Shown here: positions 1 through 64,000 of the stretch, in pieces
Layout: every line of letters starts with the position of its first letter
Position numbering within the stretch: position 1 is the first letter of the stretch
Assembly (NCBI RefSeq): GCF_016863315.1
Contig: NZ_BOOQ01000013.1
Span: 186,001-250,000 of the forward strand
Direction of reading: 5' to 3'
DNA length: 64,000 nt
Source of the DNA: Planotetraspora silvatica
GTDB lineage: Bacteria > Actinomycetota > Actinomycetes > Streptosporangiales > Streptosporangiaceae
Position numbers and translations under genes: made by a program
Notes under the pieces: model-generated
Told to the model about the DNA's origin: nothing
The model's input: only the letters and a program-made list of their open reading frames with translations
Database searches by the model: none

Positions 1-1087
1 ATCCCTCCAGGATCTGAGTCGGGCGGAACCCGCGCCACTGGTTGGCCGAAGACCGTAAGAACTGGGAGAGCGGCTGCAGCCACGTGTGCTGTTCGGTCAA
101 TCCCCGCAGGAGCATGTAGCCGAGCCCGTGGGTCCGGTAGACGGTGCCACCCGACTCGCCCACGGTCGCGAGCAACGCGCTGTCGACGGCTCGCGGCAGT
201 GGCCGGAAGCCGCCGAGCTCCTTCAGCGCGGTACGCTCCATCATGATCGTCCCGCCGGCCACCAGGTTCGTGGTGATCTCAGAGATGAACTTGGCCCTGC
301 GGATCGTGACGTTCAGCGGTTCGAGGTAGAAGAACTCGGCTGACATGCCGACCAGATCGGCCCCCGAGTACGCCTTGGCGAGCAGCAGGTCCGACAGATG
401 GTCCTGGCCGTACCAGTCGTCGTCGTCCCACTTCGCGACGTAGTCGCCGCCTGCCCGCTCGATCGCCGTGTTGAGGACGTCGCCGAACACCGTCTCGCCG
501 TCGATCTCCATGATCTCGATCGGGAACGGGAACTCCCGTGCGGCCTCCCGTACGGCGTCGGCGGGGAACCCGTGGGCGGCGTAGACGACCTCGAGGTCGA
601 CGTCCCGCTGCTGGGCGATCTGCTTCAACGCGAAGGCCGCCATCCACGGCCGCCTGCTGGGCAGGATGACGCTGACCGAACCCGGGCGGCGCGAATGATC
701 CGTGCGCCTGAGTCCGTGGCGGCGGAGCCGTACGCTGTGCTCCTCACGCCGCAGCTCGGCGATCGAGACGCCTGAGCTGTCCTTCTCCGGCTCCAGCCAC
801 CGGCCGTCGAGGACCAACGCTCCCAGCGGGTCGTCGGCGAGCCACCTGGGGACCACGGACGAGTGCAGCGGAATGCCGGCGGCCGCGAGTTGCAGGATCA
901 CGTCCAAGGGGACGGCGGAGGACGGCCAGAGGACGCGGACCCCGAGGAGGTTGCGCAGGCCGTCCACATCCGTCTCGGTCAACCCCTGCGGAACGGGTGT
1001 ACTCGCGACGATCCACTGGCTCCCGTCCCACCGGGCCTCCGCCATGCTCGTGCCCGAGGCACGGAGGAAGCCCTTGGGGCTGATCAT
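1..1087 (-). CDS. Glycosyltransferase family 2-like protein, C-terminus cut by window edge
   Basis: The reading frame starts at ATG 1087, directly behind a GGAGG ribosome binding site, and runs off the left edge after about 362 codons. The first 130 residues match no family I recognise. From about residue 138 a GT-A type nucleotide-sugar transferase fold begins with SVILPSRRPW. It carries the acidic motif KWDDDDWYG near residues 219-227, equivalent to the DxD metal/nucleotide-sugar site of GT2 enzymes. No membrane segment is visible, so a cytoplasmic enzyme is likely. Acceptor and sugar are unknown. It lies just downstream of hom on the same strand, but the 134-bp gap gives no evidence of a functional link to amino-acid synthesis. 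Confidence 0.75.
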   Translation of the reverse strand, partial: MISPKGFLRASGTSMAEARWDGSQWIVASTPVPQGLTETDVDGLRNLLGVRVLWPSSAVPLDVILQLAAAGIPLHSSVVPRWLADDPLGALVLDGRWLEPEKDSSGVSIAELRREEHSVRLRRHGLRRTDHSRRPGSVSVILPSRRPWMAAFALKQIAQQRDVDLEVVYAAHGFPADAVREAAREFPFPIEIMEIDGETVFGDVLNTAIERAGGDYVAKWDDDDWYGQDHLSDLLLAKAYSGADLVGMSAEFFYLEPLNVTIRRAKFISEITTNLVAGGTIMMERTALKELGGFRPLPRAVDSALLATVGESGGTVYRTHGLGYMLLRGLTEQHTWLQPLSQFLRSSANQWRGFRPTQILEG

Positions 1088-1221
1088 GAAACCTCCACTG
1101 TGCACCACTGTCGAATGCGCCCAACAAAAACCGCATTCTGGCACACCAGGCCCGCAATCCGCTCTTTCCGGATCGACTTACGTGAAGCCGGGCCATATGG
1201 CGTCGTTGACCCCCTCGTAGA

Positions 1222-2529
1222 TCAGGGAGTGTCGTCGCCTTCCACGCGCATCACGCTCGCCACCGCCCGCACGATGTCGAGGTCCTGCAGGTCTTCGATC
1301 GTCGCGGAAAGGGCGGCGTCGTTCGCCCGATGGGTCACCAGGACGAGCTGGGCGTCGTCCCCCCGGCCCTCCTGCCTGACCGTCTGGATCGAGACGTCGT
1401 GCGTGGAGAAGATGTCGGCGACCCGGGCGAGCACGCCGGGCTTGTCCGCCACGTCCAGCGAGACGTGGTACCGCGTGATCGTGTCGCCCATCGGGTGGAC
1501 CTTCAGGTCGGCGTACGTCGATTCCTCGGGCCCGCGGGTGTCGGCGATGCGGTTGCGGGCGACCGCCACGATGTCCCCGAGGACCGCCGAGGCCGTCGGG
1601 GCGCCGCCGGCGCCCGCGCCGTAGAACATCAGCCGTCCGGCCGACTGCGCCTCCACGAACACCGCGTTGTACGCCTCCCGGACGCCCGCGAGGGGATGGG
1701 TCCTCGGGATCATCGCGGGATGGACCCTGACGCCGATCGAGCCGCCGTCGTCGGAACGTGCGCAGATGGCCAGGAGCTTGATGACGTACCCCATGCCCTT
1801 GGCCGAGGCGACGTCAGCGGCGGTGATCTCCGTGATGCCCTCGCGGTGGACGTCCGCCGCCGTCACCCGGCTGTGGAAGGCGATGCCCGCGAGGATGGCG
1901 GCCTTGGCCGCGGCGTCGAAGCCCTCGACGTCGGCCGTGGGATCGGCCTCCGCGTACCCGAGCGCCTGGGCCTCCTCCAGGGCGTCGGTGAACGACGCGC
2001 CCGAGGAGTCCATCTTGTCGAGGATGTAGTTGGTCGTGCCGTTCACGATGCCGAGCACGCGGTGGACGTGGTCACCGGCCATCGACTCGCGCAACGGGCG
2101 CAGCAGCGGGATCGCGCCCGCCACGCTCGCCTCGAAGTACAGGTCGGCCCCGTTCTTCCTGGCCGCGGCGTGGATGGTCGCACCGTCCTCGGCCAGCAGG
2201 GCCTTGTTGGCGGTCACCACGGACTTGCCGTGGGACATCGCGGCGAGGATCAGCGACCTGGCCGGCTCGATCCCGCCGATCACCTCGACGACGATGTCCA
2301 CGTCGTCGCGGGTCACCAGTGCCTCGGCGTCGGTCGTGAGCAGCGCGGGGTCGATCTCCGTGTCCCGCCTGCGGCCCAGCCGCCGTACGGCGACGCCCGC
2401 CAGTTCCAGGGGGGCGCCGACCCGGGCGGCGAGGTCGTCGGCCTGCTCGCCCAGCAGCCGCACGACCTGCGACCCGACGACGCCACAGCCCAGCAGCGCC
2501 ACCCTGAGCGCCGGTTTGGCGTTAGTCAC
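1222..2529 (-). CDS. hom: Homoserine dehydrogenase
   Basis: This enzyme reduces aspartate semialdehyde to homoserine with NAD(P)H, at the branch point to threonine and methionine. The 435-residue protein has an N-terminal Rossmann loop LLGCGVVGSQV (about residues 12-22), the TANKALLAEDG segment with the usual catalytic-region lysine, and the family signature around GIVNGTTNYILDKM. A C-terminal ACT domain (YHVSLDVADKPGVLARVADI, about residue 350 on) is the usual site of threonine feedback. The start is GTG 2529 with GAGGAGG upstream. It follows lysA by 42 bp and is probably co-transcribed with it. thrC and thrB, often next in actinomycetes, are not downstream here. Confidence 0.96.
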   Translation of the reverse strand: MTNAKPALRVALLGCGVVGSQVVRLLGEQADDLAARVGAPLELAGVAVRRLGRRRDTEIDPALLTTDAEALVTRDDVDIVVEVIGGIEPARSLILAAMSHGKSVVTANKALLAEDGATIHAAARKNGADLYFEASVAGAIPLLRPLRESMAGDHVHRVLGIVNGTTNYILDKMDSSGASFTDALEEAQALGYAEADPTADVEGFDAAAKAAILAGIAFHSRVTAADVHREGITEITAADVASAKGMGYVIKLLAICARSDDGGSIGVRVHPAMIPRTHPLAGVREAYNAVFVEAQSAGRLMFYGAGAGGAPTASAVLGDIVAVARNRIADTRGPEESTYADLKVHPMGDTITRYHVSLDVADKPGVLARVADIFSTHDVSIQTVRQEGRGDDAQLVLVTHRANDAALSATIEDLQDLDIVRAVASVMRVEGDDTP

Positions 2530-2571
2530 GAGCCCTCCTCGTCTCGCCGCGTGGTCCCGCGCCGATTCCGG

Positions 2572-3954
2572 TCACAGCTGCCCCCGCAACAGATCTTCCA
2601 CGGTCTCCCCACGCACGATCACGCGGGACCGGCCCCCGGACACCGCGACCACCGCGGGCTTGGGGAGGTAGTTGTAGTTGTTCGCGAGGGAGCGGCAGTA
2701 CGCGCCGGTGGCCGCCACCGCGATCAGATCGCCCGGCACGAGGTCCTCGGGCAGCCACAGGTCACGAACGATCATGTCACCGCTCTCGCAGTGCTTGCCG
2801 ACCAGGCGGGACAACATCGGCCCCGCCTCGGTGTCACGCGAGGCCATGACGGCCGTGTAGTCCGCTCCGTAGAGCGCGGTCCTGATGTTGTCGCTCATGC
2901 CGCCGTCGACGCTCACGTATGTCCGCAGGCCCTCGACGTCCTTGACCGTGCCGACCTCGTAGAGCGTCACACCGGCGAGCCCGGCGATCGCCCGGCCCGG
3001 CTCCACCGTGAGGCGCGGCACGGGCAGCCCCGCCGCCTGGCAGGTCTTGGTGACGATCTCGTGCAGGCTGTCGGCGACGACCTTGATGTCCGGCGCGTCG
3101 TCCCCCTGGACGTAGGGGATGCCGTAGCCGCCGCCGAGGTCGAGCTCCGGCAGGACCACTCCGTGCTCGTTCTTGACGTCGACGAGGAGCGTGGCCAGGC
3201 GGCGGGCGGCGACCTCGAAGCCCGCGGTGTCGGTGATCTGCGATCCGATGTGCGAGTGCAGGCCCACCAGCTCGAGTTGCGGCAGTGCGAGGATGCGCCG
3301 CACGGCCTCCGCCGCCGCGCCGCTGCTGAGCGACAGGCCGAACTTCTGATCGTCGTGGGCGGTCGCGATGAACTCGTGGGTGTGCGCCTCGACGCCCACA
3401 GTCACCCGGATCATGACCTTGGGCCGCCGGCCGTGCCGTTCCGCGAGGAAGCCGAGCCGGGCGATCTCCTCATAGGAGTCGACCACGATGTGCCCGACTC
3501 CCACCTCGACCGCGCGCTCCAGTTCGGCGAGCGACTTGTTGTTGCCGTGCATCGTGATCCGCTCGGGCGGGAACCCGACGCTGAGCGCGACCGCGAGCTC
3601 GCCGGCGCTGCACACGTCCAGGCCCAGGCCCTCCTGGTCGATCCAGCGCGCGACCTCGCGGCACAGGAACGCCTTGCCCGCGTAGTGGACCTCGCCGCCG
3701 TGGAAGGCGGCCTTGTGGTCGCGGCAACGGGAGCGGAAGTCCTCCTCGTCGATCACGTACAGAGGCGTGCCGTGTTCTTTCGCCAGGTCCCGGACGTCTA
3801 CACCGCCGATTGTGATCACACCACCGGTCCGGCCGGACGTTCGCGGCCAGATCGCGGGGTCGAGGGCGTTGAGATCGGCCGGCGCATGAGGAGGTCGCTC
3901 CTCTGGCAGCACTTCGGCGTGCCTGTCACCGGCGGGATGGGCGAATCGACTCAC
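2572..3954 (-). CDS. lysA: Diaminopimelate decarboxylase
   Basis: This is a PLP-dependent decarboxylase making L-lysine from meso-diaminopimelate in the cytoplasm. The fold-type III signature is complete: the PLP lysine in HYAGKAFLC (about residue 94), the phosphate-binding glycine run [14 protein letters not shown], and CESGD near the C-terminus, which supplies the second-subunit active-site cysteine. I chose GTG 3954 (460 aa) because the resulting N-terminus, [16 protein letters not shown], resembles actinomycete LysA proteins as I know them. The frame stays open to ATG 4038, but the extra 28 residues look non-conserved. It lies between nrtL and hom, in the order usual for actinomycetes. 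Confidence 0.96.
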
Positions 3955-4041
3955 CCGAACGAGGCTATCCGACCACGCAGCCCCTGCGAGACGGCCGCCC
4001 ACGTGGCGAGACGGGCTCACAGGACACTCCAGGAGCATCCA

Positions 4042-4716
4042 TCACAATCTGCTCGGCAGCTCACCGTAAAGATCCACCAGAACGGCCTGGACGGCTCTCG
4101 CCAGCCAGATCCGGGCGGTGTGCACCTCGCCCGAAGGACTGTCTCCCATCGGGACGGCGGGAGCGTGTTCGTGCGCGTCGTGGTAGGCCAGCGCGAGCCG
4201 TTCGGCGTAGACCTCCCACGCCGGGTCGCGGCCGGCCGTACGGCTGGGCAGTTCCGCGAGCACGCGCAGGACCGCCCGGTCACGGGGGTCGTCCAGCGCC
4301 TCGGGCCGGAAGCCCTCCCACGGGACGCCGAGATCACCGGCCCACCTGAGCACGGCCGACGCGCGCGCGTGCGCGAACCGCACGACGAAACCGGGGTTCT
4401 CCCATGTCCTGGGGAAATCCGGAAGACCGGAGAGGGGAACGCGAGGCGTTCCCGGGGACCCCGCCGTCACGATCTCTCGGGCGATCTCGCCGGGGACGGC
4501 CAGCACGATCTCCAGAAAGGCGTTGGGCCGGACCCGCACGCCGGCGACGCCCCCACGACCACGCAACCCCTGCGCGATCTCCTCCGCCACCTCCCCCGGC
4601 GGGCGGCCGCGGGCGGCACGCAGGGCGGCCGCGGACACCACGAGGGCCTCGCGTTCCCACGATCCCTGGGGCGCGGGCGGTGTGCCCAGGAGCAGGCCGA
4701 GCCGGGCGGGTGTCAC
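4042..4716 (-). CDS. nrtL: ArgRS-related anticodon-binding protein (NrtL-like)
   Basis: The 224-residue protein looks like an arginyl-tRNA synthetase without its catalytic core. The N-terminal part ends in GVRVRPNAFLEIVL, like the additional domain of ArgRS (the usual GFINF-type strand). It then passes directly to a helical DALR-type anticodon-binding domain (FVVRFAHARASAVLRWAG to the C-terminus). The HIGH and KMSKS active-site motifs are absent, so it should not aminoacylate tRNA. Such proteins commonly sit upstream of lysA in actinomycetes. Its role is not established; binding of tRNA-Arg or a regulatory role is inference. Start GTG 4716 or 4725 is uncertain. A short intergenic stretch separates it from lysA. 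Confidence 0.75.
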   Translation of the reverse strand: MTPARLGLLLGTPPAPQGSWEREALVVSAAALRAARGRPPGEVAEEIAQGLRGRGGVAGVRVRPNAFLEIVLAVPGEIAREIVTAGSPGTPRVPLSGLPDFPRTWENPGFVVRFAHARASAVLRWAGDLGVPWEGFRPEALDDPRDRAVLRVLAELPSRTAGRDPAWEVYAERLALAYHDAHEHAPAVPMGDSPSGEVHTARIWLARAVQAVLVDLYGELPSRL

Positions 4717-4767
4717 GCCGTTCACCCTAGGCCGCCCGGGGCCCGGCGGCACGTTCCCGGGTGGCAC

Positions 4768-4941
4768 TCCGTGATCAGCCGGAAACAGGTAAAAAGTTCC
4801 CCTTACCAGGAAGTAAGCAATTACGGTCAGGCGTTATGCAGTGGTAGGTTTGGTCAAATAAGGCCAAACAAGACGGCGTGAGCTTCAAGGCTCGGGCGTG
4901 ATCTGGCCGCACGCCCCATTCTTTTCCTCAAGTGAGACCAG
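4768..4941 (+). promoter_or_regulatory. Divergent intergenic region upstream of treS
   Basis: This AT-richer stretch lies between nrtL and treS. It holds an inverted repeat GTTTGG-N10-CCAAAC at 4848-4869, and around 4789-4810 a GGTAA/TTACC pair. Either could be an operator or promoter element for treS. No protein can be assigned. Confidence 0.35.
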
Positions 4942-6723
<1,782 letters not shown>

Positions 6724-6725
6724 GC

Positions 6726-6757
6726 CCGCGCTGAGCCGGCCCCTGGGCTCAGCGCGG
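6726..6757. terminator. Bidirectional hairpin terminator between treS and the ABC permease
   Basis: CCGCGCTGAGCC and its exact complement form a 12-bp stem around an 8-base loop directly after the treS stop. The same right-hand part (GAGCCGGCCCCTGGGCTCAG) recurs at about 6786-6805 and overlaps the 3-prime end of the convergent permease gene. The hairpin has therefore been partly duplicated and can serve both genes. Confidence 0.7.
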
Positions 6758-6802
6758 CCGGTTCCTGCGCTCAGTGGGCCGGCGCCGAGCCGGCCCCTGG
6801 GC

Positions 6803-9070
6803 TCAGCGGGCGGCGACGGGCACCCGCGCCCGGGCGGCCCTTCGCGCGGGGATCAGGGCGACCAGCAGCGTCGCCCCGATCGCCACGAGCAGGGCGCCGG
6901 CGAACATCCCCGGTGTGGGGGCGCGGCCGATGCCCGCCCCCACTCCGCTGCCGCGTCCCTCCAGGTCGATCAGCCCCTTCGACAGGAACGCCCCCGCGGA
7001 GCCGCCCAGCACCACCCCGGCCATCGCGAGCAGCCCGGTCCCCGTCACGAGCGTGGCCATGACCTGACGCGGGGTCAGCCCCATCGCCTTAAGCACGGCC
7101 AGGTCGAGCAGGTGGTCACGCAGGCCGAGCGCGCTCGCCGTCAGCAGATTCGCCAGGCCGATCAGGGCCAGGACGGCGACCAGCGCGACGATGATCACGC
7201 GGATGATCGACAGCCGGTCGGCCGGATTGACCGCCTGGTCCACCTCGAGGGACTGCGCCTGCAGCCGCGTGCGCACCTCTCCGGGGTCGGCGCCGGGCCG
7301 CAGGACGAGGCTGTAGAACTGCGGCGGCGTCGCGTCCTTGGCCGCCAGGCTGTCGATGCCGAACGAGAGGACCTCGCCGTCCTGCTCCGGCTCGATGACC
7401 CTGCCGACGATCTTGACGATGAGCGGCGTGCCGCCGATGGTCATGCGGACCCGGTCGCCGATGCGCAGTCCGAGCAGGTCGAGCAGGCCCTGCCCGGCCA
7501 CGGCCTCGCCCCGGTCCCGGAACATCCTGCCCTCCGCCACCGGGAACGGATACGGATCGGAGGACATGCCCAGCGCCCGGGTGCGCACCGTCCTGGTCTG
7601 CCAGGGCACGAGGGCGTCCAGTTCCACCCCCGGATAGGCGGTGACGACGTCGGGGTCGGCCATCGCCCGGCCGAGCGCCTCATTCGCCGTCAGGTCCCCC
7701 GGCCGTACGGACAGGGCGGCGGCCTGGCCGACCTGCTCGGGATGGCGGATGAACCCGTCGAGCGTGGCCCAGCAGCCGAGCCCGATGGTGATCATCATCA
7801 TGGGGATGGCCACGCCGGTCAGCGTGAGAACGGCGGAGGCCGGACGGGTGAACGCGTCCCTGGCCCCGAGGACGAGCGCGGGCGGGAGCCGTACGAGGAG
7901 GGCGACCCTGGCCAGCCGCGACAGGCGGCCGTGCGGAGGCGCCGCCGGAGCCGCGGGGATCGGCGGTGTCCCACCGCCCCGCCAGGCGGGCAGCCAGACC
8001 GCGACCAGGACCACCAGCGCCGTGCCCACCACGATCGCCGCGAGCGGCCCGGAGGAGAGCGGCACGACCACGGTGTCGGAGAGCGCGTAGGCCGTGATGA
8101 CCCGCCCGGCGACGAGGCCCAGCGCGATGCCGACCAGCCCCAGCGTGCCGTGCTCGGCGACGAGCATGCGGGTCACCTGTCCCCGGGTGAACCCGAGCGA
8201 CTTCAGCGTGGCGATGTCGCGAAGCTGGGTGAGCACCCGCCCGCCGGTGGCGTTGGCGAGGGCGAGGGCGGCGGCGACCAGTCCGGCGAGGCCGAACAGC
8301 GCCAGCAGCAGGCCGAGCAGCCGGTTGTCGAGCGCCATGGAGGCCCGGACCTCGCGCCAGGTGGACACTCGCTGGACCTGGTTGCGCAGCGTGATGACGG
8401 CCTGCTGGACCACGATGTCGGTGTATCCGGCGTCGGCCAGCCGCAGCCCCGTCACGGTCTCGGTGCGGCCGGGCGCCGGTTCGACCAGGGTGAGGGTCTG
8501 GGAGAGGGTCCAGGCGAGCCCAGGGGTCCACTCGGGATAGAAGCCCTGGTCGCCGCTCTCGGCCAGCCCCGCCACGGTGAGCGTGTGCGTGGCGCCGTTC
8601 AGTCCTGTGACGGGGAACGAGCTGCCGGGATGGAGCCCGAGCGCCCTGGCGAACGACTGCTCCACCACGACGCCGTCGGGATAGCGCGTGTCGAGCCAGC
8701 GGCCCTCTCTCAGGAGGGGCCGGGCGACGGAGGGGAAGGCGGCCGGCGTCTCCTGGAGGGCGATCGGGACCTTCCTGCCGTGGTCCACGAGCGTGGCGGG
8801 GGCGCTGCGATAAGGCCCGGCCACGTCGGTGACCCCGCCCAGTGCCCGCAGCGCCGGGACGTTCGGTGTGCCCTTGGTGTGGATCCAGACGTGGGCGCCG
8901 CGCCCTCGCTCGAACAGGCCCCGCCAGGGGTTGGTGCCGTCCTCAAGGAGCGTGGCCGCGGTGATCAGTGCCGTGACGATCCCCGCGACCGCGATGACGG
9001 TCAGCAGAGCCTGTCCCCGCCGCGCCCGGAGATCGGCCCGCACCCACCTGACCTCAGCCCGCACACCCAC
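6803..9070 (-). CDS. ABC transporter permease, FtsX/MacB type
   Basis: This membrane subunit belongs to a type VII (MacB/FtsX-like) ABC exporter. The 755-residue protein has an N-terminal membrane segment (ALLTVIAVAGIVTALITAAT) followed by a large extracytoplasmic domain. A cluster of FtsX helices lies around residues 260-370, then another anchor helix and outer domain, and a final FtsX domain with helices near the C-terminus. This duplicated layout is usual for actinobacterial members. GTG 9070 is preferred because GGAGG sits five bases upstream; GTG 9064 is the alternative. Its ATPase partner is the next gene upstream (9321-10067), and PadR lies before that. The substrate is unknown; such PadR-linked exporters often handle drugs or lipids. 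Confidence 0.88.
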   Translation of the reverse strand: MGVRAEVRWVRADLRARRGQALLTVIAVAGIVTALITAATLLEDGTNPWRGLFERGRGAHVWIHTKGTPNVPALRALGGVTDVAGPYRSAPATLVDHGRKVPIALQETPAAFPSVARPLLREGRWLDTRYPDGVVVEQSFARALGLHPGSSFPVTGLNGATHTLTVAGLAESGDQGFYPEWTPGLAWTLSQTLTLVEPAPGRTETVTGLRLADAGYTDIVVQQAVITLRNQVQRVSTWREVRASMALDNRLLGLLLALFGLAGLVAAALALANATGGRVLTQLRDIATLKSLGFTRGQVTRMLVAEHGTLGLVGIALGLVAGRVITAYALSDTVVVPLSSGPLAAIVVGTALVVLVAVWLPAWRGGGTPPIPAAPAAPPHGRLSRLARVALLVRLPPALVLGARDAFTRPASAVLTLTGVAIPMMMITIGLGCWATLDGFIRHPEQVGQAAALSVRPGDLTANEALGRAMADPDVVTAYPGVELDALVPWQTRTVRTRALGMSSDPYPFPVAEGRMFRDRGEAVAGQGLLDLLGLRIGDRVRMTIGGTPLIVKIVGRVIEPEQDGEVLSFGIDSLAAKDATPPQFYSLVLRPGADPGEVRTRLQAQSLEVDQAVNPADRLSIIRVIIVALVAVLALIGLANLLTASALGLRDHLLDLAVLKAMGLTPRQVMATLVTGTGLLAMAGVVLGGSAGAFLSKGLIDLEGRGSGVGAGIGRAPTPGMFAGALLVAIGATLLVALIPARRAARARVPVAAR

Positions 9071-9082
9071 CCCAACCTCCCC

Positions 9083-9319
9083 CGTGATCATGCACGGATT
9101 CGTGGATAGGCGCCCGACCTGGGCCTTCCCCGGTCGTGATCATGCATAGATTCGTGGTCATGGCCACCGACCAGCACCTCCACTCGCCGTGATCATGCAC
9201 AGGTTCGGCGCCGTACGGTCCGACCTGCGGTTGCACGGTTCGTGATCATGCACGCTTTCGGAATCATGCTTCCCGACCTGGAGCGATGCCGTCCGTGATC
9301 ATGTACGTGCTCATCGGCG
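9083..9319 (+). repeat. Phased 52-53 bp repeat array A (four units and a partial fifth)
   Basis: Units begin at 9083, 9135, 9188, 9241 and 9294, giving spacings of 52, 53, 53 and 53 bases. Each opens with about 20 conserved bases, consensus CGTGATCATGCACRNRTTCG. A variable stretch of 12-13 bases follows, then a second conserved block, YGACCTGG or a close variant, and a variable tail. The last unit is truncated. The array fills the whole gap between the ATPase 3-prime end and the permease 5-prime end. The conserved head can form a small CGTG/CACG hairpin in some units. Confidence 0.88.
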
Positions 9320-9320
9320 T

Positions 9321-10067
9321 TCATCCGTGCAACTCCACGATGTCGCCTGCCGTACCGGCCGGACGGCGCTGAAGCCGGGCGATGGGCGCGTCGTCGACGA
9401 TCTGGCCGTCGAGGAGGCTGACGACGCGATCCGCCATGCTCGCGACCCTGGCGTCATGGGTGACCAGCACGATCGTCTGGCCCTGCCGATGGACCTTGCC
9501 CAGCAACTTGAGGACGTCGCGGGTGTTGCGGCTGTCGAGGTTGCCGGTCGGTTCGTCGGCGAGGAGCAGCCGCGGGTGGTTCGCGAGGGCCCGGGCGAGC
9601 GCGACGCGCTGCTGCTCGCCGCCGGAGAGCTGACCGGGCGCGGCGCCCGCGCGCTCCTCGAGGCCGAGCTCCGCCAGCAGGTATTCGCGCCGTTCCCGAG
9701 CATGCCTCGGCGTGGCCCCGCCGAGCAGGGCGGGCAACTCCACGTTGTCGGCCACGGTCATGTTGGCGACGAGATTGAAGAACTGGAAGACGAACCCGAC
9801 CTTCTGCCGCCGGAGCACCGCCCATCCGCTCTCTGAGAGCGTGTCGGCACGCTTGCCGTCCAGCCAGATCTCGCCACTGGTCCGCGTCTCCAGTCCACCG
9901 AGCATGTGGACGAAGGTGGATTTTCCCGACCCCGACGGGCCCATGATCGCGACGAACTCTCCCGGTTCGACGACGAGGTCGACACCCCGTACGGCCGGCA
10001 CCGGCAGGCCTCCGGTCTGATAGATCTTCACGAGGCCGACCGCCTTGATCACCGGGGTCGTGGTCAC
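9321..10067 (-). CDS. ABC transporter ATP-binding protein, LolD/MacB type
   Basis: This cytoplasmic ATPase energises the adjacent FtsX-type permease. The 248-residue protein carries Walker A GPSGSGKST (about 43-51), the Q-loop in FVFQFFNLVANMTVADNVEL, the signature LSGGEQQRVALARAL, Walker B LLLADEPTGNLDS and the switch histidine in VLVTHDARVA. The GNLDS ending is typical of the MacB/LolD branch. Start GTG 10067 lies seven bases behind AGGAGGGG. The gene is bracketed on both sides by the inverted 53-bp repeat arrays A and B, so it is separated from the permease gene by about 250 bp, which is unusual for an ATPase/permease pair. Confidence 0.95.
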   Translation of the reverse strand: MTTTPVIKAVGLVKIYQTGGLPVPAVRGVDLVVEPGEFVAIMGPSGSGKSTFVHMLGGLETRTSGEIWLDGKRADTLSESGWAVLRRQKVGFVFQFFNLVANMTVADNVELPALLGGATPRHARERREYLLAELGLEERAGAAPGQLSGGEQQRVALARALANHPRLLLADEPTGNLDSRNTRDVLKLLGKVHRQGQTIVLVTHDARVASMADRVVSLLDGQIVDDAPIARLQRRPAGTAGDIVELHG

Positions 10068-10081
10068 CGTACCCCTCCTTC

Positions 10082-10199
10082 GTGCATGATCACGAAGGGA
10101 ATCTCCGCAGGTCGAGCGGCATGATCACGAATGTGTGCATGATCACGACCAGAAAAGGCCCAGGTCAGGCGCCTATCCACGAATCCGTGCATGATCACG
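10082..10199 (-). repeat. Phased 52-53 bp repeat array B (two full units plus partial)
   Basis: Read on the minus strand, heads of the same repeat family start at 10199, 10147 and 10094 (spacings 52 and 53). An extra TGATCATG core lies inside the second unit at about 10121-10129. The array runs up to the ribosome binding site of the ATPase gene and faces array A across it. Its second unit closely resembles the second unit of array D, 52 kb away. Confidence 0.85.
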
Positions 10200-10236
10200 G
10201 CGGAGGTGGGGGTGAGAGTGGGGGGTGGGGGGAGCA

Positions 10237-10743
10237 TCAGGTCAGGTCCTCCTGGCAGCGTTCGAGCCAGTCCAGGTCGGCTTGGAGGTGGAGCATTGCG
10301 CCCTCGATGAGAAGGCGGGCGACACGGTTCCCCGGGTCCGTGCGCTCGGCCAGCTCGTCGAGGTCTCTCATCAACGACAAATAGTGCCTGCGCTGCCGGT
10401 TGACCAGTGCCATCCGGTCGGCGATGCCCGTCAAGGGGGCCAGGACGAGCTTCATGAAGAACTCGTCCCGCACCCGCGGGCCCTCGGTCGGCTCGTCGAC
10501 CCAGGCCTCCAGCGCCTCGCGGCCGGCGGCGGTCAGGTAGTAGACCTTCTTGTTGGGCCGGTTCGACTGCTCGACGTCGACGGCCCGGACGAACCCGTCC
10601 TTCTCCAGACGCCCCAGCGTCACGTAGATCTGGCCGATGTTGGGTGAGGGGTAGGCGCTGCCGAACGTCACCTCGAGCGCTTGTTTCAGCTCGTACCCGT
10701 GGGCAGGTTCCTTTGCCAGAAGTGCCAGCAACGGCAGCCGCAC
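10237..10743 (-). CDS. PadR family transcriptional regulator
   Basis: The 168-residue protein has the PadR winged helix at its N-terminus (LLALLAKEPAHGYELKQAL, then NIGQIYVTLGRLEKDGFV and the wing with NKKVYYLTAAGREAL). A C-terminal helical dimerisation arm of the Vir/PadR-like class follows. PadR proteins usually repress neighbouring efflux genes and are released by a toxic ligand. The exporter ATPase and permease lie downstream on the same strand, so control of that exporter, and of itself, is the natural inference. The start is GTG 10743. It is divergent from a sugar-binding lipoprotein gene, which it could also affect. Confidence 0.9.
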   Translation of the reverse strand: MRLPLLALLAKEPAHGYELKQALEVTFGSAYPSPNIGQIYVTLGRLEKDGFVRAVDVEQSNRPNKKVYYLTAAGREALEAWVDEPTEGPRVRDEFFMKLVLAPLTGIADRMALVNRQRRHYLSLMRDLDELAERTDPGNRVARLLIEGAMLHLQADLDWLERCQEDLT

Positions 10744-10842
10744 GCGCCCACCCCCATGCCAGTCGAGATGCCGTCGAGATGTTGCCGCGAAGCCCCCCGG
10801 GCGGCCACCGAAGCAGTTACCGGAGCGTTACGGACCAAGCCG

Positions 10843-10877
10843 TTGACTCCCACATTAACGCTATGCATAACATGCAT
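10843..10877 (+). promoter_or_regulatory. Promoter and candidate operator upstream of sugar ABC operon
   Basis: TTGACT at 10843-10848 and CATAAC at 10866-10871 are spaced by exactly 17 bases, a credible -35/-10 pair reading toward the binding-protein gene. The palindrome ATGCAT-AAC-ATGCAT at 10863-10877 overlaps the -10 element, as an operator would. PadR, a divergent neighbour, is one candidate binder; this is inference. Confidence 0.5.
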
Positions 10878-10923
10878 GCACCTACCTAACACGTATGTAA
10901 CTACGACTTAATACGGAGGTCAC

Positions 10924-12186
10924 GTGATCCGCCGAGCCGTCGCACTCCTGACCACCCTGCTGGTGGCCGGGTGCGCGGGGCTGGCGGACTCCGCCGGCCG
11001 CACGTCACAGGGCACGAGCGGCACCGGTCCGATCACCTTCGCCACCGGCCGCGACACCACCGCCTACCTCCGGCCGCTGCTCGACCGGTGGAACCAGACC
11101 CATCCGGCGGAGCCGGTGACCCTGCTGGAGCTCCCCGAGGCGGCTGACGAGCAACGCGCCCAGATGGTGGCCAACCTCCAGGCCCACAGCGACGTCTACG
11201 ACGTCCTCGGGCTCGACGTCGTCTGGACGGCCGAGTTCGCCGACGCCGGGTGGATCGTGCCGCTCGACCGGAGCGTGTTCCCGCTGGACAAGATGCTCAA
11301 GGGGGTGGCGGACACCGCGATCTACCGCGACAGGCTGTGGGCCGCGCCGTACACGAGTAACGCCGGGCTGCTCTACTACCGCTCCGACATCCTCAAGAAG
11401 GAGCATCTCAAGCCACCGAGAACGTGGGCCGAGCTCCGCGACCAGGCCTCCCGCCTAAGCGCCAAGTACCACATAGGCGGATATGCCGGTCAGTTCCTTC
11501 CGTATGAGGGCCTGACCGTCAACTTCGCGGAAGCCGTACAGTCCGCCGGCGGCCAGATCCTCGACCCCGACGGGCGCCGCGTGACGATGGACCTCGGGGC
11601 CACGCGCACCGCGCTCGACTTCCTGGTCGGCGGCGTCGAGGAGGGCTGGATCCCGCAGGAGGCGCTCTCCTACAAGGAGGAGGAGTCCCGGCTCGCGTTC
11701 CAGGAGGGCCGGCTGGTCTTCGCCCGCAACTGGCCCCACGCGTACGGCCCCGCGACCCATTCCGGCCTCGCGGGCAAGTTCGAGGTGACCCGCCTGCCTG
11801 GGCTGACCGGACCGGGATCGAGCTCGCTGGGCGGGCTCAATCTCGCGATCAGCGCCTACTCCAAGCGGCAGAAGACGGCTCTCGACTTCATCCGCTACTT
11901 CACGGGTCCCGAGATCCAGCGCCTCGTCCTGACCGAGGGCTCCTTCCCCCCGGTCTGGGCCGAGCTCTACGACGACCCCGCCCTGATCAAGCGCTTCCCC
12001 TACCTGCCCGTCCTGAAAGAGGCGATCCTGTCCGCCCGTCCGCGGCCGGTGACCCCCAACTACAACCAGGTCAGCCTGGTGATCTCCAGCGCCGTGTCCG
12101 GCGCGCTCAACCTCAGCAAACCCGTCGATGAAACCGTCGCCGATCTGAAACAGCAGCTCGGCGAGGTCGTCCAGCCCGGAGGCTAG
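10924..12186 (+). CDS. Extracellular solute-binding lipoprotein (sugar ABC importer)
   Basis: This family 1 binding protein of 420 residues is secreted and lipid-anchored: the signal peptide ends in the lipobox LVAGC with Cys17. The mature domain begins GPITFATGRDTTAYLRPLL and contains VYDVLGLDVVWTAEFADAGW, like trehalose/maltose-type binding proteins of actinomycetes. The start is GTG 10924, four bases after GGAGG. It is the first gene of a four-gene operon; the next binding-protein gene starts four bases after its stop codon. Two binding proteins in one operon suggest two substrate ranges or a duplicated receptor. No ATPase gene is present, so a shared MsiK-type ATPase encoded elsewhere is likely. 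Confidence 0.9.
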   Translation: MIRRAVALLTTLLVAGCAGLADSAGRTSQGTSGTGPITFATGRDTTAYLRPLLDRWNQTHPAEPVTLLELPEAADEQRAQMVANLQAHSDVYDVLGLDVVWTAEFADAGWIVPLDRSVFPLDKMLKGVADTAIYRDRLWAAPYTSNAGLLYYRSDILKKEHLKPPRTWAELRDQASRLSAKYHIGGYAGQFLPYEGLTVNFAEAVQSAGGQILDPDGRRVTMDLGATRTALDFLVGGVEEGWIPQEALSYKEEESRLAFQEGRLVFARNWPHAYGPATHSGLAGKFEVTRLPGLTGPGSSSLGGLNLAISAYSKRQKTALDFIRYFTGPEIQRLVLTEGSFPPVWAELYDDPALIKRFPYLPVLKEAILSARPRPVTPNYNQVSLVISSAVSGALNLSKPVDETVADLKQQLGEVVQPGG

Positions 12187-12189
12187 ATC

Positions 12190-13506
12190 ATGCGCAAACT
12201 CCCCCTGACGGTGGCGGTGCTCGCCCTCGCGGCGGCCGCCTGCGGTGGCAACACCACTCCCGAACCCGCGCAGAGCGGCGGCGGCACCACCGCCGCCGCC
12301 AAGCCGCTCGACGGCGTCAAGATCGAAGTGGCCGCGAAGTGGACCGGCGACGAGCAGGCCAACTTCGAGAAGGTCCTGAAGGCGTTCCAGGCCAAGACGG
12401 GCGCGACCGTCACCTACGCCTCGACCGGTGAGGACACCGGGGCGTACCTGGGTCCGCGCATCGAGGGCGGCAACCCGCCTGACGTCGCGATCCTGCCCCA
12501 GCCGGGCCTGGTCCAGCAGTACGCCGACCAGAAGGCGCTCAAGCCCCTGTCGCCCGAGGTCCAGGCGCAGATCGACCAGAACTACACGCCGTACTGGAAG
12601 GAACTCGGCTCGGTCGGCGGCCAGGTGTACGGCGTGCTCGTCAAGGCGGCCCACAAGTCGCTCATCTGGTACCGGCAGACCGCCTTCGACGACGCGGGCG
12701 CCCAGCCGGCGACGTCGTGGGACGACCTGATCGGCAAGACCGCTCAGACGCTGGCCGACTCGGGCACCGCGCCGTTCGCGTTGTGCGGCGCGTCCGGCTG
12801 GACGCTCACCGACCTGTTCGAGAACGTCTACCTCTCCTCCGCGGGACCGGAGAACTACGACAAGCTGGCCAAGCACGAGATCCCGTGGACCGACCCCTCG
12901 GTCGCCACCGCGCTGACGAAGATGGGGCAGATCTTCGGCAAGAAGGAGTTCGTGCTCGGCGGCGCGTCCGGCGCGCTGCAGACCGACTTCCCGACCTGCG
13001 CCACCCAGGTCTACGGGCAGAAGAAGGCCGCGATGGTCATCGAGGCCGACTTCGTCGCGGTGACCGCCGCCGAGTCCGGCGCGAAGGTCGGCGAGGAGGC
13101 CAAGATCATGCCGTTCCCCAAGGCCGGCGACACTGATCCCGTCATCCTCGGCGGCGACACCGCGGTGGTCCTGAAGGACTCCAAGGGCGCGCAGGCGCTG
13201 CTGGAGTTCCTGGCCTCCAAGGAGGGCGGCGAGGTCTGGGCCAAGCAGCCCGGCTACCTGTCCCCCAACCGCAACGTGTCCCCCGACAACTACCCCGACG
13301 AGCTGACCAAGCAGCTCGCCCAGACGATCATCTCCGCGGGTGAGTCCGTCCGGTACGACATGTCGGACCTCGCGCCCAGCGCCTTCGGCGGCACGGACGG
13401 CAAGGGCGAGTGGAAGGACCTGCAGGACTTCCTGCGCAACCCCTCCGACGTGAAGGGCGCCCAGGAGAAGCTCGAGGCGGACGCCGCCAAGGCCTTCACG
13501 AAATAG
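12190..13506 (+). CDS. Alpha-glucoside-type solute-binding lipoprotein (AglE-like)
   Basis: This is a 438-residue lipoprotein with lipobox ALAAAAC (Cys18) and a Thr/Gly-rich linker. The mature part resembles AglE-type alpha-glucoside receptors as I remember them: an early WTGDEQANFEKVLKAF, then IEGGNPPDVAILPQPGLV, the region around AAHKSLIWYR, and HEIPWTDPSV. It would deliver alpha-linked di- or oligosaccharides to the two permeases encoded immediately downstream. It differs clearly from the preceding binding protein, so the pair is not a recent tandem duplication. The exact sugar cannot be read from sequence; maltose, trehalose or sucrose-like alpha-glucosides are reasonable. Confidence 0.85.
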   Translation: MRKLPLTVAVLALAAAACGGNTTPEPAQSGGGTTAAAKPLDGVKIEVAAKWTGDEQANFEKVLKAFQAKTGATVTYASTGEDTGAYLGPRIEGGNPPDVAILPQPGLVQQYADQKALKPLSPEVQAQIDQNYTPYWKELGSVGGQVYGVLVKAAHKSLIWYRQTAFDDAGAQPATSWDDLIGKTAQTLADSGTAPFALCGASGWTLTDLFENVYLSSAGPENYDKLAKHEIPWTDPSVATALTKMGQIFGKKEFVLGGASGALQTDFPTCATQVYGQKKAAMVIEADFVAVTAAESGAKVGEEAKIMPFPKAGDTDPVILGGDTAVVLKDSKGAQALLEFLASKEGGEVWAKQPGYLSPNRNVSPDNYPDELTKQLAQTIISAGESVRYDMSDLAPSAFGGTDGKGEWKDLQDFLRNPSDVKGAQEKLEADAAKAFTK

Positions 13507-13518
13507 GGAGACGCGGCC

Positions 13519-14925
13519 GTGACCGAACGGTTGAACGGCCCGCAGGCCCCCGGCGACGACATCCCCGCCGCCGGGGCCACCTCCGGTCCGATTGAGACCC
13601 GATCCGCGCCGGCTCCGGCCACGCGCGTGGACAGCAGCACCCCCCATCGGCTCGGACCCTCGCCGAGGATGGCGGTGTTCTTCCTCCTGCCCGCCGTTCT
13701 CCTCCTGGGCGCGTGGGTGGTCTACCCGATCATCTACTCGATCTTCAGGAGCCTGTTCGACTCCACCGGGGACCGCTTCGTCGGTCTCGGGAACTACGGC
13801 TCGATCTTCACGGACTCCGCCACGCTGACCACGATCAGAAACAACGTGATCTGGGTCGTGGTGGCTCCGCTGATCGTCACCGTCCTCGGCCTGATCTTCG
13901 CGGTGCTGACCGAGCGCATCCGCTGGGCGACGGCCTTCAAGCTCATCCTGTTCATGCCGATGGCCGTCTCCCTCCTCGCGGCCGGAGTCATCTTCCGTCT
14001 CGTCTACGAGCAGGACCCGGACAAGGGCGTGGCCAACGCGGTGATCACCGCCGTCCACGACACGTTCTCCTCCAGCGCGGGGTATCCCGGAGCACGGCCG
14101 CGTGAGAACGACCAGGCGCCCGCGGCCGTCCAGGGCGGCGCCGTCGTGACCAAGCAGCAGGTGCAGGCCGGTCAGCCGGTGCTCATCCCGCTGGTCGGCC
14201 TGAGCCCCGACGTCGTCAAGGACGCGGCGCCCGCGAAGGCCGCCCCGGCCGGCGGGGTGAGCGGCACGGTCTGGCTCGACGTCGTGCGCGGAGGCGGCGG
14301 CACCCTCAACCAGATCGACCCGCAGGAGAAGGGGCTGGCCGGGATCACCGTCGAGGCGGTCGCCGGCGGCGCGGTCAAGGGCACCGCCGAGACGACCGCC
14401 GACGGCAGCTTCCACTTCGCCGGGCTGCCCGCCGGCTCCTATGTCGTACGGCTCCCGCAGTCGAACTTCCAGGCGCCCTTCAACGGCATCACCTGGCTCG
14501 GCCCCGGCCTGATCACGCCCGCGATCATCGGCGCGTACATCTGGGTGTGGGCCGGCTTCGCCATGGTGCTGATCGCGGCCGGGTTGTCGGCGATCCCCCG
14601 CGACGCGCTGGAGGCGGCCCGGATCGACGGCGCGACCGAGTGGCAGGTGTTCCGGCGAATCACCGTGCCCCTGCTCACCCCGGTGCTGCTCGTCGTCTTC
14701 GTCACGATGATCATCAACGTGCTGAAGGTGTTCGACCTGGTGTTCATCATCGCGCCGGGTTCGGTGCAACCGCAGGCCAACGTGATCGCGCTCGAGATGT
14801 GGCGGGTGTCGTTCGGCGGCGGCGGCAACCAGGGCATGGGCAGCGCCCTCGCCATCTTCCTGCTGGTGCTGGTCCTGCCGTTCATGATCTTCAACATCCG
14901 CCGGTTCAGGAGGGACGAGCGATGA
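13519..14925 (+). CDS. Sugar ABC permease with a large inserted outer domain (AglF/MalF-like)
   Basis: This inner-membrane permease has 468 residues, against about 300 for ordinary relatives. Helices lie at about 50-75, 108-130 and 140-160. Residues roughly 183-325 then form a hydrophilic insert. Its second half, from GGVSGTVWLDV to GSYVVRLPQ, reads like a beta-sandwich of the SdrD-B/Cna-B class, including TTADGSFHFAGLPAGSY. The remaining helices follow, with the cytoplasmic EAA loop at about 359-375 (RDALEAARIDGATEW) that docks on the ATPase. The insert should face outside, where the binding protein docks. The stop overlaps the start of the next permease (ATGA). Confidence 0.88.
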   Translation: MTERLNGPQAPGDDIPAAGATSGPIETRSAPAPATRVDSSTPHRLGPSPRMAVFFLLPAVLLLGAWVVYPIIYSIFRSLFDSTGDRFVGLGNYGSIFTDSATLTTIRNNVIWVVVAPLIVTVLGLIFAVLTERIRWATAFKLILFMPMAVSLLAAGVIFRLVYEQDPDKGVANAVITAVHDTFSSSAGYPGARPRENDQAPAAVQGGAVVTKQQVQAGQPVLIPLVGLSPDVVKDAAPAKAAPAGGVSGTVWLDVVRGGGGTLNQIDPQEKGLAGITVEAVAGGAVKGTAETTADGSFHFAGLPAGSYVVRLPQSNFQAPFNGITWLGPGLITPAIIGAYIWVWAGFAMVLIAAGLSAIPRDALEAARIDGATEWQVFRRITVPLLTPVLLVVFVTMIINVLKVFDLVFIIAPGSVQPQANVIALEMWRVSFGGGGNQGMGSALAIFLLVLVLPFMIFNIRRFRRDER

Positions 14926-15809
14926 CAACCCTGACCGAACCGGGGTCGGCGCAGCGGATCGAGCGCGGCCTCCTCGGGCGAGTGGTCGACCGGCTCGGCG
15001 GCGGCGTGGTCCAGGTGCTCCTCGTCCTGGTCGCGGTGTTCTGGCTCGTCCCGACGCTGGGCCTGCTGGTGGTGTCGCTGCGCGGCGAGGTGGAGAACAA
15101 CGCGTCCGGCTGGTGGACCCTGTTCACCAAACCCGCCCAGGTCACCTTCGAGAATTACGGGAACCTGCTGGCGGCCGGCTTCAGCTCGTCGTTCTGGAAC
15201 ACCGTGTTCATCACGGTCCCCGCGACGTTGCTGGTCATCGGCATCGCGGCGATGGCGGCGTACGCCTTCGCCTGGATAGAGTTCCCCGGCAGGGACGCCG
15301 TGTTCCTCGTCGTCGTCGCCCTGCTGGTGGTGCCGGTCCAGATCGCCCTCATCCCAATCGCCAAGATGTACGGATTTCTCGGGATATTTGGATCGATCGC
15401 GGCAGTCGTGCTGTTCCACGTGGCGTTCGGCCTGCCGTTCGCCATCTTCCTGCTGCGCAACTTCTTCGCGGGCATCCCCCGGGAACTGCTCGAGGCGGCG
15501 CGGATGGACGGCGCTCAGGAGTGGCGGATCTTCGCGACCGTGGTGTTCCCGCTGGCCAAACCAGCGATCGCGTCGCTCGGCATCTTCCAGTTCCTGTGGG
15601 TCTGGAACGACCTGCTCGTCTCGCTGGTATTCGCCGACACCGAGAACCAGCCGATGACCAAGGCGCTGCAATCTCAGATGCGACAGTTCGGCACCAACGT
15701 GGACATCCTCGCGCCAGGCGCCTTCCTGTCGCTCATCATCCCGCTGGTTCTGTTCTTCGCTTTCCAGCGGTACTTCGTCCAGGGAATGCTCGCGGGATCG
15801 GTGAAATAA
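14922..15809 (+). CDS. Sugar ABC permease (AglG/MalG-like)
   Basis: This is a 295-residue membrane protein with six predicted helices and the EAA loop PRELLEAARMDGAQEW that contacts the shared ATPase. It pairs with the preceding permease, and the ATGA overlap at 14922-14925 implies translational coupling and equal amounts. The C-terminal segment PLVLFFAFQRYFVQGMLAGSVK is the usual MalG-type end. It completes the alpha-glucoside importer except for the ATPase, and a strong hairpin follows 33 bases later. The start at 14922 is fixed by the overlap and by the AGGAGGGAC upstream. Confidence 0.93.
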   Translation: MTTLTEPGSAQRIERGLLGRVVDRLGGGVVQVLLVLVAVFWLVPTLGLLVVSLRGEVENNASGWWTLFTKPAQVTFENYGNLLAAGFSSSFWNTVFITVPATLLVIGIAAMAAYAFAWIEFPGRDAVFLVVVALLVVPVQIALIPIAKMYGFLGIFGSIAAVVLFHVAFGLPFAIFLLRNFFAGIPRELLEAARMDGAQEWRIFATVVFPLAKPAIASLGIFQFLWVWNDLLVSLVFADTENQPMTKALQSQMRQFGTNVDILAPGAFLSLIIPLVLFFAFQRYFVQGMLAGSVK

Positions 15810-15841
15810 CTCCCGCCGATCGGCGTGGGCGCACAGAAAGG

Positions 15842-15884
15842 GCCCGGACGCGCGCTTCACGGGGGGAAAAGCGCGCATCCGGGC
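15842..15884. terminator. Strong hairpin after the sugar ABC operon
   Basis: GCCCGGACGCGCGCTT (15842-15857) pairs with AAGCGCGCATCCGGGC (15869-15884) with one C/A mismatch and an 11-base loop that includes CACGGGGG. It follows the permease stop by 33 bases. It closely resembles the second hairpin at 16027-16065, sharing the TTCACGGGGG apex. Confidence 0.75.
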
Positions 15885-16026
15885 TAGGCCCCATTCTGTA
15901 CGGCCAGAGCAGCTGATGTCACCGCATTGGCAAGTTTGTCCTCGATCTCATGCCAACTCCTGATATTTCGCCGACTTCCGCCCACGTTGTGCCGGCGAAG
16001 ACGTAGGGGACGGCATGGCCCCGGAC
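15884..16026 (-). other. Possible decayed small gene between two related hairpins
   Basis: On the minus strand two overlapping frames each look locally protein-like. One reads [17 protein letters not shown]. The other, shifted, reads SWHEIEDKLANAVTSAALAV and ends at a TAG that touches the hairpin at 15842-15884. Neither frame has a clear start and ribosome binding site. A frameshifted remnant is possible, as is chance in this high-GC sequence. The gap 15810-16117 holds nothing else apart from the two hairpins. Confidence 0.2.
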
Positions 16027-16065
16027 ATCGGATGCCCGCTTCACGGGGGTAAGCGGGCATCCGAT
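16027..16065. terminator. Perfect 15-bp hairpin upstream of ung
   Basis: ATCGGATGCCCGCTT (16027-16041) and its exact complement (16051-16065) surround the nine-base loop CACGGGGGT. The stem and loop resemble the hairpin at 15842-15884, so the two look like copies of one element. It may be a terminator or a small dispersed repeat. Confidence 0.6.
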
Positions 16066-16117
16066 CTTTGCCGCCGGATGCCTTGCCCACCCGGGAAAGC
16101 CGATAGAGTTCGCGACC

Positions 16118-16795
16118 ATGGCAGGGCGTCCGTTGCACGAAGTAGTGGAAGCCGGATGGGCCACGGCCCTCGAACCCGTCGCCGAGCGGATCACCGCAAT
16201 GGGCGACTTCCTCCGGCAGGAGATAACGGAAGGGCGACAGTACCTTCCCGCGGGGGGCAACGTCCTCCGCGCGTTCCAGCAGCCTCTCAGCGAGGTCCGT
16301 GTGCTGATCGTGGGACAGGACCCCTATCCCACGCCCGGCCACCCGGTCGGCCTGAGCTTCTCGGTCGCGTCGGATGTCCGGCCGCTCCCCGGGAGCCTGG
16401 TCAACATCTACAAGGAGTACATGGCCGACCTCGACTACCCCCCGCCGACCAACGGCGACCTCACCCCGTGGACCGAGCAGGGCGTGCTCCTGCTCAACAG
16501 GGTCCTGACGGTGATGCCGGGCAAGCCCGCGTCCCATCGGGGCAAGGGCTGGGAGGAAGTCACCGAGCAGGCCATCAAGGCGCTCGTCACCCGGGGCGGC
16601 CCCCTCGTGGCCATCCTGTGGGGACGCGACGCCCGCAATCTGCGGCCGATGCTCGGCCAGGTGCCGTGCATCGAGTCGGCCCATCCCAGTCCCCTCTCCG
16701 CGCGCAGCGGTTTCTTCGGCTCCCGGCCGTTCAGCAGGGCGAACCAGTTGCTCGCCGAGCAGGGCGCCGCACCCGTCGAGTGGAAGCTGCCCTGA
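16118..16795 (+). CDS. ung: Uracil-DNA glycosylase, family 1
   Basis: This base-excision repair enzyme removes uracil from DNA. The 225-residue protein contains the water-activating motif [18 protein letters not shown] (about 67-84) and the minor-groove loop [11 protein letters not shown], both characteristic of Ung. The usual His after DPY is Pro here, as in many actinobacterial members. It is cytoplasmic. It begins with ATG 16118 about 50 bases after a strong hairpin, so it is likely transcribed from its own short promoter region. The next gene starts 25 bases after its stop. Confidence 0.95.
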
Positions 16796-16819
16796 CCGGC
16801 GGCCGATAGGATCTCCACC

Positions 16820-17176
16820 ATGAGCGATACAACGGACACGGGACGCTATCTGCGTCTCACCGTCGACCTCGTCGTCGAGGTCATGGACGTGGGCGCCCTC
16901 CAGGCGGCGGCACTCGCGGAGATCCGCGACCCCGAGACGGAGCTGGACCAGGACGAGCGCCAAGAGCAGATCGAGCTGGTCAACACCGACGACACGGGCG
17001 CGGCGGCCCTGCAGTGGCTGATCGAGCCGGACCATGTTCTGGGTCTGGTCGAGCACCTCAACGACATCGAGCCGCGAGAGGCCATGCTCGGCGTCGAGCC
17101 GTCCGACGGCGTCCTCGAGGACGAGGGTGACGAGGACGACCACGACCATCACGACCACGACGGTCACCAGCACTGA
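16820..17176 (+). CDS. Acidic protein with His/Asp-rich C-terminal tail
   Basis: I do not recognise a named family. The 118-residue protein is strongly acidic. Residues about 1-95 look like a compact folded domain (LRLTVDLVVEVMDVGALQAA, VLGLVEHLNDIEPREAMLG), and the last 20 residues are almost only Asp, Glu, His and Gly (DEDDHDHHDHDGHQH). Such tails bind divalent metals, for example zinc or nickel. There is no signal peptide, so it is cytoplasmic. It starts 25 bases after ung and ends 15 bases before the convergent MOSC gene. Metal buffering or storage is inference only. Confidence 0.75.
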   Translation: MSDTTDTGRYLRLTVDLVVEVMDVGALQAAALAEIRDPETELDQDERQEQIELVNTDDTGAAALQWLIEPDHVLGLVEHLNDIEPREAMLGVEPSDGVLEDEGDEDDHDHHDHDGHQH

Positions 17177-17191
17177 CCCGCCCGCCAGGGC

Positions 17192-17740
17192 TCACACAGG
17201 TTCGAGGCGGTGAAGGGGTCCGGCCGGGAACTCGATGACGATCGGGTCTCCGGGCCGCACCTCACCGCCCTCTATGACGATCCCCATGATCCCGGCCTTC
17301 CTGACCAGGCCTCCGTCCTCATCCCGGCCCAGAACCGCTTTCAGCAATCCGTCCTGGAAGCCGTCGAGCTGCAGGCAGGGATTGCGCAGGCCGGTGATCT
17401 CCACCACAGCCGTTTCACCGAGATGAAGTCGCGCGCCCACGGGCAGTCCGAGCAGGTCCAGGCCGCGCGTGGTGACGTTCTCCCCCATGTCCCCCGCCCG
17501 TACGGCGAAGCCCGCGGAACGCAGCTCGTCGTGCAGCTCCTCATGGACCAGATGCACCTGCCGGAGGTTGGGCAGGCTGGGGTCGCGGGCGACCCGGGAC
17601 CGGTGCTTGACCGTCACTCCCATGTGCGCGTCGCCCTCCACGCCCAGCCCGGCCAGCAAACGGATGACGTCCTGGTTGGGTTTGCTGAACGTGTGAGTCC
17701 CGCTGAGGCTCACCGCCACCACTGCCGCATCGCCCGGCAT
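17192..17740 (-). CDS. MOSC domain-containing protein
   Basis: The 182-residue protein consists of one MOSC (molybdenum cofactor sulfurase C-terminal) domain. Visible hallmarks are VGVEGDAHMG-like GLGVEGDAHMGVTV near residue 32, RQVHLVHEEL, the MGENVTTRGLDLLGLPVG segment, and the conserved cysteine in GLRNPCLQLD. MOSC proteins bind the molybdenum cofactor or handle sulfur transfer and N-hydroxylated substrates. No partner enzyme is adjacent, so the substrate is open. A GC-rich spacer and a 40-codon frame lie upstream on the same strand. Confidence 0.9.
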   Translation of the reverse strand: MPGDAAVVAVSLSGTHTFSKPNQDVIRLLAGLGVEGDAHMGVTVKHRSRVARDPSLPNLRQVHLVHEELHDELRSAGFAVRAGDMGENVTTRGLDLLGLPVGARLHLGETAVVEITGLRNPCLQLDGFQDGLLKAVLGRDEDGGLVRKAGIMGIVIEGGEVRPGDPIVIEFPAGPLHRLEPV

Positions 17741-17809
17741 CCGCTCCTCCTCACGACGAAGACAAGCATCGCCCCCCGGGCCGCCGAGACGCGAACGGAT
17801 ATCGCCCGG

Positions 17810-17932
17810 TCAGCCGGACAACAGCTGTTCCCGCCGTTCGATGAGCGCATCACGTTCCCGGGTCCGCCGCTCAAGATGCACATCGGGCTCGGAAAGTGCC
17901 GCCGGCTTGCAATAGCGTCTGCGAGGCTTCAT
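17810..17932 (-). CDS. Possible small basic protein, 40 residues
   Basis: The frame MKPRRRYCKPAALSEP... ends in ERRTRERDALIERREQLLSG and looks like a charged helix. Its ATG lies only seven bases after the stop codon of the larger gene at 17940-18821, an arrangement suited to translational coupling. No independent ribosome binding site is evident, and I recognise no family. It may be a real small gene or a chance frame. Confidence 0.35.
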   Translation of the reverse strand: MKPRRRYCKPAALSEPDVHLERRTRERDALIERREQLLSG

Positions 17933-17939
17933 CCGGGCG

Positions 17940-18821
17940 TCATGCGGCCCGGAGCCCGGGCGTACGGCACAACCATTCGCTGACGGTCCCCTCGAAATCC
18001 GCCGGCGGACCGACCCGCAGGCATGACCTGTCGGCCGCGTCGCGCGTCAGCCGTACGCGAAAGGGCTCACGCCCGAGTTCGGGAGCGCCGGAGACGACGG
18101 CGAAATCGGCGCCGTCGACCTGCAGATGATCGTCGATCGTCCGGCACCGGGCGCCCGGATTGCCGCCGACCCAGGCGAGATGGGCGGTGAACAGCCGCTC
18201 TGCGACGGTGCGGAGCACGTTGACCGTGCAGAGGCGGTGGGCGCACGCCGCGCCGTCCAGCATGACCTCCGGCAGCCCGAACCGCGCGAGGCCTCGTGTC
18301 GTCACCCGCAGGCAGGCGCAGACTTCGGTGCCTGCCGGATCCCAGGGCGGGCACGAGCGGTCGTCGTCGATCTCGATGGCCCAGCCCAGCCAGTCGTCGC
18401 CCAGCCGGAAGTCCTGGCGCTCGCCCGGGCATGCGGCGCAGTGGTAGACGGCGGAGCCGGTCAGCCTGTCCACGATCACTCCGTGATAGGCCTCCGCCAC
18501 ACCGCGCGCCGCCGCGCGGGCGACCTGGGCGGCCTCCGGCTGCGCCTCGACCGGCGCGGTGCTGGAGACCACGACATGGTGACGCGCCCTGGCGACCCGT
18601 CTCAGGTCGTCGTCCTTGAGGCCCGTCCGCCGCCAGATCGAACGGTCGGCCCTGACCGCCTCCAGTTCCAGCCGCGGCGTGCCGAGCACCTCCATCGCTC
18701 TCTTCCGGTGCGGCTTGCCCATGCGCCACGGGACGATCGACGACAACTCCACGGGCGCACGGTCCACGGCCACGACGAACACCGACGTCGTCTCCGCCGG
18801 AACGGAATAGGTGATCTGCAT
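17940..18821 (-). CDS. Hypothetical protein, 293 residues, Cys-containing
   Basis: The start ATG 18821 is certain: AGGAGGACCC sits directly before it, and the protein begins MQITYSVPAETTSVFVVAVD. I do not recognise the family. Scattered cysteines occur in HCAACPG, SCPPW, VCACLRV and AACAHRLC, which could bind a metal. The segment RARHHVVVSSTAPVEAQPEAAQ precedes a helical region. There is no signal peptide or membrane segment, so it is cytoplasmic. A possible 40-codon gene follows it by seven bases. Confidence 0.7.
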   Translation of the reverse strand: MQITYSVPAETTSVFVVAVDRAPVELSSIVPWRMGKPHRKRAMEVLGTPRLELEAVRADRSIWRRTGLKDDDLRRVARARHHVVVSSTAPVEAQPEAAQVARAAARGVAEAYHGVIVDRLTGSAVYHCAACPGERQDFRLGDDWLGWAIEIDDDRSCPPWDPAGTEVCACLRVTTRGLARFGLPEVMLDGAACAHRLCTVNVLRTVAERLFTAHLAWVGGNPGARCRTIDDHLQVDGADFAVVSGAPELGREPFRVRLTRDAADRSCLRVGPPADFEGTVSEWLCRTPGLRAA

Positions 18822-19128
18822 GGGTCCTCCTGGGAATCTCGGAAGCCCCACCATGGATGAACGGCCCGCGCCGCCTCCCACCAGAATCTGGTTCTGTGGA
18901 AAACGCTCATCGTCCACAGGGGACCGCGGGACTCGATCCCGGACATCACGGCGGCCCCGGTCCTGGGCCGCACGGAGTGCGAACAACAGGACCAGGGCCG
19001 CTACCACTGGCGAGTCCCGGGCACGGCTCACCGCCACCAGGCGATGCCGGCGAGGTCGTCACCGTCTCCCAGCTGTCACCGCCCCGCCGCCCCCACAGGA
19101 CGGTGGAGCCGTGACGGTGAGGACCGGA
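18822..19128. other. Gene-free stretch of about 300 bases
   Basis: This lies between the starts and ends of two minus-strand genes. Short open frames are present but none has a ribosome binding site or recognisable content, and I see no tRNA, repeat or clear terminator. It probably holds the promoter of the 293-residue protein. Confidence 0.4.
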
Positions 19129-19479
19129 TCAGTTCTCGGCCTCCGCCTCCGACTTGGAGTCGCCGTCCTGCTTCTGCATGGGGGTGGCCTGGGTCTCGCT
19201 CTTCTGGAACGGCGTCACCAGCAGGGTGAAGTCGCGCAGCAGGTACTGGCGCTGGTGCTGGTGCTCGCGCTCGTGCTGCCACGCACGGATGTTGTTCCAG
19301 TTGCGGTTGTGGTTGCGGTCGCCCCGGCCCCAGCCGCCTCCGCCGCAGCCGCCGCCGCAGCCCATGACGGTGGCGGCGTTCGCGGTGCCGGCGGTGACAG
19401 CGGTACCGAGGGCGACGGCCCCGCCGGTCAGCGCGGCGCTGATGGCGAGAACCCCCACGAGGCTCTTGACGTTAGACAT
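19129..19479 (-). CDS. Small secreted Gly/Cys/Asn-rich protein
   Basis: The 116-residue protein has a clear Sec signal peptide (MSNVKSLVGVLAISAALTGG, cleavage probably after AGTANA). The mature part begins ATVMGCGGGCGGGGWGRGD with two cysteines in a glycine run. An Asn/His/Arg-rich middle follows (NHNRNWNNIRAW, EREHQHQRQYLL) and then an acidic/polar tail. I recognise no family. ATG 19479 is preferred over 19485 because the GGGGGG ribosome binding site is eight bases upstream of it. A structural or spore/aerial-surface role is possible but not shown. Confidence 0.75.
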   Translation of the reverse strand: MSNVKSLVGVLAISAALTGGAVALGTAVTAGTANAATVMGCGGGCGGGGWGRGDRNHNRNWNNIRAWQHEREHQHQRQYLLRDFTLLVTPFQKSETQATPMQKQDGDSKSEAEAEN

Positions 19480-19523
19480 TTGCATTTCCCCCCAAGAATG
19501 AGCAATTACCCTATGATTCGACT

Positions 19524-19544
19524 CTTTCCAAATAGCTTGGAAAG
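19524..19544. promoter_or_regulatory. Perfect 8-bp inverted repeat upstream of the small secreted protein
   Basis: CTTTCCAA-ATAGC-TTGGAAAG lies 45 bases upstream of the start of the secreted-protein gene, in an AT-rich patch unusual for this genome. The symmetry and position suit an operator at its promoter. Confidence 0.45.
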
Positions 19545-20098
19545 TATTCTTCTAGCAGGACCCGACAGCTTATCTCTGCAATGTCTTATTCTCCGCGACA
19601 GATAGGGGGCAAACGATGATCGGCGGCTTTTGCCTCCCACCCATGCATTTATTGACGACATTAAGCAAATACTGATCGCCTTATCACGAATGTCTTTTAT
19701 GTCCCAATCGGAGATATCCCGATATAGGCGCCATTTGCGCCTTTAATCAAGGGGCCGGCAAGAGACACCGGCGCACGACGGCGCCCATCGATCGACAACA
19801 GGCGATCAGAAAGGAAGCCGACGGCGTCAGAGCAGGTCACACACCGCCAAAGCGCCTGCGCGCCGGGCGGGAGGTGCGCACCGGGCAGCACTTCCGCGAC
19901 GACATTCGAATCAGTGCCACGGAGCTTGACACCGCCCGGGAAGGCCGGATCGAGGGACGGCCACCGGAAGACCGCCATCGAAGAAAGGCCGGTCGCGTCA
20001 CCGATGTCCACGGCCGGCGATCACAGATCCCCTGCCGACATGATTCGACCGTGGTTTCCGGCCGATTACGCGCCCGAATTGAGCGGCTGACGCCCGTC
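19545..20098. other. AT-richer intergenic region, no convincing gene
   Basis: The first 200 bases are much richer in A and T than the surroundings. A 104-codon minus-strand frame (19697-20011, GTG start) covers the right half but lacks a ribosome binding site and has no family resemblance; I do not call it. A short hairpin-like GGCGCC/TGCGCC with TTT lies at about 19728-19743. Confidence 0.4.
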
Positions 20099-20620
20099 CT
20101 ACAGTTCGTTGAAGGGCCCGGCGTAGACGAACGCACCGCGAATCGACGGGTGATACGCGGTGAGCGGCCGGACCTGGAAGTGCGGTCCCCACTCGGCCAC
20201 CGGCGGGACGATCCCGTAGTCCTTCGCCGGTCCGAAGCCGAACCGCGGGTAGTAGTCGGCATGGCCGAGCAGCACCACCAGGGGCTCACCGAGCGCGTCG
20301 GCCGCTCCGAGCACGGCGTGCATGAGGGCGTGGCCCACGCCCTGACGCTGGACGCTCGGATGCACGCCCAGCGGTCCTAGACCCAGGACGGGCGTGCCGT
20401 CGACATGGGCTCGCGAGCACACCACGTGCCCCACGACGTCGCCGTCCCGTCCGGCCGCGACGAACGACAGCGCGGGCAGCCACGCGTCGCAGGCCCGCAA
20501 CGCGTCCACCAGGTCCGCCTCGACGACCGGACTGCCGGGGTCGGCCGTCGGCGCGAACGCCGCGGCGTGGACGGCGTGGATGGGCGCGACGTCGGCCGCC
20601 GTCTCACATCTGATCAGCAT
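20099..20620 (-). CDS. GNAT family N-acetyltransferase
   Basis: The 173-residue protein has a single GNAT fold. MLIRCETAADVAPIHAVHAA is the N-terminal strand-helix, then VGHVVCSRAHVDGTPVLGLG, and LGVHPSVQRQGVGHALMHAV is the acetyl-CoA pyrophosphate loop (Q/RxxGxG/A as QRQGVGHA). LVVLLGHADYYPRFGFGPA is the usual YfcK/PA4866-like closing strand. It transfers acetyl from acetyl-CoA to a small amine or protein; the substrate is not deducible. The start ATG 20620 removes an unsupported 12-residue extension. It lies 50 bases after the treZ stop codon on the same strand. Confidence 0.88.
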   Translation of the reverse strand: MLIRCETAADVAPIHAVHAAAFAPTADPGSPVVEADLVDALRACDAWLPALSFVAAGRDGDVVGHVVCSRAHVDGTPVLGLGPLGVHPSVQRQGVGHALMHAVLGAADALGEPLVVLLGHADYYPRFGFGPAKDYGIVPPVAEWGPHFQVRPLTAYHPSIRGAFVYAGPFNEL

Positions 20621-20671
20621 CGGTCCAGACTGTTGCGCGCGATCCAGGCCCGTCAATCGAATAACGCCGAA

Positions 20672-22375
20672 TCAGGTCTGGACGATGGCCAGGGCCTGGG
20701 CGGGAAGGTAGACGTCGCCGTCCATCAGCCGGATGGCCTCGTCGGAGGCGAGCAGGATCCTCTTGGCGCCCGGCGTGAGCCGTACGGGCACGGGGAGGCC
20801 GCCGAAATTGGCCAGGACGCGCAACGATCCGCGTTCCATGACCAGGAAGTGCCGGTCCTCGTCGTGGCGGACCTTCACGCGGTCGAGCCGGGGATCGGCG
20901 AGCTCGGGATACGTCTTGCGCAGCGCGATCAGGTCGCGGTACCAGCCGAGCAGCGAGACGGCGCCGTCCTCGGAGAGCTCGCTCCAGTCCAGTTTCGAGC
21001 GGAGGAAGGTGGACTCCTCCTGTGGGTCGGGCGCCTTCCAGTCGTAGCCGAACCTCTCGAACTCGATCCGGCGACGCTCTCCCTCGTTCTCGGCCAGCGA
21101 GGACTCGAAGTGGTCGGTGAAGAAGTAGAAGGGCGTTCCCGCCCCCCACTCCTCGCCCATGAAGAGCATCGGCGTGAACGGCGAGGCCAGCAGCAACCCG
21201 GCGGCGAGCCACAGGTGCTCGGGCTCCATCCGGTCACCCGACGGCCGATTGCCGATCTGGTCGTGGTTCTGCACGCAGCAGACGAACCGGTAGCCGGGCA
21301 CGCCCGCCGCCGACCGGCCGTGACTGCGGCCCCGGAAGCTCGAATAGGTGCCGTCGTGGAAATATCCGCGGGTGAGCACCTTGGCCAGCGCCGACAACGA
21401 GCCGAAGTCGCGGTAGTAGGCCTGGGTCTCCCCCGTGACGGCGGAGTGCAGCGCGTGGTGGACGTCGTCGTTCCACGTCGCGTTCAGGCCGAAGCCGCCG
21501 GACTCCCGGGGCGCCATCAGGCGGGGATCGTTCAGGTCCGACTCGGCGATCAGCGTCAGCGGTCTGCCCAGGCTGGTCGACAAGGCCTCCACCTCGGCCG
21601 ACAGCTCCTCCAGCAAGTGCGTCGCGCGCGAGTCGTGCAGCGCGTGCACGGCATCGAGGCGCAGCCCGTCGATGTGATAGTCGCCCAGCCACTGCAGCGC
21701 GTTCTCGACGAAGTAACGCCGAACCTCGTCCGAGCCCGGGCCGTCGAGGTTGACGGCGTCCCCCCAGTAGGAGCCCTTGAAGTCGTGGAAGTACGGCCCG
21801 AACTTGGCCAGGTAGTTCCCCGAAGGGCCCAGGTGGTTGTAGACCACGTCGAGGATCACGCCGAGCCCGGCTCGATGGCACGCGTCGACCAGCATCTTCA
21901 GCCCGTCGGGCCCGCCGTACTCCTCGTTCACGGCGTAGAGGTCGACGCCGTCGTACCCCCAGTTGCGCCGTCCGGGAACGGGGGCGACCGGCATGATCTC
22001 GACGAAGTCGACACCCAGGTCCACGAGGTGGCGCAACCTGTCGATCACGCCGCTGAAGGTGCCCTCCGGGGTGAAGGTGCCGACGTGCAACTCGTAGATG
22101 ACCGACCCGCGCAGGTCACGGCCGCGCCAGTCCTGGTCGCCCCAGGTGAACCTCGCGTGATCGCAGACCCGGCTCGGACCCTCGACGCCGTACGGCTGCC
22201 GCCGCGTCCTGGGGTCGGGGTAGGGCCCGCCGTCGTCGACGTAGAAGGAGTAGTCGGTGCCGTGCTCGTCCCCGGCGGCGGTCCACCACCCGCCGTCGCC
22301 CGGAGACATCTCGTGCCTGGTCCCCCCGAACTCGACCTCGACGCGTGCCGCTTGGGGCGCCCAGACCTCGTACAT
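20672..22375 (-). CDS. treZ: Malto-oligosyltrehalose trehalohydrolase
   Basis: This GH13 enzyme cleaves the maltooligosyltrehalose made by TreY, releasing trehalose. The 567-residue protein starts at ATG 22375 behind GGAGGGGC. An N-terminal E-set/CBM48-like domain (MYEVWAPQAARVEVEFGG) is followed by the barrel: YDGVDLYAVNEEYGG, DVVYNHLGPSGNY, HIDGLRLDAVHAL with the nucleophile Asp, LIAESDLNDPRL with the acid Glu, and VQNHDQIGNRPSGDR with the third Asp. It is last in the glgX-treY-treZ row and 70 bases from treY, so co-transcription is likely. The enzymes act in the cytoplasm. Confidence 0.97.
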   Translation of the reverse strand: MYEVWAPQAARVEVEFGGTRHEMSPGDGGWWTAAGDEHGTDYSFYVDDGGPYPDPRTRRQPYGVEGPSRVCDHARFTWGDQDWRGRDLRGSVIYELHVGTFTPEGTFSGVIDRLRHLVDLGVDFVEIMPVAPVPGRRNWGYDGVDLYAVNEEYGGPDGLKMLVDACHRAGLGVILDVVYNHLGPSGNYLAKFGPYFHDFKGSYWGDAVNLDGPGSDEVRRYFVENALQWLGDYHIDGLRLDAVHALHDSRATHLLEELSAEVEALSTSLGRPLTLIAESDLNDPRLMAPRESGGFGLNATWNDDVHHALHSAVTGETQAYYRDFGSLSALAKVLTRGYFHDGTYSSFRGRSHGRSAAGVPGYRFVCCVQNHDQIGNRPSGDRMEPEHLWLAAGLLLASPFTPMLFMGEEWGAGTPFYFFTDHFESSLAENEGERRRIEFERFGYDWKAPDPQEESTFLRSKLDWSELSEDGAVSLLGWYRDLIALRKTYPELADPRLDRVKVRHDEDRHFLVMERGSLRVLANFGGLPVPVRLTPGAKRILLASDEAIRLMDGDVYLPAQALAIVQT

Positions 22376-22445
22376 GCCCCTCCAGGTGTCGGGGCGGCCG
22401 CGAGGCCGCCGTCCAGCAAAGAGTCTCCCCGTCCCCCGCCGGGAT

Positions 22446-24626
22446 TCACCGTTCCAGGATCGCGACCGGATACCGGGACAGCAGGTGTCCCAGCGGGATC
22501 CGGCCGGTGTGCTGCCGCCCTGTGAGCAGATCACGCCATTGCCCTGGCGGCAACATGAGCGTGTCGGCGCCCCAGCCGCCCCGCCGTTCGAGCCCGGCGG
22601 GCAGCCGGGTCGCGACGGCCACCGCCCGCTCTCCGCGGGCGAAGGCCACCGCGTGCTCTCCCGCCTCGATCGGCTCGTACGGCGAAGCCGGGTCGAGCCG
22701 TCTCCTCAGGTTGAGCGCGGTGGTGGTGACCAGCATCTTCTGGCCGTCCCAGCTGTCGTCGGGGTGAGCGAGGAGCCCCCGCCGCCGCTCGAAGTCGACC
22801 GGTCGCCGGTTGTCCGGGTCGACCAGCGAGAAGTCGGTGATCTCCGTGCCCTGGTAGACGTCCGGGATGCCCGGCATCATCAGCTGGACGAGCTTCTGGC
22901 CGAGCGAGTTGACCCGGGCGTACCGGTCGACCACGGCGGTGAACGACGCCACGGAGTGACCGCAGACCTCGACGGCCCGCTCCGCGAACTCCCTGATGCC
23001 GGCCTCGTACGCGGGGTCGCGGTTCTGCCACGAGATGGCGGTCTTGGCCTCGCGTGCGGCCTTGAGCAGGTAGCCGGTGAACCGCTCGGTCGTGATGGGC
23101 CACGACGCCATGAGCGTTTGCCAGGCGAGGTAGTCCAGCCGCGGGTCGAACGCCACGGACGAGGCCCACGAGGCGACGGCGCGGGACCATTCGGCCGGCA
23201 TCTCCGACAACACGGCGAGCCTGGCCCGGACGTCCTCCGACCGTTTGGTGTCGTGGGTCGACAGCGTGGTCATCGTCGTGGGCGGCAGGCTCGCGCAGAA
23301 CGCGTGGAACTCGCCGGCCGAGACTCCGAACCTGTCGGGCTCGCCGCCCACCTCGTTGAGGGCGGCCAGGGGATACCACCGGTAGAGCGCGGTGTCCTCC
23401 ACGCCCTTGGCCATGACCGGGCCGCAGGTCTGCTGGAACCTGGTCACCGCCTCGGCCGGGCCGTACAGGACGAGGTTGGCGGTCTTCCCGACGGCGTCGG
23501 GATCGGCGCGCGTGGCCGCCTGCGACGCGGCCGCCTGGACGATCGCGACCGACTCGGCCGACGGCTGCTCGCCGGGGTTCACATAGGCCCGGTAGACGGG
23601 CATCGCGGCGAGCAACTCGACGGCGGCGTCGCGCAGACCCGGGTCGCCGAGAGCTCCCACCAGCCGGTCGACCTCGCCCCGGAAGAACAGCTCGATGACG
23701 TGCTTCTTCGCCTCGTAGCGCACCGAATCGTAGGAGGCGGGCACGCCCGTGTGCCGGGTGAACGTCTCGACCAGCGAGTCCCGGCCCGCCGGGTCGACGA
23801 ACAGCCGCGTGATCATGTTGAGCGCGTCGTAGCCCGTGGTGCCGTCGCACGGCCAGTCGGCGGGCAGCCGTTCGTCGTCGATGAGGATCTTCTCCACCCA
23901 CAGCGGGCCGGGCACGCGCGGGCGGAGCCGTTCGAGGTAGCCGCGCGGGTCGGCCAGGCCGTCGGGGTGGTCGACCCGCAGCCCCTCGATGATCCCCTCG
24001 TCGACCAGCGACAACATCAGGGCGTGGGTGGCCTCGAAGACCTCGGGATCCTCCACCCTCAGGCCGATCAGGGAGGAGACGTCGAAGAACCGCCGGTAGC
24101 CGGGGCTCTCGCGCCAGTTCACGAGCCGGTAGTGCTGGGCCTCCAGCAACTCCGGCAGCGGGAGGTCCTCCGTGCCCGGGCGGATCGGGAACGCGTGGTC
24201 GTAGTAGCGCAGGACGGACCCGTCGGCCACGAGTCCGCCCGGCTCGTCGCCGAGGACCGGGAGGGCGACGGGCCACTGGACGTCGAACCACCGCGCGTAC
24301 GGGGAGTCCGGGCCGTCCCGCAACGCCGACCAGAGCGGGGCGTTGCCGGACTCGGGCTGCGGCACGGTCATGTGGTTGGGCACGATGTCGGCGATCAGGG
24401 GGATGCCGCGCGCCGCGAGGTCGCGCAGGGCGGCGGCTCCCCCGAACTCGGCCCGGATCCGGCCGTGGTCCACGACGTCGTAGCCGTGCTGGGAATCACG
24501 GACCGCCTGCAGGATGGGCGACAGATAGAGCCGGCCCGCTCCCAGCTCCCGGAGGTATCCCGTCAGCCGGGCCACCTCCGGGAAGCCGAGATCAGGTGTG
24601 AGCTGCACACGGTAGGTCGAGGTCAC
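22446..24626 (-). CDS. treY: Malto-oligosyltrehalose synthase
   Basis: This GH13 transglycosylase turns the reducing-end maltose unit of a maltodextrin into a trehalose unit, giving TreZ its substrate. The 726-residue protein has TSTYRVQLTPDLGF at the N-terminus, LADIVPNHMTVPQPE-like IPLIADIVPNHMTVPQ, GLRVDHPDGLADPRGYLERL, the catalytic Glu in LWVEKILIDDERLP, and GIPDVYQGTEI near the C-terminus, all typical of TreY. I prefer GTG 24626 because AAGGGCGG precedes it, with ATG 24641 as the alternative. It belongs to the treXYZ set in the order glgX, treY, treZ. Confidence 0.96.
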   Translation of the reverse strand: MTSTYRVQLTPDLGFPEVARLTGYLRELGAGRLYLSPILQAVRDSQHGYDVVDHGRIRAEFGGAAALRDLAARGIPLIADIVPNHMTVPQPESGNAPLWSALRDGPDSPYARWFDVQWPVALPVLGDEPGGLVADGSVLRYYDHAFPIRPGTEDLPLPELLEAQHYRLVNWRESPGYRRFFDVSSLIGLRVEDPEVFEATHALMLSLVDEGIIEGLRVDHPDGLADPRGYLERLRPRVPGPLWVEKILIDDERLPADWPCDGTTGYDALNMITRLFVDPAGRDSLVETFTRHTGVPASYDSVRYEAKKHVIELFFRGEVDRLVGALGDPGLRDAAVELLAAMPVYRAYVNPGEQPSAESVAIVQAAASQAATRADPDAVGKTANLVLYGPAEAVTRFQQTCGPVMAKGVEDTALYRWYPLAALNEVGGEPDRFGVSAGEFHAFCASLPPTTMTTLSTHDTKRSEDVRARLAVLSEMPAEWSRAVASWASSVAFDPRLDYLAWQTLMASWPITTERFTGYLLKAAREAKTAISWQNRDPAYEAGIREFAERAVEVCGHSVASFTAVVDRYARVNSLGQKLVQLMMPGIPDVYQGTEITDFSLVDPDNRRPVDFERRRGLLAHPDDSWDGQKMLVTTTALNLRRRLDPASPYEPIEAGEHAVAFARGERAVAVATRLPAGLERRGGWGADTLMLPPGQWRDLLTGRQHTGRIPLGHLLSRYPVAILER

Positions 24627-24723
24627 GGCACCGCCCTTCAACGGGTCCCCGGGGCATGTCCCATAGTGCCCGCCGCCGGGACATCCCCGCCATACACGAC
24701 GCCGACCGGGCGGCTCCGGCAGG

Positions 24724-24814
24724 GCACGACTCCGGACATCCGTTCAGCCGCGTCTCCGGACGTCCGGTCAGGCACGGCTCCGGACATCCGGTCACGCACA
24801 GCTTCGGGCACCCC

Positions 24815-24819
<5 letters not shown>
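24724..24819 (-). repeat. Four degenerate 24-bp tandem repeats after glgX
   Basis: Units of 24 bases (about 24724, 24748, 24772, 24796) share the core CTCCGGACATCCGGTCA. On the minus strand they read as an eight-residue pattern resembling GCPEPCLT in one open frame. The last unit overlaps the end of glgX. The 24-base period keeps the frame, but nothing else supports a coding role. Confidence 0.6.
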
Positions 24820-26959
<2,140 letters not shown>

Positions 26960-27109
26960 GCGACCTCCTCGCCCGCCGGTCCGGCAGGCGGCCGTTCACA
27001 CGACCGTTGGCATGACACTCGTTCACAACACATCGTGCCTGCCCACAGGGGGCTCTGACAGTCCCTCCGCGTTAACGTCGCGTATGGGGTGGGGGTACAA
27101 CACACCCGC

Positions 27110-27235
27110 CGTGATCATGCACAGGTTCGCCGGCAACCCGGTTGACCTGGGACGACACAGTTCGTGATCATGCACAGATTCGGCGAAACCCAGCCTGACC
27201 AGGCCAGGCACAAGTCGTGATCATGCACGGAGGGT
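27110..27235 (+). repeat. Phased 53-bp repeat array C (two units and a partial third)
   Basis: Heads of the CGTGATCATGCAC family begin at 27110, 27163 and 27216, exactly 53 bases apart each time. The first two units carry the second block TGACCTGG or TGACCAGG at the expected offset, and the third is truncated. The rest of the gap between glgX and mscL (26960-27549) is GC-rich with no gene I can support. Confidence 0.87.
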
Positions 27236-27549
27236 CCGGCCATGCCGGTCTCTGCACGCTCAGGCCGTACCGGTCTCAGTGGGTCCGGCCGCGGCGCAGC
27301 AGGCGCCGGGGACGCGACTCGGCGGGTCTGCTCTCGGTCCGGAGCCACAGCTGTCGGCCGACCCCGCCCTACGGCCGGGAGCCGGAGAGCTCGCGACGGC
27401 TCTGCGGTCGGCGAGCAAGCTCGCCCGCTGCCGACCTGCGGCGTCAGTCGTGAGGCCTGCCGGTCCGGTCAGCCCCGCTATCGAGCCGTAACCGAGATCT
27501 TGCCGTCCAGCTTGCGCAGTGTTGACCAAACCGGATAGGTCATACCCCC

Positions 27550-27984
27550 ATGACCGGATTCAAGAAATTCCTGATGCGCGGCAACCTCGTGGAGCTCGCG
27601 GTCGCCGTCGTCATCGGCGCGGCCTTCAGCGGTTTGATCGAGGCCCTCGTGGCCGATGTCATCACCCCCCTCATCGCCGCGGCGACGGGCGGCAGCCAGC
27701 CCGACTTCGCGAAGTACACGTTCACGGTGAACGGCTCGGTGTTCAAGTACGGCGACTTCGTCAACCACGCGTTGTCGTTCCTCATCGTCGCCGCCGTCAT
27801 CTACTGGCTCGTCGTCATGCCGATGACCCGGCTCCTCAGCCTCTTCACGAAGGACAAGGAGGCGACCGAGAAGCAGTGCCCCGAGTGCCTGAGCGACATC
27901 CCCGTCGCCGCGCGCCGCTGCGCCTTCTGCACCGCCGAGCTCACCGTCTCCGCCCCCATCCACCCCGGCAGGCACTCCGCCTGA
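27550..27984 (+). CDS. mscL: Large-conductance mechanosensitive channel
   Basis: MscL is a pentameric membrane channel that opens under hypo-osmotic stress to release solutes. The 144-residue protein has the N-terminal amphipathic helix GFKKFLMRGNLVELAVAVVI, pore helix TM1 with GAAFSGLIEALVADVITPL, the periplasmic loop and TM2 (ALSFLIVAAVIYWLVVMPM). The C-terminus carries CPECLSDIPVAARRCAFC, a zinc-ribbon-like four-cysteine tail seen in many actinobacterial MscL. It is transcribed alone. The neighbouring trehalose genes also serve osmotic protection, so a shared theme is plausible but not proven. Confidence 0.97.
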   Translation: MTGFKKFLMRGNLVELAVAVVIGAAFSGLIEALVADVITPLIAAATGGSQPDFAKYTFTVNGSVFKYGDFVNHALSFLIVAAVIYWLVVMPMTRLLSLFTKDKEATEKQCPECLSDIPVAARRCAFCTAELTVSAPIHPGRHSA

Positions 27985-28126
27985 TCTCCCCCACCACGGC
28001 CGCGCCCGGCTGAACGGGCGAGCCGAGCACCCCCTCGTACGTGCCCCTCATTCGCGCATCTCGCCCAATGCGGTGGGCGCGGACGGCCTCACAACGTTCC
28101 CCGTGCTCGGCTCGCTCAGGTCGCTC

Positions 28127-28456
28127 TCATCTGCGCGCGCTGTCGGGCGACCCCTGGTCCGGGCTGCCGGGTGGTTCGAGCAGGTTCAACCGCCCGATGC
28201 CCTCGCAGGTACGGCAGGGCCCGCCCGAACCCGTCGCTCCGGTCGCGGCACAGGAGAAGCAGGCGATGAGGGCGGCGAAGCGCCTGTCGCGATAGGTGTG
28301 CGAATGCCAGGCTCGCTCGATCTGCCATCGTTGAACCCAGGCGAACGCGTCGATCTCCGCGAACGCCGCCTCGCTGAGCGCCCAGGTGTATGCGATGACG
28401 CGTAACCGCAATCCCACCTCGGGGCGATTGCGGACGCCGCTGCGGTCACGGTTCAC
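28127..28456 (-). CDS. Hypothetical small protein with CxxC pairs
   Basis: I do not recognise a family. The 109-residue frame starts at GTG 28456 with AAAGGA eight bases upstream, which supports translation. It contains a helical half (YTWALSEAAFAEIDAFAWVQ) and then a cysteine region, CFSC...CRTCEGIGRLN, resembling a zinc-ribbon or DnaJ-like CxxCxGxG element, and a Pro/Ser tail. It is divergent from the XRE regulator at 28799, which may control it. The cytoplasm is likely. Confidence 0.55.
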   Translation of the reverse strand: MNRDRSGVRNRPEVGLRLRVIAYTWALSEAAFAEIDAFAWVQRWQIERAWHSHTYRDRRFAALIACFSCAATGATGSGGPCRTCEGIGRLNLLEPPGSPDQGSPDSARR

Positions 28457-28698
28457 GAAGAATCATCCTTTGCCGAGCAGCAGTCGGGGTGGTCTTCTCC
28501 GGTGAGCCGGCATCGGCCCAGGGTCAGCTTGAGATTCGCTCGCCGGATTGATTCACGCCCTTCCTCCGGTGACCCCTTCCGGGATCCACAGTGGTGAGGT
28601 GCGGCTTCGCTTCCAGTTTCGCCGGGCGGTCACACCTGGACAAGTGTCGCTGGCAATTGCCACCGGAATATACCTATGACGGATACCTCCGTACTTTG

Positions 28699-28718
28699 CC
28701 AAAGGCGGGTACCTTTGG
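28699..28718. promoter_or_regulatory. Inverted repeat upstream of the XRE regulator
   Basis: CCAAAGG-CGGGTA-CCTTTGG is a perfect 7-bp inverted repeat about 80 bases upstream of the regulator start, in the divergent region 28457-28798. It could be an autoregulatory operator. No other element in that gap is clear to me. Confidence 0.4.
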
Positions 28719-28798
28719 TGCTTACCGTCACCACTCCCAGGACACGTCTGTCTCCTGGGGTGCGAGCCCCGGCGGTGCCAGGAATGAGGTCCGCGTCG

Positions 28799-29650
28799 AT
28801 GGCAAGCCCCAACCCCACCTTGCGTCGCCGCCAGCTCGCCAATCGCCTGAGAGAACTCCGTCAGAACAGCGGGCTGACCATCGACGAGGTGGCACAGGAG
28901 TTGCTCTGCTCGCCGGCCAAGATCAGCAGACTGGAGACCGCGCAGCGCGGCGTCAGCCAGCGTGACGTGCGCGACCTGTGCCGCATCTACGGGTCGGCCG
29001 ACCCGGCCCTCATCGACGCCCTGATGACGCTCGCCCGCGAGGCGCGGCAACCGGGCTGGTGGACGGACTACGAAGACCTGGATCTGACGCCCTTCATCGG
29101 CCTGGAGGCCGACGCCTCGGCCATCACGGAGCACACGACCTGTCTGATCCCCGGGCTCATGCAGACGGAGGAGTACGCCCGCGCGACCCTTCAGGGACTG
29201 CTGCCCCGCATCCGGCGGGAGGTCCTCGAAGAGAGAGTCGACGCCAGGCTGAGAAGGCAGAGACTGGTCATGCAGGAGAACCCGCCCGACTACTGGGTCC
29301 TGCTGGACGAGTCGGTCCTGCGGCGTCATGTCGGCGGCCGGGGCGTGATGCGCGCACAACTTGAACGCGCGATCGAAATCGCCGACCTGCCTCATGTCAC
29401 CCTTCAGGTCATCCCGTTCAGCGTGGGGGCCTATATGGGCCTCGACAATTCCTTCGTCCTTCTGGAAATCGCGGACTCCGCCGTCTCCGATGTGGTGTGC
29501 ATCGAAGGGGTGATGGGCCTCACCTATCTGGAGAGACCGGCTGAGCTGGAGAAATACCGAGAGGTGCTGGATCACCTACGAGCCTCGGCACTCGACCCAC
29601 GAGCCTCACTTGCGCTGATCACGGAAGCGGCCAAGATGTACGCAGAGTGA
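28799..29650 (+). CDS. XRE-type helix-turn-helix regulator with DUF5753 domain
   Basis: This 283-residue member of the actinomycete WhiJ-like family has an N-terminal Cro/C1 HTH (LRELRQNSGLTIDEVAQELL then CSPAKISRLETAQRGVSQRD). A DUF5753 domain follows (QPGWWTDYEDL, LIPGLMQTEEYARA, LDESVLRRHVGG, LPHVTLQVIPFSVGAYMG). Such regulators act with a small DUF397 partner, and two DUF397 genes follow on the same strand. I chose ATG 28799 because GAGGT is eight bases upstream; ATG 28784 is possible. Roles of relatives are in development and antibiotic control; the target here is unknown. Confidence 0.92.
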   Translation: MASPNPTLRRRQLANRLRELRQNSGLTIDEVAQELLCSPAKISRLETAQRGVSQRDVRDLCRIYGSADPALIDALMTLAREARQPGWWTDYEDLDLTPFIGLEADASAITEHTTCLIPGLMQTEEYARATLQGLLPRIRREVLEERVDARLRRQRLVMQENPPDYWVLLDESVLRRHVGGRGVMRAQLERAIEIADLPHVTLQVIPFSVGAYMGLDNSFVLLEIADSAVSDVVCIEGVMGLTYLERPAELEKYREVLDHLRASALDPRASLALITEAAKMYAE

Positions 29651-29696
29651 TTACGGTTGCCGGCCTTTTATGGGCCGGCCCAGCCAAGGAGAGACA

Positions 29697-29912
29697 ATGA
29701 GGTCCTCGCGCCCTGCGCACTTCTCTGGCCTTGATTGGCGTGCCGCCAGCAAGTGCACCGGCGGAAATTGCGTTGAAGTCGCCACGATGGGCGAGATGAT
29801 CGCCGTCCGGGACTCCAAGAACCCCGAGGGGGCTGTGCTCGTGTACACGGCCACCGAGTGGAACGAGTTCGCGGCGAACGTGCGGAAGGGTCAGTACGAC
29901 CACCTCGTGTGA
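29697..29912 (+). CDS. DUF397 domain protein
   Basis: This is a 71-residue single-domain protein. It shows the DUF397 pattern: DWRAASKCTGGNCVEVATMG, then IAVRDSKNPEGAVLVYTATEW and a final EFAANVRKGQYD. The start ATG 29697 sits behind AAGGAG. It lies 46 bases after the XRE/DUF5753 gene, the usual partner arrangement in which the small protein is thought to modulate the regulator. A strong terminator follows at once, so the two form a transcription unit. Confidence 0.93.
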   Translation: MRSSRPAHFSGLDWRAASKCTGGNCVEVATMGEMIAVRDSKNPEGAVLVYTATEWNEFAANVRKGQYDHLV

Positions 29913-29924
29913 TCGGCTGCCTCG

Positions 29925-29963
29925 GAGATTCTGAGATGCATCTCCGGTGCATCTCAGAGTCTC
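29925..29963 (+). terminator. Intrinsic terminator after the first DUF397 gene
   Basis: GAGATTCTGAGATGCA (29925-29940) pairs with TGCATCTCAGAGTCTC (29948-29963), a 16-bp stem with one G-T wobble, a seven-base loop and ATTTTG after it. It ends the XRE-DUF397 unit 13 bases after the stop codon. Confidence 0.8.
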
Positions 29964-29971
29964 ATTTTGAA

Positions 29972-30034
29972 ATCCCCCAAAAATCGCAAATATGGATTTT
30001 TCCCCCAAAATACAGCAGTCGGCATCCCCCGAAA
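29972..30034. promoter_or_regulatory. Three CCCCC-RAAA motifs in an AT-rich promoter region
   Basis: ATCCCCCAAAA, TTCCCCCAAAA and ATCCCCCGAAA occur with their C-runs at about 29974, 30002 and 30026, inside an AT-rich stretch ahead of the second DUF397 gene. Repeated spacing of 24-28 bases suggests binding sites for one regulator, perhaps the upstream XRE protein. Confidence 0.35.
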
Positions 30035-30165
30035 TTGTGATCTAAAGCACCTACTGGAATAAGTGACCCAGACTCGCCAAGATAGTCAAATCAGGACACA
30101 AGATTTACAATCGGGCGTGATGACATCTCGCGAGGGACCTCGTCGGCCTCCCGGAGAGGATGCAC

Positions 30166-30381
30166 ATGGGGATGGAGCCCACTTTCCACCGCGCCGTATG
30201 GCACTCCAATTGCACAGGCGGCAGCTGTGTCGAGGTGGCTTTCCAGAACGGCTCGATCGGCGTGCGGGACGGCAAGAGCGGCGATGAGAGCGCCGTTCTC
30301 GTGTTCACCGTCGCCGAATGGGAGAGCTTCCTGGAAGGCGTACAGAAGGGCGACTTCTCGGTCGCCAGTCTCACCGGCTGA
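30166..30381 (+). CDS. DUF397 domain protein (second copy)
   Basis: This 71-residue relative of the preceding DUF397 protein has FHRAVWHSNCTGGSCVEVAF, then GSIGVRDGKSGDESAVLVFT and EWESFLEGVQKGDF. ATG 30166 lies seven bases after GGAGAGG; the in-frame ATG at 30160 is too close to that site. It has its own AT-rich upstream region after the first copy's terminator, so it is probably expressed separately. Two DUF397 partners behind one XRE gene raise the possibility of alternative partners. Confidence 0.92.
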   Translation: MGMEPTFHRAVWHSNCTGGSCVEVAFQNGSIGVRDGKSGDESAVLVFTVAEWESFLEGVQKGDFSVASLTG

Positions 30382-30478
30382 TCAACGTTCAGGCGCCAAC
30401 GGGGGCACCGGCGTGGACGCCATCTCATGACCGATCCGCCTGCCCTGGGCGACCCAGGCGGGCCGTAGACAGCGGAAA

Positions 30479-30502
30479 GGCGCATCCCGGCCGGGATGCG
30501 CC
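30479..30502. terminator. Bidirectional palindromic terminator
   Basis: GGCGCATCCCGG and its exact complement form a 24-base palindrome between the convergent DUF397 gene and the GH87 operon end. It can stop transcription from both sides. Confidence 0.75.
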
Positions 30503-30597
30503 TTCGGCGTGCGCCGACCTGACGCCCGCTGAGCGTGGCGTCCGGGAGGCGGGTGGTGACCCGCCCCCCGGAGCTCAGAGGGCTCCGTCCCAGTGGG

Positions 30598-32607
30598 TCA
30601 TGACCACGGGGACGGGGCCGGAGGCGCGATGACCGGCGGGCGGTCGTCGCAGGTGATGGTGTTCGGCAGCTCCCAGGGGGCGAGCCAGGGGCCGGTGGTG
30701 CCGCCGCCGTCGTTGCCGCCGAAGTCCGTCAGCGAGAACTCCGAGCCGGCGGGGGTGAAGTTGAACGACCCGCAGTTGTTGACGCCCACCGCGCCGACGT
30801 TGCGGGCGTCCACGTTCTGGAAGGTCGCCGTCCCCTTCACGCGGGCGCTGACCACCGAGGTGCCGGTGCCGTCGACCCTGATGTCCTTGAAGTGGACGTT
30901 CGTGATCGAGTACAGGTCCTTCACCGGGAAGTCGCTGACGAGCATGATCGCGTTGTAGGTGTTGTCGAGGAAGTGGTCCCCCACGACCTGGATGTCCGCG
31001 TCGATGTTCTTCTCCAGCGCGTACAGCCAGATCGCCCCGAGGCCGACGTTCCAGTTCAGCTCGTACGTGCCGGCGCGGACCGTGGTGTTGTCGGTGATCC
31101 ACAGGTGCCCGGCGAACGCCTCGGCGCCGAAGCGGGAGCCCGCGTGGATGGCGCTGCCCTCGCGGATCGGGTCGGCGATCAGGTTGCCCGAGACTGTGTT
31201 GTCCGTGCCGCCGTAGATGGCGATGCCGTTCGCTAGCACCGGCGTCTGCACGGTGTTGTGGTCGAACGTGTTGTTGGCGTCGGAGGTCTTCTCCGACCAC
31301 ATGGCGAGGGCGTCGTCACCCGTGTTGCGGATGAAGTTGTTCTTCACGAGCGAGTTCGTGACGCCGGTGTGGAAGTTCAGGCCGTCGGCGATCTGGTCGA
31401 CGATGACGTTGTTCGTGACCTTCGTGTTCTTCATCGGACCGTCGAACCACAGGCCCACCTTGGTGTGGCGGATGTAGAGGCCGTCGATGGTCGAGTCGCT
31501 CATCGCGCCGCCGATGCCGTTCACCTGGTCGGTGTCGATGCGCTCGCGGACGTCGCCCTCGATCGCGAAGCCGGACAGGTGGACGTTCCTGCTGCCGCCG
31601 GCCGACGCGTCCTTGCCGTAGAACCCGACACCGGTGTGCACGGAACCGTCGGGGGCCGGCGTGCTCAGCGCCACCTCACGGCCCTTGATGATCGTGTACC
31701 AGCTGCCGGCGCCCTCGATCGTCACGTCGTCGACGATGATGTGGCGATTCACCTGGTAGGTGCCCGGCGGGACGTAGACCTTCAGGTGGGTGCGCTTCGC
31801 GAACGCGATCGCCTTGTCGAACGCGCCGGCGGAGTCGCGCTTGCCGAACGGGTCGGCGCCGAACGCCAGCACGTTCGCCGCGACCAGGCTGACCTTCGGC
31901 GCGCCGACGAGCTGCGAGTCGAACACGTCGATGACCGTCCACGCGGCCTTCGCTCCGGCGGGAACCGACAGCCGCACCTTGTCGCCCGCGCGGTACTTCT
32001 GGCCGAGCAGCAGACGCTGCTCGTCGTAGAAGTGGTTCGGGCGGAACGGCTTGGTGATCGTCGGGGTGGGCGTCGTGGCGTTGGGCACGCACGCGCACTC
32101 GGTGATCCACCAGTCGGGGTGCAGCAGGTCCGCGTTCGGGTCGTTCGTGAACGGATACTGGTTGTACAGCCACGCGTACTGCGACGTCAGGGTCATGGTG
32201 GTGCGGTTCTTGCCGTTCACCGTGACGTCGAGCGGCGAGGTGATGCCGCCGCCCCCCGGCGCGTCGGGGATGCTGTACCGCACGTTGATCGCGTTGGCCG
32301 CGCTCGGCAACGTGAACTCGACGTACTGCCCGGGCGTGAGTTTGACCGCTTTACGGCCGGACGCCTCCGCGGGCAACGTGTACGCGGTGCGATCCGGGCC
32401 GATGACCGAGCCGTTCGTCGTGGCGTTCTCCGCCTCCTGCTCGGCGAAGTCGACGCTCGCGCCCCGGCCCGCGACGAGCGACGGGGCGAGGGCGGCGCGC
32501 GTCACGACGGGGGACGCCGAGGCGGAGGCGGGAGCCGACAGTGCTACGAGACCGGTGGCCGCGAGGGCCCCCGACAAGAGCGACACGGATAAGAGGGATC
32601 TGAGCAT
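30598..32607 (-). CDS. Secreted GH87 alpha-1,3-glucanase
   Basis: This is a secreted enzyme predicted to cut alpha-1,3-glucan or mixed alpha-1,3/1,4-glucan (mutanase/mycodextranase class). The 669-residue protein has a signal peptide ending near APASASA. A CBM35-like sandwich follows (about 45-235; FAEQEAENATTNGSV, QYVEFTLPSAANAINVRYS), then a right-handed beta-helix. The GH87 acidic triad is visible as Asp408 in QIADGLNFHTG and Asp431-Asp432 in NTGDDALAMWS. The 23-residue spacing equals that of the triad reported for the Bacillus circulans enzyme, as I recall it. It is last in the operon of importer genes and alpha-glucosidase. Confidence 0.88.
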   Translation of the reverse strand: MLRSLLSVSLLSGALAATGLVALSAPASASASPVVTRAALAPSLVAGRGASVDFAEQEAENATTNGSVIGPDRTAYTLPAEASGRKAVKLTPGQYVEFTLPSAANAINVRYSIPDAPGGGGITSPLDVTVNGKNRTTMTLTSQYAWLYNQYPFTNDPNADLLHPDWWITECACVPNATTPTPTITKPFRPNHFYDEQRLLLGQKYRAGDKVRLSVPAGAKAAWTVIDVFDSQLVGAPKVSLVAANVLAFGADPFGKRDSAGAFDKAIAFAKRTHLKVYVPPGTYQVNRHIIVDDVTIEGAGSWYTIIKGREVALSTPAPDGSVHTGVGFYGKDASAGGSRNVHLSGFAIEGDVRERIDTDQVNGIGGAMSDSTIDGLYIRHTKVGLWFDGPMKNTKVTNNVIVDQIADGLNFHTGVTNSLVKNNFIRNTGDDALAMWSEKTSDANNTFDHNTVQTPVLANGIAIYGGTDNTVSGNLIADPIREGSAIHAGSRFGAEAFAGHLWITDNTTVRAGTYELNWNVGLGAIWLYALEKNIDADIQVVGDHFLDNTYNAIMLVSDFPVKDLYSITNVHFKDIRVDGTGTSVVSARVKGTATFQNVDARNVGAVGVNNCGSFNFTPAGSEFSLTDFGGNDGGGTTGPWLAPWELPNTITCDDRPPVIAPPAPSPWS

Positions 32608-32625
32608 GGGGGGTGTGACCTACCT

Positions 32626-34206
32626 TCAGGAGGAAAGCCAGGCGGTGGTGTCGGTGGGCAGAAGATCACCGTCAAGGGGTCCGCTCGTCAGCAGGATCGA
32701 CTCGTGCGGCGGGAGCCGTACCGGCTGGGAGCCGAGGTTGACCACGCAGATCAGGCCGGAGTCGCGAGTGAAGGCCAGGACGCCGTCCCCCAGGGGCAGC
32801 CAGGCCATCACACCGTCTCCGAGCCGCTCGCGGCGGATGCCCAGAGCAGCGCGGTAGAGGGACAACATCGATTCGGGGTCGGCCAGCTGGTCCTCGACCG
32901 TCATCGTGCTCCAGCCCGCGGGCTGCGGCAGCCAGGACACACCCGTGCTGAAGCCGAACGGCGGCTCGCCGCCCGACCACGGCAGCGGGACCCGGCAACC
33001 GTCGCGGCCGGGATCGGTGTGTCCCGATCGGGCCCAGATCGGGTCCTCGCGCAGGTCGTCGGGGATGTCCTCGACCTCCCACAGGCCGAGTTCCTCACCC
33101 TGGTAGACGTAGACGCTGCCCGGCAGGGCCATCGCCAGGAGCGCGGCCGCCCGTGCCCGCCGGGTGCCCAGCTCGAAGTCGGACGGCATGCCGTGCTTGC
33201 GGTCGCCGTGGTCGAAGGACGTGTCCGCCCTGCCGAACCGGGTCGCGGGCCGGGTCACGTCGTGGTTCGACAACACCCAGGTCGCCGGGGCGCCGATCGG
33301 CACGTGGGTGGCCAGCGTCATGTCGATGACGTCGCGCAGGGCGGCCGGCTCCCAGGGGCTCGCCAGGAACGCGAAGTTGAACGCGGTGTGCATCTCGTCG
33401 GGACGCAGGTAGAGGGCGAACCGCTCCTGGTCGGGCAGCCAGACCTCGCCGATCAGGACCCGCTGTCCGTACTCGTCCGCGATGCGGCGCCACTCACGGT
33501 AGATCTCGTGGACGCCGTCGTGGTCGGTGTAGGACTCCTCGACGCTGTCCAGGTCCTTGACGAGCACGGCCGCGGAATCGATGCGGATGCCGTCGACGCC
33601 CCGGTCGAACCAGAAGCGCAGCACGTCGAGGAACTCCTCCCGCACGGCGGGGTTGTTCCAGTTGAAGTCGGGCTGCTCGGGCGCGAACAGGTGGAGGTAC
33701 CACTCGCCGTCGGGGACCTGGGTCCACGCCGGCCCACCGAAGATCGACTTCCAGCCGTTCGGCGGGCCGTCGCCGTTTCCAGGACGGAACCAGAACCGCT
33801 CCCGAGCCTCCGAACCGGGACCGGCCTCCAGCGCCTCCTGGAACCAGACCATCTGGTCGGAGCCGTGGTTGGGGACGACGTCGACGATGGTGCGGATGCC
33901 GAGGTCGTGCGCCTCCTCGATGAGCTTCTCCGCCTCGGCCAGCGTGCCGAAGACCGGCTCGATGTTCCGGTAGTCGGCCACGTCGTAGCCGCCGTCGGCC
34001 ATCGGCGACGGGTACCACGGATTCAGCCAGATGGCGTCCACACCGAGCTTGGAAAGATACGGGAGACGTGCCCGCAGCCCTGCCAGGTCACCTGTGCCGT
34101 CGCCGTTACCGTCGGCGAAACTGCGCAGGTAGACCTGGTAGATCGAGGCACCCCTCCACCATCCGTCGGGATTCTGGATCGTCCCCGGGGACGTGCTGCC
34201 GGGCAT
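32626..34206 (-). CDS. GH13 alpha-glucosidase (AglA-like)
   Basis: This cytoplasmic enzyme hydrolyses short alpha-glucosides delivered by the importer. The 526-residue protein has the GH13 set: IYQVYLRSFADGNGDGTGDL, DVVPNHGSDQMVWFQ, nucleophile Asp210 in GVDGIRIDSAAVL, acid Glu254 in VLIGEVWLPDQ and Asp316 in LSNHDVTRPATRF. The overall pattern resembles Streptomyces alpha-glucosidase genes found beside maltose/oligosaccharide importers. There is no signal peptide. The gene lies between the permease genes and the GH87 gene with gaps of 31 and 18 bases, so one mRNA probably covers uptake and breakdown. Confidence 0.92.
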   Translation of the reverse strand: MPGSTSPGTIQNPDGWWRGASIYQVYLRSFADGNGDGTGDLAGLRARLPYLSKLGVDAIWLNPWYPSPMADGGYDVADYRNIEPVFGTLAEAEKLIEEAHDLGIRTIVDVVPNHGSDQMVWFQEALEAGPGSEARERFWFRPGNGDGPPNGWKSIFGGPAWTQVPDGEWYLHLFAPEQPDFNWNNPAVREEFLDVLRFWFDRGVDGIRIDSAAVLVKDLDSVEESYTDHDGVHEIYREWRRIADEYGQRVLIGEVWLPDQERFALYLRPDEMHTAFNFAFLASPWEPAALRDVIDMTLATHVPIGAPATWVLSNHDVTRPATRFGRADTSFDHGDRKHGMPSDFELGTRRARAAALLAMALPGSVYVYQGEELGLWEVEDIPDDLREDPIWARSGHTDPGRDGCRVPLPWSGGEPPFGFSTGVSWLPQPAGWSTMTVEDQLADPESMLSLYRAALGIRRERLGDGVMAWLPLGDGVLAFTRDSGLICVVNLGSQPVRLPPHESILLTSGPLDGDLLPTDTTAWLSS

Positions 34207-34237
34207 GCTGAATACAGCTCCTTACGGGTGAAGGGCG

Positions 34238-35221
34238 TCAGCCCTTGAGGCTTCCGGCGGTGAGACCGGCCATGATGTGGCGCTGGAAGATGAAGAAGAC
34301 GACGATGGTCGGGATGCTCGCGATCACCAGCGAGGCGACCAGCACGTTCTGCGGCATCTGCGAGGACAGCGAGGCGATGCCGATGCTGATGGACATCTTG
34401 TCGCTGTCCGGCAGGACCAGCAGCGGCCAGACGAAGTCCCGCCAGACGTTCACCACGGTGAGGATGGAGACCACGCCGAGGATCGGGCGGGAGATCGGCA
34501 TCACCACCGACCACAGGATGCGGCCGGGCGACGCGCCGTCGATCTCGGCGGCTTCCAGCAGTTCTCTGGGGATCGAGTCGAAGAACCGCTTGAGCAGGAA
34601 GACGTTGAACCCGTTCGCCGCGGCCGGCAGCCAGATCGCCCACGGGGTGTTGAGCAGGTCCCAGTGGAAGAACGGCACGTCCTTCACGGTGAGGTATGCC
34701 GGCAGCATGATGACCAGCGGCGGGATCATCAGCGTCGCCAGCATCAGGGCCAGGACGACCTTGCCGAGCACCGGGCGGAGCTTGGACAGGGCGTAGGCCG
34801 CCGAGACGTCGAACGCGAGGGTCAGCAGCCAGGCGCCGCCCGCGTAGAGAGCCGTGTTGCCGAGCAGCCTGCCCAGTTCCAGCAGATCCCATGCCTGCCG
34901 GTAGCCGTCCAGCGAGAAGTGGGTCGGCAGGAAGGTCGGCGGGATGGCGTTGAGTTCCTCCGTCGACTTCATCGCGCCGGTGATCATCCAGTAGAGCGGG
35001 AAGACGAACGCGGCGGTGAAGCTGACGACCGTGATCACCAGCACGATCCAGTAGATGATCCGGCCGTGGGTCGTGTTGAGCTGGTGTGGCGAGACGGCGG
35101 TGCGGAACTGCGTGTTGATCGGCTTACGCGGGCGCCGTTGCCGGCCTCCGCCGCGCTCCTCCCCGCCGGGAGTGAGCGGCGATTGCGCGGAACGACCCGG
35201 CGTGACGATGGCGTTGGACAT
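34238..35221 (-). CDS. Sugar ABC permease (MalG-like)
   Basis: The 327-residue membrane protein has an unusually long, basic N-terminal cytoplasmic tail (about 60 residues, including RGGGRQRRPRKPINT). Six helices follow, starting IIYWIVLVITVVSFTAAFVF, with the EAA loop PRELLEAAEIDGASPGRI for ATPase docking. It forms the importer core with the permease encoded 11 bases upstream. The start ATG 35221 follows AGGGGAGCGACC. The operon has no ATPase gene, so a shared MsiK-type subunit is expected. Confidence 0.93.
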   Translation of the reverse strand: MSNAIVTPGRSAQSPLTPGGEERGGGRQRRPRKPINTQFRTAVSPHQLNTTHGRIIYWIVLVITVVSFTAAFVFPLYWMITGAMKSTEELNAIPPTFLPTHFSLDGYRQAWDLLELGRLLGNTALYAGGAWLLTLAFDVSAAYALSKLRPVLGKVVLALMLATLMIPPLVIMLPAYLTVKDVPFFHWDLLNTPWAIWLPAAANGFNVFLLKRFFDSIPRELLEAAEIDGASPGRILWSVVMPISRPILGVVSILTVVNVWRDFVWPLLVLPDSDKMSISIGIASLSSQMPQNVLVASLVIASIPTIVVFFIFQRHIMAGLTAGSLKG

Positions 35222-35232
35222 GGTCGCTCCCC

Positions 35233-36156
35233 TCACACCGTGTTGTCGCGCGAGATGCGCAGGTAGATGGCGGAGAACACCATGAGCACGAGCATCAGCA
35301 TCAGGCCGAGGGCGTTGCCCGCGTTCAGGCTGCCGAAGTTGAAGGCGTACTGATACATGAGATAGACGACGGTGACCGTCGAGTTCTCGGGGCCGCCGCC
35401 GGTGAGCAGATAGGGCTCGATGAAGACCTGCATGGTCGCCACGATCTGCAGCAGCAGCATCACCAGCAGGATCAGCTTGGTCTGCGGGATCGTGATGTGT
35501 CTGATCCGCTTGAAGAGGCCGGCGCCGTCCAACTCGGCGGCCTCGTACAGTTCGCTCGGGATGGTCTGCAGGGCGGCGAGGTAGATCAGGGTGCCGCTGC
35601 CCATGTTCATCCAGGTGGAGACGATGACCAGCGAGATCAGGGCGGTGCCGCTCGAGTTGAGCCACTGGAGCCCGGGCAGGTGGAAGAAGCTGAGGACCTG
35701 GTTGAACAGTCCGTAGTCAGGGTTGTAGAACCACTGGAACAGCAGGACGCCCACCGCGGGCGGCAGCATGACCGGCAGGTAGACGACGAAGCGCAGGTAG
35801 GCGCGCGCGTGGCGTAATTCGTTGAGGACGATCGCGGTGATGAAGGGAATCACGTAGCCGCACAGCAGTGCGAGCAGCGTGAACATCGCGGTGTTGATCC
35901 ACGCGGGCGCGAAGGCCGGGTCGCTGAAGACGGTGCGGAAGTTCTTCAGCCCCACCCATTCGGGCGCGTCCACGAAGTTCGTCTTCTGGAAGCTGAGGAT
36001 GACCTGCCGGACCATCGGATACCAGGAGAAGAACGCGAAACAGATCAGAGCGCCGCAGAGGAATCCATAGGCGGTCAGATTGCGTCGCACGGCACGCCGC
36101 AGCTTCGTGGGCTGCCGCCGCCTGCGGTTCGTTACCGGGATACTCGCTGTGGTCAT
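35233..36156 (-). CDS. Sugar ABC permease (MalF-like)
   Basis: This is a 307-residue permease with a basic leader (RRRRQPTKLRRAVRRN) and six helices, from LTAYGFLCGALICFAFFSWY to the last near GLMLMLVLMVFSAIYL. The EAA loop is PSELYEAAELDGAGLFKRI. It is the second gene of the operon after the binding protein, separated from it by a large hairpin that may lower its expression relative to the receptor. The partner permease follows directly. The substrate is inferred to be an oligosaccharide from alpha-1,3-glucan, because a GH87 gene closes the operon. Confidence 0.93.
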   Translation of the reverse strand: MTTASIPVTNRRRRQPTKLRRAVRRNLTAYGFLCGALICFAFFSWYPMVRQVILSFQKTNFVDAPEWVGLKNFRTVFSDPAFAPAWINTAMFTLLALLCGYVIPFITAIVLNELRHARAYLRFVVYLPVMLPPAVGVLLFQWFYNPDYGLFNQVLSFFHLPGLQWLNSSGTALISLVIVSTWMNMGSGTLIYLAALQTIPSELYEAAELDGAGLFKRIRHITIPQTKLILLVMLLLQIVATMQVFIEPYLLTGGGPENSTVTVVYLMYQYAFNFGSLNAGNALGLMLMLVLMVFSAIYLRISRDNTV

Positions 36157-36186
36157 CGTTGTGATTCCGATCTCGACGTGCTTGCC

Positions 36187-36229
36187 GGGGCGCCGGCCGT
36201 GGCCAGATGACGGCCACGGGCGGCGCCCC
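36187..36229 (-). promoter_or_regulatory. Intercistronic hairpin between binding protein and permease
   Basis: GGGGCGCCGGCCGTGGCC (36187-36204) pairs with GGCCACGGGCGGCGCCCC (36212-36229), an 18-bp stem with one mismatch and a seven-base loop. Such stems after a binding-protein gene stabilise its message or partly stop transcription, so that receptor outnumbers permease. Confidence 0.7.
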
Positions 36230-36243
36230 GGATTATCGAACGG

Positions 36244-37623
36244 TCAGCTCTTCGAGGCGAGCATGGAGTTGACCTTCGCCTCGGCGTCGGACAGGAGCTG
36301 GTCGACGTTGGCGTCCTTCCTGGTGAGGACGGCCGACATCGGGGTGTCGAGAATCGCGTAGATCTCCTGGGCGTACGGCCCCGGCTCCGGCTTCGGCGCG
36401 ATGCCCTTGGAGCCTTCGACCCATCCGGCGAACTGTGCGGCGTCGATGTTGGCGTTGGCCGCGCGCAGGTCGGTGACCGCCTTGCCCGATGCCGTGTCCG
36501 CGCCGTAGAGGTCGGGGTAGGGCTGACCGACGGTCAGGTCCTGGCTCTTGGCCCGCACGTAGTCGAGCTGGCCCTTGCCCGGGGTGAGGAACTCGAACTC
36601 GATCCACTTGAGCCCGGCCCTGATCTGGTCCGGGGTGGCCTTCGGGTTGATCATGTAGCCGGCGCCGCCGTTGAGCAGGGCCGTGGCCTCGGGCTGAGCG
36701 GTGACGGAGTAGTTCTCGAACTTGCCGCCGAAGTCGTTGCGGAGCGAGATGAGCACGTCGGGCGCGCCCAGCATCATGCCCATCTTGCCGCCGGCCATGG
36801 CCTTCATGAGCGCCGGCCACTCGATGTACAGCTGGGAACCCATGCTGTTGTCGGTCCAGCGCATCTGCTGGAGGTTCTGCAGCACGGCCTTGCCTTCGGG
36901 CGTGTTGAAGGCGGCCTTCTTGCCGTCGTCGCTGATGACCGAGCCGCCGCGACCGTAGAGCGAGGCGGTGAAGTGCCAGCCACCGGTGTTGCCGCCGCTG
37001 TACTCGCCGTACCCGACGTAACCGGGACCGAGCGCCGCGATCTTCTTGGCGGCGGCCTGCACCTCGGCCCAGGTCTTGGGCGGGTTGTTCGGGTCGAGGC
37101 CGGCCTTGGTGAAGACGTCCTTGTTGTAGACCAGGCCCATGCCGTAACCGTCGGTCGGCAGGCCGTAGACCTTGCCGTCCTTCTTGAACAGGTCGAGCGA
37201 GCTGTTGTAGTCCGGGTACGTCTTCAGCTCGTTGACGTACGAGGAGATGTCGGCGGCCTGCCCGCTCTCGATGAGGCGGCCCACGTTGGGGAAGTTGACG
37301 TAGAAGACCGTCTCGAGGTCGCCGCTGGCCAGCTTGGGCTCGAAGGTCTTCGGCTCGTAGCAGGGGAAGGCGTCGGTGACCTTGGAGATCGTGATGTTCG
37401 GGTACAGCTTCTGGAAGGCGGCCACGTCCTCTTCGAAGGTCGTGCGCTGCACCTTGTTCGTCTTCGGCGGCTCACAGTTGACGCTGATCGACACCGGGGC
37501 GTTGGGGTTGGCGGACGGCGCGGCGGACTTGCTTGGGCCAGCGCCGTCGTCGCTACTGCCACAGCCCGCCGCCGTCAGGGCCAAGCCCGCGGCCAGAACT
37601 ATTGAGAGGTTGCGGGGTTTCAT
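36244..37623 (-). CDS. Extracellular sugar-binding lipoprotein
   Basis: This 459-residue family 1 binding protein starts at ATG 37623 behind GGAGGG. Its signal peptide ends at lipobox LTAAGC with Cys21, followed by a Ser/Ala/Pro linker. The mature domain opens VSISVNCEPPKTNKVQRTTF and contains FYVNFPNVGRLIESGQAADI and YGLPTDGYGMGLVYNKDVF, typical of oligosaccharide receptors. It is the first gene of the operon binding protein, permease, permease, alpha-glucosidase, GH87. The LacI regulator gene lies 254 bases upstream in the same direction and is the likely controller. Confidence 0.93.
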   Translation of the reverse strand: MKPRNLSIVLAAGLALTAAGCGSSDDGAGPSKSAAPSANPNAPVSISVNCEPPKTNKVQRTTFEEDVAAFQKLYPNITISKVTDAFPCYEPKTFEPKLASGDLETVFYVNFPNVGRLIESGQAADISSYVNELKTYPDYNSSLDLFKKDGKVYGLPTDGYGMGLVYNKDVFTKAGLDPNNPPKTWAEVQAAAKKIAALGPGYVGYGEYSGGNTGGWHFTASLYGRGGSVISDDGKKAAFNTPEGKAVLQNLQQMRWTDNSMGSQLYIEWPALMKAMAGGKMGMMLGAPDVLISLRNDFGGKFENYSVTAQPEATALLNGGAGYMINPKATPDQIRAGLKWIEFEFLTPGKGQLDYVRAKSQDLTVGQPYPDLYGADTASGKAVTDLRAANANIDAAQFAGWVEGSKGIAPKPEPGPYAQEIYAILDTPMSAVLTRKDANVDQLLSDAEAKVNSMLASKS

Positions 37624-37800
37624 GATTGTTCCCTCCTGGAACGGCGAACCACGACCCGTTTTGGAGCTAGCCGTCTCGGGGGCATGGGGGGCGCCTCCGA
37701 TCCAGCTCGGTTGCGAGAAACATACAGAGACATGCAGAACGCAGCAATACTCTGTCATTCATGATGCAAAAAAGTGACAGTGAACCCAGCGAAACCTCAA
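37624..37800 (-). promoter_or_regulatory. Promoter region of the GH87 import operon
   Basis: This AT-rich region ahead of the binding-protein gene contains TTGCG at 37711-37715 and CGCAGCAA at about 37740-37747, facing arms of a spaced inverted pattern. TTGCG/CGCAA arms also occur near both lacI promoters and before the second GH87 gene, so it is a candidate LacI operator. Confidence 0.35.
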
Positions 37801-37831
37801 CGCATGATCGTTGTCACACTCCGTGAAACGA

Positions 37832-37866
37832 CGGAGCCCCTGGACACAAGGGGTCCAGGGGCTCCG
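37832..37866 (-). terminator. Terminator after lacI copy 1
   Basis: CGGAGCCCCTGGAC and its exact complement form a 14-bp stem around a seven-base loop, 11 bases after the regulator stop codon. It insulates the importer operon from lacI transcription. Confidence 0.8.
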
Positions 37867-37877
37867 AAAGGGTACGT

Positions 37878-38978
37878 CTACTCGATCACGGGGGCCAGAC
37901 GCTGCGGGGATCTGCCTGCCGCCGAGGCCGGGGACGACGCGGTTCGCCCGGCCGGCAAGCCCGACAAGTCCGTACGCGGCACGGGCGCGGTCGAGGACCT
38001 GACCACCAGCTCAGGCTCGAAGAGCAACTCGGTCGCGGGGACGCTTGCGGCGTCGATCTGCGCCACCAGCAGCTCGACGGCCGCCCTGCCCATGGCGTCG
38101 ATCGGCTGGCGGACCGTGGTCAGCGGCGGATCGATGCAGTTCATGAGCGCCGAGTCGTCGTAGCCGATGACCGAGAACTCCTCGGGTACGGCACGGCCCG
38201 CGCGGCGGGCGGCCCGGATGGCCCCGAGGGCCAGGACGTCGCTCGCGCAGATCACGCCGGTGACGCCCGCCCGGATGAGCTTGGCCGCTCCCGCGTGCCC
38301 GCCCTCGACGGAGAACATGGTGTGTTCGACCTGGTCAGCGAGCAGTTCGAGGTCGTTGGCGTCGGCGAACGCGCGAAAGGCGGCCAGCTTGCGCCGCGAC
38401 GGCTCGTGGTCGGGAGTGCCGAGGAGCATGCCGATCCGGCGATGGCCGAGAGCGAGCAGGTGCCCGAGCGCCATCTCGGCGGCCGCGGCGTCGTCGCAGG
38501 ACACCTGGGGGAAACCGAGGTGGTCCACGGCCGCGTTGACCAGCACCGTTGGCAGCTTCCGCTCCAGTACGCGCTCGTAGTGGTCGTGGGGCGCGTCGCC
38601 CTGGGCGTACTGGCCGCCGGCGAAGACGATGCCCGAGACGTGCTGCTGGAGGAGCAGGTCGACGTAGTCCGACTCCGACACCCCGCCGACCGTCCGGGTG
38701 CACAACACCGCGGTGAACCCCTGCTGGGCGAGGGCGCCGCCGACGATCTCGGCGAAGGCGGGGAAGATCGGGTTCTGCAGCTCGGGAAGGACCAGGCCGA
38801 CCAGACGGCCCCTGTCCCCGCGCAGTTGGGTCGGCCGCTCGTATCCGAGCACGTCGAGCGCGGTCAGCACGGCCTCGCGAGTGGTCTCGGAGACGCCGGG
38901 CTTGCCGTTGAGCACGCGGCTCACGGTCGCCTCGCTCACGCCGACCTTCTTGGCCACTTCCGCAAGCCGTCGAGTCAT
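37878..38978 (-). CDS. LacI family regulator, copy 1
   Basis: The 366-residue protein has an N-terminal LacI HTH (TRRLAEVAKKVGVSEATVSR and the hinge region to RPTQLRG) and a periplasmic-binding-protein-like sensor domain (GLVLPELQNPIFPAFAEIVG; VIGYDDSALMNCIDPPLTTV). A tail of about 30 residues rich in Ala/Arg is absent from copy 2. It should repress the importer/GH87 operon until a sugar binds. The first 60 residues are almost identical to those of copy 2 at 42261-43253, so both should read the same operator. The promoter gives a probable leaderless message. Confidence 0.93.
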   Translation of the reverse strand: MTRRLAEVAKKVGVSEATVSRVLNGKPGVSETTREAVLTALDVLGYERPTQLRGDRGRLVGLVLPELQNPIFPAFAEIVGGALAQQGFTAVLCTRTVGGVSESDYVDLLLQQHVSGIVFAGGQYAQGDAPHDHYERVLERKLPTVLVNAAVDHLGFPQVSCDDAAAAEMALGHLLALGHRRIGMLLGTPDHEPSRRKLAAFRAFADANDLELLADQVEHTMFSVEGGHAGAAKLIRAGVTGVICASDVLALGAIRAARRAGRAVPEEFSVIGYDDSALMNCIDPPLTTVRQPIDAMGRAAVELLVAQIDAASVPATELLFEPELVVRSSTAPVPRTDLSGLPAGRTASSPASAAGRSPQRLAPVIE

Positions 38979-39026
38979 AGGCGCAACTATACGACAAATC
39001 GCGCAAGCATTTTCATGAGCTTGCGC
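38979..39026 (-). promoter_or_regulatory. Leaderless lacI promoter with inverted repeat GCGCAAGC/GCTTGCGC
   Basis: On the minus strand TATAGT (38991-38986) ends seven bases before the ATG, which places the transcript start at or near the start codon. The perfect inverted repeat GCGCAAGC-N10-GCTTGCGC at 39001-39026 overlaps the upstream promoter and suits autoregulation. Copy 2 of lacI has TATGCT at the same distance from its ATG. Confidence 0.5.
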
Positions 39027-39268
39027 AGCCGATCAGGACCCCTCACCAGCAGTCAAGAAAATCTGACCTGCGGAGGATCGTTCCATCAGGCCGTTCACCT
39101 GCAGGTTGGTCACCGACGTAACTGTGGTGTGATATTGCGACTTCTCGTCGAAATATTGCAGTTGCGTGTTCGTGAACCTAATGTGTGGGCCACCTCACCA
39201 TGTTGCAGAGGTCGACGGTTCAGCGTCCCCGTCGTCCCTCGCGGATCTTCATGCAGAAAGGGTCACTC

Positions 39269-42130
39269 ATGAAACGATCCGGAGCCGCCATCGCGGTGGC
39301 CGGGGCGCTGATCGCCCTTGGGAGCGTGGTCACGTTCCCGAGTTCCTCCTCGGCGGCGGTGTCGCCCTCGCCCTTCTCCGTTCCCGGCCGCGGCGCGACC
39401 GTGCCCTTCACCGAGATCGAAGCCGAGTCCGCCACGACGAACGGTGAAGTGATCGGTTCCGACCGGGTGTACACGCGCCTGCCGTCGGAGGCGTCGGGCC
39501 GCCGCGCCGTACGGCTCGACGCGGCGGGCGAGTACGTCGAGTTCACCCTGCCCAAGGCCGCCAACGCGATGACGGTGCGGTACAGCGTGCCGGACAGTTC
39601 GGCCGGCACGGGCATCACCGCCCCCGTCGACCTGCGCGTCAACGGGACCAAGCTGAAGGACCTGTCGTTCACCTCGAAGTACGGCTGGTACTACGGCGGC
39701 TACCCGTTCGGCAACCAGCCGGGCAACCAGCCCCACCACTTCTACGACGAGACCCGCACCATGTTCGGCTCGACCCTGGCGGCCGGCACCAAGGTCAGGA
39801 TCCAGGTGGTCTCCACCTCGGCCTCCCCCTGGTTCGTGGTGGACCTCGCCGACTTCGAGTTGGTGCCCGACCCGATCCCCCAGCCCGCCGGATCGTTGTC
39901 GGTCGACGACTTCGGCGCCGTCCGCAACGGCACGACCGACTCCACCGCCGCGTTCCAGGCGGCCGTCGACGCCGGAAAGGCCCAGGGCAAGGCCGTCTAC
40001 ATCCCCGCGGGCACCTACACGCTCTGGGACCACGTGGTCGTGGACGGCGTGACGCTCCGCGGCGCCGGCCCCTGGTACAGCGTGCTCACCGGCCGCAACC
40101 CCACCCAGCGCAACCGCGCCGCCGGCATCTACGGCAAGTACGTCAGCGGCGGCGGATACACCGGTCCCATCCGGTCCCACGAGGCGGGCGGCCCGAGCCG
40201 GGGCGTCACCCTGAGGGACTTCGCCATCATCGGTGAGATCACCGAGCGGGTGGACGACGACCAGGTGAACGCCCTCGGCGGCGCGATGACCGACTCCGTG
40301 GTGGACAACCTCTGGATCCAGCACACCAAGGTCGGGGCCTGGATGGACGGCCCGATGAACAACTTCACCATCAAGAACAGTCGCATCCTCGACCAGACCG
40401 CCGACGGCGTGAACTTCCACACCGGCGTCACGAACTCCACGGTGACCAACACCTTCGTGCGCAACAGCGGCGACGACGGCCTGGCGATGTGGCCCGACCG
40501 GGTGGCGAACGTCAACAACTCCTTCACCTTCAACACCGTGGTCGCGCCGGTCCTCGCCAACAACATCGTCACCTACGGCGGCAGGGACATAAAGATCACC
40601 GACAACGTGGTGAGCGACACGGTCACCAACGGCGGCGGCATCCACATCGCCAACCGCTATCCGGGCGTCAACTCCGGCCAGGGCACCGCGGTCGCCGGCA
40701 CCATCACGGCCGCGCGCAACACCCTGATCCGGGCCGGCAACAGCGACTTCAACTGGAACTTCGGCGTCGGCGCCATCTGGTTCGACGGGCTCAACGAACC
40801 CGTCAACGCGACCATCAACGTGACCGACACCGACATCATCGACAGCTCGTACGAGGCCATCCAGTTCATCGAGGGCACCACCAGCACCGTCAACTTCTCC
40901 AATGTGAAGATCGACGGCACCGGGACCTACATGATCCAGGCGCAGTCGGGCGCGACGACCACGTTCAACAACGTGACGGCCGCCCACATCGGCGCGGGGA
41001 CCGCGATCCACAACTGCGTGGGCACCGCGTTCTCCCCCGGGTACGGCACGGGCAACTCCGGCTGGAGTCCGTCCTCGACCACCTGCACCGGTCAGTGGCC
41101 GACGCCGAACTACATCTACGACGGCACCGGCACCCCGCCGCCGGACACCCCCACCCCGACTCCCCCGGTGACCCCGACCCCCACGCCGACTCCGACTCCG
41201 ACTCCGCCCACCTGTTCCGTCGGGACCGGTGACCTGGCCCGGGGCAAGCCCGCCACCGCGTCCACCAGCACTCAGTCGTTCGGCCCGGCGAACGCGGTGG
41301 ACGGCGACGCGAACAGCTACTGGGAGTCGGCAAACAACAGCTTCCCGCAGTCGATCACCGTCGACCTGTGCGGCGTCGCGTCCGTGAACCGGGTCGCGCT
41401 GAAGTTGCCGCCGAGCTCGGCGTGGGCCACCCGCACCCAGACCCTGTCCGTTCAGGGCAGCACCGACGGGTCGAACTTCACGACGCTCGCCGCGTCGGCG
41501 GGACGCACCTTCGACCCCGCGAGCGGCAACACGGTGGACATCTCGTTCAACGCGGCCAACGCCCGCTACGTCCGGATCACCGTCACGGGCAACACGGGCT
41601 GGCCGGCCGGGCAACTCTCGGCGCTCGAGGTCTACGGGTCCGGATCGACCCCGCCGCCCGTCACCCCCACCCCGACCCCGACTCCCACCCCCACGCCCAC
41701 TCCTCCTGCCGGAGGGAACCTGGCCGGGGGCAGGCCGATCAGCGCGAGCAGCCACTCGGACGTCTACGTGGCCGGCAACGCCGACGACCGCAACGCGAAC
41801 ACCTACTGGGAGTCGGCCAACAACGCCTTCCCCCAGACGCTGACCGTCGACCTCGGCTCCGCCACCAGCGTCAGCAAGGTCGTGCTCAAGCTGCCGCCCG
41901 CCGCCGCCTGGGCCACCCGCACCCAGACGTTGTCCCTCCAGGGCAGCACCGACGGCTCGGCCTACAGCACGATCACAGGATCCACCGGCTACACGTTCAA
42001 CCCCGCCAGCGGCAACACCGCGACGATCACCTTCCCGGCGACCAGCAGGCGCTACCTGCGGCTGAACATCACCGGTAACACCGGCTGGCCCGCCGGCCAG
42101 ATCTCCGAGTTCGAGGCGTACGCCTCGTAG
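39269..42130 (+). CDS. Secreted multidomain GH87 alpha-1,3-glucanase
   Basis: This is a 953-residue secreted enzyme. After the signal peptide (end near SSSSAA) comes a CBM35-like domain (about 45-200; FTEIEAESATTNGEV), then the GH87 beta-helix. The acidic triad is Asp379 (QTADGVNFHTG) and Asp402-Asp403 (NSGDDGLAMWP), with the same spacing as in the neighbouring GH87 protein. Two Pro/Thr-repeat linkers each lead to a discoidin-type (F5/8 type C, CBM32-like) domain containing NxYWESANN and NTGWPAGQ, probably for insoluble glucan binding. ATG 39269 follows AAAGGG. It is monocistronic with twin terminators. It may attack fungal wall alpha-1,3-glucan. Confidence 0.9.
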   Translation: MKRSGAAIAVAGALIALGSVVTFPSSSSAAVSPSPFSVPGRGATVPFTEIEAESATTNGEVIGSDRVYTRLPSEASGRRAVRLDAAGEYVEFTLPKAANAMTVRYSVPDSSAGTGITAPVDLRVNGTKLKDLSFTSKYGWYYGGYPFGNQPGNQPHHFYDETRTMFGSTLAAGTKVRIQVVSTSASPWFVVDLADFELVPDPIPQPAGSLSVDDFGAVRNGTTDSTAAFQAAVDAGKAQGKAVYIPAGTYTLWDHVVVDGVTLRGAGPWYSVLTGRNPTQRNRAAGIYGKYVSGGGYTGPIRSHEAGGPSRGVTLRDFAIIGEITERVDDDQVNALGGAMTDSVVDNLWIQHTKVGAWMDGPMNNFTIKNSRILDQTADGVNFHTGVTNSTVTNTFVRNSGDDGLAMWPDRVANVNNSFTFNTVVAPVLANNIVTYGGRDIKITDNVVSDTVTNGGGIHIANRYPGVNSGQGTAVAGTITAARNTLIRAGNSDFNWNFGVGAIWFDGLNEPVNATINVTDTDIIDSSYEAIQFIEGTTSTVNFSNVKIDGTGTYMIQAQSGATTTFNNVTAAHIGAGTAIHNCVGTAFSPGYGTGNSGWSPSSTTCTGQWPTPNYIYDGTGTPPPDTPTPTPPVTPTPTPTPTPTPPTCSVGTGDLARGKPATASTSTQSFGPANAVDGDANSYWESANNSFPQSITVDLCGVASVNRVALKLPPSSAWATRTQTLSVQGSTDGSNFTTLAASAGRTFDPASGNTVDISFNAANARYVRITVTGNTGWPAGQLSALEVYGSGSTPPPVTPTPTPTPTPTPTPPAGGNLAGGRPISASSHSDVYVAGNADDRNANTYWESANNAFPQTLTVDLGSATSVSKVVLKLPPAAAWATRTQTLSLQGSTDGSAYSTITGSTGYTFNPASGNTATITFPATSRRYLRLNITGNTGWPAGQISEFEAYAS

Positions 42131-42142
42131 TCGGAACGGAAG

Positions 42143-42175
42143 CCCGTTGGAGGAGTGGACGCCTCCTTCAACGGG
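42143..42175 (+). terminator. First of twin terminators after the multidomain GH87 gene
   Basis: CCCGTTGGAGGAG pairs with CTCCTTCAACGGG with one G-T wobble around the loop TGGACGC, 12 bases after the stop codon. Confidence 0.75.
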
Positions 42176-42178
42176 AGG

Positions 42179-42211
42179 CCCGGAGAAGGAGTGGACGCCT
42201 CCTTCTCCGGG
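42179..42211 (+). terminator. Second of twin terminators, identical loop
   Basis: CCCGGAGAAGGAG pairs perfectly with CTCCTTCTCCGGG around the same seven-base loop TGGACGC, three bases after the first stem. The pair appears to have arisen by duplication followed by compensatory changes. Confidence 0.75.
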
Positions 42212-42260
42212 TTCCGTTCTCGCCGTGCCCATCCATTCTCATCCGGATTCGCCGGAACGC

Positions 42261-43253
42261 TCAGGGCGTGAGAGCTCCCATTCGCCCCGTCGACGACCGG
42301 ACGACGAGCTCGGGCTCGAAGAGAAGCTCCCCTGTCGCCACGGGCGCGCCGTCGATCTGGCTGACCAGCAACTCCACGACGGCCCTGCCCATCGCCTCGA
42401 TCGGCTGCCGGATGGTGGTCAGCGGTGGGTCGACACAGTTCATCAGTGCCGAGTCGTCGTAACCGATGACCGAGACGTCGCCGGGAACGCGCATCCCCTC
42501 GCGCCGGGCCGCCCTGATCGCGCCGAGCGCGAGCGGGTCACTGCCGCAGATGATGCCGGTGACCTGCTGTCGCAGCAGCTTCACCGCCGCGGCGTGGCCG
42601 CCCTCCAGCGAGTGCATGGTGTGCTCGACCCACTGGCCGCCCTGCCCACGGAACGCGTCGAGCTTGCGGATCGACGGCATGTGATCCGGCGGGCCCACGA
42701 TCAGGCCGATGCGCTCATGGCCCAGCGCGCGCAGGTGCGCCATGGACTGCTCCACCGCGATCGTGTCGTCGCAGGAGACGCGCGGGAACTCCCAGTGGTC
42801 GGCCGCCGCGTTCACCATCACGGTCGGCAGGCGCCGGTCGATCAGCCGGAGATAGTGCTCGTGCACGACGCCCGACTGCGTGTAGAGCCCGCCGGCGAAG
42901 ACCACGCCCGAGACCTGCTGCTGGAGCAGCAGGTCGACGTAGTCGGCCTCGGAGACCCCGCCGACGGTCCGCGTGCACAACACCGGCGTGAATCCCTGCT
43001 GGGCGAGCGCGCCACCGACGACCTCCGCGAACGCGGGGAAGATCGGGTTCTGCAGCTCGGGCAGGACGAGCCCGACCAGCCGGGCACGCTCGCCGCGCAG
43101 CTGGGTCGGCCGTTCGTATCCCAGCACGTCGAGGGCGGTCAGCACCGCTTCACGGGTGGCCTCGGAGACCCCCGCCTTGCCATTGAGGACGCGGCTCACC
43201 GTGGCCTCGCTGACCCCCACTTTTTTCGCAACTTCGGCAAGCCGTCGCGTCAT
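42261..43253 (-). CDS. LacI family regulator, copy 2
   Basis: This 330-residue paralogue of the regulator at 37878-38978 has the same HTH (TRRLAEVAKKVGVSEATVSR, then VLNGKAGVSEATREAVLTA) and a closely similar sensor domain (GGVSEADYVDLLLQQQVSGV; VIGYDDSALMNCVDPPLTTI). It lacks the C-terminal extension of copy 1, and a few residues are missing near RGQGGQWVEHT. The start ATG 43253 has TATGCT seven bases upstream, consistent with a leaderless transcript. It lies convergent to the multidomain GH87 gene. Cross-regulation with copy 1 at shared operators is likely. Confidence 0.93.
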   Translation of the reverse strand: MTRRLAEVAKKVGVSEATVSRVLNGKAGVSEATREAVLTALDVLGYERPTQLRGERARLVGLVLPELQNPIFPAFAEVVGGALAQQGFTPVLCTRTVGGVSEADYVDLLLQQQVSGVVFAGGLYTQSGVVHEHYLRLIDRRLPTVMVNAAADHWEFPRVSCDDTIAVEQSMAHLRALGHERIGLIVGPPDHMPSIRKLDAFRGQGGQWVEHTMHSLEGGHAAAVKLLRQQVTGIICGSDPLALGAIRAARREGMRVPGDVSVIGYDDSALMNCVDPPLTTIRQPIEAMGRAVVELLVSQIDGAPVATGELLFEPELVVRSSTGRMGALTP

Positions 43254-43398
43254 GGGCGCAAGCATACGACGGCTAATGCCGTGCCTTTGCGATCACTTGC
43301 GTTGTCAAGTCCGGTAAAACGCATTGTGTGGCCCGCGCCGTACGGCCGGACCAGGCATTCGAACCCGGACAGAGCTTGCGGAGCCCTGCCGTCCCGAT

Positions 43399-43644
43399 TC
43401 AGTAGTCCAGCCCCCAGTCGTGCGGTCCCAGCACATAGGCATCGCCTCTGCGGAGCAGCCGGCCCCCGCGAGTCAGCGCCTCGAGTCCGTTCCACACGGT
43501 CTCCTCGGGCAGCCGCACCATCCTGGCGATCTCCCTGACCGTGGCCGCCCGCCCGTCCACGTCCATCGAGGCGACGGCCTCGTAGACGCCGATCTCGATG
43601 GCGGACATCTCCTGGACGTCGCCCAATCGCTCGTTGTCACCCAT
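43399..43644 (-). CDS. Small winged-helix protein
   Basis: This 81-residue protein looks like a single winged helix: IGVYEAVASMDVDGRAATVR, then EIARMVRLPEETVWNGLEAL and a wing GRLLRRGDAYVLGPHDW. It could be a small MarR/Rrf2-like DNA-binding protein, without a visible sensor domain. Its start codon overlaps the stop of the DUF6158 gene by four bases, so the two are translationally coupled. Target and ligand are unknown. Confidence 0.7.
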   Translation of the reverse strand: MGDNERLGDVQEMSAIEIGVYEAVASMDVDGRAATVREIARMVRLPEETVWNGLEALTRGGRLLRRGDAYVLGPHDWGLDY

Positions 43645-43865
43645 CAGCGCGACCTCGCTCCACTACGCAGTCGTCCGGCGTCGATGTGGCGCTCGGGGAA
43701 CCGTTTGAGGTACTCGCCCTCGAGTTCCTCCGTCCGGGAGGTGTGGTGCTGGAGGGCGTCGTCAGAGCCGTGGAGCAGCGTGTCGGTCCGGGTGTCGTGC
43801 AGGCTTCGCAACTCACGGAACAGATCGTCGTCGGCGAGTTGCCGCGGATCGACTCCCATGGTCAT
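43644..43865 (-). CDS. DUF6158 family small protein
   Basis: The 73-residue protein matches the actinobacterial DUF6158 pattern: GVDPRQLADDDLFRELRSLH, HGSDDALQHHTSRTEELEGE and YLKRFPERHIDAGRLR. It is predicted to be helical and cytoplasmic, of unknown function. ATG 43865 is supported by GAGGAGG six bases upstream. It is the first gene of a two-gene unit with the winged-helix protein. I assign the family from memory. Confidence 0.75.
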   Translation of the reverse strand: MTMGVDPRQLADDDLFRELRSLHDTRTDTLLHGSDDALQHHTSRTEELEGEYLKRFPERHIDAGRLRSGARSR

Positions 43866-44001
43866 GACGTCCTCCTCATCTGGCGCCAGACTCGCATCCG
43901 GCGATCCCGGCCATCGCCGTATGCCGGTCTCCTGCCCTGTCAAATTGGACCCATTCATCCGATTTGACGACCTTTATTGGGAAAAGGACATCTAAAAATG
44001 G

Positions 44002-44037
44002 CGTACGGCTTGCGCCATATCGAGCGCAAGCCGTACG
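44002..44037 (-). terminator. Rho-independent terminator of the XRE-DUF397 unit
   Basis: CGTACGGCTTGCGC and its exact complement form a 14-bp stem with an eight-base loop. On the minus strand it is followed by CCATTTTTAG, giving a T-run, so it is a classical intrinsic terminator 18 bases after the DUF397 stop. Confidence 0.85.
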
Positions 44038-44055
44038 GGTCAGGTGTGTCAGAGG

Positions 44056-44277
44056 TCAGGACAGGTCGAACTCGCCGCCCTTCACGCCGTCAACGAACGC
44101 GTCCCACTCGCCCGCAGTGAACATCAGTTTGGGACCCTCGGGGTTCTTCGAGTCGCGCACGGCGACGCCTTGGCGCAGGAGGGCCACTTCGACACACTGG
44201 TTGCCCACGGTGTTGGAACGAGCCGCCTTCCGCCAGATCGCACCGGCCAGGTCCTCCGCTGGGTGGATGCCCTTCAT
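44056..44277 (-). CDS. DUF397 domain protein (second locus)
   Basis: The 73-residue protein has GAIWRKAARSNTVGNQCVEV, then GVAVRDSKNPEGPKLMFTAG and EWDAFVDGVKGGEFDLS, the DUF397 pattern. Its ATG overlaps the stop of the XRE/DUF5753 gene (ATGA at 44274-44277), so the two are made together. It is the usual small partner of the WhiJ-like regulator. A strong terminator follows. Confidence 0.94.
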   Translation of the reverse strand: MKGIHPAEDLAGAIWRKAARSNTVGNQCVEVALLRQGVAVRDSKNPEGPKLMFTAGEWDAFVDGVKGGEFDLS

Positions 44278-45125
44278 CGTCCTGCCATCTCCTTCTCGAC
44301 CGCATCGATCTTCTCTAGGGACTTCTCCGGGCCGAGCGCGGCGGCGCGAAGATGATCGAAGACCTGGACATACCTGCGGACCTCTTCCTGGCTCTCCAGG
44401 TAGAGCTCGCCGCCCATGTTCTCCAGGAACACCACGTCGGAATCCTCGGGGTCGGGGAAGGCGAGGATCGCCAGTGAGCTGCCCATGCCGAGGTAGGCGC
44501 CCGCCTCGAAGGGGAGCACCTGGAGGGTGACGTTCGGCTGGACGGCGATCTCCGACAGCCTGCGCAGTTGCTCGGCCATGACGGGCGGCCCCCCGACGGG
44601 CCGCCGGAGCGCGGCCTCGTCGAGGACGACCCACAGATCCAGACCATCGGGCATGGTGAGGCGCCGTTGCCGCTCCATGCGGACCGTGATCCGCCTCTCG
44701 ATCTCCGCCGGGTCCTTCACCAGCGCGGCCCCCACGACCGCACGGGCGTAGGACTCGGTCTCCAGCAGCCCGGGGATGAGCAGGGGCTCGTAGTTGCGGA
44801 CCGAGGCGGCCTCCGCCTCGAGCCCGACGTACGGTCCGGGGAGGACGTCCCCGAACGCGTGCCACCAGCCGCGCCGGCCGGCCTCCCGAGCGAGCTCGAG
44901 GAGGGCCTGCCGTTCCGTGCCTCTCACCTGGTAGAGATCGAGCAGGTCCCGAATGGTCCGGCCCTGGGGCCGGGTGTGTCCGGTCTCGATCCGGTACACC
45001 GTGGAACTCGCCACCCCGAGGCGGCTCGCCACATCCTCTCTGCTGAGCCTCGACTCACCTCGCAGGCGTGTCAGCTCACCGGCGAGCCGGCGAAGCCGGA
45101 CCGTCGGGGTGCGTCCTACCCCCAT
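44274..45125 (-). CDS. XRE-type regulator with DUF5753 domain (second locus)
   Basis: The 283-residue protein has the same length and domain order as the regulator at 28799: HTH (LTRLRGESRLSREDVASRLG then VASSTVYRIETGHTRPQGRT) and DUF5753 (RRGWWHAFGDVL, LIPGLLETESYARA, LDEAALRRPVGG, NVTLQVLPFEAGAYLGMG). It is coupled to a DUF397 gene and divergent from an ATPase-like gene. This triad resembles the abaA/whiJ-type clusters of Streptomyces that influence development and antibiotic production. The start ATG 45125 is preferred over longer in-frame options that lack family similarity. Confidence 0.92.
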   Translation of the reverse strand: MGVGRTPTVRLRRLAGELTRLRGESRLSREDVASRLGVASSTVYRIETGHTRPQGRTIRDLLDLYQVRGTERQALLELAREAGRRGWWHAFGDVLPGPYVGLEAEAASVRNYEPLLIPGLLETESYARAVVGAALVKDPAEIERRITVRMERQRRLTMPDGLDLWVVLDEAALRRPVGGPPVMAEQLRRLSEIAVQPNVTLQVLPFEAGAYLGMGSSLAILAFPDPEDSDVVFLENMGGELYLESQEEVRRYVQVFDHLRAAALGPEKSLEKIDAVEKEMAGR

Positions 45126-45269
45126 GAGACGACATCTCCCTACGAAAGGAACTTTGCAATAGTGCATTCGCAGTATTGCGTGGCGGAATTCCAAAGTGCA
45201 GGATGAATGCAGTCTGGCACGGACCGCACTGCCGCATTGGCTGACGGGTACACAGGGAGTTATCACAGG

Positions 45270-45716
45270 ATGACAATTCTCAACCTCCCGGGGAGAACCG
45301 CGATCTCGCGCCCCTTCTCTGGAGATCCGTCACAGGCGGGAGCGGCCCGGCGCTTCGTCGCGGGCCATCTGGGAGACGGTCATCCCTGCAGGGACGACGC
45401 GGTCCAGCTGATCGGAGAGCTCATCGCGGAGTGCCTGCGGCACGCGGCCGCCTGCAGGAGCAGGTCCGGCTACGCGGTGGCGGTCCGGGCCACCCCGGAG
45501 ACCGCCCAGGTCACGCTCGCGACGCAGGCCTGCGGATGCTGGACCTCGCCAGCCCGCACGCCGGGCCGGGGCGTGCACCTCGTCGATCTGTTCACCGAGC
45601 GCTGGGGCGTCTCGGCCACCCGCACGGGGGTCTCGGTCTGGTTCGAGCTCGGGCCCGCGGACACGCGGGGCCTCCAGGAGCAGCCGGTCGACGCCCACGT
45701 CAGGTACTCGATCTAG
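45270..45716 (+). CDS. GHKL/RsbW-like ATPase-fold protein, ATP site degenerate
   Basis: The 148-residue protein has the layout of anti-sigma-factor-type GHKL ATPases that accompany XRE/DUF397 pairs: VQLIGELIAECLRHA at the N-box position, then RTPGRGVHLVDLFTERWGVS and TGVSVWFELG. The key N-box Asn is missing (ELIAECLRHA instead of ELVxNAxxH), and the DxG of the next box is replaced by ACGCW. ATP binding is therefore doubtful. A role as a binding-only partner is inference. ATG 45270 is the likely start; no strong ribosome binding site is visible. Confidence 0.75.
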   Translation: MTILNLPGRTAISRPFSGDPSQAGAARRFVAGHLGDGHPCRDDAVQLIGELIAECLRHAAACRSRSGYAVAVRATPETAQVTLATQACGCWTSPARTPGRGVHLVDLFTERWGVSATRTGVSVWFELGPADTRGLQEQPVDAHVRYSI

Positions 45717-45792
45717 GCCGGCCCGCCTGTCGATGATTCCTCGGCCCGCTGGCGGGTAGTCGGGCGCCATATCGTGCAATGAAGGGGACGAT

Positions 45793-47235
45793 ATGGCGCA
45801 GATCACCACCGACATTCCCGCGCGACTCGACCGCCTGCCCTGGGCCCGCTGGCACTGGCTCGTCCTCGCGGGCCTCGGCACCGTGTGGGTCCTCGACGGG
45901 CTCGAGGTCACCATCGTCGGCGTCATCGGTCCCCGGATCACCCAGACGGCCAGCGGGCTCGGGCTGACCGACAGCCAGGTGGGGCTGGCCGCCGGCGTGT
46001 ACGTCGCCGGAGCCTGCCTGGGCGCCCTCATCTTCGGCCACCTGACCGACCGGTTCGGCCGCAAGAAGCTCTTCCTCGTCACGCTCGCCGTCTATCTCGT
46101 CGCCACCGTGGCGACGGCGTTCTCCACCGAGGCCTGGTACTTCTTCCTTTGCCGGTTCTTCACGGGAGCCGGCATCGGCGGCGAGTACGCCGCGATCAAC
46201 TCGGCGATCGACGAGTTGATCCCCGCGCGGGTACGGGGGACGGTCGACCTGGTCGTCAACGGCTCCTTCTGGCTGGGCACCACAGTGGGCGCCGCGATCG
46301 CCATCCCCCTGCTCGATCCGGGCGTGCTCCCCATCGACGTGGGCTGGCGCGTGCTCTTCGGCCTCGGCGCGGTGCTCGGGATCGGCATCCTGCTGATCAG
46401 GCGGATGGTGCCGGAGAGTCCCCGGTGGCTGGCCATCCACGGCCGCGAACGGGAGGCCGAGGACATCGTCGGGGACATCGAGAGACAGGTCCGCGAGGAG
46501 AGCGGCAGGGATCTGGAGCCGCCCGCCGGTGAGATCAGGATCACCCAGCGCACCCACACCCCGCTGACCGAGGTGGCCGCCACGTTGCTGCGCCGCTACC
46601 CGAAGCGGACGGTCGTCGGGCTGGCGCTCTTCGTCGGGCAGGCCTTCCTGTACAACGCGGTCTTCTTCACCTATGCGCTCGTGCTCGCCACGTTCTTCAA
46701 GGTCCCCGCAGGCAGCACGCCCTGGTACCTGATCCCCGTGGCCATCGGCAACTTCCTCGGGCCGGTGCTGCTCGGCAGGTTTTTCGACTCGGTGGGCCGC
46801 CGGGCACTGATCGCGGGCTCCTACATCGTCTCCGGCCTGCTCCTGCTGGGCACGGCGGCGCTCTTCCACAGCGGGGTCCTCTCGGCGGGGACGCTGACCG
46901 CCTGCTGGCTGGTGGTGTTCTTCTTCGCGTCGGCGGGAGCGAGTTCGGCCTACCTGACGGTCTCGGAGATCTTCCCAATGGAGACCAGGGCCCTCGCGAT
47001 CGCCCTGTTCTACGCGGTCGGGACGGGGCTCGGCGGCATCATCGGCCCCGTGCTCTTCGGCCGCCTGGTGGAGAGCGGATCGGTGGGCAACGTCGCGCTG
47101 GGCTACGTGGTCGGCGCGGTCCTGATGATGGGCGCCGGCGCGGTCGAATGGTTCATGGGGGTGGAGGCGGCCAGGCGATCGCTGGAGGACATCGCGCAAC
47201 CCTTGAGCGTCCAGGAGGAGCGGGTGGCGGGATGA
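45793..47235 (+). CDS. MFS transporter, sugar/organic acid porter type
   Basis: This is a 480-residue inner-membrane transporter with 12 predicted helices. Signature motifs are GHLTDRFGRKKLFLVTLAVY between helices 2 and 3, RFFTGAGIGGEYAAINSAID in helix 4, and the central loop PESPRWLAIHGREREAEDIV. The second-half repeat is FFDSVGRRALIAGSY. These belong to the sugar-porter/aromatic-acid branch of the superfamily, so proton-linked uptake of a small carbon compound is likely. The start ATG 45793 follows AAGGGGACGAT. No enzyme gene adjoins it to reveal the substrate. Confidence 0.92.
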   Translation: MAQITTDIPARLDRLPWARWHWLVLAGLGTVWVLDGLEVTIVGVIGPRITQTASGLGLTDSQVGLAAGVYVAGACLGALIFGHLTDRFGRKKLFLVTLAVYLVATVATAFSTEAWYFFLCRFFTGAGIGGEYAAINSAIDELIPARVRGTVDLVVNGSFWLGTTVGAAIAIPLLDPGVLPIDVGWRVLFGLGAVLGIGILLIRRMVPESPRWLAIHGREREAEDIVGDIERQVREESGRDLEPPAGEIRITQRTHTPLTEVAATLLRRYPKRTVVGLALFVGQAFLYNAVFFTYALVLATFFKVPAGSTPWYLIPVAIGNFLGPVLLGRFFDSVGRRALIAGSYIVSGLLLLGTAALFHSGVLSAGTLTACWLVVFFFASAGASSAYLTVSEIFPMETRALAIALFYAVGTGLGGIIGPVLFGRLVESGSVGNVALGYVVGAVLMMGAGAVEWFMGVEAARRSLEDIAQPLSVQEERVAG

Positions 47236-47304
47236 CAGCCCGAGCGGTGGGTATCACCCTGTCTGATGCCATAAGGGGCAACATGTCATACATTCGGGGG
47301 AATT

Positions 47305-47430
47305 ATGGCTGAGGCGCCGAAGAAGAAGCACGCCAAGTCCACGGCGAAGGCGAAAAAGACGGCCATCAAGGAAGCCCGCTCGATCAAACAGGCCAAGAGG
47401 GACAGGCGGACCACGGAAGCAGGCGAGTGA
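47305..47430 (+). CDS. Very small, highly basic protein of 41 residues
   Basis: The frame starts at ATG 47305 with GGGGG five bases upstream, a convincing ribosome binding site. The peptide begins MAEAPKKKHAKSTAKAKK and is about one third Lys/Arg, with an acidic C-terminal end (TTEAGE). It could bind nucleic acid, like tiny histone-like or ribosome-associated proteins, but I know no named family. A hairpin follows at 47461, supporting a separate transcription unit. Confidence 0.6.
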   Translation: MAEAPKKKHAKSTAKAKKTAIKEARSIKQAKRDRRTTEAGE

Positions 47431-47460
47431 CCGGCGCGATCCGTGTCCGCCCGGCGGATG

Positions 47461-47485
47461 TGCCCGCGTGCCCTGCTCGCGGGCA
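47461..47485. terminator. Hairpin after the small basic gene
   Basis: TGCCCGCG and its exact complement enclose a nine-base loop. Outer arms CGGCGGA (47452-47458) and TCCGCCG (about 47494-47500) extend the stem with an internal bulge. It is a likely terminator. Confidence 0.55.
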
Positions 47486-47603
47486 TTCCGCGTCCGCCGC
47501 AAGGGGTCGCCTACGGGCATCGCCACACATATGACATTCATCCTGATAAATACAGGATCACCCCCACTGCTTGCTTTCAGGAGCTTCGGGCAGAGTTGAG
47601 GGC

Positions 47604-48095
47604 GTGGAAACCACGACCCTCCGCCCCCCTCAGCACCGGGTGAGCCGCACCGCCCGGTGGTACTGGGCCGCCCGCGCCGCCTTCGGCTGGCTGGTCCTCA
47701 TCGCCGTCCAGGTCATCTGGCTGGTCGCGGACGGCGACGACGTCGGCCTTCGCCTGGCCGCGCTCGTCGCCACCGTGATCGTCGCGGTGACGCACGTCAC
47801 CGTCATGCCGCTGTGGCGCTACAACGTCCACCGGTGGGAGACCACCCCCGAGGCCGTCTACACCCAGTCGGGCTGGTTCAAGCAGGAGTGGCGGATCGCG
47901 CCCGTTTCCCGCATCCAGACCGTCGACAGCGCCCGGGGCCCGTTCGAGCAGTTGTTCAGGCTGGCCAACGTCACCGTCACGACCGCCTCCGCCGCCGGGC
48001 CGGTCCGCATCAGCGGGCTCGACCGCGAGACGGCGCAACGGCTCGTCGACGAGCTCACCGCGAACGCGCAGGCCACCGCGGGTGATGCCACATGA
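47604..48095 (+). CDS. PH domain membrane protein (YdbS-like)
   Basis: The 163-residue protein has two membrane helices (AAFGWLVLIAVQVIWLV and LAALVATVIVAVTHVTVMPL) followed by a bacterial PH (bPH2) domain: YNVHRWETTPEAVYTQSGWF, KQEWRIAPVSRIQTVD and FRLANVTVTTASAAGPVRIS. It is coupled by a four-base overlap to the larger PH-domain gene, as ydbS and ydbT are in other Gram-positive bacteria. In Bacillus such proteins are linked to resistance to membrane-active antimicrobials; here the role is inferred from family only. The start is GTG 47604. Confidence 0.9.
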   Translation: METTTLRPPQHRVSRTARWYWAARAAFGWLVLIAVQVIWLVADGDDVGLRLAALVATVIVAVTHVTVMPLWRYNVHRWETTPEAVYTQSGWFKQEWRIAPVSRIQTVDSARGPFEQLFRLANVTVTTASAAGPVRISGLDRETAQRLVDELTANAQATAGDAT

Positions 48096-49783
48096 CGAGC
48101 ACGACAGGCGCCGAGTGGCGGCGGCTGAGCCCCCGGATGCTGGTGGTCCACCCGATCCAGGAGGTCGTCCGGCTCGCCCCGGCGCTCATCGGCCTGCTCG
48201 TGGCCGGATCGAGCAGCGGCGGCCACGGCCCCCTCTGGAGCCTCGCGGGCCTGGTGGTCGCGGTCCTGTTCGGCACGCTGCGCTGGTTCACGACCACCTA
48301 CCGCATCACGCCCGAGCACGTCCAGGTACGCAAGGGTCTGGTGCATCGCAAGGTGCTGACCGTGCCCCGCGACCGGGTCCGCACGGTCGACGTCACCGCC
48401 AACATCCTGCACCGCGTGCTCGGCCTGGCCAGGGTCGAGGTGGGCACCGGCCGGTCCGACAGGAAGGGCGGCGGCGAGCTCAAGCTCGACGCGCTCGGCG
48501 CCCGTGAGGCCGCGGGCCTGCGCGGGGAGCTTCTGCACCGCGAGAGCCGTACGGCCGGCGCACCCGGGGAAACTGCCATGGGGACCGCCATGGACACCGC
48601 CGGGTACACGCCCGAGAGCGCGGGCACGCCCGCGGCCGCCGTGCCTGCCCCGCGGCAGGCCGGCGTCGAGACGGAACTCGCCGCTCTGCGGCCCGAGTGG
48701 ATCCGGTTCGGGCCCTTCACCCTCTCCGGGCTCATCACCGTGGGCATCATCGCCGGTTTCGTCTCCCGGCTCGCGTCCGAGGGCAACGTGAATCTGGGGC
48801 AGATCGCACCGGTCAAGAGCACGCTGGGCTGGTTCGGATCTCTCTCCCTGCCGTTGGAGATCGCGGCGGGCGTCCTCATCCTGGCCGTCTTCGTCATGAT
48901 CGCCTCGACGCTCGGCTACATCCTCGCCTTCTGGGGATTCCGGCTGACCCGCCATTCCAGCGGGACGCTGCACGTCAACCGGGGTCTCATCACCACGAGA
49001 GCGACGACCATCGAGGAGCGGCGCCTGCGCGGCCTCGAGGTCAGCGAGCCCCTGCTGCTGCGTGCCGTACGAGGCGCACGGCTGATCGCCGTGACGACCG
49101 GGCTGCGGGTCGGCCAGGGCGCGCAGCGGGGCGGCTCGATGCTCCTGCCGCCCGCCCCCCTGCGGGAGGCACAGTCCGTGGCCACGCGGGTGCTCGGCGG
49201 CGACGCCGCCACGGTCTCCGGGCCGCTGGTCCAGCACGGGCCAGCGGCCGCACGGCGCAGGTTCACCAGGTCCCTCGGCGTGGTCGTCGCGTGGATCGTG
49301 GTCTGCCTCGTGTTGTGGGAGTGGTCGGACCTGCCTGCCTGGACCTGGGTGGCCGGGCTCGCCCTGCTGCCGGTCACCGCGCTGATCGCGGCGGACCGGT
49401 ACCGGAACCTCGGGCACGCCCTCGTGGCCGGCCACCTGGTCACCCGATGGGGTTCCCTCGTCCGCAGGCGCGTGGTCCTGGAGTACGACGGGATCATCGG
49501 CTGGAACGTCGAGCGTTCGTTCTTCCAGCGTCGTGCCGGGCTCGTCACCCTGACCGCGACCACCGCCGCGGGCCGCCAGGGATACCGCGTGCAGGACGTC
49601 GGACTGGGCGAGGCCCTCCGGCTCGCGTCGGCAGGCTCGCCCGGCCTGCTCGATCCGTTCCTGTCAGGCGGAAGGCCCTCGTCACGGCACGAGACGCAGG
49701 TCCCAGGCGAACCGCGCGTCCCAGGCGAACCGCGCGTCCCGGGCGGGCCGTCGGACATCGCGCATCCCCTCATCTCCGGCTGA
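48092..49783 (+). CDS. Multi-PH-domain membrane protein (YdbT-like)
   Basis: The 563-residue protein has three bPH2 domains, each preceded by a helix pair: TYRITPEHVQVRKGLVHRKV (about 70-90), FRLTRHSSGTLHVNRGLITT (about 287-306), and GHALVAGHLVTRWGSLVRRR near residue 440. A Pro/Gly/Val-rich tail of short repeats (VPGEPR three times) ends the chain. It faces the cytoplasm from the membrane and is coupled to the smaller partner (ATGA overlap at 48092). The function is unknown beyond envelope association. Confidence 0.9.
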   Translation: MTSTTGAEWRRLSPRMLVVHPIQEVVRLAPALIGLLVAGSSSGGHGPLWSLAGLVVAVLFGTLRWFTTTYRITPEHVQVRKGLVHRKVLTVPRDRVRTVDVTANILHRVLGLARVEVGTGRSDRKGGGELKLDALGAREAAGLRGELLHRESRTAGAPGETAMGTAMDTAGYTPESAGTPAAAVPAPRQAGVETELAALRPEWIRFGPFTLSGLITVGIIAGFVSRLASEGNVNLGQIAPVKSTLGWFGSLSLPLEIAAGVLILAVFVMIASTLGYILAFWGFRLTRHSSGTLHVNRGLITTRATTIEERRLRGLEVSEPLLLRAVRGARLIAVTTGLRVGQGAQRGGSMLLPPAPLREAQSVATRVLGGDAATVSGPLVQHGPAAARRRFTRSLGVVVAWIVVCLVLWEWSDLPAWTWVAGLALLPVTALIAADRYRNLGHALVAGHLVTRWGSLVRRRVVLEYDGIIGWNVERSFFQRRAGLVTLTATTAAGRQGYRVQDVGLGEALRLASAGSPGLLDPFLSGGRPSSRHETQVPGEPRVPGEPRVPGGPSDIAHPLISG

Positions 49784-49875
49784 ACGTCACATACCATGAC
49801 GGCGCCGCCCTCTCGCCGGAGCTGGGATGACAGGCTCCGGAGCCCGGCGGACCGCACCAGTGCTGGAGGAGCCCG

Positions 49876-50889
49876 ATGACCCGTTACGGCCCCATGTTCG
49901 GCCCCGACGTCACCTTTCTCGGGGTCGGACGATGCGACCTGGACGACGCGGAGACCTACGCCGGGGCGGACGTCGTCATCGTCGGCGCGCCCTTCGACGG
50001 CGGGACGTCGCACCGTCCGGGCGCGCGCTTCGGGCCGAGCGCCATCCGGCAGGCGTGCTACCTCCCGCACGACGGCTCCCGGCCGAGCCTCGCCCTCCGC
50101 GTGGACGCGCTCCAGGATCTCCGGGTGCTGGACGCCGGCGACGTGGAGACCTACGCCGGTGACATCGAGGGCAGCCTGCGCGCGATCGAGGACGCGGTCG
50201 CCCGAGTCGCGGCCTCGGGCGCGATCCCCATCGTGCTCGGCGGCGATCACACGGTGGCTCTGCCCGACGCCACCGGCGTGGCCCGTCACCACGGTTTCGG
50301 CCGGATCTCCATGCTGCACTTCGACGCCCACGCGGACACGGGGGACGTCGAGTTCGGGCATCTGCACGGCCACGGCCAGCCGATGCGCCGCCTGATCGAG
50401 TCCGGGGCCGTCCGCGGCGACCGGTTCCTCCAGATCGGCCTGCGGGGGTACTGGCCGGGGCCCGACGTCCTCGACTGGATGGCCGGGCAGAAGATGCGCT
50501 CCTACGAGATGACCGAGGTCGTCGCCCGGGGTCTGGACACGTGCCTCACCGAGGCCTACGGCATCGCGCTCGACGACTGCGACGGCGTCTACCTCTCGGT
50601 CGACGTCGACGTCTGCGATCCCGGGCACGCCCCGGGGACGGGCACCCCCGAGCCTGGCGGCCTGTCCGCCCGGCAACTGCTCGACGCCGTCCGGAGGACC
50701 TGTTACGAACTTCCGGTCGTGGGCGTCGAGATCGTCGAGGTCGCGCCGCCGTACGACCATGCGGAGATCACCGCCTACCTGGGGAACCGCGTCGTCCTCG
50801 AGGCGCTGTCCGCCATGGCCCGCCGCCGCAAGGACGCCGCGGAGGGCACCCGCTGGGACCCCGCCCGCCCTCTGCTCGACGGCCGCTGA
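49876..50889 (+). CDS. Agmatinase/arginase family ureohydrolase
   Basis: This is a dinuclear manganese enzyme that hydrolyses a guanidino group to urea. The 337-residue protein has all metal ligands: GGDHTV (about 123-128), HFDAHADTGD, and SVDVDVCDPGHAPGTGTPEP. The N-terminal VIVGAPFDGGTSHRPGARFG and the Glu in EIVEVAPPYD are also conserved. These point to agmatinase or guanidinobutyrase rather than arginase, but the substrate cannot be fixed. ATG 49876 follows GGAGGAG. It is probably monocistronic. Confidence 0.9.
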   Translation: MTRYGPMFGPDVTFLGVGRCDLDDAETYAGADVVIVGAPFDGGTSHRPGARFGPSAIRQACYLPHDGSRPSLALRVDALQDLRVLDAGDVETYAGDIEGSLRAIEDAVARVAASGAIPIVLGGDHTVALPDATGVARHHGFGRISMLHFDAHADTGDVEFGHLHGHGQPMRRLIESGAVRGDRFLQIGLRGYWPGPDVLDWMAGQKMRSYEMTEVVARGLDTCLTEAYGIALDDCDGVYLSVDVDVCDPGHAPGTGTPEPGGLSARQLLDAVRRTCYELPVVGVEIVEVAPPYDHAEITAYLGNRVVLEALSAMARRRKDAAEGTRWDPARPLLDGR

Positions 50890-50982
50890 CTCGTCCGGAA
50901 ACGGTTGCTTTGCGCGAACCCGTGCCGCACACTACTCGCATGATCGGCGACCGGCTGATCACGCTACGTCGATCTGACCGGC

Positions 50983-52107
50983 GTGCGTAGGGGTGTGCAC
51001 CGGGGGCGTGTGGCGCTCCTGGCCGTCGTCGTCTCCTCCATGATGCTGACCGTGCTCGGCCGCCTCTGGTACCTGCAGGTCGTCTCGGGTCCGTACTACG
51101 CGAGGGCGGCGGCTGACTCACGCCTGCGCACGGTGCCCCTGCCCGCGCCGTGGGGCCGGATCCTCGCCGCCGACGGCCGCCCGCTGACCGCGGACGCCCT
51201 CGTCGGCCGCGGTGGGCTGGAGACGTGGTACCGCGCCGACCTGGCGGGCCGTGCCGGCGTCCGCGAACTGGCCGTGGACAGCAGGGGAACGGTCACCCGG
51301 GTCCTGGGCGAACGCGGGCCTCAACCGGGGAACACGCTGACGACCAGCGTCGATCCGCGGATCCAGCGCCTGGCCGAGCAGGCGCTCGCCGTCGTCGCCG
51401 CGAAGGCGGGACGGGAGTCCACGGGCGCGGTGGTCGTGCTGGAGACCTCGACCGGGCGCGTGATCGCCCTCGCCGGCCACGCGGGCCGGGAGACGCACGG
51501 CGGCGCCATGGGGCTGGACACCGAGAGCCTCTCCGGAGCCTCCGGAGCGCTGATCGCGCAGCGGGCGCCCGGGTCCGCGCATGCGATCACCGCTGCGGGA
51601 GCGGCGGCGGCGTTCGGCTTCGGGCGACGCACCGGGATCGACTTACCGAACGAGGCGACGGGCTACATTCCGGACTCCGTGCATCCGGAGCACGGCCCGG
51701 CCGCCGGCCAGGGAGAGGTCCTGGTCACCCCGCTCCAACTCGCCACGGCCTATGCCGCCGCCGTCAACGGCGGGACGCTCTTCAGCCCCCGCCTGGCCAT
51801 GGCCGTGGTGCGGCCCGACGGCACGGTGGTGCGCACGATCGCCCCGCCCGCCGCCGGCCGGGTGGCGGCCTCCCCCGAGACCATGCGCGGCATCCGGCAC
51901 ACCCTCGCCGCGATCTCGTCCCGGGGCTCGGCCCTCGACGTGCACGGCGGGCCGGGCACATCCTGGTCCGCGTGCTACGTCCCCGCCGAGACCCCCCGGT
52001 ATGTCGTGGTCGTGGTGTCGTCACGGGCCGGAGGCCACGCGGCCGACTCGGCGGCGCGGACCATGCGCGAGGGCATCCCCCGGCTCAGCACGACCCGCGG
52101 GACATGA
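50983..52107 (+). CDS. Degenerate PbpA-like penicillin-binding protein without active-site motifs
   Basis: The 374-residue protein has a class B PBP layout: an N-terminal anchor (ALLAVVVSSMMLTVLGRLWYL), the short dimerisation region, then the transpeptidase fold (TGAVVVLETSTGRVIALAG; FGFGRRTGIDLPNEATGYIP; QGEVLVTPLQLATAYAAAVN). The SxxK box is S198-A-H-A201, without Lys. The region with the SxN motif is deleted, so FGFG follows almost directly. KTGT is GPGT (323-326). It therefore should not bind penicillin or cross-link peptidoglycan. The frame is intact and overlaps the rodA-like gene by four bases. It could be a scaffold or regulator of that SEDS protein. The start GTG 50983 is uncertain. 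Confidence 0.85.
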   Translation: MRRGVHRGRVALLAVVVSSMMLTVLGRLWYLQVVSGPYYARAAADSRLRTVPLPAPWGRILAADGRPLTADALVGRGGLETWYRADLAGRAGVRELAVDSRGTVTRVLGERGPQPGNTLTTSVDPRIQRLAEQALAVVAAKAGRESTGAVVVLETSTGRVIALAGHAGRETHGGAMGLDTESLSGASGALIAQRAPGSAHAITAAGAAAAFGFGRRTGIDLPNEATGYIPDSVHPEHGPAAGQGEVLVTPLQLATAYAAAVNGGTLFSPRLAMAVVRPDGTVVRTIAPPAAGRVAASPETMRGIRHTLAAISSRGSALDVHGGPGTSWSACYVPAETPRYVVVVVSSRAGGHAADSAARTMREGIPRLSTTRGT

Positions 52108-53231
52108 CGCCCCTCCCGGCGTGGTCGGCGCCGTTCGCCGCGCGCACGCCCATGGACCCGGGATTGCTGGTCCCGTCGGCCGCCCTCGCGGGCATCGGCC
52201 TGCTCCTCGTGGGCTCGGCCACCCGGGCCGATCCCGGCTCGGTCTTCGTCCAGCGGCAGGCGTTCAGCGTCTGCCTCGGGCTCGCCCTCATGTGGCTCGT
52301 GTCCCGGTCGGAGCCACGGGTCCTGCGGGCGTACGTCCCGGTGGTCTACCTGCTCGGGATCGCCGGCCTGGTCGCCGTGCTCACCCCGCTCGGCCGTACG
52401 GTCAACGGTTCGCAAGCGTGGATCGTGCTCGGCCCCGGGCTCGGGTTCCAGCCGTCCGAGTTCGCCAAGGTGGCGACGATCCTCGCGCTCGCCGGCGTGC
52501 TGGGCGGGCGGGGCGATTCCGGGCGGCCGGGCGGCCGGGCCGTGCTCCTCGCCCTCGCGCTGACGGCCGCGCCGGTGCTTCTGATCGCCATGGAACCCGA
52601 CTTCGGCACGGCGCTCGTCTTCTGCGCCGTGACCATCGGCATGATCACACTGTCCGGGGCGCGGATGCGCTGGCTCGCCGGGCTGGCCGCGCTGAGCGGT
52701 CTCGGCCTCGTCCTGATGTGGCGACTCGCCCTCCTGCGGCCCTACCAGCTGCGACGGTTGTCGGTCCTCCTCGATCCCGAGGCCGATCCGCTGGGCTCGG
52801 GTTATCACGCCACCCAGGCGCGCATCGCTGTCGGCTCGGGCGAGGTGTTCGGGACGGGCCTGTTCCGGGGCGGGCAGACCGCGGGCCACTTCGTCCCCGA
52901 GCAGCACACCGACTTCATCTTCACGGTGGCCGGTGAGGAACTCGGCTTCCTCGGCGCCGCCTCCATCGTGCTGCTGGTGACCCTGCTGCTCTTGCGAGGC
53001 CTGTGGATCACGGCCTCCAGCGCCTCGTCGTACGGCACGGTGCTCGCCGGCGGGGTGATCTGCTGGCTGGCCTTCCAGGCGTTCGTGAACATGGGCATGA
53101 CGATCGGCATCGTGCCGATCACGGGCCTGCCGCTCCCCTTCGTCTCCTACGGAGGCTCCGCCATCGTCGCGGCCTTCGCGGCCGTCGGCCTGCTGGACGC
53201 CGTCAACCGGACTCGTGAGGCCGTGCCGTAG
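52104..53231 (+). CDS. SEDS family glycosyltransferase (RodA/FtsW-like)
   Basis: The 375-residue, ten-helix membrane protein belongs to the SEDS family that polymerises lipid II into glycan strands. Conserved blocks are NGSQAWIVLGPGLGFQPSEF, EPDFGTALVF, GYHATQARIAVGSGEVFGTG, VPEQHTDFIFTVAGEELGFL and PLPFVSYGGSAIV. It is slightly short for RodA. SEDS proteins work with a class B PBP; its coupled partner here is the degenerate PBP (ATGA overlap at 52104), so it either works with another PBP or is allosterically controlled by this one. Confidence 0.93.
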   Translation: MTPLPAWSAPFAARTPMDPGLLVPSAALAGIGLLLVGSATRADPGSVFVQRQAFSVCLGLALMWLVSRSEPRVLRAYVPVVYLLGIAGLVAVLTPLGRTVNGSQAWIVLGPGLGFQPSEFAKVATILALAGVLGGRGDSGRPGGRAVLLALALTAAPVLLIAMEPDFGTALVFCAVTIGMITLSGARMRWLAGLAALSGLGLVLMWRLALLRPYQLRRLSVLLDPEADPLGSGYHATQARIAVGSGEVFGTGLFRGGQTAGHFVPEQHTDFIFTVAGEELGFLGAASIVLLVTLLLLRGLWITASSASSYGTVLAGGVICWLAFQAFVNMGMTIGIVPITGLPLPFVSYGGSAIVAAFAAVGLLDAVNRTREAVP

Positions 53232-53246
53232 GGCAGGCTTGGGGGA

Positions 53247-54362
53247 ATGCGGAGCAAGCTGGGCAGCCGGGTGGCGGAGGCGGCGGAGATCGCGCTGGCC
53301 ACCCGGAAGCATGTGACGGCCCTCGACGTGCTGACCGGTCTGCGCTGGCTGCGCGGCCGCGATGTGGACACCTGGCGGCAGGGACGGGCCGGCGACCTGG
53401 AACGGCTGGCGGCCGTGGACGCCTCCCGCATGGCGGAGGCGATCGCGCACCTGCGCGAGTGGGCGGTCGACGGCGGCCTCGTCGCCAACGAGGCGGCCTA
53501 CACCTCCGCGGGCCGGGACCGGCGGCCACTGCGCTTCACGACCGCGGGCGGCGAGGAACTCGAGCGCTCGTTCCGCGTCCACTGGGTGTCGCCGGACATG
53601 ACCGAGGCGGCCCGCCGCCGCCTCGAGGAACGGCAGAACCGGGCCCCTGACCTCGTGGCCGTCGCGCCGGTCGAGTCGTGGACCTGCGCGGGCTGCGCGG
53701 CCACGACGCGCGTGGACACCGCGGCGCGAACGACGGAGCCCGCAGGGGATCGTACGGCGGACCTGACCGGATTCATGATCACAGAAGCGGACCAGCCGTT
53801 CTGCCTGACGTGCGCGGACATGGATCACCTGCTCTTCCTCCCCGCGGGCGACGCCGCGCTCAGCCGCCGGGCCAAGAAGGGCAGCGGCCTGTCGGCCGTC
53901 GTCGTCCGGTACAACCGGCGGCGCAAGCGCTACGAGCGGCTCGGCATCCTCGTCGAGGAGGCGGCGCTCGCGCTGGCCGAGGAGCAGTGCTTCGCCGACG
54001 AGGAGGTACGGCTCCGCCGCCGCGAGCGCGACCGGGAGCGGCGGGCGGGCGAGGACGTGACGTTCCAGGCGGCCATGGCCGGGGAGATCCGCCGCCTGTT
54101 CCCCGGGTGCCCGCCGGATCGGGCGGAGGCCGTCGCCCTCCATGCCGGGCAGCGCGGCAGCGGCCGGGTCGGCAGGACGGCGGCCGCCCGCGTCTTCGAC
54201 GAGAACGCGATCACTCTCGCGGTGGTCGCGAGCGTGCGCCATCTGGACACCGACTACGACCGCCTGCTGATGTCCGGCGTCCCCCGGATGGAGGCCCGTG
54301 ACCGGATCCGTGCCCGCGTCGAGGAGGTCCTGGCCGGCTGGCGGAGCGCTTCACGACGTTAG
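53247..54362 (+). CDS. DUF2293 domain protein
   Basis: The 371-residue protein has a helical N-terminal half, a putative zinc knuckle with paired cysteines (WTCAGCAATTR and FCLTCADMDHLL), and a C-terminal DUF2293 domain from about residue 273 (IRRLFPGCPPDRAEAVALHA, SGRVGRTAAARVFDENAITL). DUF2293 occurs in proteins of unknown function in bacteria and fungi. Nucleic-acid binding is plausible from the cysteines and basic stretch RYNRRRKRYERL but not shown. It starts 15 bases after the rodA-like gene and is convergent with the kinase gene. Confidence 0.85.
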   Translation: MRSKLGSRVAEAAEIALATRKHVTALDVLTGLRWLRGRDVDTWRQGRAGDLERLAAVDASRMAEAIAHLREWAVDGGLVANEAAYTSAGRDRRPLRFTTAGGEELERSFRVHWVSPDMTEAARRRLEERQNRAPDLVAVAPVESWTCAGCAATTRVDTAARTTEPAGDRTADLTGFMITEADQPFCLTCADMDHLLFLPAGDAALSRRAKKGSGLSAVVVRYNRRRKRYERLGILVEEAALALAEEQCFADEEVRLRRRERDRERRAGEDVTFQAAMAGEIRRLFPGCPPDRAEAVALHAGQRGSGRVGRTAAARVFDENAITLAVVASVRHLDTDYDRLLMSGVPRMEARDRIRARVEEVLAGWRSASRR

Positions 54363-54370
54363 GCGCCGTC

Positions 54371-55261
54371 TCAGCGGACGCGGCCGACCATCCTCGCGTA
54401 CATCCGGCCGGGGCTCGGGACCGACGACTGGTCGAGGAAGCCCGGCAACATGGGCAGGTCGACCGCGAAGGGCTGCAACCGCTGATAGAGCGTGTAGGCG
54501 TCGGAAGGCCGGTCGTCCGGGTGCTTCTCCAGCAGTTCGGCGATCAGCCGGTCCAGCTCCGGCGGCACACCGGTGACGCGCGGCGGGCGCTCCTTGACCT
54601 GCTTGTCGAACACCGCGTACTCCGTGGGCCCGGTGAACAGCTGCCTTCCGGTGAGCATCTCGTGCAGGACGCAGCCGAGCGCGTAGAGGTCGCTCTTCTG
54701 GTCGGCCACGCCGCGCTCGATCTGCTCAGGCGACATGTACGCCGGAGTGCCCAGGATCTGGCCGACCCGGGTGAACTGGGCGGAGTCGCCCTCGCGGAGG
54801 ATCGCGAGCCCGAAGTCGAGCACCTTGACGCTGCCGTCCGGGCAGAGCATGAGATTGGTCGGCTTGAGGTCACGGTGGCAGATGGACAGCGCGTGCGCCG
54901 CGGTGAGCACCGCGCACGCCTGGGCCGCGATCGCCGCCGCCCAGGGGACGGGGAGCGGGCCGTGCTCGCTGACGAGGTCGGCGACCGTCACCCCCTCGAT
55001 GAACTGCATGACCTGGAAGAGCCGCTGCTCGTGGGTCCCGAAGTCGTACAGCACCGGCGCACCGGGATGGTCGAGCCGCGCGAGGATCCGGGCCTCGCGG
55101 ATGAAGCGGCGCTCCAACTCGTCGTCGGGCCCGCCCGGCAGGCGGAGGAACTTGACCGCCACCCTCCGGTCGAGCCGCCGGTCGTGACCGCCGTAGACGG
55201 CTCCCATGCCGCCCTGGCCCAGGGGCAGGTCGTCAAGCTCGTAACGGTCGCCGATGACCAT
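54371..55261 (-). CDS. Serine/threonine protein kinase, soluble
   Basis: This 296-residue Hanks-type kinase consists only of the catalytic domain. It has the glycine loop GQGGMGAVY (15-23), Lys37 in VAVKFL, catalytic HRDLKPTN with Asp131, the metal-binding DFG at 149-151, and TPAYMSPEQIE in the activation segment. There is no membrane helix or PASTA domain, so it is not PknB itself. ATG 55261 follows GGAGGGTGC. Its neighbours are the DNA methylase gene upstream in the same direction and, beyond it, a divergent PP2C phosphatase that could reverse its action. Substrates are unknown. Confidence 0.95.
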   Translation of the reverse strand: MVIGDRYELDDLPLGQGGMGAVYGGHDRRLDRRVAVKFLRLPGGPDDELERRFIREARILARLDHPGAPVLYDFGTHEQRLFQVMQFIEGVTVADLVSEHGPLPVPWAAAIAAQACAVLTAAHALSICHRDLKPTNLMLCPDGSVKVLDFGLAILREGDSAQFTRVGQILGTPAYMSPEQIERGVADQKSDLYALGCVLHEMLTGRQLFTGPTEYAVFDKQVKERPPRVTGVPPELDRLIAELLEKHPDDRPSDAYTLYQRLQPFAVDLPMLPGFLDQSSVPSPGRMYARMVGRVR

Positions 55262-55302
55262 GCACCCTCCAGTCGGCCTGTCCGGGGGCAAAGCTACACC
55301 TT

Positions 55303-57426
55303 TCAACTACCAGGTCGGAGGTGACCCGCGGCGAGCCCTTCCACCCCCAGCCGCACGAGCGCCTCCCCCGCCGCGGCCGCCTCCCGCAGACCGTCCTCCA
55401 GGGAGAGAAGCCGCCGGAAGGCCTGGCCGTACCGGGTCTGTTCGGCGAGGGGCAGGCGCGGCACCCGCGCCCGTCGTGCGTCGACGCGGCTGGACCCGAG
55501 GTGCGGCCGCCCGGCGGTGGCGAACCTGAGGAACCCGGCGAGGAACTCCGGGTCGATTCGCGTGCGATCCACCCGGTAGAGCGCGAGCTGGGGGCCCAGC
55601 ACGGCTCCTCCATCGCCGATCACCCGTGCCGTGACGGCGGAGCCCACCACGTCGCCGTCGGCGATCGTCACCAGGCCGTCCTCCGGGGCGGCCCAGCCCG
55701 TGGGCGGGCCGCCGCTCGCCAGATCGTCGGCCGTGAGCACGGGGAAGGCGCCCTCCCGGTCGCCGTCCGGGTCGGCCGCCTTCAACGTCGAGTGCCGTAC
55801 GGTCACCAGACCGGCCCTGACCAACTCGGCGAGTGTCGTAGGCGGCGAGTCCCATCCGGCCGGGGCGTCGCCGGGCACGTCCAGATCGCCCAGGCCCTCG
55901 GTCACCGCGGCCACGAGCGCCTCCGCGACGTCTCTGAAACGGCCGCGGGCCGAGGGGAAGCCGCTCGCGTCGCCTCGCGAGGCGAGGTGCCGCGCGGGGC
56001 TGAGGTCGACCTCGTCGTCGAGGAGGTCGACGATCCCGACCGCACGACTCTCGCCCGGCGGCTCGGCCCCGGCCAGGTAGGCGTCCCAGGCGGGCTCCAC
56101 GAGCGACAGGTCGTCGCCCGCCATCGTCAGCAGGATGGTCGCGGGTTGCCGCTCGCCGGGTTCGGGACGGCGCAGCAGCCACAGGTCGGGGCCGCCCGCG
56201 GCCAGGGAGAAGACGGCGCGCACGGCGCCGGCGCGCAACAAGTTGGCCCGGATGCGCCTGCCCGAGCGGCGGCTCGCGGCGGCCGCGGGCATCAGGACGG
56301 CCACCAGGCCGCCGGGCCGGACGTGGGCGAGGCAGTGCTGCACCCAGGCGAGCTCGGACTCACCGCGCGGCGGCATGCCGTACGTCCAGCGCGGATCGCC
56401 CACCAGGTCCTCGTGACCCCACGCCCGCTCGTTGAACGGCGGATCGCAGACGACGGCGTCGGCGCCCCCCTCGGGGAAGCCGTCGTCCCTGAGGGAGTCC
56501 CCCGCGACGATCCGCGCACGCTCCCCGCGCAGCAGCAGCCGCAGTGTGGCGAGCAGCGCCACCGTCTCCCCCGCGTCCTGGCCCAGAAGCTCTGTGACGC
56601 GCTGGGGCTCACGGGCCTCGTGAGTCTCCTGTACGGCTTCGCCCAGTGCCATGGCGCCGGGGCCGGGCACCGTGGGATCCTGGCTCCGCGGCCGGGGTTC
56701 CTGGCCGGGCAGAGTGCGGTCCCCAGGCGCGACAGGCTCGTCCACCGGCTCACCGCCGGACGGCGCGGCGTCGCTCCGTCCCCGCCTCGCCCCCTTGACC
56801 GCGAGGAGAAGAGTGCCCATGCCGCAGGCCGGGTCGAGAACCGATCCCCCCTCGGAGCAGGCCAGCCGGGCCATCAGCTCCGCCACGTCCGCCCGTGTGA
56901 CCGAGAGCCGGCGGCTGTGGGCCTCCACGTAGCGCTCGCAGAGGAGCTCGAAGGCCGTGGCGGGCCCATGCGCGGCGGCCAGTTCCGTGAGCGGTCCGAT
57001 CAGCCCGGCGTCCAGGCTGCTGCGCGCTTCGGGTCCGGCCGGCAGGTCGGGGGTCGCGGCGGCGACGGCGGCGGCCAGCCGTACGGGCAGGTCGGGACCC
57101 GCGGCGAGCCGACGGAGGCCGTCGGGGTCCCGGAGCGTGTAGAGCAGGAACGCCCCCATGCGGCCGAGCAGGTCCCCCAGGTGCAGGTCGTCGGCCGACA
57201 TCCTGAGCCGCTGCCATACTCTGTCGGCGACGGACACCTCGAATGTCTTGCCGTTACGCCTGAGCCAGGCCTCGACCTCCGGCAGGGCGAACAGCGGGCT
57301 GGAGGTCGTCCCGCCGACGGGCTCGGGGAAGTCGTCGTAGCGGCGGCGCCAGTTGCTCACCGCAGCCCGCCCGACGTCGGCCATCCGCGCGATGTCACCC
57401 GCGTTAACCGTCTCATCGAGGCTCAT
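55303..57426 (-). CDS. N6-adenine DNA methylase with N-terminal HTH and C-terminal recognition-like region
   Basis: The 707-residue protein joins three parts. Residues 1-60 form a MerR/excisionase-like winged HTH (VNAGDIARMADVGRAAVSNW, PLFALPEVEAWLRRNGK). The central part is a gamma-type N6 methylase: SAM motif DPACGMGTLL (about 198) and catalytic DPPFNERAW (about 328; NPPF-type with Asp first), split by an acidic/Pro-rich insert. The last about 170 residues resemble a type I specificity (S-subunit) target-recognition domain, ending PRLPLAEQTRYGQAFRRLLS. No restriction gene is present. It lies 41 bases upstream of the kinase and shares a 56-bp divergent promoter with PP2C. The start ATG 57426 lacks a clear ribosome binding site. 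Confidence 0.85.
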   Translation of the reverse strand: MSLDETVNAGDIARMADVGRAAVSNWRRRYDDFPEPVGGTTSSPLFALPEVEAWLRRNGKTFEVSVADRVWQRLRMSADDLHLGDLLGRMGAFLLYTLRDPDGLRRLAAGPDLPVRLAAAVAAATPDLPAGPEARSSLDAGLIGPLTELAAAHGPATAFELLCERYVEAHSRRLSVTRADVAELMARLACSEGGSVLDPACGMGTLLLAVKGARRGRSDAAPSGGEPVDEPVAPGDRTLPGQEPRPRSQDPTVPGPGAMALGEAVQETHEAREPQRVTELLGQDAGETVALLATLRLLLRGERARIVAGDSLRDDGFPEGGADAVVCDPPFNERAWGHEDLVGDPRWTYGMPPRGESELAWVQHCLAHVRPGGLVAVLMPAAAASRRSGRRIRANLLRAGAVRAVFSLAAGGPDLWLLRRPEPGERQPATILLTMAGDDLSLVEPAWDAYLAGAEPPGESRAVGIVDLLDDEVDLSPARHLASRGDASGFPSARGRFRDVAEALVAAVTEGLGDLDVPGDAPAGWDSPPTTLAELVRAGLVTVRHSTLKAADPDGDREGAFPVLTADDLASGGPPTGWAAPEDGLVTIADGDVVGSAVTARVIGDGGAVLGPQLALYRVDRTRIDPEFLAGFLRFATAGRPHLGSSRVDARRARVPRLPLAEQTRYGQAFRRLLSLEDGLREAAAAGEALVRLGVEGLAAGHLRPGS

Positions 57427-57482
57427 ACGGCCCAGAATATCTACGCTTGTGAAGTGATTCAACCAATGATTTACTCGAAACC

Positions 57483-58244
57483 ATGACGCACAACCGCATT
57501 CGGTATGCCGCGGGATCGGACATCGGGCGGTCCCGGACGAAGAACGAGGACTCGGTGTACGCGAGCGAGCACCTGCTCGCCATCGCCGACGGCATGGGCG
57601 GGCACGGCCACGGGGACGTCGCCAGCGCGGCGGCCATCGAGGCGCTGTCCGCCGTCGACGGCGGCGCTCCGCCCGAGGACCTCATCACCACGCTGGAGAG
57701 CGGCGTGCGCGAAGCGGCCCGCAGGCTCAGCGAACTGGCCGAGCACGATCCCACGCTGGAGCGGATGGGAACCACGATCACCGCGATGTTGTGGGACGGC
57801 GAGAGCCGGTTCGCGGTGGCGCACGTCGGCGACTCCCGGGCGTACATGTTGCGGGACGGCGGTCTCTACCAGATCACCCGCGATCACACCCTCGTGCAGT
57901 CGCTGGTCGACGACGGGCACATGAGCCCCGACCAGGCGGCCAAGCATCCGAACCGGTCACTGCTGTTGCGTGCGCTGGAGACGAGCGGCCTGGCCGACCC
58001 CGACCTGTCCCTGCGCGACGCGCATCCGGGAGACCGTTATCTGCTCTGCTCGGACGGGCTGACCGCCGTGCTGGAGCCGGAGACGCTTCACCAGGTGCTG
58101 ACCGCGATCGACGAGCCCGCCGAGGCCGTCCGCCGCCTGATCGAGCTCGCCAACGAGGGGGGCGGGCCCGACAACATCACGTGCATCGTCGCCGACGTCG
58201 CCTTCGACAACCAGAACGGCGACGGCCCGCAGCCCACCCCGTGA
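57483..58244 (+). CDS. PP2C family protein serine/threonine phosphatase
   Basis: The 253-residue phosphatase has the PP2C motifs in order: GRSRTKNEDSV (about 15-25), IADGMGGHGHGDVAS with metal-binding Asp36, GTTITAMLW, AHVGDSRAYML, ITRDHTLVQSLVDDG, LCSDGLT and GPDNITCIVADV. It is soluble and lacks the C-terminal helix and outer domain of PstP. It should dephosphorylate Ser/Thr in proteins; the nearby kinase at 54371 is the obvious counterpart. The gene is divergent from the DNA methylase. A tandem 14-bp repeat starts at its stop codon. Confidence 0.96.
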   Translation: MTHNRIRYAAGSDIGRSRTKNEDSVYASEHLLAIADGMGGHGHGDVASAAAIEALSAVDGGAPPEDLITTLESGVREAARRLSELAEHDPTLERMGTTITAMLWDGESRFAVAHVGDSRAYMLRDGGLYQITRDHTLVQSLVDDGHMSPDQAAKHPNRSLLLRALETSGLADPDLSLRDAHPGDRYLLCSDGLTAVLEPETLHQVLTAIDEPAEAVRRLIELANEGGGPDNITCIVADVAFDNQNGDGPQPTP

Positions 58245-58283
58245 TCAGCTCTGCGTGATCAGCGCTGTGTGAGCAGCTCTGCG
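58242..58283 (+). repeat. Three 14-bp tandem repeats overlapping the PP2C stop codon
   Basis: TGATCAGCTCTGCG, TGATCAGCGCTGTG and TGAGCAGCTCTGCG follow one another without gaps, starting with the TGA stop. Each unit carries a TGA in the same phase. The remainder of the gap to 58475 contains no gene that I see. Confidence 0.7.
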
Positions 58284-58475
58284 TGCACCCGCGATGTACG
58301 GCCGGCCCCGGCGGCGGCCGTACGAGCGAGTGCACCTTCGCCTGGCCGTTTCACCCGTGCAGTTTTGCCCCTATTTTGTCATTGATCCGTTACTTTCAGT
58401 AATCAATGCGGAATATCACCGCATTAAGGGATCTCGCCAATTCGGGGGCACGATCACCGGGCGGAGGGAGTGCAC

Positions 58476-58880
58476 ATGCTCGGCACCTGGGCGTCGGAGA
58501 GGAAGACCGCGCGGTCCGGCTGGCTGGACTTCGCCTCCGTCCTGACCTTGCTGGTGGGCGTCTACAACGTGATCGAAGGCCTGACCGCGCTGATCCGGCC
58601 CGAGTACTTCCTGGTGACGACTGAGAAGATCCTGGTCTTCAACTTCGCCGCATGGGGATGGATCATGCTGCTCCTCGGCCTCGTGCAGATCGCCGTGGGC
58701 CTGGGCATCGCCGTCGGCCGGCCGTGGGCGAGGATGGCCGGCATCGCCCTCGCGTTCCTCATCGCCATCGTGCACCTGGCCTTCCTCTCGGCCTATCCCG
58801 TGTGGTCCATCGTCTCCATCGCTATGTGCGTGCTCGTCATCTATGGCCTGATCGTGGCGCCGAGGAACGCCACGGCCTGA
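58476..58880 (+). CDS. Four-helix membrane protein, DUF7144-like
   Basis: The 134-residue membrane protein has four helices: LDFASVLTLLVGVYNVIEGL, FNFAAWGWIMLLLGLVQIAV, MAGIALAFLIAIVHLAFL and WSIVSIAMCVLVIYGLIV. This matches small actinobacterial membrane proteins currently grouped as DUF7144. ATG 58476 lies eight bases after GGAGG. The function is unknown; the last residues are NATA with no further domain. Confidence 0.8.
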   Translation: MLGTWASERKTARSGWLDFASVLTLLVGVYNVIEGLTALIRPEYFLVTTEKILVFNFAAWGWIMLLLGLVQIAVGLGIAVGRPWARMAGIALAFLIAIVHLAFLSAYPVWSIVSIAMCVLVIYGLIVAPRNATA

Positions 58881-58914
58881 GGCCGCGCGGACCCCGCAGG
58901 CCCGGCCTCCCCGC

Positions 58915-59484
58915 TCACGTGTTGCGGGCGCGGAAGGCGGCGGTCTTGACACGGTTCTGGCACGCGGTCGAGCAGAACCTGCGCGTCCCGTTGCGCGAGA
59001 CGTCGACGTAGACCCGGTCGCAGTGCGGCGCCGTACAGACCCCGAGCCTGTCGAACAGGTCGCCGCCCAGCACGACGGCGAGCGCCGTCGCGCAACTCGC
59101 CGCCCAGTCGCCGGCGCGGGTGCCGCCGGTCCCGTGGAAGTGCAGGTGCCAGGGCTCACCGTCGTGCCGGTCGAGATGCGGGCGGGCGTCCGTCTCCTTC
59201 AGCAGCGTGTTGACCTGCCGCGCGGCCTCGTCCGCGTCGCCGCGCGCCACGGACTCGAAGACCACGCGCAGCGCCGCCGCGACGTCGGTCAGTTCGGCCG
59301 CCTCCTCGGCGGTCACCTCGGCGTAATGCCGCCCGCCGATCCGCAGGGCCTGCGTGGCGGCGGCCGCCTGCTCCTCGCCGCCCGGCGCGAGGTGGGGCCT
59401 GCCGCGGGCCTCGCCGGCGGTCAGCGCGTTGACCAGCCCGACGGCGACCGCCACGACGCCATCGGTGTGACTGTTGAAGTTCAC
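58915..59484 (-). CDS. CGNR zinc-finger (ABATE domain) protein
   Basis: This 189-residue transcription-factor-like protein has an N-terminal ABATE domain (VAVAVGLVNALTAGEARGRP, EEAAELTDVAAALRVVFESV) and a C-terminal CGNR zinc finger: LGVCTAPHCDRVYVDVSRNG then TRRFCSTACQNRVKTAAFRA, with four cysteines. Such proteins are thought to regulate stress responses. The start GTG 59484 places it divergent from a methyltransferase gene only 72 bases away, so it probably regulates that gene as well as itself. Confidence 0.9.
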   Translation of the reverse strand: MNFNSHTDGVVAVAVGLVNALTAGEARGRPHLAPGGEEQAAAATQALRIGGRHYAEVTAEEAAELTDVAAALRVVFESVARGDADEAARQVNTLLKETDARPHLDRHDGEPWHLHFHGTGGTRAGDWAASCATALAVVLGGDLFDRLGVCTAPHCDRVYVDVSRNGTRRFCSTACQNRVKTAAFRARNT

Positions 59485-59556
59485 TTGACCAGTTACCGAC
59501 TCTCGCTCTATGTTGTGACTGCCAAAAGCATATAAGACAGTTACAAGGAGAACGGC
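59485..59556. promoter_or_regulatory. Divergent promoter between CGNR regulator and methyltransferase
   Basis: The 72-bp AT-rich spacer has AGTTAC at 59491-59496 and again at 59539-59544, 48 bases apart, each next to one start codon. They are candidate sites for the CGNR protein. AAGGAG at 59545-59550 is the ribosome binding site of the methyltransferase. Confidence 0.45.
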
Positions 59557-60330
59557 ATGCTGACCTTCGACGTGGCACGGGACTGGATCGACCGCTGGGA
59601 CCGCCAGCAGGAGGGCTACCTCCCCGACCGCGAGGAGAGGTTCACCGCGCTGATCGACGCCGTCGAGGCGGGGATCGGCCGGCCCGACCCGCTGGTGATC
59701 GACCTCGGATGCGGCCCTGGCTCCCTGTCGGCCCGGTTGCTTCACCGCCTTCCCCAGGCCACCGTCGTCGCCGTCGACACCGACCCGCTGCTGCTGTCGC
59801 TCGGCCGGGCGCGTTACGGCGGCACCACCGGGCTGCGCTTCGCCGACCTCGACCTGCGGACACCGGGATGGACCGCGGGCCTGGGGCTCGATCGCCCCGC
59901 GGACGTCGCCGTGAGCACGACGGCGCTGCACTGGCTGCCCGAACATCACCTGCGCACCGTTTACCGGGAACTCGCCGGCGTCCTGCGGCCGGGCGGCCTG
60001 TTCCTCAACGGCGACCATCTCGGCGTCGACGACACGACTCCCGGCATCGGCCGGCTCGAGGTCGCGGTCCACCAAATGGAGGAGCGACGGCGCTTCGCCG
60101 AGGGACGCCCCGAGGACTGGCGGCAGTGGTGGGACGCGATCGCCGCCGATCCCGCGCTGGCGGACGCCAACGCCGCCCGCGGCAGCCGGACCTCCGCCGC
60201 GAACCATGACGGATCGGAGTCCGCACACCTTTCCACCCATGTGGGGGCGCTGCGGGAGGCGGGCTTCGGCGAGATCGGCACGCTGTGGCAGCGCGGCAAC
60301 GACCGTCTGCTGTGCGCGATCCGGTCGTGA
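59557..60330 (+). CDS. SAM-dependent methyltransferase, class I
   Basis: The 257-residue methyltransferase has the SAM-binding loop VIDLGCGPGSLSARLL (about 48-63), the acidic end of strand 2 in VVAVDTDPLLLSLGRARY, and the later STTALHWLPEHHLRTVYREL and LRPGGLFLNGDHLG segments typical of small-molecule methyltransferases. The acceptor is unknown. ATG 59557 follows AAGGAG. Its divergent neighbour is the CGNR regulator, which may sense the same compound. The acetate-kinase-like gene follows in the same direction after 52 bases. Confidence 0.93.
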   Translation: MLTFDVARDWIDRWDRQQEGYLPDREERFTALIDAVEAGIGRPDPLVIDLGCGPGSLSARLLHRLPQATVVAVDTDPLLLSLGRARYGGTTGLRFADLDLRTPGWTAGLGLDRPADVAVSTTALHWLPEHHLRTVYRELAGVLRPGGLFLNGDHLGVDDTTPGIGRLEVAVHQMEERRRFAEGRPEDWRQWWDAIAADPALADANAARGSRTSAANHDGSESAHLSTHVGALREAGFGEIGTLWQRGNDRLLCAIRS

Positions 60331-60382
60331 CCGCCCGGAGCTGAGCCGGTTTGCCGGGTGCTCCCCCGGGGAGACGGCACCT

Positions 60383-61504
60383 ATGACTCCGGTGGTCGTC
60401 CTCACGGTCAACGCCGGCTCCTTGAGCCTGCGACTCCATCTGATCCGAGACGGTCGGGTGCTCCGCGTCGCGCACAGCGAGCACAGTCCCGACCCCGCGA
60501 AGGCAGAGCGCACGATCGCGGACTTCCTCGGCGGTTCGGGCGAGCAGGACGGCGGCCGGATGACCGTGGGGCTCGTCGGGCACCGGCTCGTGCACGGCGG
60601 CGACGCCGTGCTCGCTCCGGCGGTCGTCGACGACGGCGTGCTGAAGGCGGTACGCAGGTTCGCCGACCTGGCGCCGTTGCACGTGCCGCCCGCGTTGGCG
60701 CTCGTGGAGGCGGCCCGGCGCGTGCTCCCCTCGGTGCCGCATGTGTTGTGCCCGGACACGGCCTTCCACGCGGGGCTACCGGCGGCGGCCGCGACCTATC
60801 CCCTCCCTTCCGAGTGGCGCCGGCGGTACGGCCTGCGCAGGTTCGGCTTCCATGGGCTGTCCTACGCCCGTGCCACCGGCCGGGCGGCCGAGTTGCTCGG
60901 CCGCCCTGTCGGCGAGTTGCAGATGGTCGCCGCCCATCTCGGCGGCGGGTCGTCGGTGTGCGCGGTGCGGGAAGGACGCAGCGTGGACACCTCCATGGGC
61001 TTCACGCCGCTGGAGGGCGTGCCGATGAGCACGCGGTCGGGCAGCGTCGATCCGGGCATGCTGCTCTGGCTTCTCGCGGACTCGCGCCTGTCCCTCGATG
61101 AGCTCAGGGACGGCCTCGAGCACGGTTCCGGGCTGCTCGGGCTGTCGGACGGACTTTCCGGCGACACCCGCGAACTGGTCGCCTCTCCGGAACCCGCCGC
61201 CGCGCTGGCCCTGGAGGTGTTCGCCCACCGGGTCGGCAGGGAGATCGCGGCGGCCGCGACCAGCCTCGACCGGCTCGACGCGCTGGTCTTCACCGGCGAG
61301 ATCGGCTGGGACCAGCCCGAGGTGCGCGACGCCGTGTGCCGCAGGCTCGCATTGCTCGGCCTCGAGTCGCCGGTCCGCGGGAACCTCGACGCCGACGGGT
61401 TCGTCAGCGCACCGGGCGCACGGGTACCCGTCGTGGTGGTCGAGACCCGTGAAGAATTGCAGGTCGCCCGCGAGGCACTGGCCGCAGTCGGACAGGCGCC
61501 CTGA
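60383..61504 (+). CDS. ackA: Acetate kinase homologue
   Basis: The 373-residue protein of the ASKHA fold resembles acetate kinase, which makes acetyl phosphate from acetate and ATP. Visible motifs are LTVNAGSLSLRLHLI at the N-terminus, GHRLVHGGD with the substrate-region Arg, FGFHGLSYARAT with the catalytic His, HLGGGSSVCAVREGRSVDTS, and MSTRSGSVDPGML with the essential Arg. ALVFTGEIGWDQPEVR follows near the end. It is shorter than usual (about 400), and no phosphotransacetylase gene adjoins it. A phosphoketolase partner elsewhere is possible. ATG 60383 follows GGGGAGA. Confidence 0.88.
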   Translation: MTPVVVLTVNAGSLSLRLHLIRDGRVLRVAHSEHSPDPAKAERTIADFLGGSGEQDGGRMTVGLVGHRLVHGGDAVLAPAVVDDGVLKAVRRFADLAPLHVPPALALVEAARRVLPSVPHVLCPDTAFHAGLPAAAATYPLPSEWRRRYGLRRFGFHGLSYARATGRAAELLGRPVGELQMVAAHLGGGSSVCAVREGRSVDTSMGFTPLEGVPMSTRSGSVDPGMLLWLLADSRLSLDELRDGLEHGSGLLGLSDGLSGDTRELVASPEPAAALALEVFAHRVGREIAAAATSLDRLDALVFTGEIGWDQPEVRDAVCRRLALLGLESPVRGNLDADGFVSAPGARVPVVVVETREELQVAREALAAVGQAP

Positions 61505-61546
61505 CGTGAGGCGCGTCTGACACGCCAGCTCGTAGAATCCGCAAAT

Positions 61547-62350
61547 ATGCGCCTCTATACCGTTGATTCGTTCAGCGACCGGCCCTTCCGCGGCAATCCC
61601 GCCGGGGTATGTCTCCTCGACACCCCCGCGCCGGACGAGTGGATGCAGGCCGTCGCCGCCGAGATGCGCCACTCCGAGACGGCCTTCGTCCTCGACCAGG
61701 ACGGCGGGCCGCGCTCTCTGCGCTGGTTCACGCCCACGGTCGAGGTCGCCCTCTGCGGGCACGCCACGCTCGCCACGGCCCACGTCCTGTACTCCCTCGG
61801 AGCCTCGGGACGGCTGGAGTTCTCCACCCTGAGCGGCGTCCTGACCACAGACCAGGCCGGCGACCAGGCAGGAGACGGTCTCATCACGATGGACTTCCCG
61901 GCCTCCCGGCCCACGGAGGCGCAGGCTCCCGAGGGCCTGGTGGAGTCCCTCGGGGTGAAACCCCTCTGGGTGGGGCGCAGTCAATTCGACTTCCTGGTGG
62001 AGGTCGAGAACGCCGATGTCGTACGGTCGCTGACGCCGGATCTCGACCTGCTGAGCACCGTCGAGACCCGGGGCGTCATGGTGACCGCTCCCGGGGACGA
62101 CGGGGAGGCCGACTTCGTCTCCCGTTTCTTCGGCCCCCGGGCGGGCGTCCCCGAGGACCCGGTCACCGGATCCGCCCACTGCGTGCTCTCGCCGTACTGG
62201 TCGGAGAGGTTCGGCCGCGACACCCTCGTCGGCGCGCAACTCTCCGAGCGGGGCGGAATCGTGCGCACCACCCTGCGCGGGGACCGCGTCGAGCTCGCCG
62301 GCCGTGCCGTGACCATCTGGTCCGGCAATCTCACCGTCCCCCTGCCGTGA
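61547..62350 (+). CDS. PhzF family isomerase
   Basis: The 267-residue protein of the PhzF/diaminopimelate-epimerase fold has FRGNPAGVCLLD near residue 16, the catalytic Glu in RHSETAFVLDQDGG, LRWFTPTVEVALCGHATLAT, and in the second half GVPEDPVTGSAHCVLSPYW. Family members are isomerases or of unknown activity; no phenazine genes are nearby, so phenazine synthesis is not implied. Its TGA stop codon is part of the first unit of repeat array D. Confidence 0.93.
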   Translation: MRLYTVDSFSDRPFRGNPAGVCLLDTPAPDEWMQAVAAEMRHSETAFVLDQDGGPRSLRWFTPTVEVALCGHATLATAHVLYSLGASGRLEFSTLSGVLTTDQAGDQAGDGLITMDFPASRPTEAQAPEGLVESLGVKPLWVGRSQFDFLVEVENADVVRSLTPDLDLLSTVETRGVMVTAPGDDGEADFVSRFFGPRAGVPEDPVTGSAHCVLSPYWSERFGRDTLVGAQLSERGGIVRTTLRGDRVELAGRAVTIWSGNLTVPLP

Positions 62351-62470
62351 TCATGCACAGGTTCGACGGCATCACCCCTGGCCTGCGCGAACATCGGGCG
62401 TGATCATGCACACATTCGGTGATCATGGCGCTGACCCGGCCATTCACACTTCGTGATCACGCATGGGCCG
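62346..62470 (+). repeat. Phased 53-bp repeat array D (two units and a degenerate third)
   Basis: Heads start at 62346, 62399 and 62452, exactly 53 bases apart. The first begins inside the PhzF stop codon (CCG TGA). The third, CGTGATCACGCATG, contains the stop codon of the convergent gene. The array therefore occupies the whole space between two gene ends. Its second unit is nearly the same as the second unit of array B for about 38 bases. Confidence 0.87.
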
Positions 62471-63575
62471 TCCGGTTCAGGCCCGCCTCGATGTGGTTCA
62501 CGGCCGTGATGGCGCCGTACGCCAGCAGGCGCACGAGGTCGGCGTCGCCGTCCGGGGTGACGGTCCGCGTGGCGGATCGCCACGCGGCCACGTCCGCGTC
62601 GGCGATCCGGTACGGCGCGACCGCGGCGAGCAGGGCGAGCCGGGCGGCGGGACGATCGGCCCCCGGCAGAGAGGCCGTCTGATCGGACGGCCATCCGCCC
62701 GCCAGAGGCGGATGCGCGCCGTCCCACTCCCGGACCTGGGCCTCGACGACGCGGCGGGCCTCGGGACCGAGCAACTCCCCGCCACTCCCGGCAGCGGCGC
62801 GCAGGGCGGCGAACGCGGTGGCTATCGCGGAGCCGCTCGGCGAGCCCGCCGTCCATGCGGGCGCCCTGTCGAGCGAGGATCTCGATCCGTCCGGCGAGCC
62901 CGAGCCGGTCAAGGGGCCCGAGCCGTCCGGATGGCCCCCGAGCAGCGGCAGGCTCCGGCCCGGCGTCTGCCGCCGCCGCGTCGCGCCGGCCACCGCACGC
63001 CCGCCGGCCCGGCGCACGAGCCGCCACCGCTGGACGCCGCCGGGCAGCAGGTCGTCGGTCAGAAGCGCCGACACCATGCGGTTGATGAAGTGGAAGGCCA
63101 GCGCGGTCCCGATGTACTCGGCCGCGAGGCCGGCGGGGAAGGGCGGCTCAGCGGAATCGGCCGCGTCGGCCGCGTCGGCCTCGCGGGACGTGCGGGTGGC
63201 CATGGCCCAGGCGAGCAACCGCGCGTGCCGGGGGTCGGCGGGCGTGCCACCGCGCGCGACCGTCTCCGCGAGCTCGTGGGCGCCGGTCGCGTGGAGCAGC
63301 ATCGTGTGCGCGTCGACGCAGAAGGGACATCGGTTGGCCAGCGACACGGCGACGGCCACGACCTCCTTGTCCATCCTGGAGGCGTCGCCGGCGACCAGGG
63401 ACTCACGCAGCATGGCCCACGTGGCGGCAAGCAGATCCGGCGCGGGCGACAGGGTCATGAACAGCGGCATGCGGGCGAGGCCGAAGTCCTCGGCCAACTG
63501 GCGGTAGACGCCGGCGACCTGACCGGTCGCCGCTCCCGTCGTGATCGGGGTGATGTATCGGAACGGCATGGGCAT
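62457..63575 (-). CDS. Carboxymuconolactone decarboxylase/AhpD-like protein
   Basis: The 372-residue protein has an AhpD-like fold in its first half with the redox/proton-relay motif NRCPFCVDAHTMLLHATGA (about 87-105) and upstream Glu in KEVVAVAVSLA. A Gly/Ser/Pro-rich linker follows, then a second helical region (ARRVVEAQVREWDGAHPPLA, RLALLAAVAPYRIADADVAA) that looks like a degenerate second copy lacking the CxxC. Members act as thiol-dependent peroxidase partners or decarboxylases. ATG 63575 follows GGAGA. The stop codon lies in repeat array D. Confidence 0.88.
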   Translation of the reverse strand: MPMPFRYITPITTGAATGQVAGVYRQLAEDFGLARMPLFMTLSPAPDLLAATWAMLRESLVAGDASRMDKEVVAVAVSLANRCPFCVDAHTMLLHATGAHELAETVARGGTPADPRHARLLAWAMATRTSREADAADAADSAEPPFPAGLAAEYIGTALAFHFINRMVSALLTDDLLPGGVQRWRLVRRAGGRAVAGATRRRQTPGRSLPLLGGHPDGSGPLTGSGSPDGSRSSLDRAPAWTAGSPSGSAIATAFAALRAAAGSGGELLGPEARRVVEAQVREWDGAHPPLAGGWPSDQTASLPGADRPAARLALLAAVAPYRIADADVAAWRSATRTVTPDGDADLVRLLAYGAITAVNHIEAGLNRTAHA

Positions 63576-63856
63576 GGCGGGTCTCCAGTGGCTGCGGGAC
63601 GGTGCGATCGGTGCGAACGGCGCATACGTGCGGCGACGGTTCGCCGGCGGCGCCGTGGCCCTGGTCTCTCGCCCTCGGCTCGCCGGCGTCCTCATCGATG
63701 CTGCTCGCCGGACGGCCGCAAGTCGTCGGACGAGGGGAGGCCGTCGCCGTCACTCCCTCACCTTCCTCGGCGGGGGGACGTACTCCACGGGAAGTAGCGC
63801 CGGGTCGGTCCCGTGGGAGGAGGACCGGAGTCCCGGAGGGGGATTATGGTGCGTTC

Positions 63857-64000
63857 ATGAACGGTGATCGCGGCTTACGTGCCCATGCACCGGACCTCGC
63901 GCTCGCCGTCGCGGTCGGGGCTCTGCTGGCGATCGGTGGCGCGATCATTCCCTCGCAGGTGGTCGGGACTTCGGACCTGCTCGGGTACGCCGCCACCGTC
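63857..64000 (+). CDS. Membrane protein N-terminus, possibly sensor histidine kinase (cut by window edge)
   Basis: Only 48 codons are visible from ATG 63857. They encode a short polar start (MNGDRGLRAHAPD) and then hydrophobic helices (LALAVAVGALLAIGGAIIP; LLGYAATV). This resembles the membrane-embedded front of actinobacterial two-component histidine kinases, but other membrane proteins fit as well. It is divergent from the AhpD-like gene across 281 bases that hold no gene I can support. Confidence 0.5.
   Translation, partial: MNGDRGLRAHAPDLALAVAVGALLAIGGAIIPSQVVGTSDLLGYAATV

Follow-up and report, generated by a model that had tools for sequence, protein, structure and literature searches.

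Arrays of a conserved core with a 53-bp period near gene 3' ends in Planotetraspora: a candidate family of protein-binding sites

Introduction

REP sequences, REPINs and BIMEs are short extragenic repeats that occur in hundreds of copies, form inverted pairs and often lie at the 3' ends of genes. MIRUs of mycobacteria and BOX elements of pneumococcus are dispersed intergenic modules with a variable number of tandem units, and MIRUs often overlap stop codons. Tn7-like ends contain several asymmetric protein-binding sites in tandem, facing inward, and insertion takes place downstream of a gene. In TTF-I/Reb1-type terminator arrays and in Tus-Ter, asymmetric sites located after genes act as roadblocks.

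The dispersed intergenic repeat of Planotetraspora silvatica analysed here belongs to a known kind, and is like REP/REPIN/BIME elements with RAYT in its copy number, inverted pairs and 3'-end siting. It differs from them in its strict 53-bp tandem runs, its bare closing core and the lack of a Y1_Tnp match in the P. silvatica genome; the REP unit is a palindrome of 20–40 bp with a GTAG or CGTC tag, whereas the unit here is an asymmetric 52–53-mer. The main text of a paper on GTAG- and CGTC-tagged REPs (PMC3733652) does not contain the string 'actinobac'. Unlike the unrelated spacers of CRISPR, the fillers between cores have TTCG and GACCWG blocks in common, and they differ from each other by substitutions. 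MIRU and BOX have other sequences; here only core blocks are kept, the nearly neutral filler is of fixed length and the arms face inward. In contrast to Tn7-like ends, the sites are conserved in place and the genome lacks a PF09299-type transposase. TTF-I/Reb1 arrays and Tus-Ter, which serve as the working analogy for the boundary model discussed below, are known from one locus or few sites, whereas about 430 arrays per genome are expected here by extrapolation from 42 arrays in 852 kb. The TAACTGA direct repeats of Beggiatoaceae are patchy, intergenic and built on one short word, the majority lying just upstream of putative start codons (PMC4679880); the present arrays lie near gene 3' ends with a 53-bp period. 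Papers retrieved by the sequence itself were, to judge by title, unrelated; one of them, PMC5839063, gives a predicted ArgR site in S. coelicolor. No description of the element was found in openly licensed PMC papers. As far as the open-access literature was searched, no described element combines selection in place on core and distance with a nearly neutral filler, arms that face inward and a common 12-mer whose extensions differ by lineage.

Results

Four arrays in the P. silvatica window

The window is the whole 64-kb stretch of DNA that was analysed, positions 186001–250000 of contig C13 in the 8.66-Mb draft genome of P. silvatica (G000). A sequence-only reading had reported repeat heads at four places in it, and all four were recovered at their coordinates. 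The core CGTGATCATGCAC recurs there every 52 or 53 bp, and the ten intervals counted in that reading were confirmed as 52, 53, 53, 53 / 52, 53 / 53, 53 / 53, 53. The features are as follows.

9083..9306, + strand: four units and a closing core (5 cores), with cores at 9083, 9135, 9188, 9241 and 9294
9063..9082, + strand: C-rich leader 5' of the outermost core, seen in the sequence, a trend in 43 arrays
10082..10199, - strand: two units and a closing core (3 cores), with cores at 10187-10199, 10135-10147 and 10082-10094
10200..10219, - strand: C-rich leader (G-rich on the + strand) 5' of the outermost core of the minus array
27110..27228, + strand: two units and a closing core, with cores at 27110, 27163 and 27216
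62346..62464, + strand: two units and a closing core, with cores at 62346, 62399 and 62452, the third with 2 mismatches
62348..62350, + strand: TGA in the first core, the stop codon of a PhzF-like gene (61547-62350)

When the 20-mer head was searched with at most 3 mismatches, 13 matches were found in the window (0.18 expected), one of which (26539, 3 mismatches) is isolated. Gene calls were made with the author's codon-usage script trained on this genome and are not curated annotation. The five window neighbour genes scanned are ABC ATPase, PadR, debranching-like enzyme, MscL and PhzF. The array at 9083..9306 is flanked by the ABC ATPase gene and, to the left, by a gene called at 6803-9091 (-), which by eye appears to encode an FtsX-like permease and whose true start is uncertain. 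The array at 10082..10199 has the PadR-type regulator gene on one side and the ABC ATPase gene on the other. Both arrays have cores at their orthologous places in each of the five other genomes that were compared. The array at 27110..27228 sits in a rare divergent context between a debranching-enzyme-like gene (CBM_48 and alpha-amylase domain; -) and mscL (+), and has a simple orthologous place in none of the five, where the flanks are 2.5–17.8 kb apart. The array at 62346..62464 is bordered on either side by convergent genes; cores occupy the orthologous place in all four genomes with both flanks, the flanks not being found in G059. Elsewhere in the window, a 14-bp tandem repeat, CGTGATCAGCTCTG, is present in 3.3 copies at 58240-58285; it has CGTGATCA in common with the core, differs in the remainder and is probably unrelated.

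Structure of the unit and the array

A consensus of 120 units contains the core at positions 1–13, a variable RNR at 14–16, TTCG at 17–20, YGACCWG(C/G) at 34–41 and a weaker AAC.C near 45–49. The core itself reads CGTGATCATGCA(C). The second block had earlier been given as YGACCTGG at a fixed offset; the offset holds, and the strict word gives way to the looser YGACCWG(C/G). In 852 kb of G000, 42 arrays of 2–5 cores were found. Their innermost cores are followed by TTC at 17–19 in only 3 of 42 cases and by a GACC-like block in 3 of 42, compared with 123 and 109, respectively, of 128 other cores. The innermost core is thus usually bare (39 of 42), so that an array consists of n units and a closing core. 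The leader, taken as the 20 bases 5' of the first core in 43 arrays, has a C content of 0.52–0.58 and a G content of 0.17–0.19, against 0.34–0.39 and 0.33–0.35 in the first 20 bases after 139 array-free stop codons. Adjoining units are identical or nearly so at one place in G059 (C1:477558-477727), a sign of recent unit duplication. The palindrome GCCGTACGGC is separately over-represented in the samples (66 versus 7.8 expected in G000, 32 versus 3.9 in G059, with both strands counted).

Copy number and spacing

The exact pattern GTGATCATGCAC is present in 698 copies in G000, and the reversed control pattern in none. Throughout G000, 462 of the 465 same-strand pairs of exact GTGATCATGCA within a range of 38–68 bp are spaced by 52–53 bp. 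The corresponding numbers are 376/381 in G104, 410/435 in P. kaengkrachanensis (G125), 81/89 in G077, 690/729 in P. thailandica (G022) and 314/344 in Planotetraspora sp. A-T 1434 (G059). Consistently, with cores of at most 2 mismatches in 852 kb of G000, same-strand spacings below 200 bp were 53 bp in 119 cases and 52 bp in 9; the 8 remaining spacings come from cores that match poorly. Variants by one helical turn, such as 42 or 63 bp, would keep the cores on the same face of the helix and are almost never used in G000, where just three of the 465 pairs fall outside 52–53 bp. The distance itself, perhaps through protein-protein contact, therefore seems to matter.

Two further regularities were considered. 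Regular spacing of elements along the chromosome was too weak to retain (CV 0.72 vs 0.93, P 0.06; 0.69 vs 0.91, P 0.04; 0.75 vs 0.88, P 0.17). A 10.6-bp AT rhythm within the unit ranks first among 12 harmonics in G000, with only 0.08 of the power, and does not rank first in G059 or G022; it was dropped as evidence.

Gene context and orientation

All 24 array pairs at most 300 bp apart in the G000 and G059 samples run + then -, that is inward. Genome-wide, the five genomes of the window genus contain no short outward pair, against 15, 17, 17, 7 and 33 inward ones. Outward and inward short pairs number 2 and 16 in G059, 0 and 3 in G325, 3 and 31 in G384, and 6 and 11 in G531. Two g50 genomes are reversed, with 30 and 19 outward against 7 and 9 inward pairs. 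The g50 core is found mostly in outward pairs whose core starts are 28 bp apart, linked in places via inward pairs 57–60 bp apart, which represents a different architecture (L099-L107).

The G000 and G059 samples contain 66 elements, one of which overlaps a called gene. The remaining 65 occupy 24 convergent, 39 tandem and 2 divergent gene gaps, whereas background gaps of at least 100 bp are 12–15% convergent, 61–63% tandem and 22–27% divergent. The outer edge of the array is a median of 16 or 21 bp (n=30 and 29) from the stop codon of the gene pointing at it. At 9 gene ends in G000, which fall among 31 elements in the sampled part, and at 4 in G059, the gene terminates on the TGA within the first core. 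Such a siting at 3' ends might mean no more than that insertions are tolerated where no promoter is hit. For four arrays in a divergent gap or on the promoter side of a gene, the neighbouring genes were judged by eye as membrane, metabolic and IclR-like regulator genes; considered as candidates for the factor, none pointed to it.

Single arrays in tandem gene pairs of Planotetraspora lie with transcription in 12 cases and against it in 13. One-orientation clusters in the tandem gene pairs of G325 and G384 lie with transcription in 7 cases and against it in 1, with one more against in G531/G443 and one with in g50; 9 of 44 clusters in the other lineages fell within called genes. The bias in G325 and G384 fits a transcript-level role in those two lineages.

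Evolution of the arrays at orthologous places

Arrays with flanks in both genomes were compared base by base, as summarized below. Unit cores were required to have at most 2 mismatches in both genomes, which favours conserved cores; TTCG and block 2 are free of this bias except by linkage.

G000 vs G104: core positions 1–12, 9/443 bases differing; TTCG, 1/96; block 2, 13/192; filler, 43/309 and 45/288
G000 vs G125: core, 15/394; TTCG, 4/79; block 2, 32/160; filler, 78/250 and 90/240
G000 vs G077: core, 11/259; TTCG, 2/36; block 2, 17/72; filler, 34/113 and 33/108

Overall, cores diverge by 2–4% and filler by 14–38%. TTCG evolves more slowly than positions 21–33 (p=0.0001 for G104, 4e-7 for G125 and 0.0017 for G077), a contrast that is not an artefact of the search because heads were searched with the first 13 bases alone. 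Block 2 evolves more slowly in two of three comparisons (p 0.004, 0.0006 and 0.3 for G104, G125 and G077). Post-core bases, blocks included, differ at 116/959=0.121 from G104 and 236/797=0.296 from G125, compared with 123/833=0.148 and 133/449=0.296 in convergent intergenic DNA, for which just 833 and 449 aligned bases were available. The filler thus looks nearly neutral in sequence. Accelerated filler evolution, hinted at by the overall control (0.051 and 0.123), disappeared against the convergent gaps.

The length of the unit behaves differently from its sequence. None of 24 orthologous units changed length relative to G104 and none of 20 relative to G125, where about 11 and about 19 gap openings were expected (Poisson 2e-5 and 5e-9) from 0.094 and 0.081 openings per substitution in 77 and 66 array-free gaps, whatever their orientation. 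The same G000 units enter both sets of comparisons, and the test, which left out unit pairs differing by more than 8 bp, measures net length only. Together, none of 44 units changed where about 30 openings were expected, in line with the selection on spacing suggested by the sequence-only reading; in G077, 7 of 9 orthologous units kept their length and 2 changed. The lack of length change despite substitutions indicates selection on the core-to-core distance. Selection in place on the core and on this distance, as judged from these alignments, is the firmest result of the analysis and is weaker in G077.

Arrays differ among species by whole units, and elements are absent at some orthologous places (G022 92174, compared with four genomes; G059 12322, compared with five). 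The head also varies by lineage. In the G022 sample, 15 of 16 exact cores with TTC at 17–19 read CGTGATCATGCAGAAGTTC (GAAGTTC), a form found 0 times in samples of the other five genomes. At base 20, G059 has C in 73 of 86 cores, whereas G000 has G in 115 of 136. At the ABC locus, G000, G022 and G059 each carry their own head form at the orthologous place. A head change common to a whole lineage suggests that the sites follow one recogniser. Filler between G022 and the other species is hardly alignable by eye, and at that distance turnover of arrays in place is conceivable.

Distribution beyond Planotetraspora

Among 297 genomes of the family, GTGATCATGCAC is present in 165–698 copies in all five window-genus genomes and in 552 in G059, with lower counts in g50 (2, 28 and 31), g51 (37) and one g65 genome (24). 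In a class sample of 394 genomes that includes G000 and is not the whole class, CGTGATCATGCA reaches at least 10 copies in 8: G000 (751), G325 (288), G384 (287), G531 (100), G323 (35), G443 (29), G366 (22) and G119 (20). A wider contig scan gave 79 of 80 loci in Planotetraspora among the matches listed. The G119 locus is identical to a Microbispora bryophytorum locus (L249, L170), and is of the 53-bp, GACCTG type.

The architecture was read from sequence pieces of G325, G384, G531, G443, G366, G119 and g50 (not G323 or G051). The extension of the 12-mer differs among lineages, being AATCCCGCCACCC in G325, NRTCCTGG in G384, CGCCAGCGC in G531 and GTTGTTCG in g50. Among the matches listed, core spacing has a mode of 37 bp in G325 (32/99 pairs) and of 34–35 bp in G384 (18/50 pairs). 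It is loose in both, covering 30–59 bp in the range searched; the pairs used are the 99 of 169 and 50 of 105 that were listed and lay within 29–59 bp, and one of 100 listed rows for G325, a match spanning the inner core, was dropped. The strict 53-bp period is thus a trait of the Planotetraspora/Microbispora type and not of the core, and a fixed distance is not essential to every system with this core. An earlier proposal that the heads are phased by five helical turns is compatible with the data within Planotetraspora; as a general rule, strict helical phasing is ruled out by the modes in G325 and G384, the former corresponding to 3.5 turns.

G340, of the same genus as G384, has 0 cores against 287. 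No comparable core family appeared among the top over-represented 10-mers of 276 kb of G340. In that sample (L286-L301), GATGCTACCC occurs 10 times where 0.4 are expected and is possibly another dispersed repeat. Between the arms in G325 (L264, L266) lies a second inverted motif, CAGAATGCTG, with near-complements and 10 copies in 160 kb.

Relation to mobile elements

The arrays could be remains of a miniature mobile repeat family, REP/BIME/MITE-like or derived from empty Tn7-like ends, that spread long ago. Hundreds of copies with two inward arms, the unoccupied orthologous places and the cores that supply stop codons would suit such a family, as would the few elements with clear recent copying between their arms and the patchy occurrence of a single 12-mer core across families. 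PF09299 (Mu-type transposase C-terminal domain) is also present in 7 of 16 core-rich genomes and in none of 6 core-poor ones, but none was found in G000. The Y1 transposase (Y1_Tnp, PF01797) tends the other way, with 0 matches in G000 and absence from 14 of 16 core-rich genomes against presence in 5 of 12 core-poor ones. When occupied and empty loci were compared by eye, no target duplication was apparent. Two exact patterns gave no match in viral contigs, and plasmids searched with one array matched it over no more than 22 bases, in 11 Rhizobium records (E 0.8). The known mobile element considered in the sequence-only reading was thus not found in these searches of G000 and the databases. Purifying selection on the core, TTCG and unit length at fixed places is, moreover, not expected of decaying copies. 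A past mobile origin of the arrays is possible; as the explanation of what they are now, a mobile family is on the unlikely side.

Pairing and folding of transcripts

A device acting in the transcript, be it a long two-arm hairpin, a C-rich Rho-type or intrinsic bidirectional terminator or a bound 3'-UTR motif, would agree with the 3'-end siting, the pairable inward arms, the C-rich, G-poor leader and the 7 to 1 orientation of clusters in G325 and G384. Folding is slightly more favourable for 12 single arms than for their mononucleotide shuffles (mean z -1.6), the innermost inverted cores form short centres of 4–11 bp in 11 of 30 pairs, some of them orthologous, and G531 has hairpins of 47–52 bp. 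Bases 14–16 match between arms above expectation in G059 (23/2000 permutations), and the post-core bases of palindromic centres show a mild matching excess in g50 (16 centres; 26/5000 permutations). The same post-core bases, however, change independently in G531 (11 centres) and nearly so in G384 (31 centres; 295/5000 permutations). In two of three groups, filler in one arm of an element resembles that of the other arm no more than that of other loci; in G000 the excess is marginal (110/2000). Column dependence in the 120 units is strongest between adjacent positions, as expected of words in DNA; of the column pairs distant enough for base pairing, 35-42 has a small Watson-Crick excess (0.52 vs 0.42), and no stem is apparent in these units. 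Arrays bracketing an intrinsic terminator were rejected, since a perfect stem of at least 9 occurs in 1 of 19 longer centres, with one interrupted stem seen by eye. No Rfam match reached the gathering score in the 64-kb window. The tandem-pair arrays of Planotetraspora show no preference (12 vs 13), and a transcript device has no need for a fixed filler length. A structured RNA family, the other option offered by the sequence-only reading, is therefore weakly or not supported; the transcript-level role appears weakened by these sequence comparisons, and as a general explanation it is improbable.

Ordinary tandem growth with unit-by-unit gene conversion, in which homogenisation of functionless repeats keeps cores and period, would account for the whole-unit differences between species, for the likeness of G059 units within an arm (0.61 vs 0.38 between loci, some neighbours being identical) and for the over-dispersed differences per unit against G125 (mean 11.8, variance 20.7), but is very improbable, because the differences are near Poisson against G104 (mean 4.8, variance 6.5) with 0 of 23 units replaced (1–9 differences) and because conversion that keeps 13–20 bp yet spares the filler is implausible.

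Discussion

A DNA-binding protein, the first of the options raised by the sequence-only reading, is favoured over the alternatives above, and that these are protein-binding arrays is predicted with somewhat better than even confidence. The observed positions, spacing, orientation and selection would be explained together if the arrays are rows of asymmetric sites for a putative sequence-specific DNA-binding protein or complex, an overall account in which we place about even confidence. The fixed filler length would hold successive cores 52–53 bp apart, about five helical turns, so that protein on one core could contact protein on the next. TTCG and block 2 may provide auxiliary contacts, and the result would be a nucleoprotein ridge. 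Two inward-facing rows could then pair, or block from both sides. The C-rich leader falls outside what this model explains.

The siting at 3' ends, the avoidance of divergent gaps and the lack of transcription polarity in the tandem pairs of Planotetraspora make a boundary the likeliest job of such an array. As a roadblock or insulator, it would restrain read-through and keep transcription units apart. Granted that the arrays bind protein, the case for this role is evenly balanced.

Extended to the chromosome, the protein-binding model would describe an actinomycete boundary or organiser system comprising hundreds of inward arrays and one predicted protein that recognises CGTGATCATGCA. Its specificity beyond the 12-mer would shift by lineage and drag hundreds of sites along, and core-poor relatives would do without it. 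This broader picture is tentative and less likely than not. If the arrays are indeed rows of protein-binding sites, these genomes would contain hundreds of natural arrays whose core and distance are under selection and whose filler is free to drift. They would be ready material for testing how spacing is read by a bacterial protein and what delimits transcription units at their 3' side. The scattered occurrence of the 12-mer in distant families, together with a core-poor sister genome such as G340 beside G384, would provide a comparative route to the factor.
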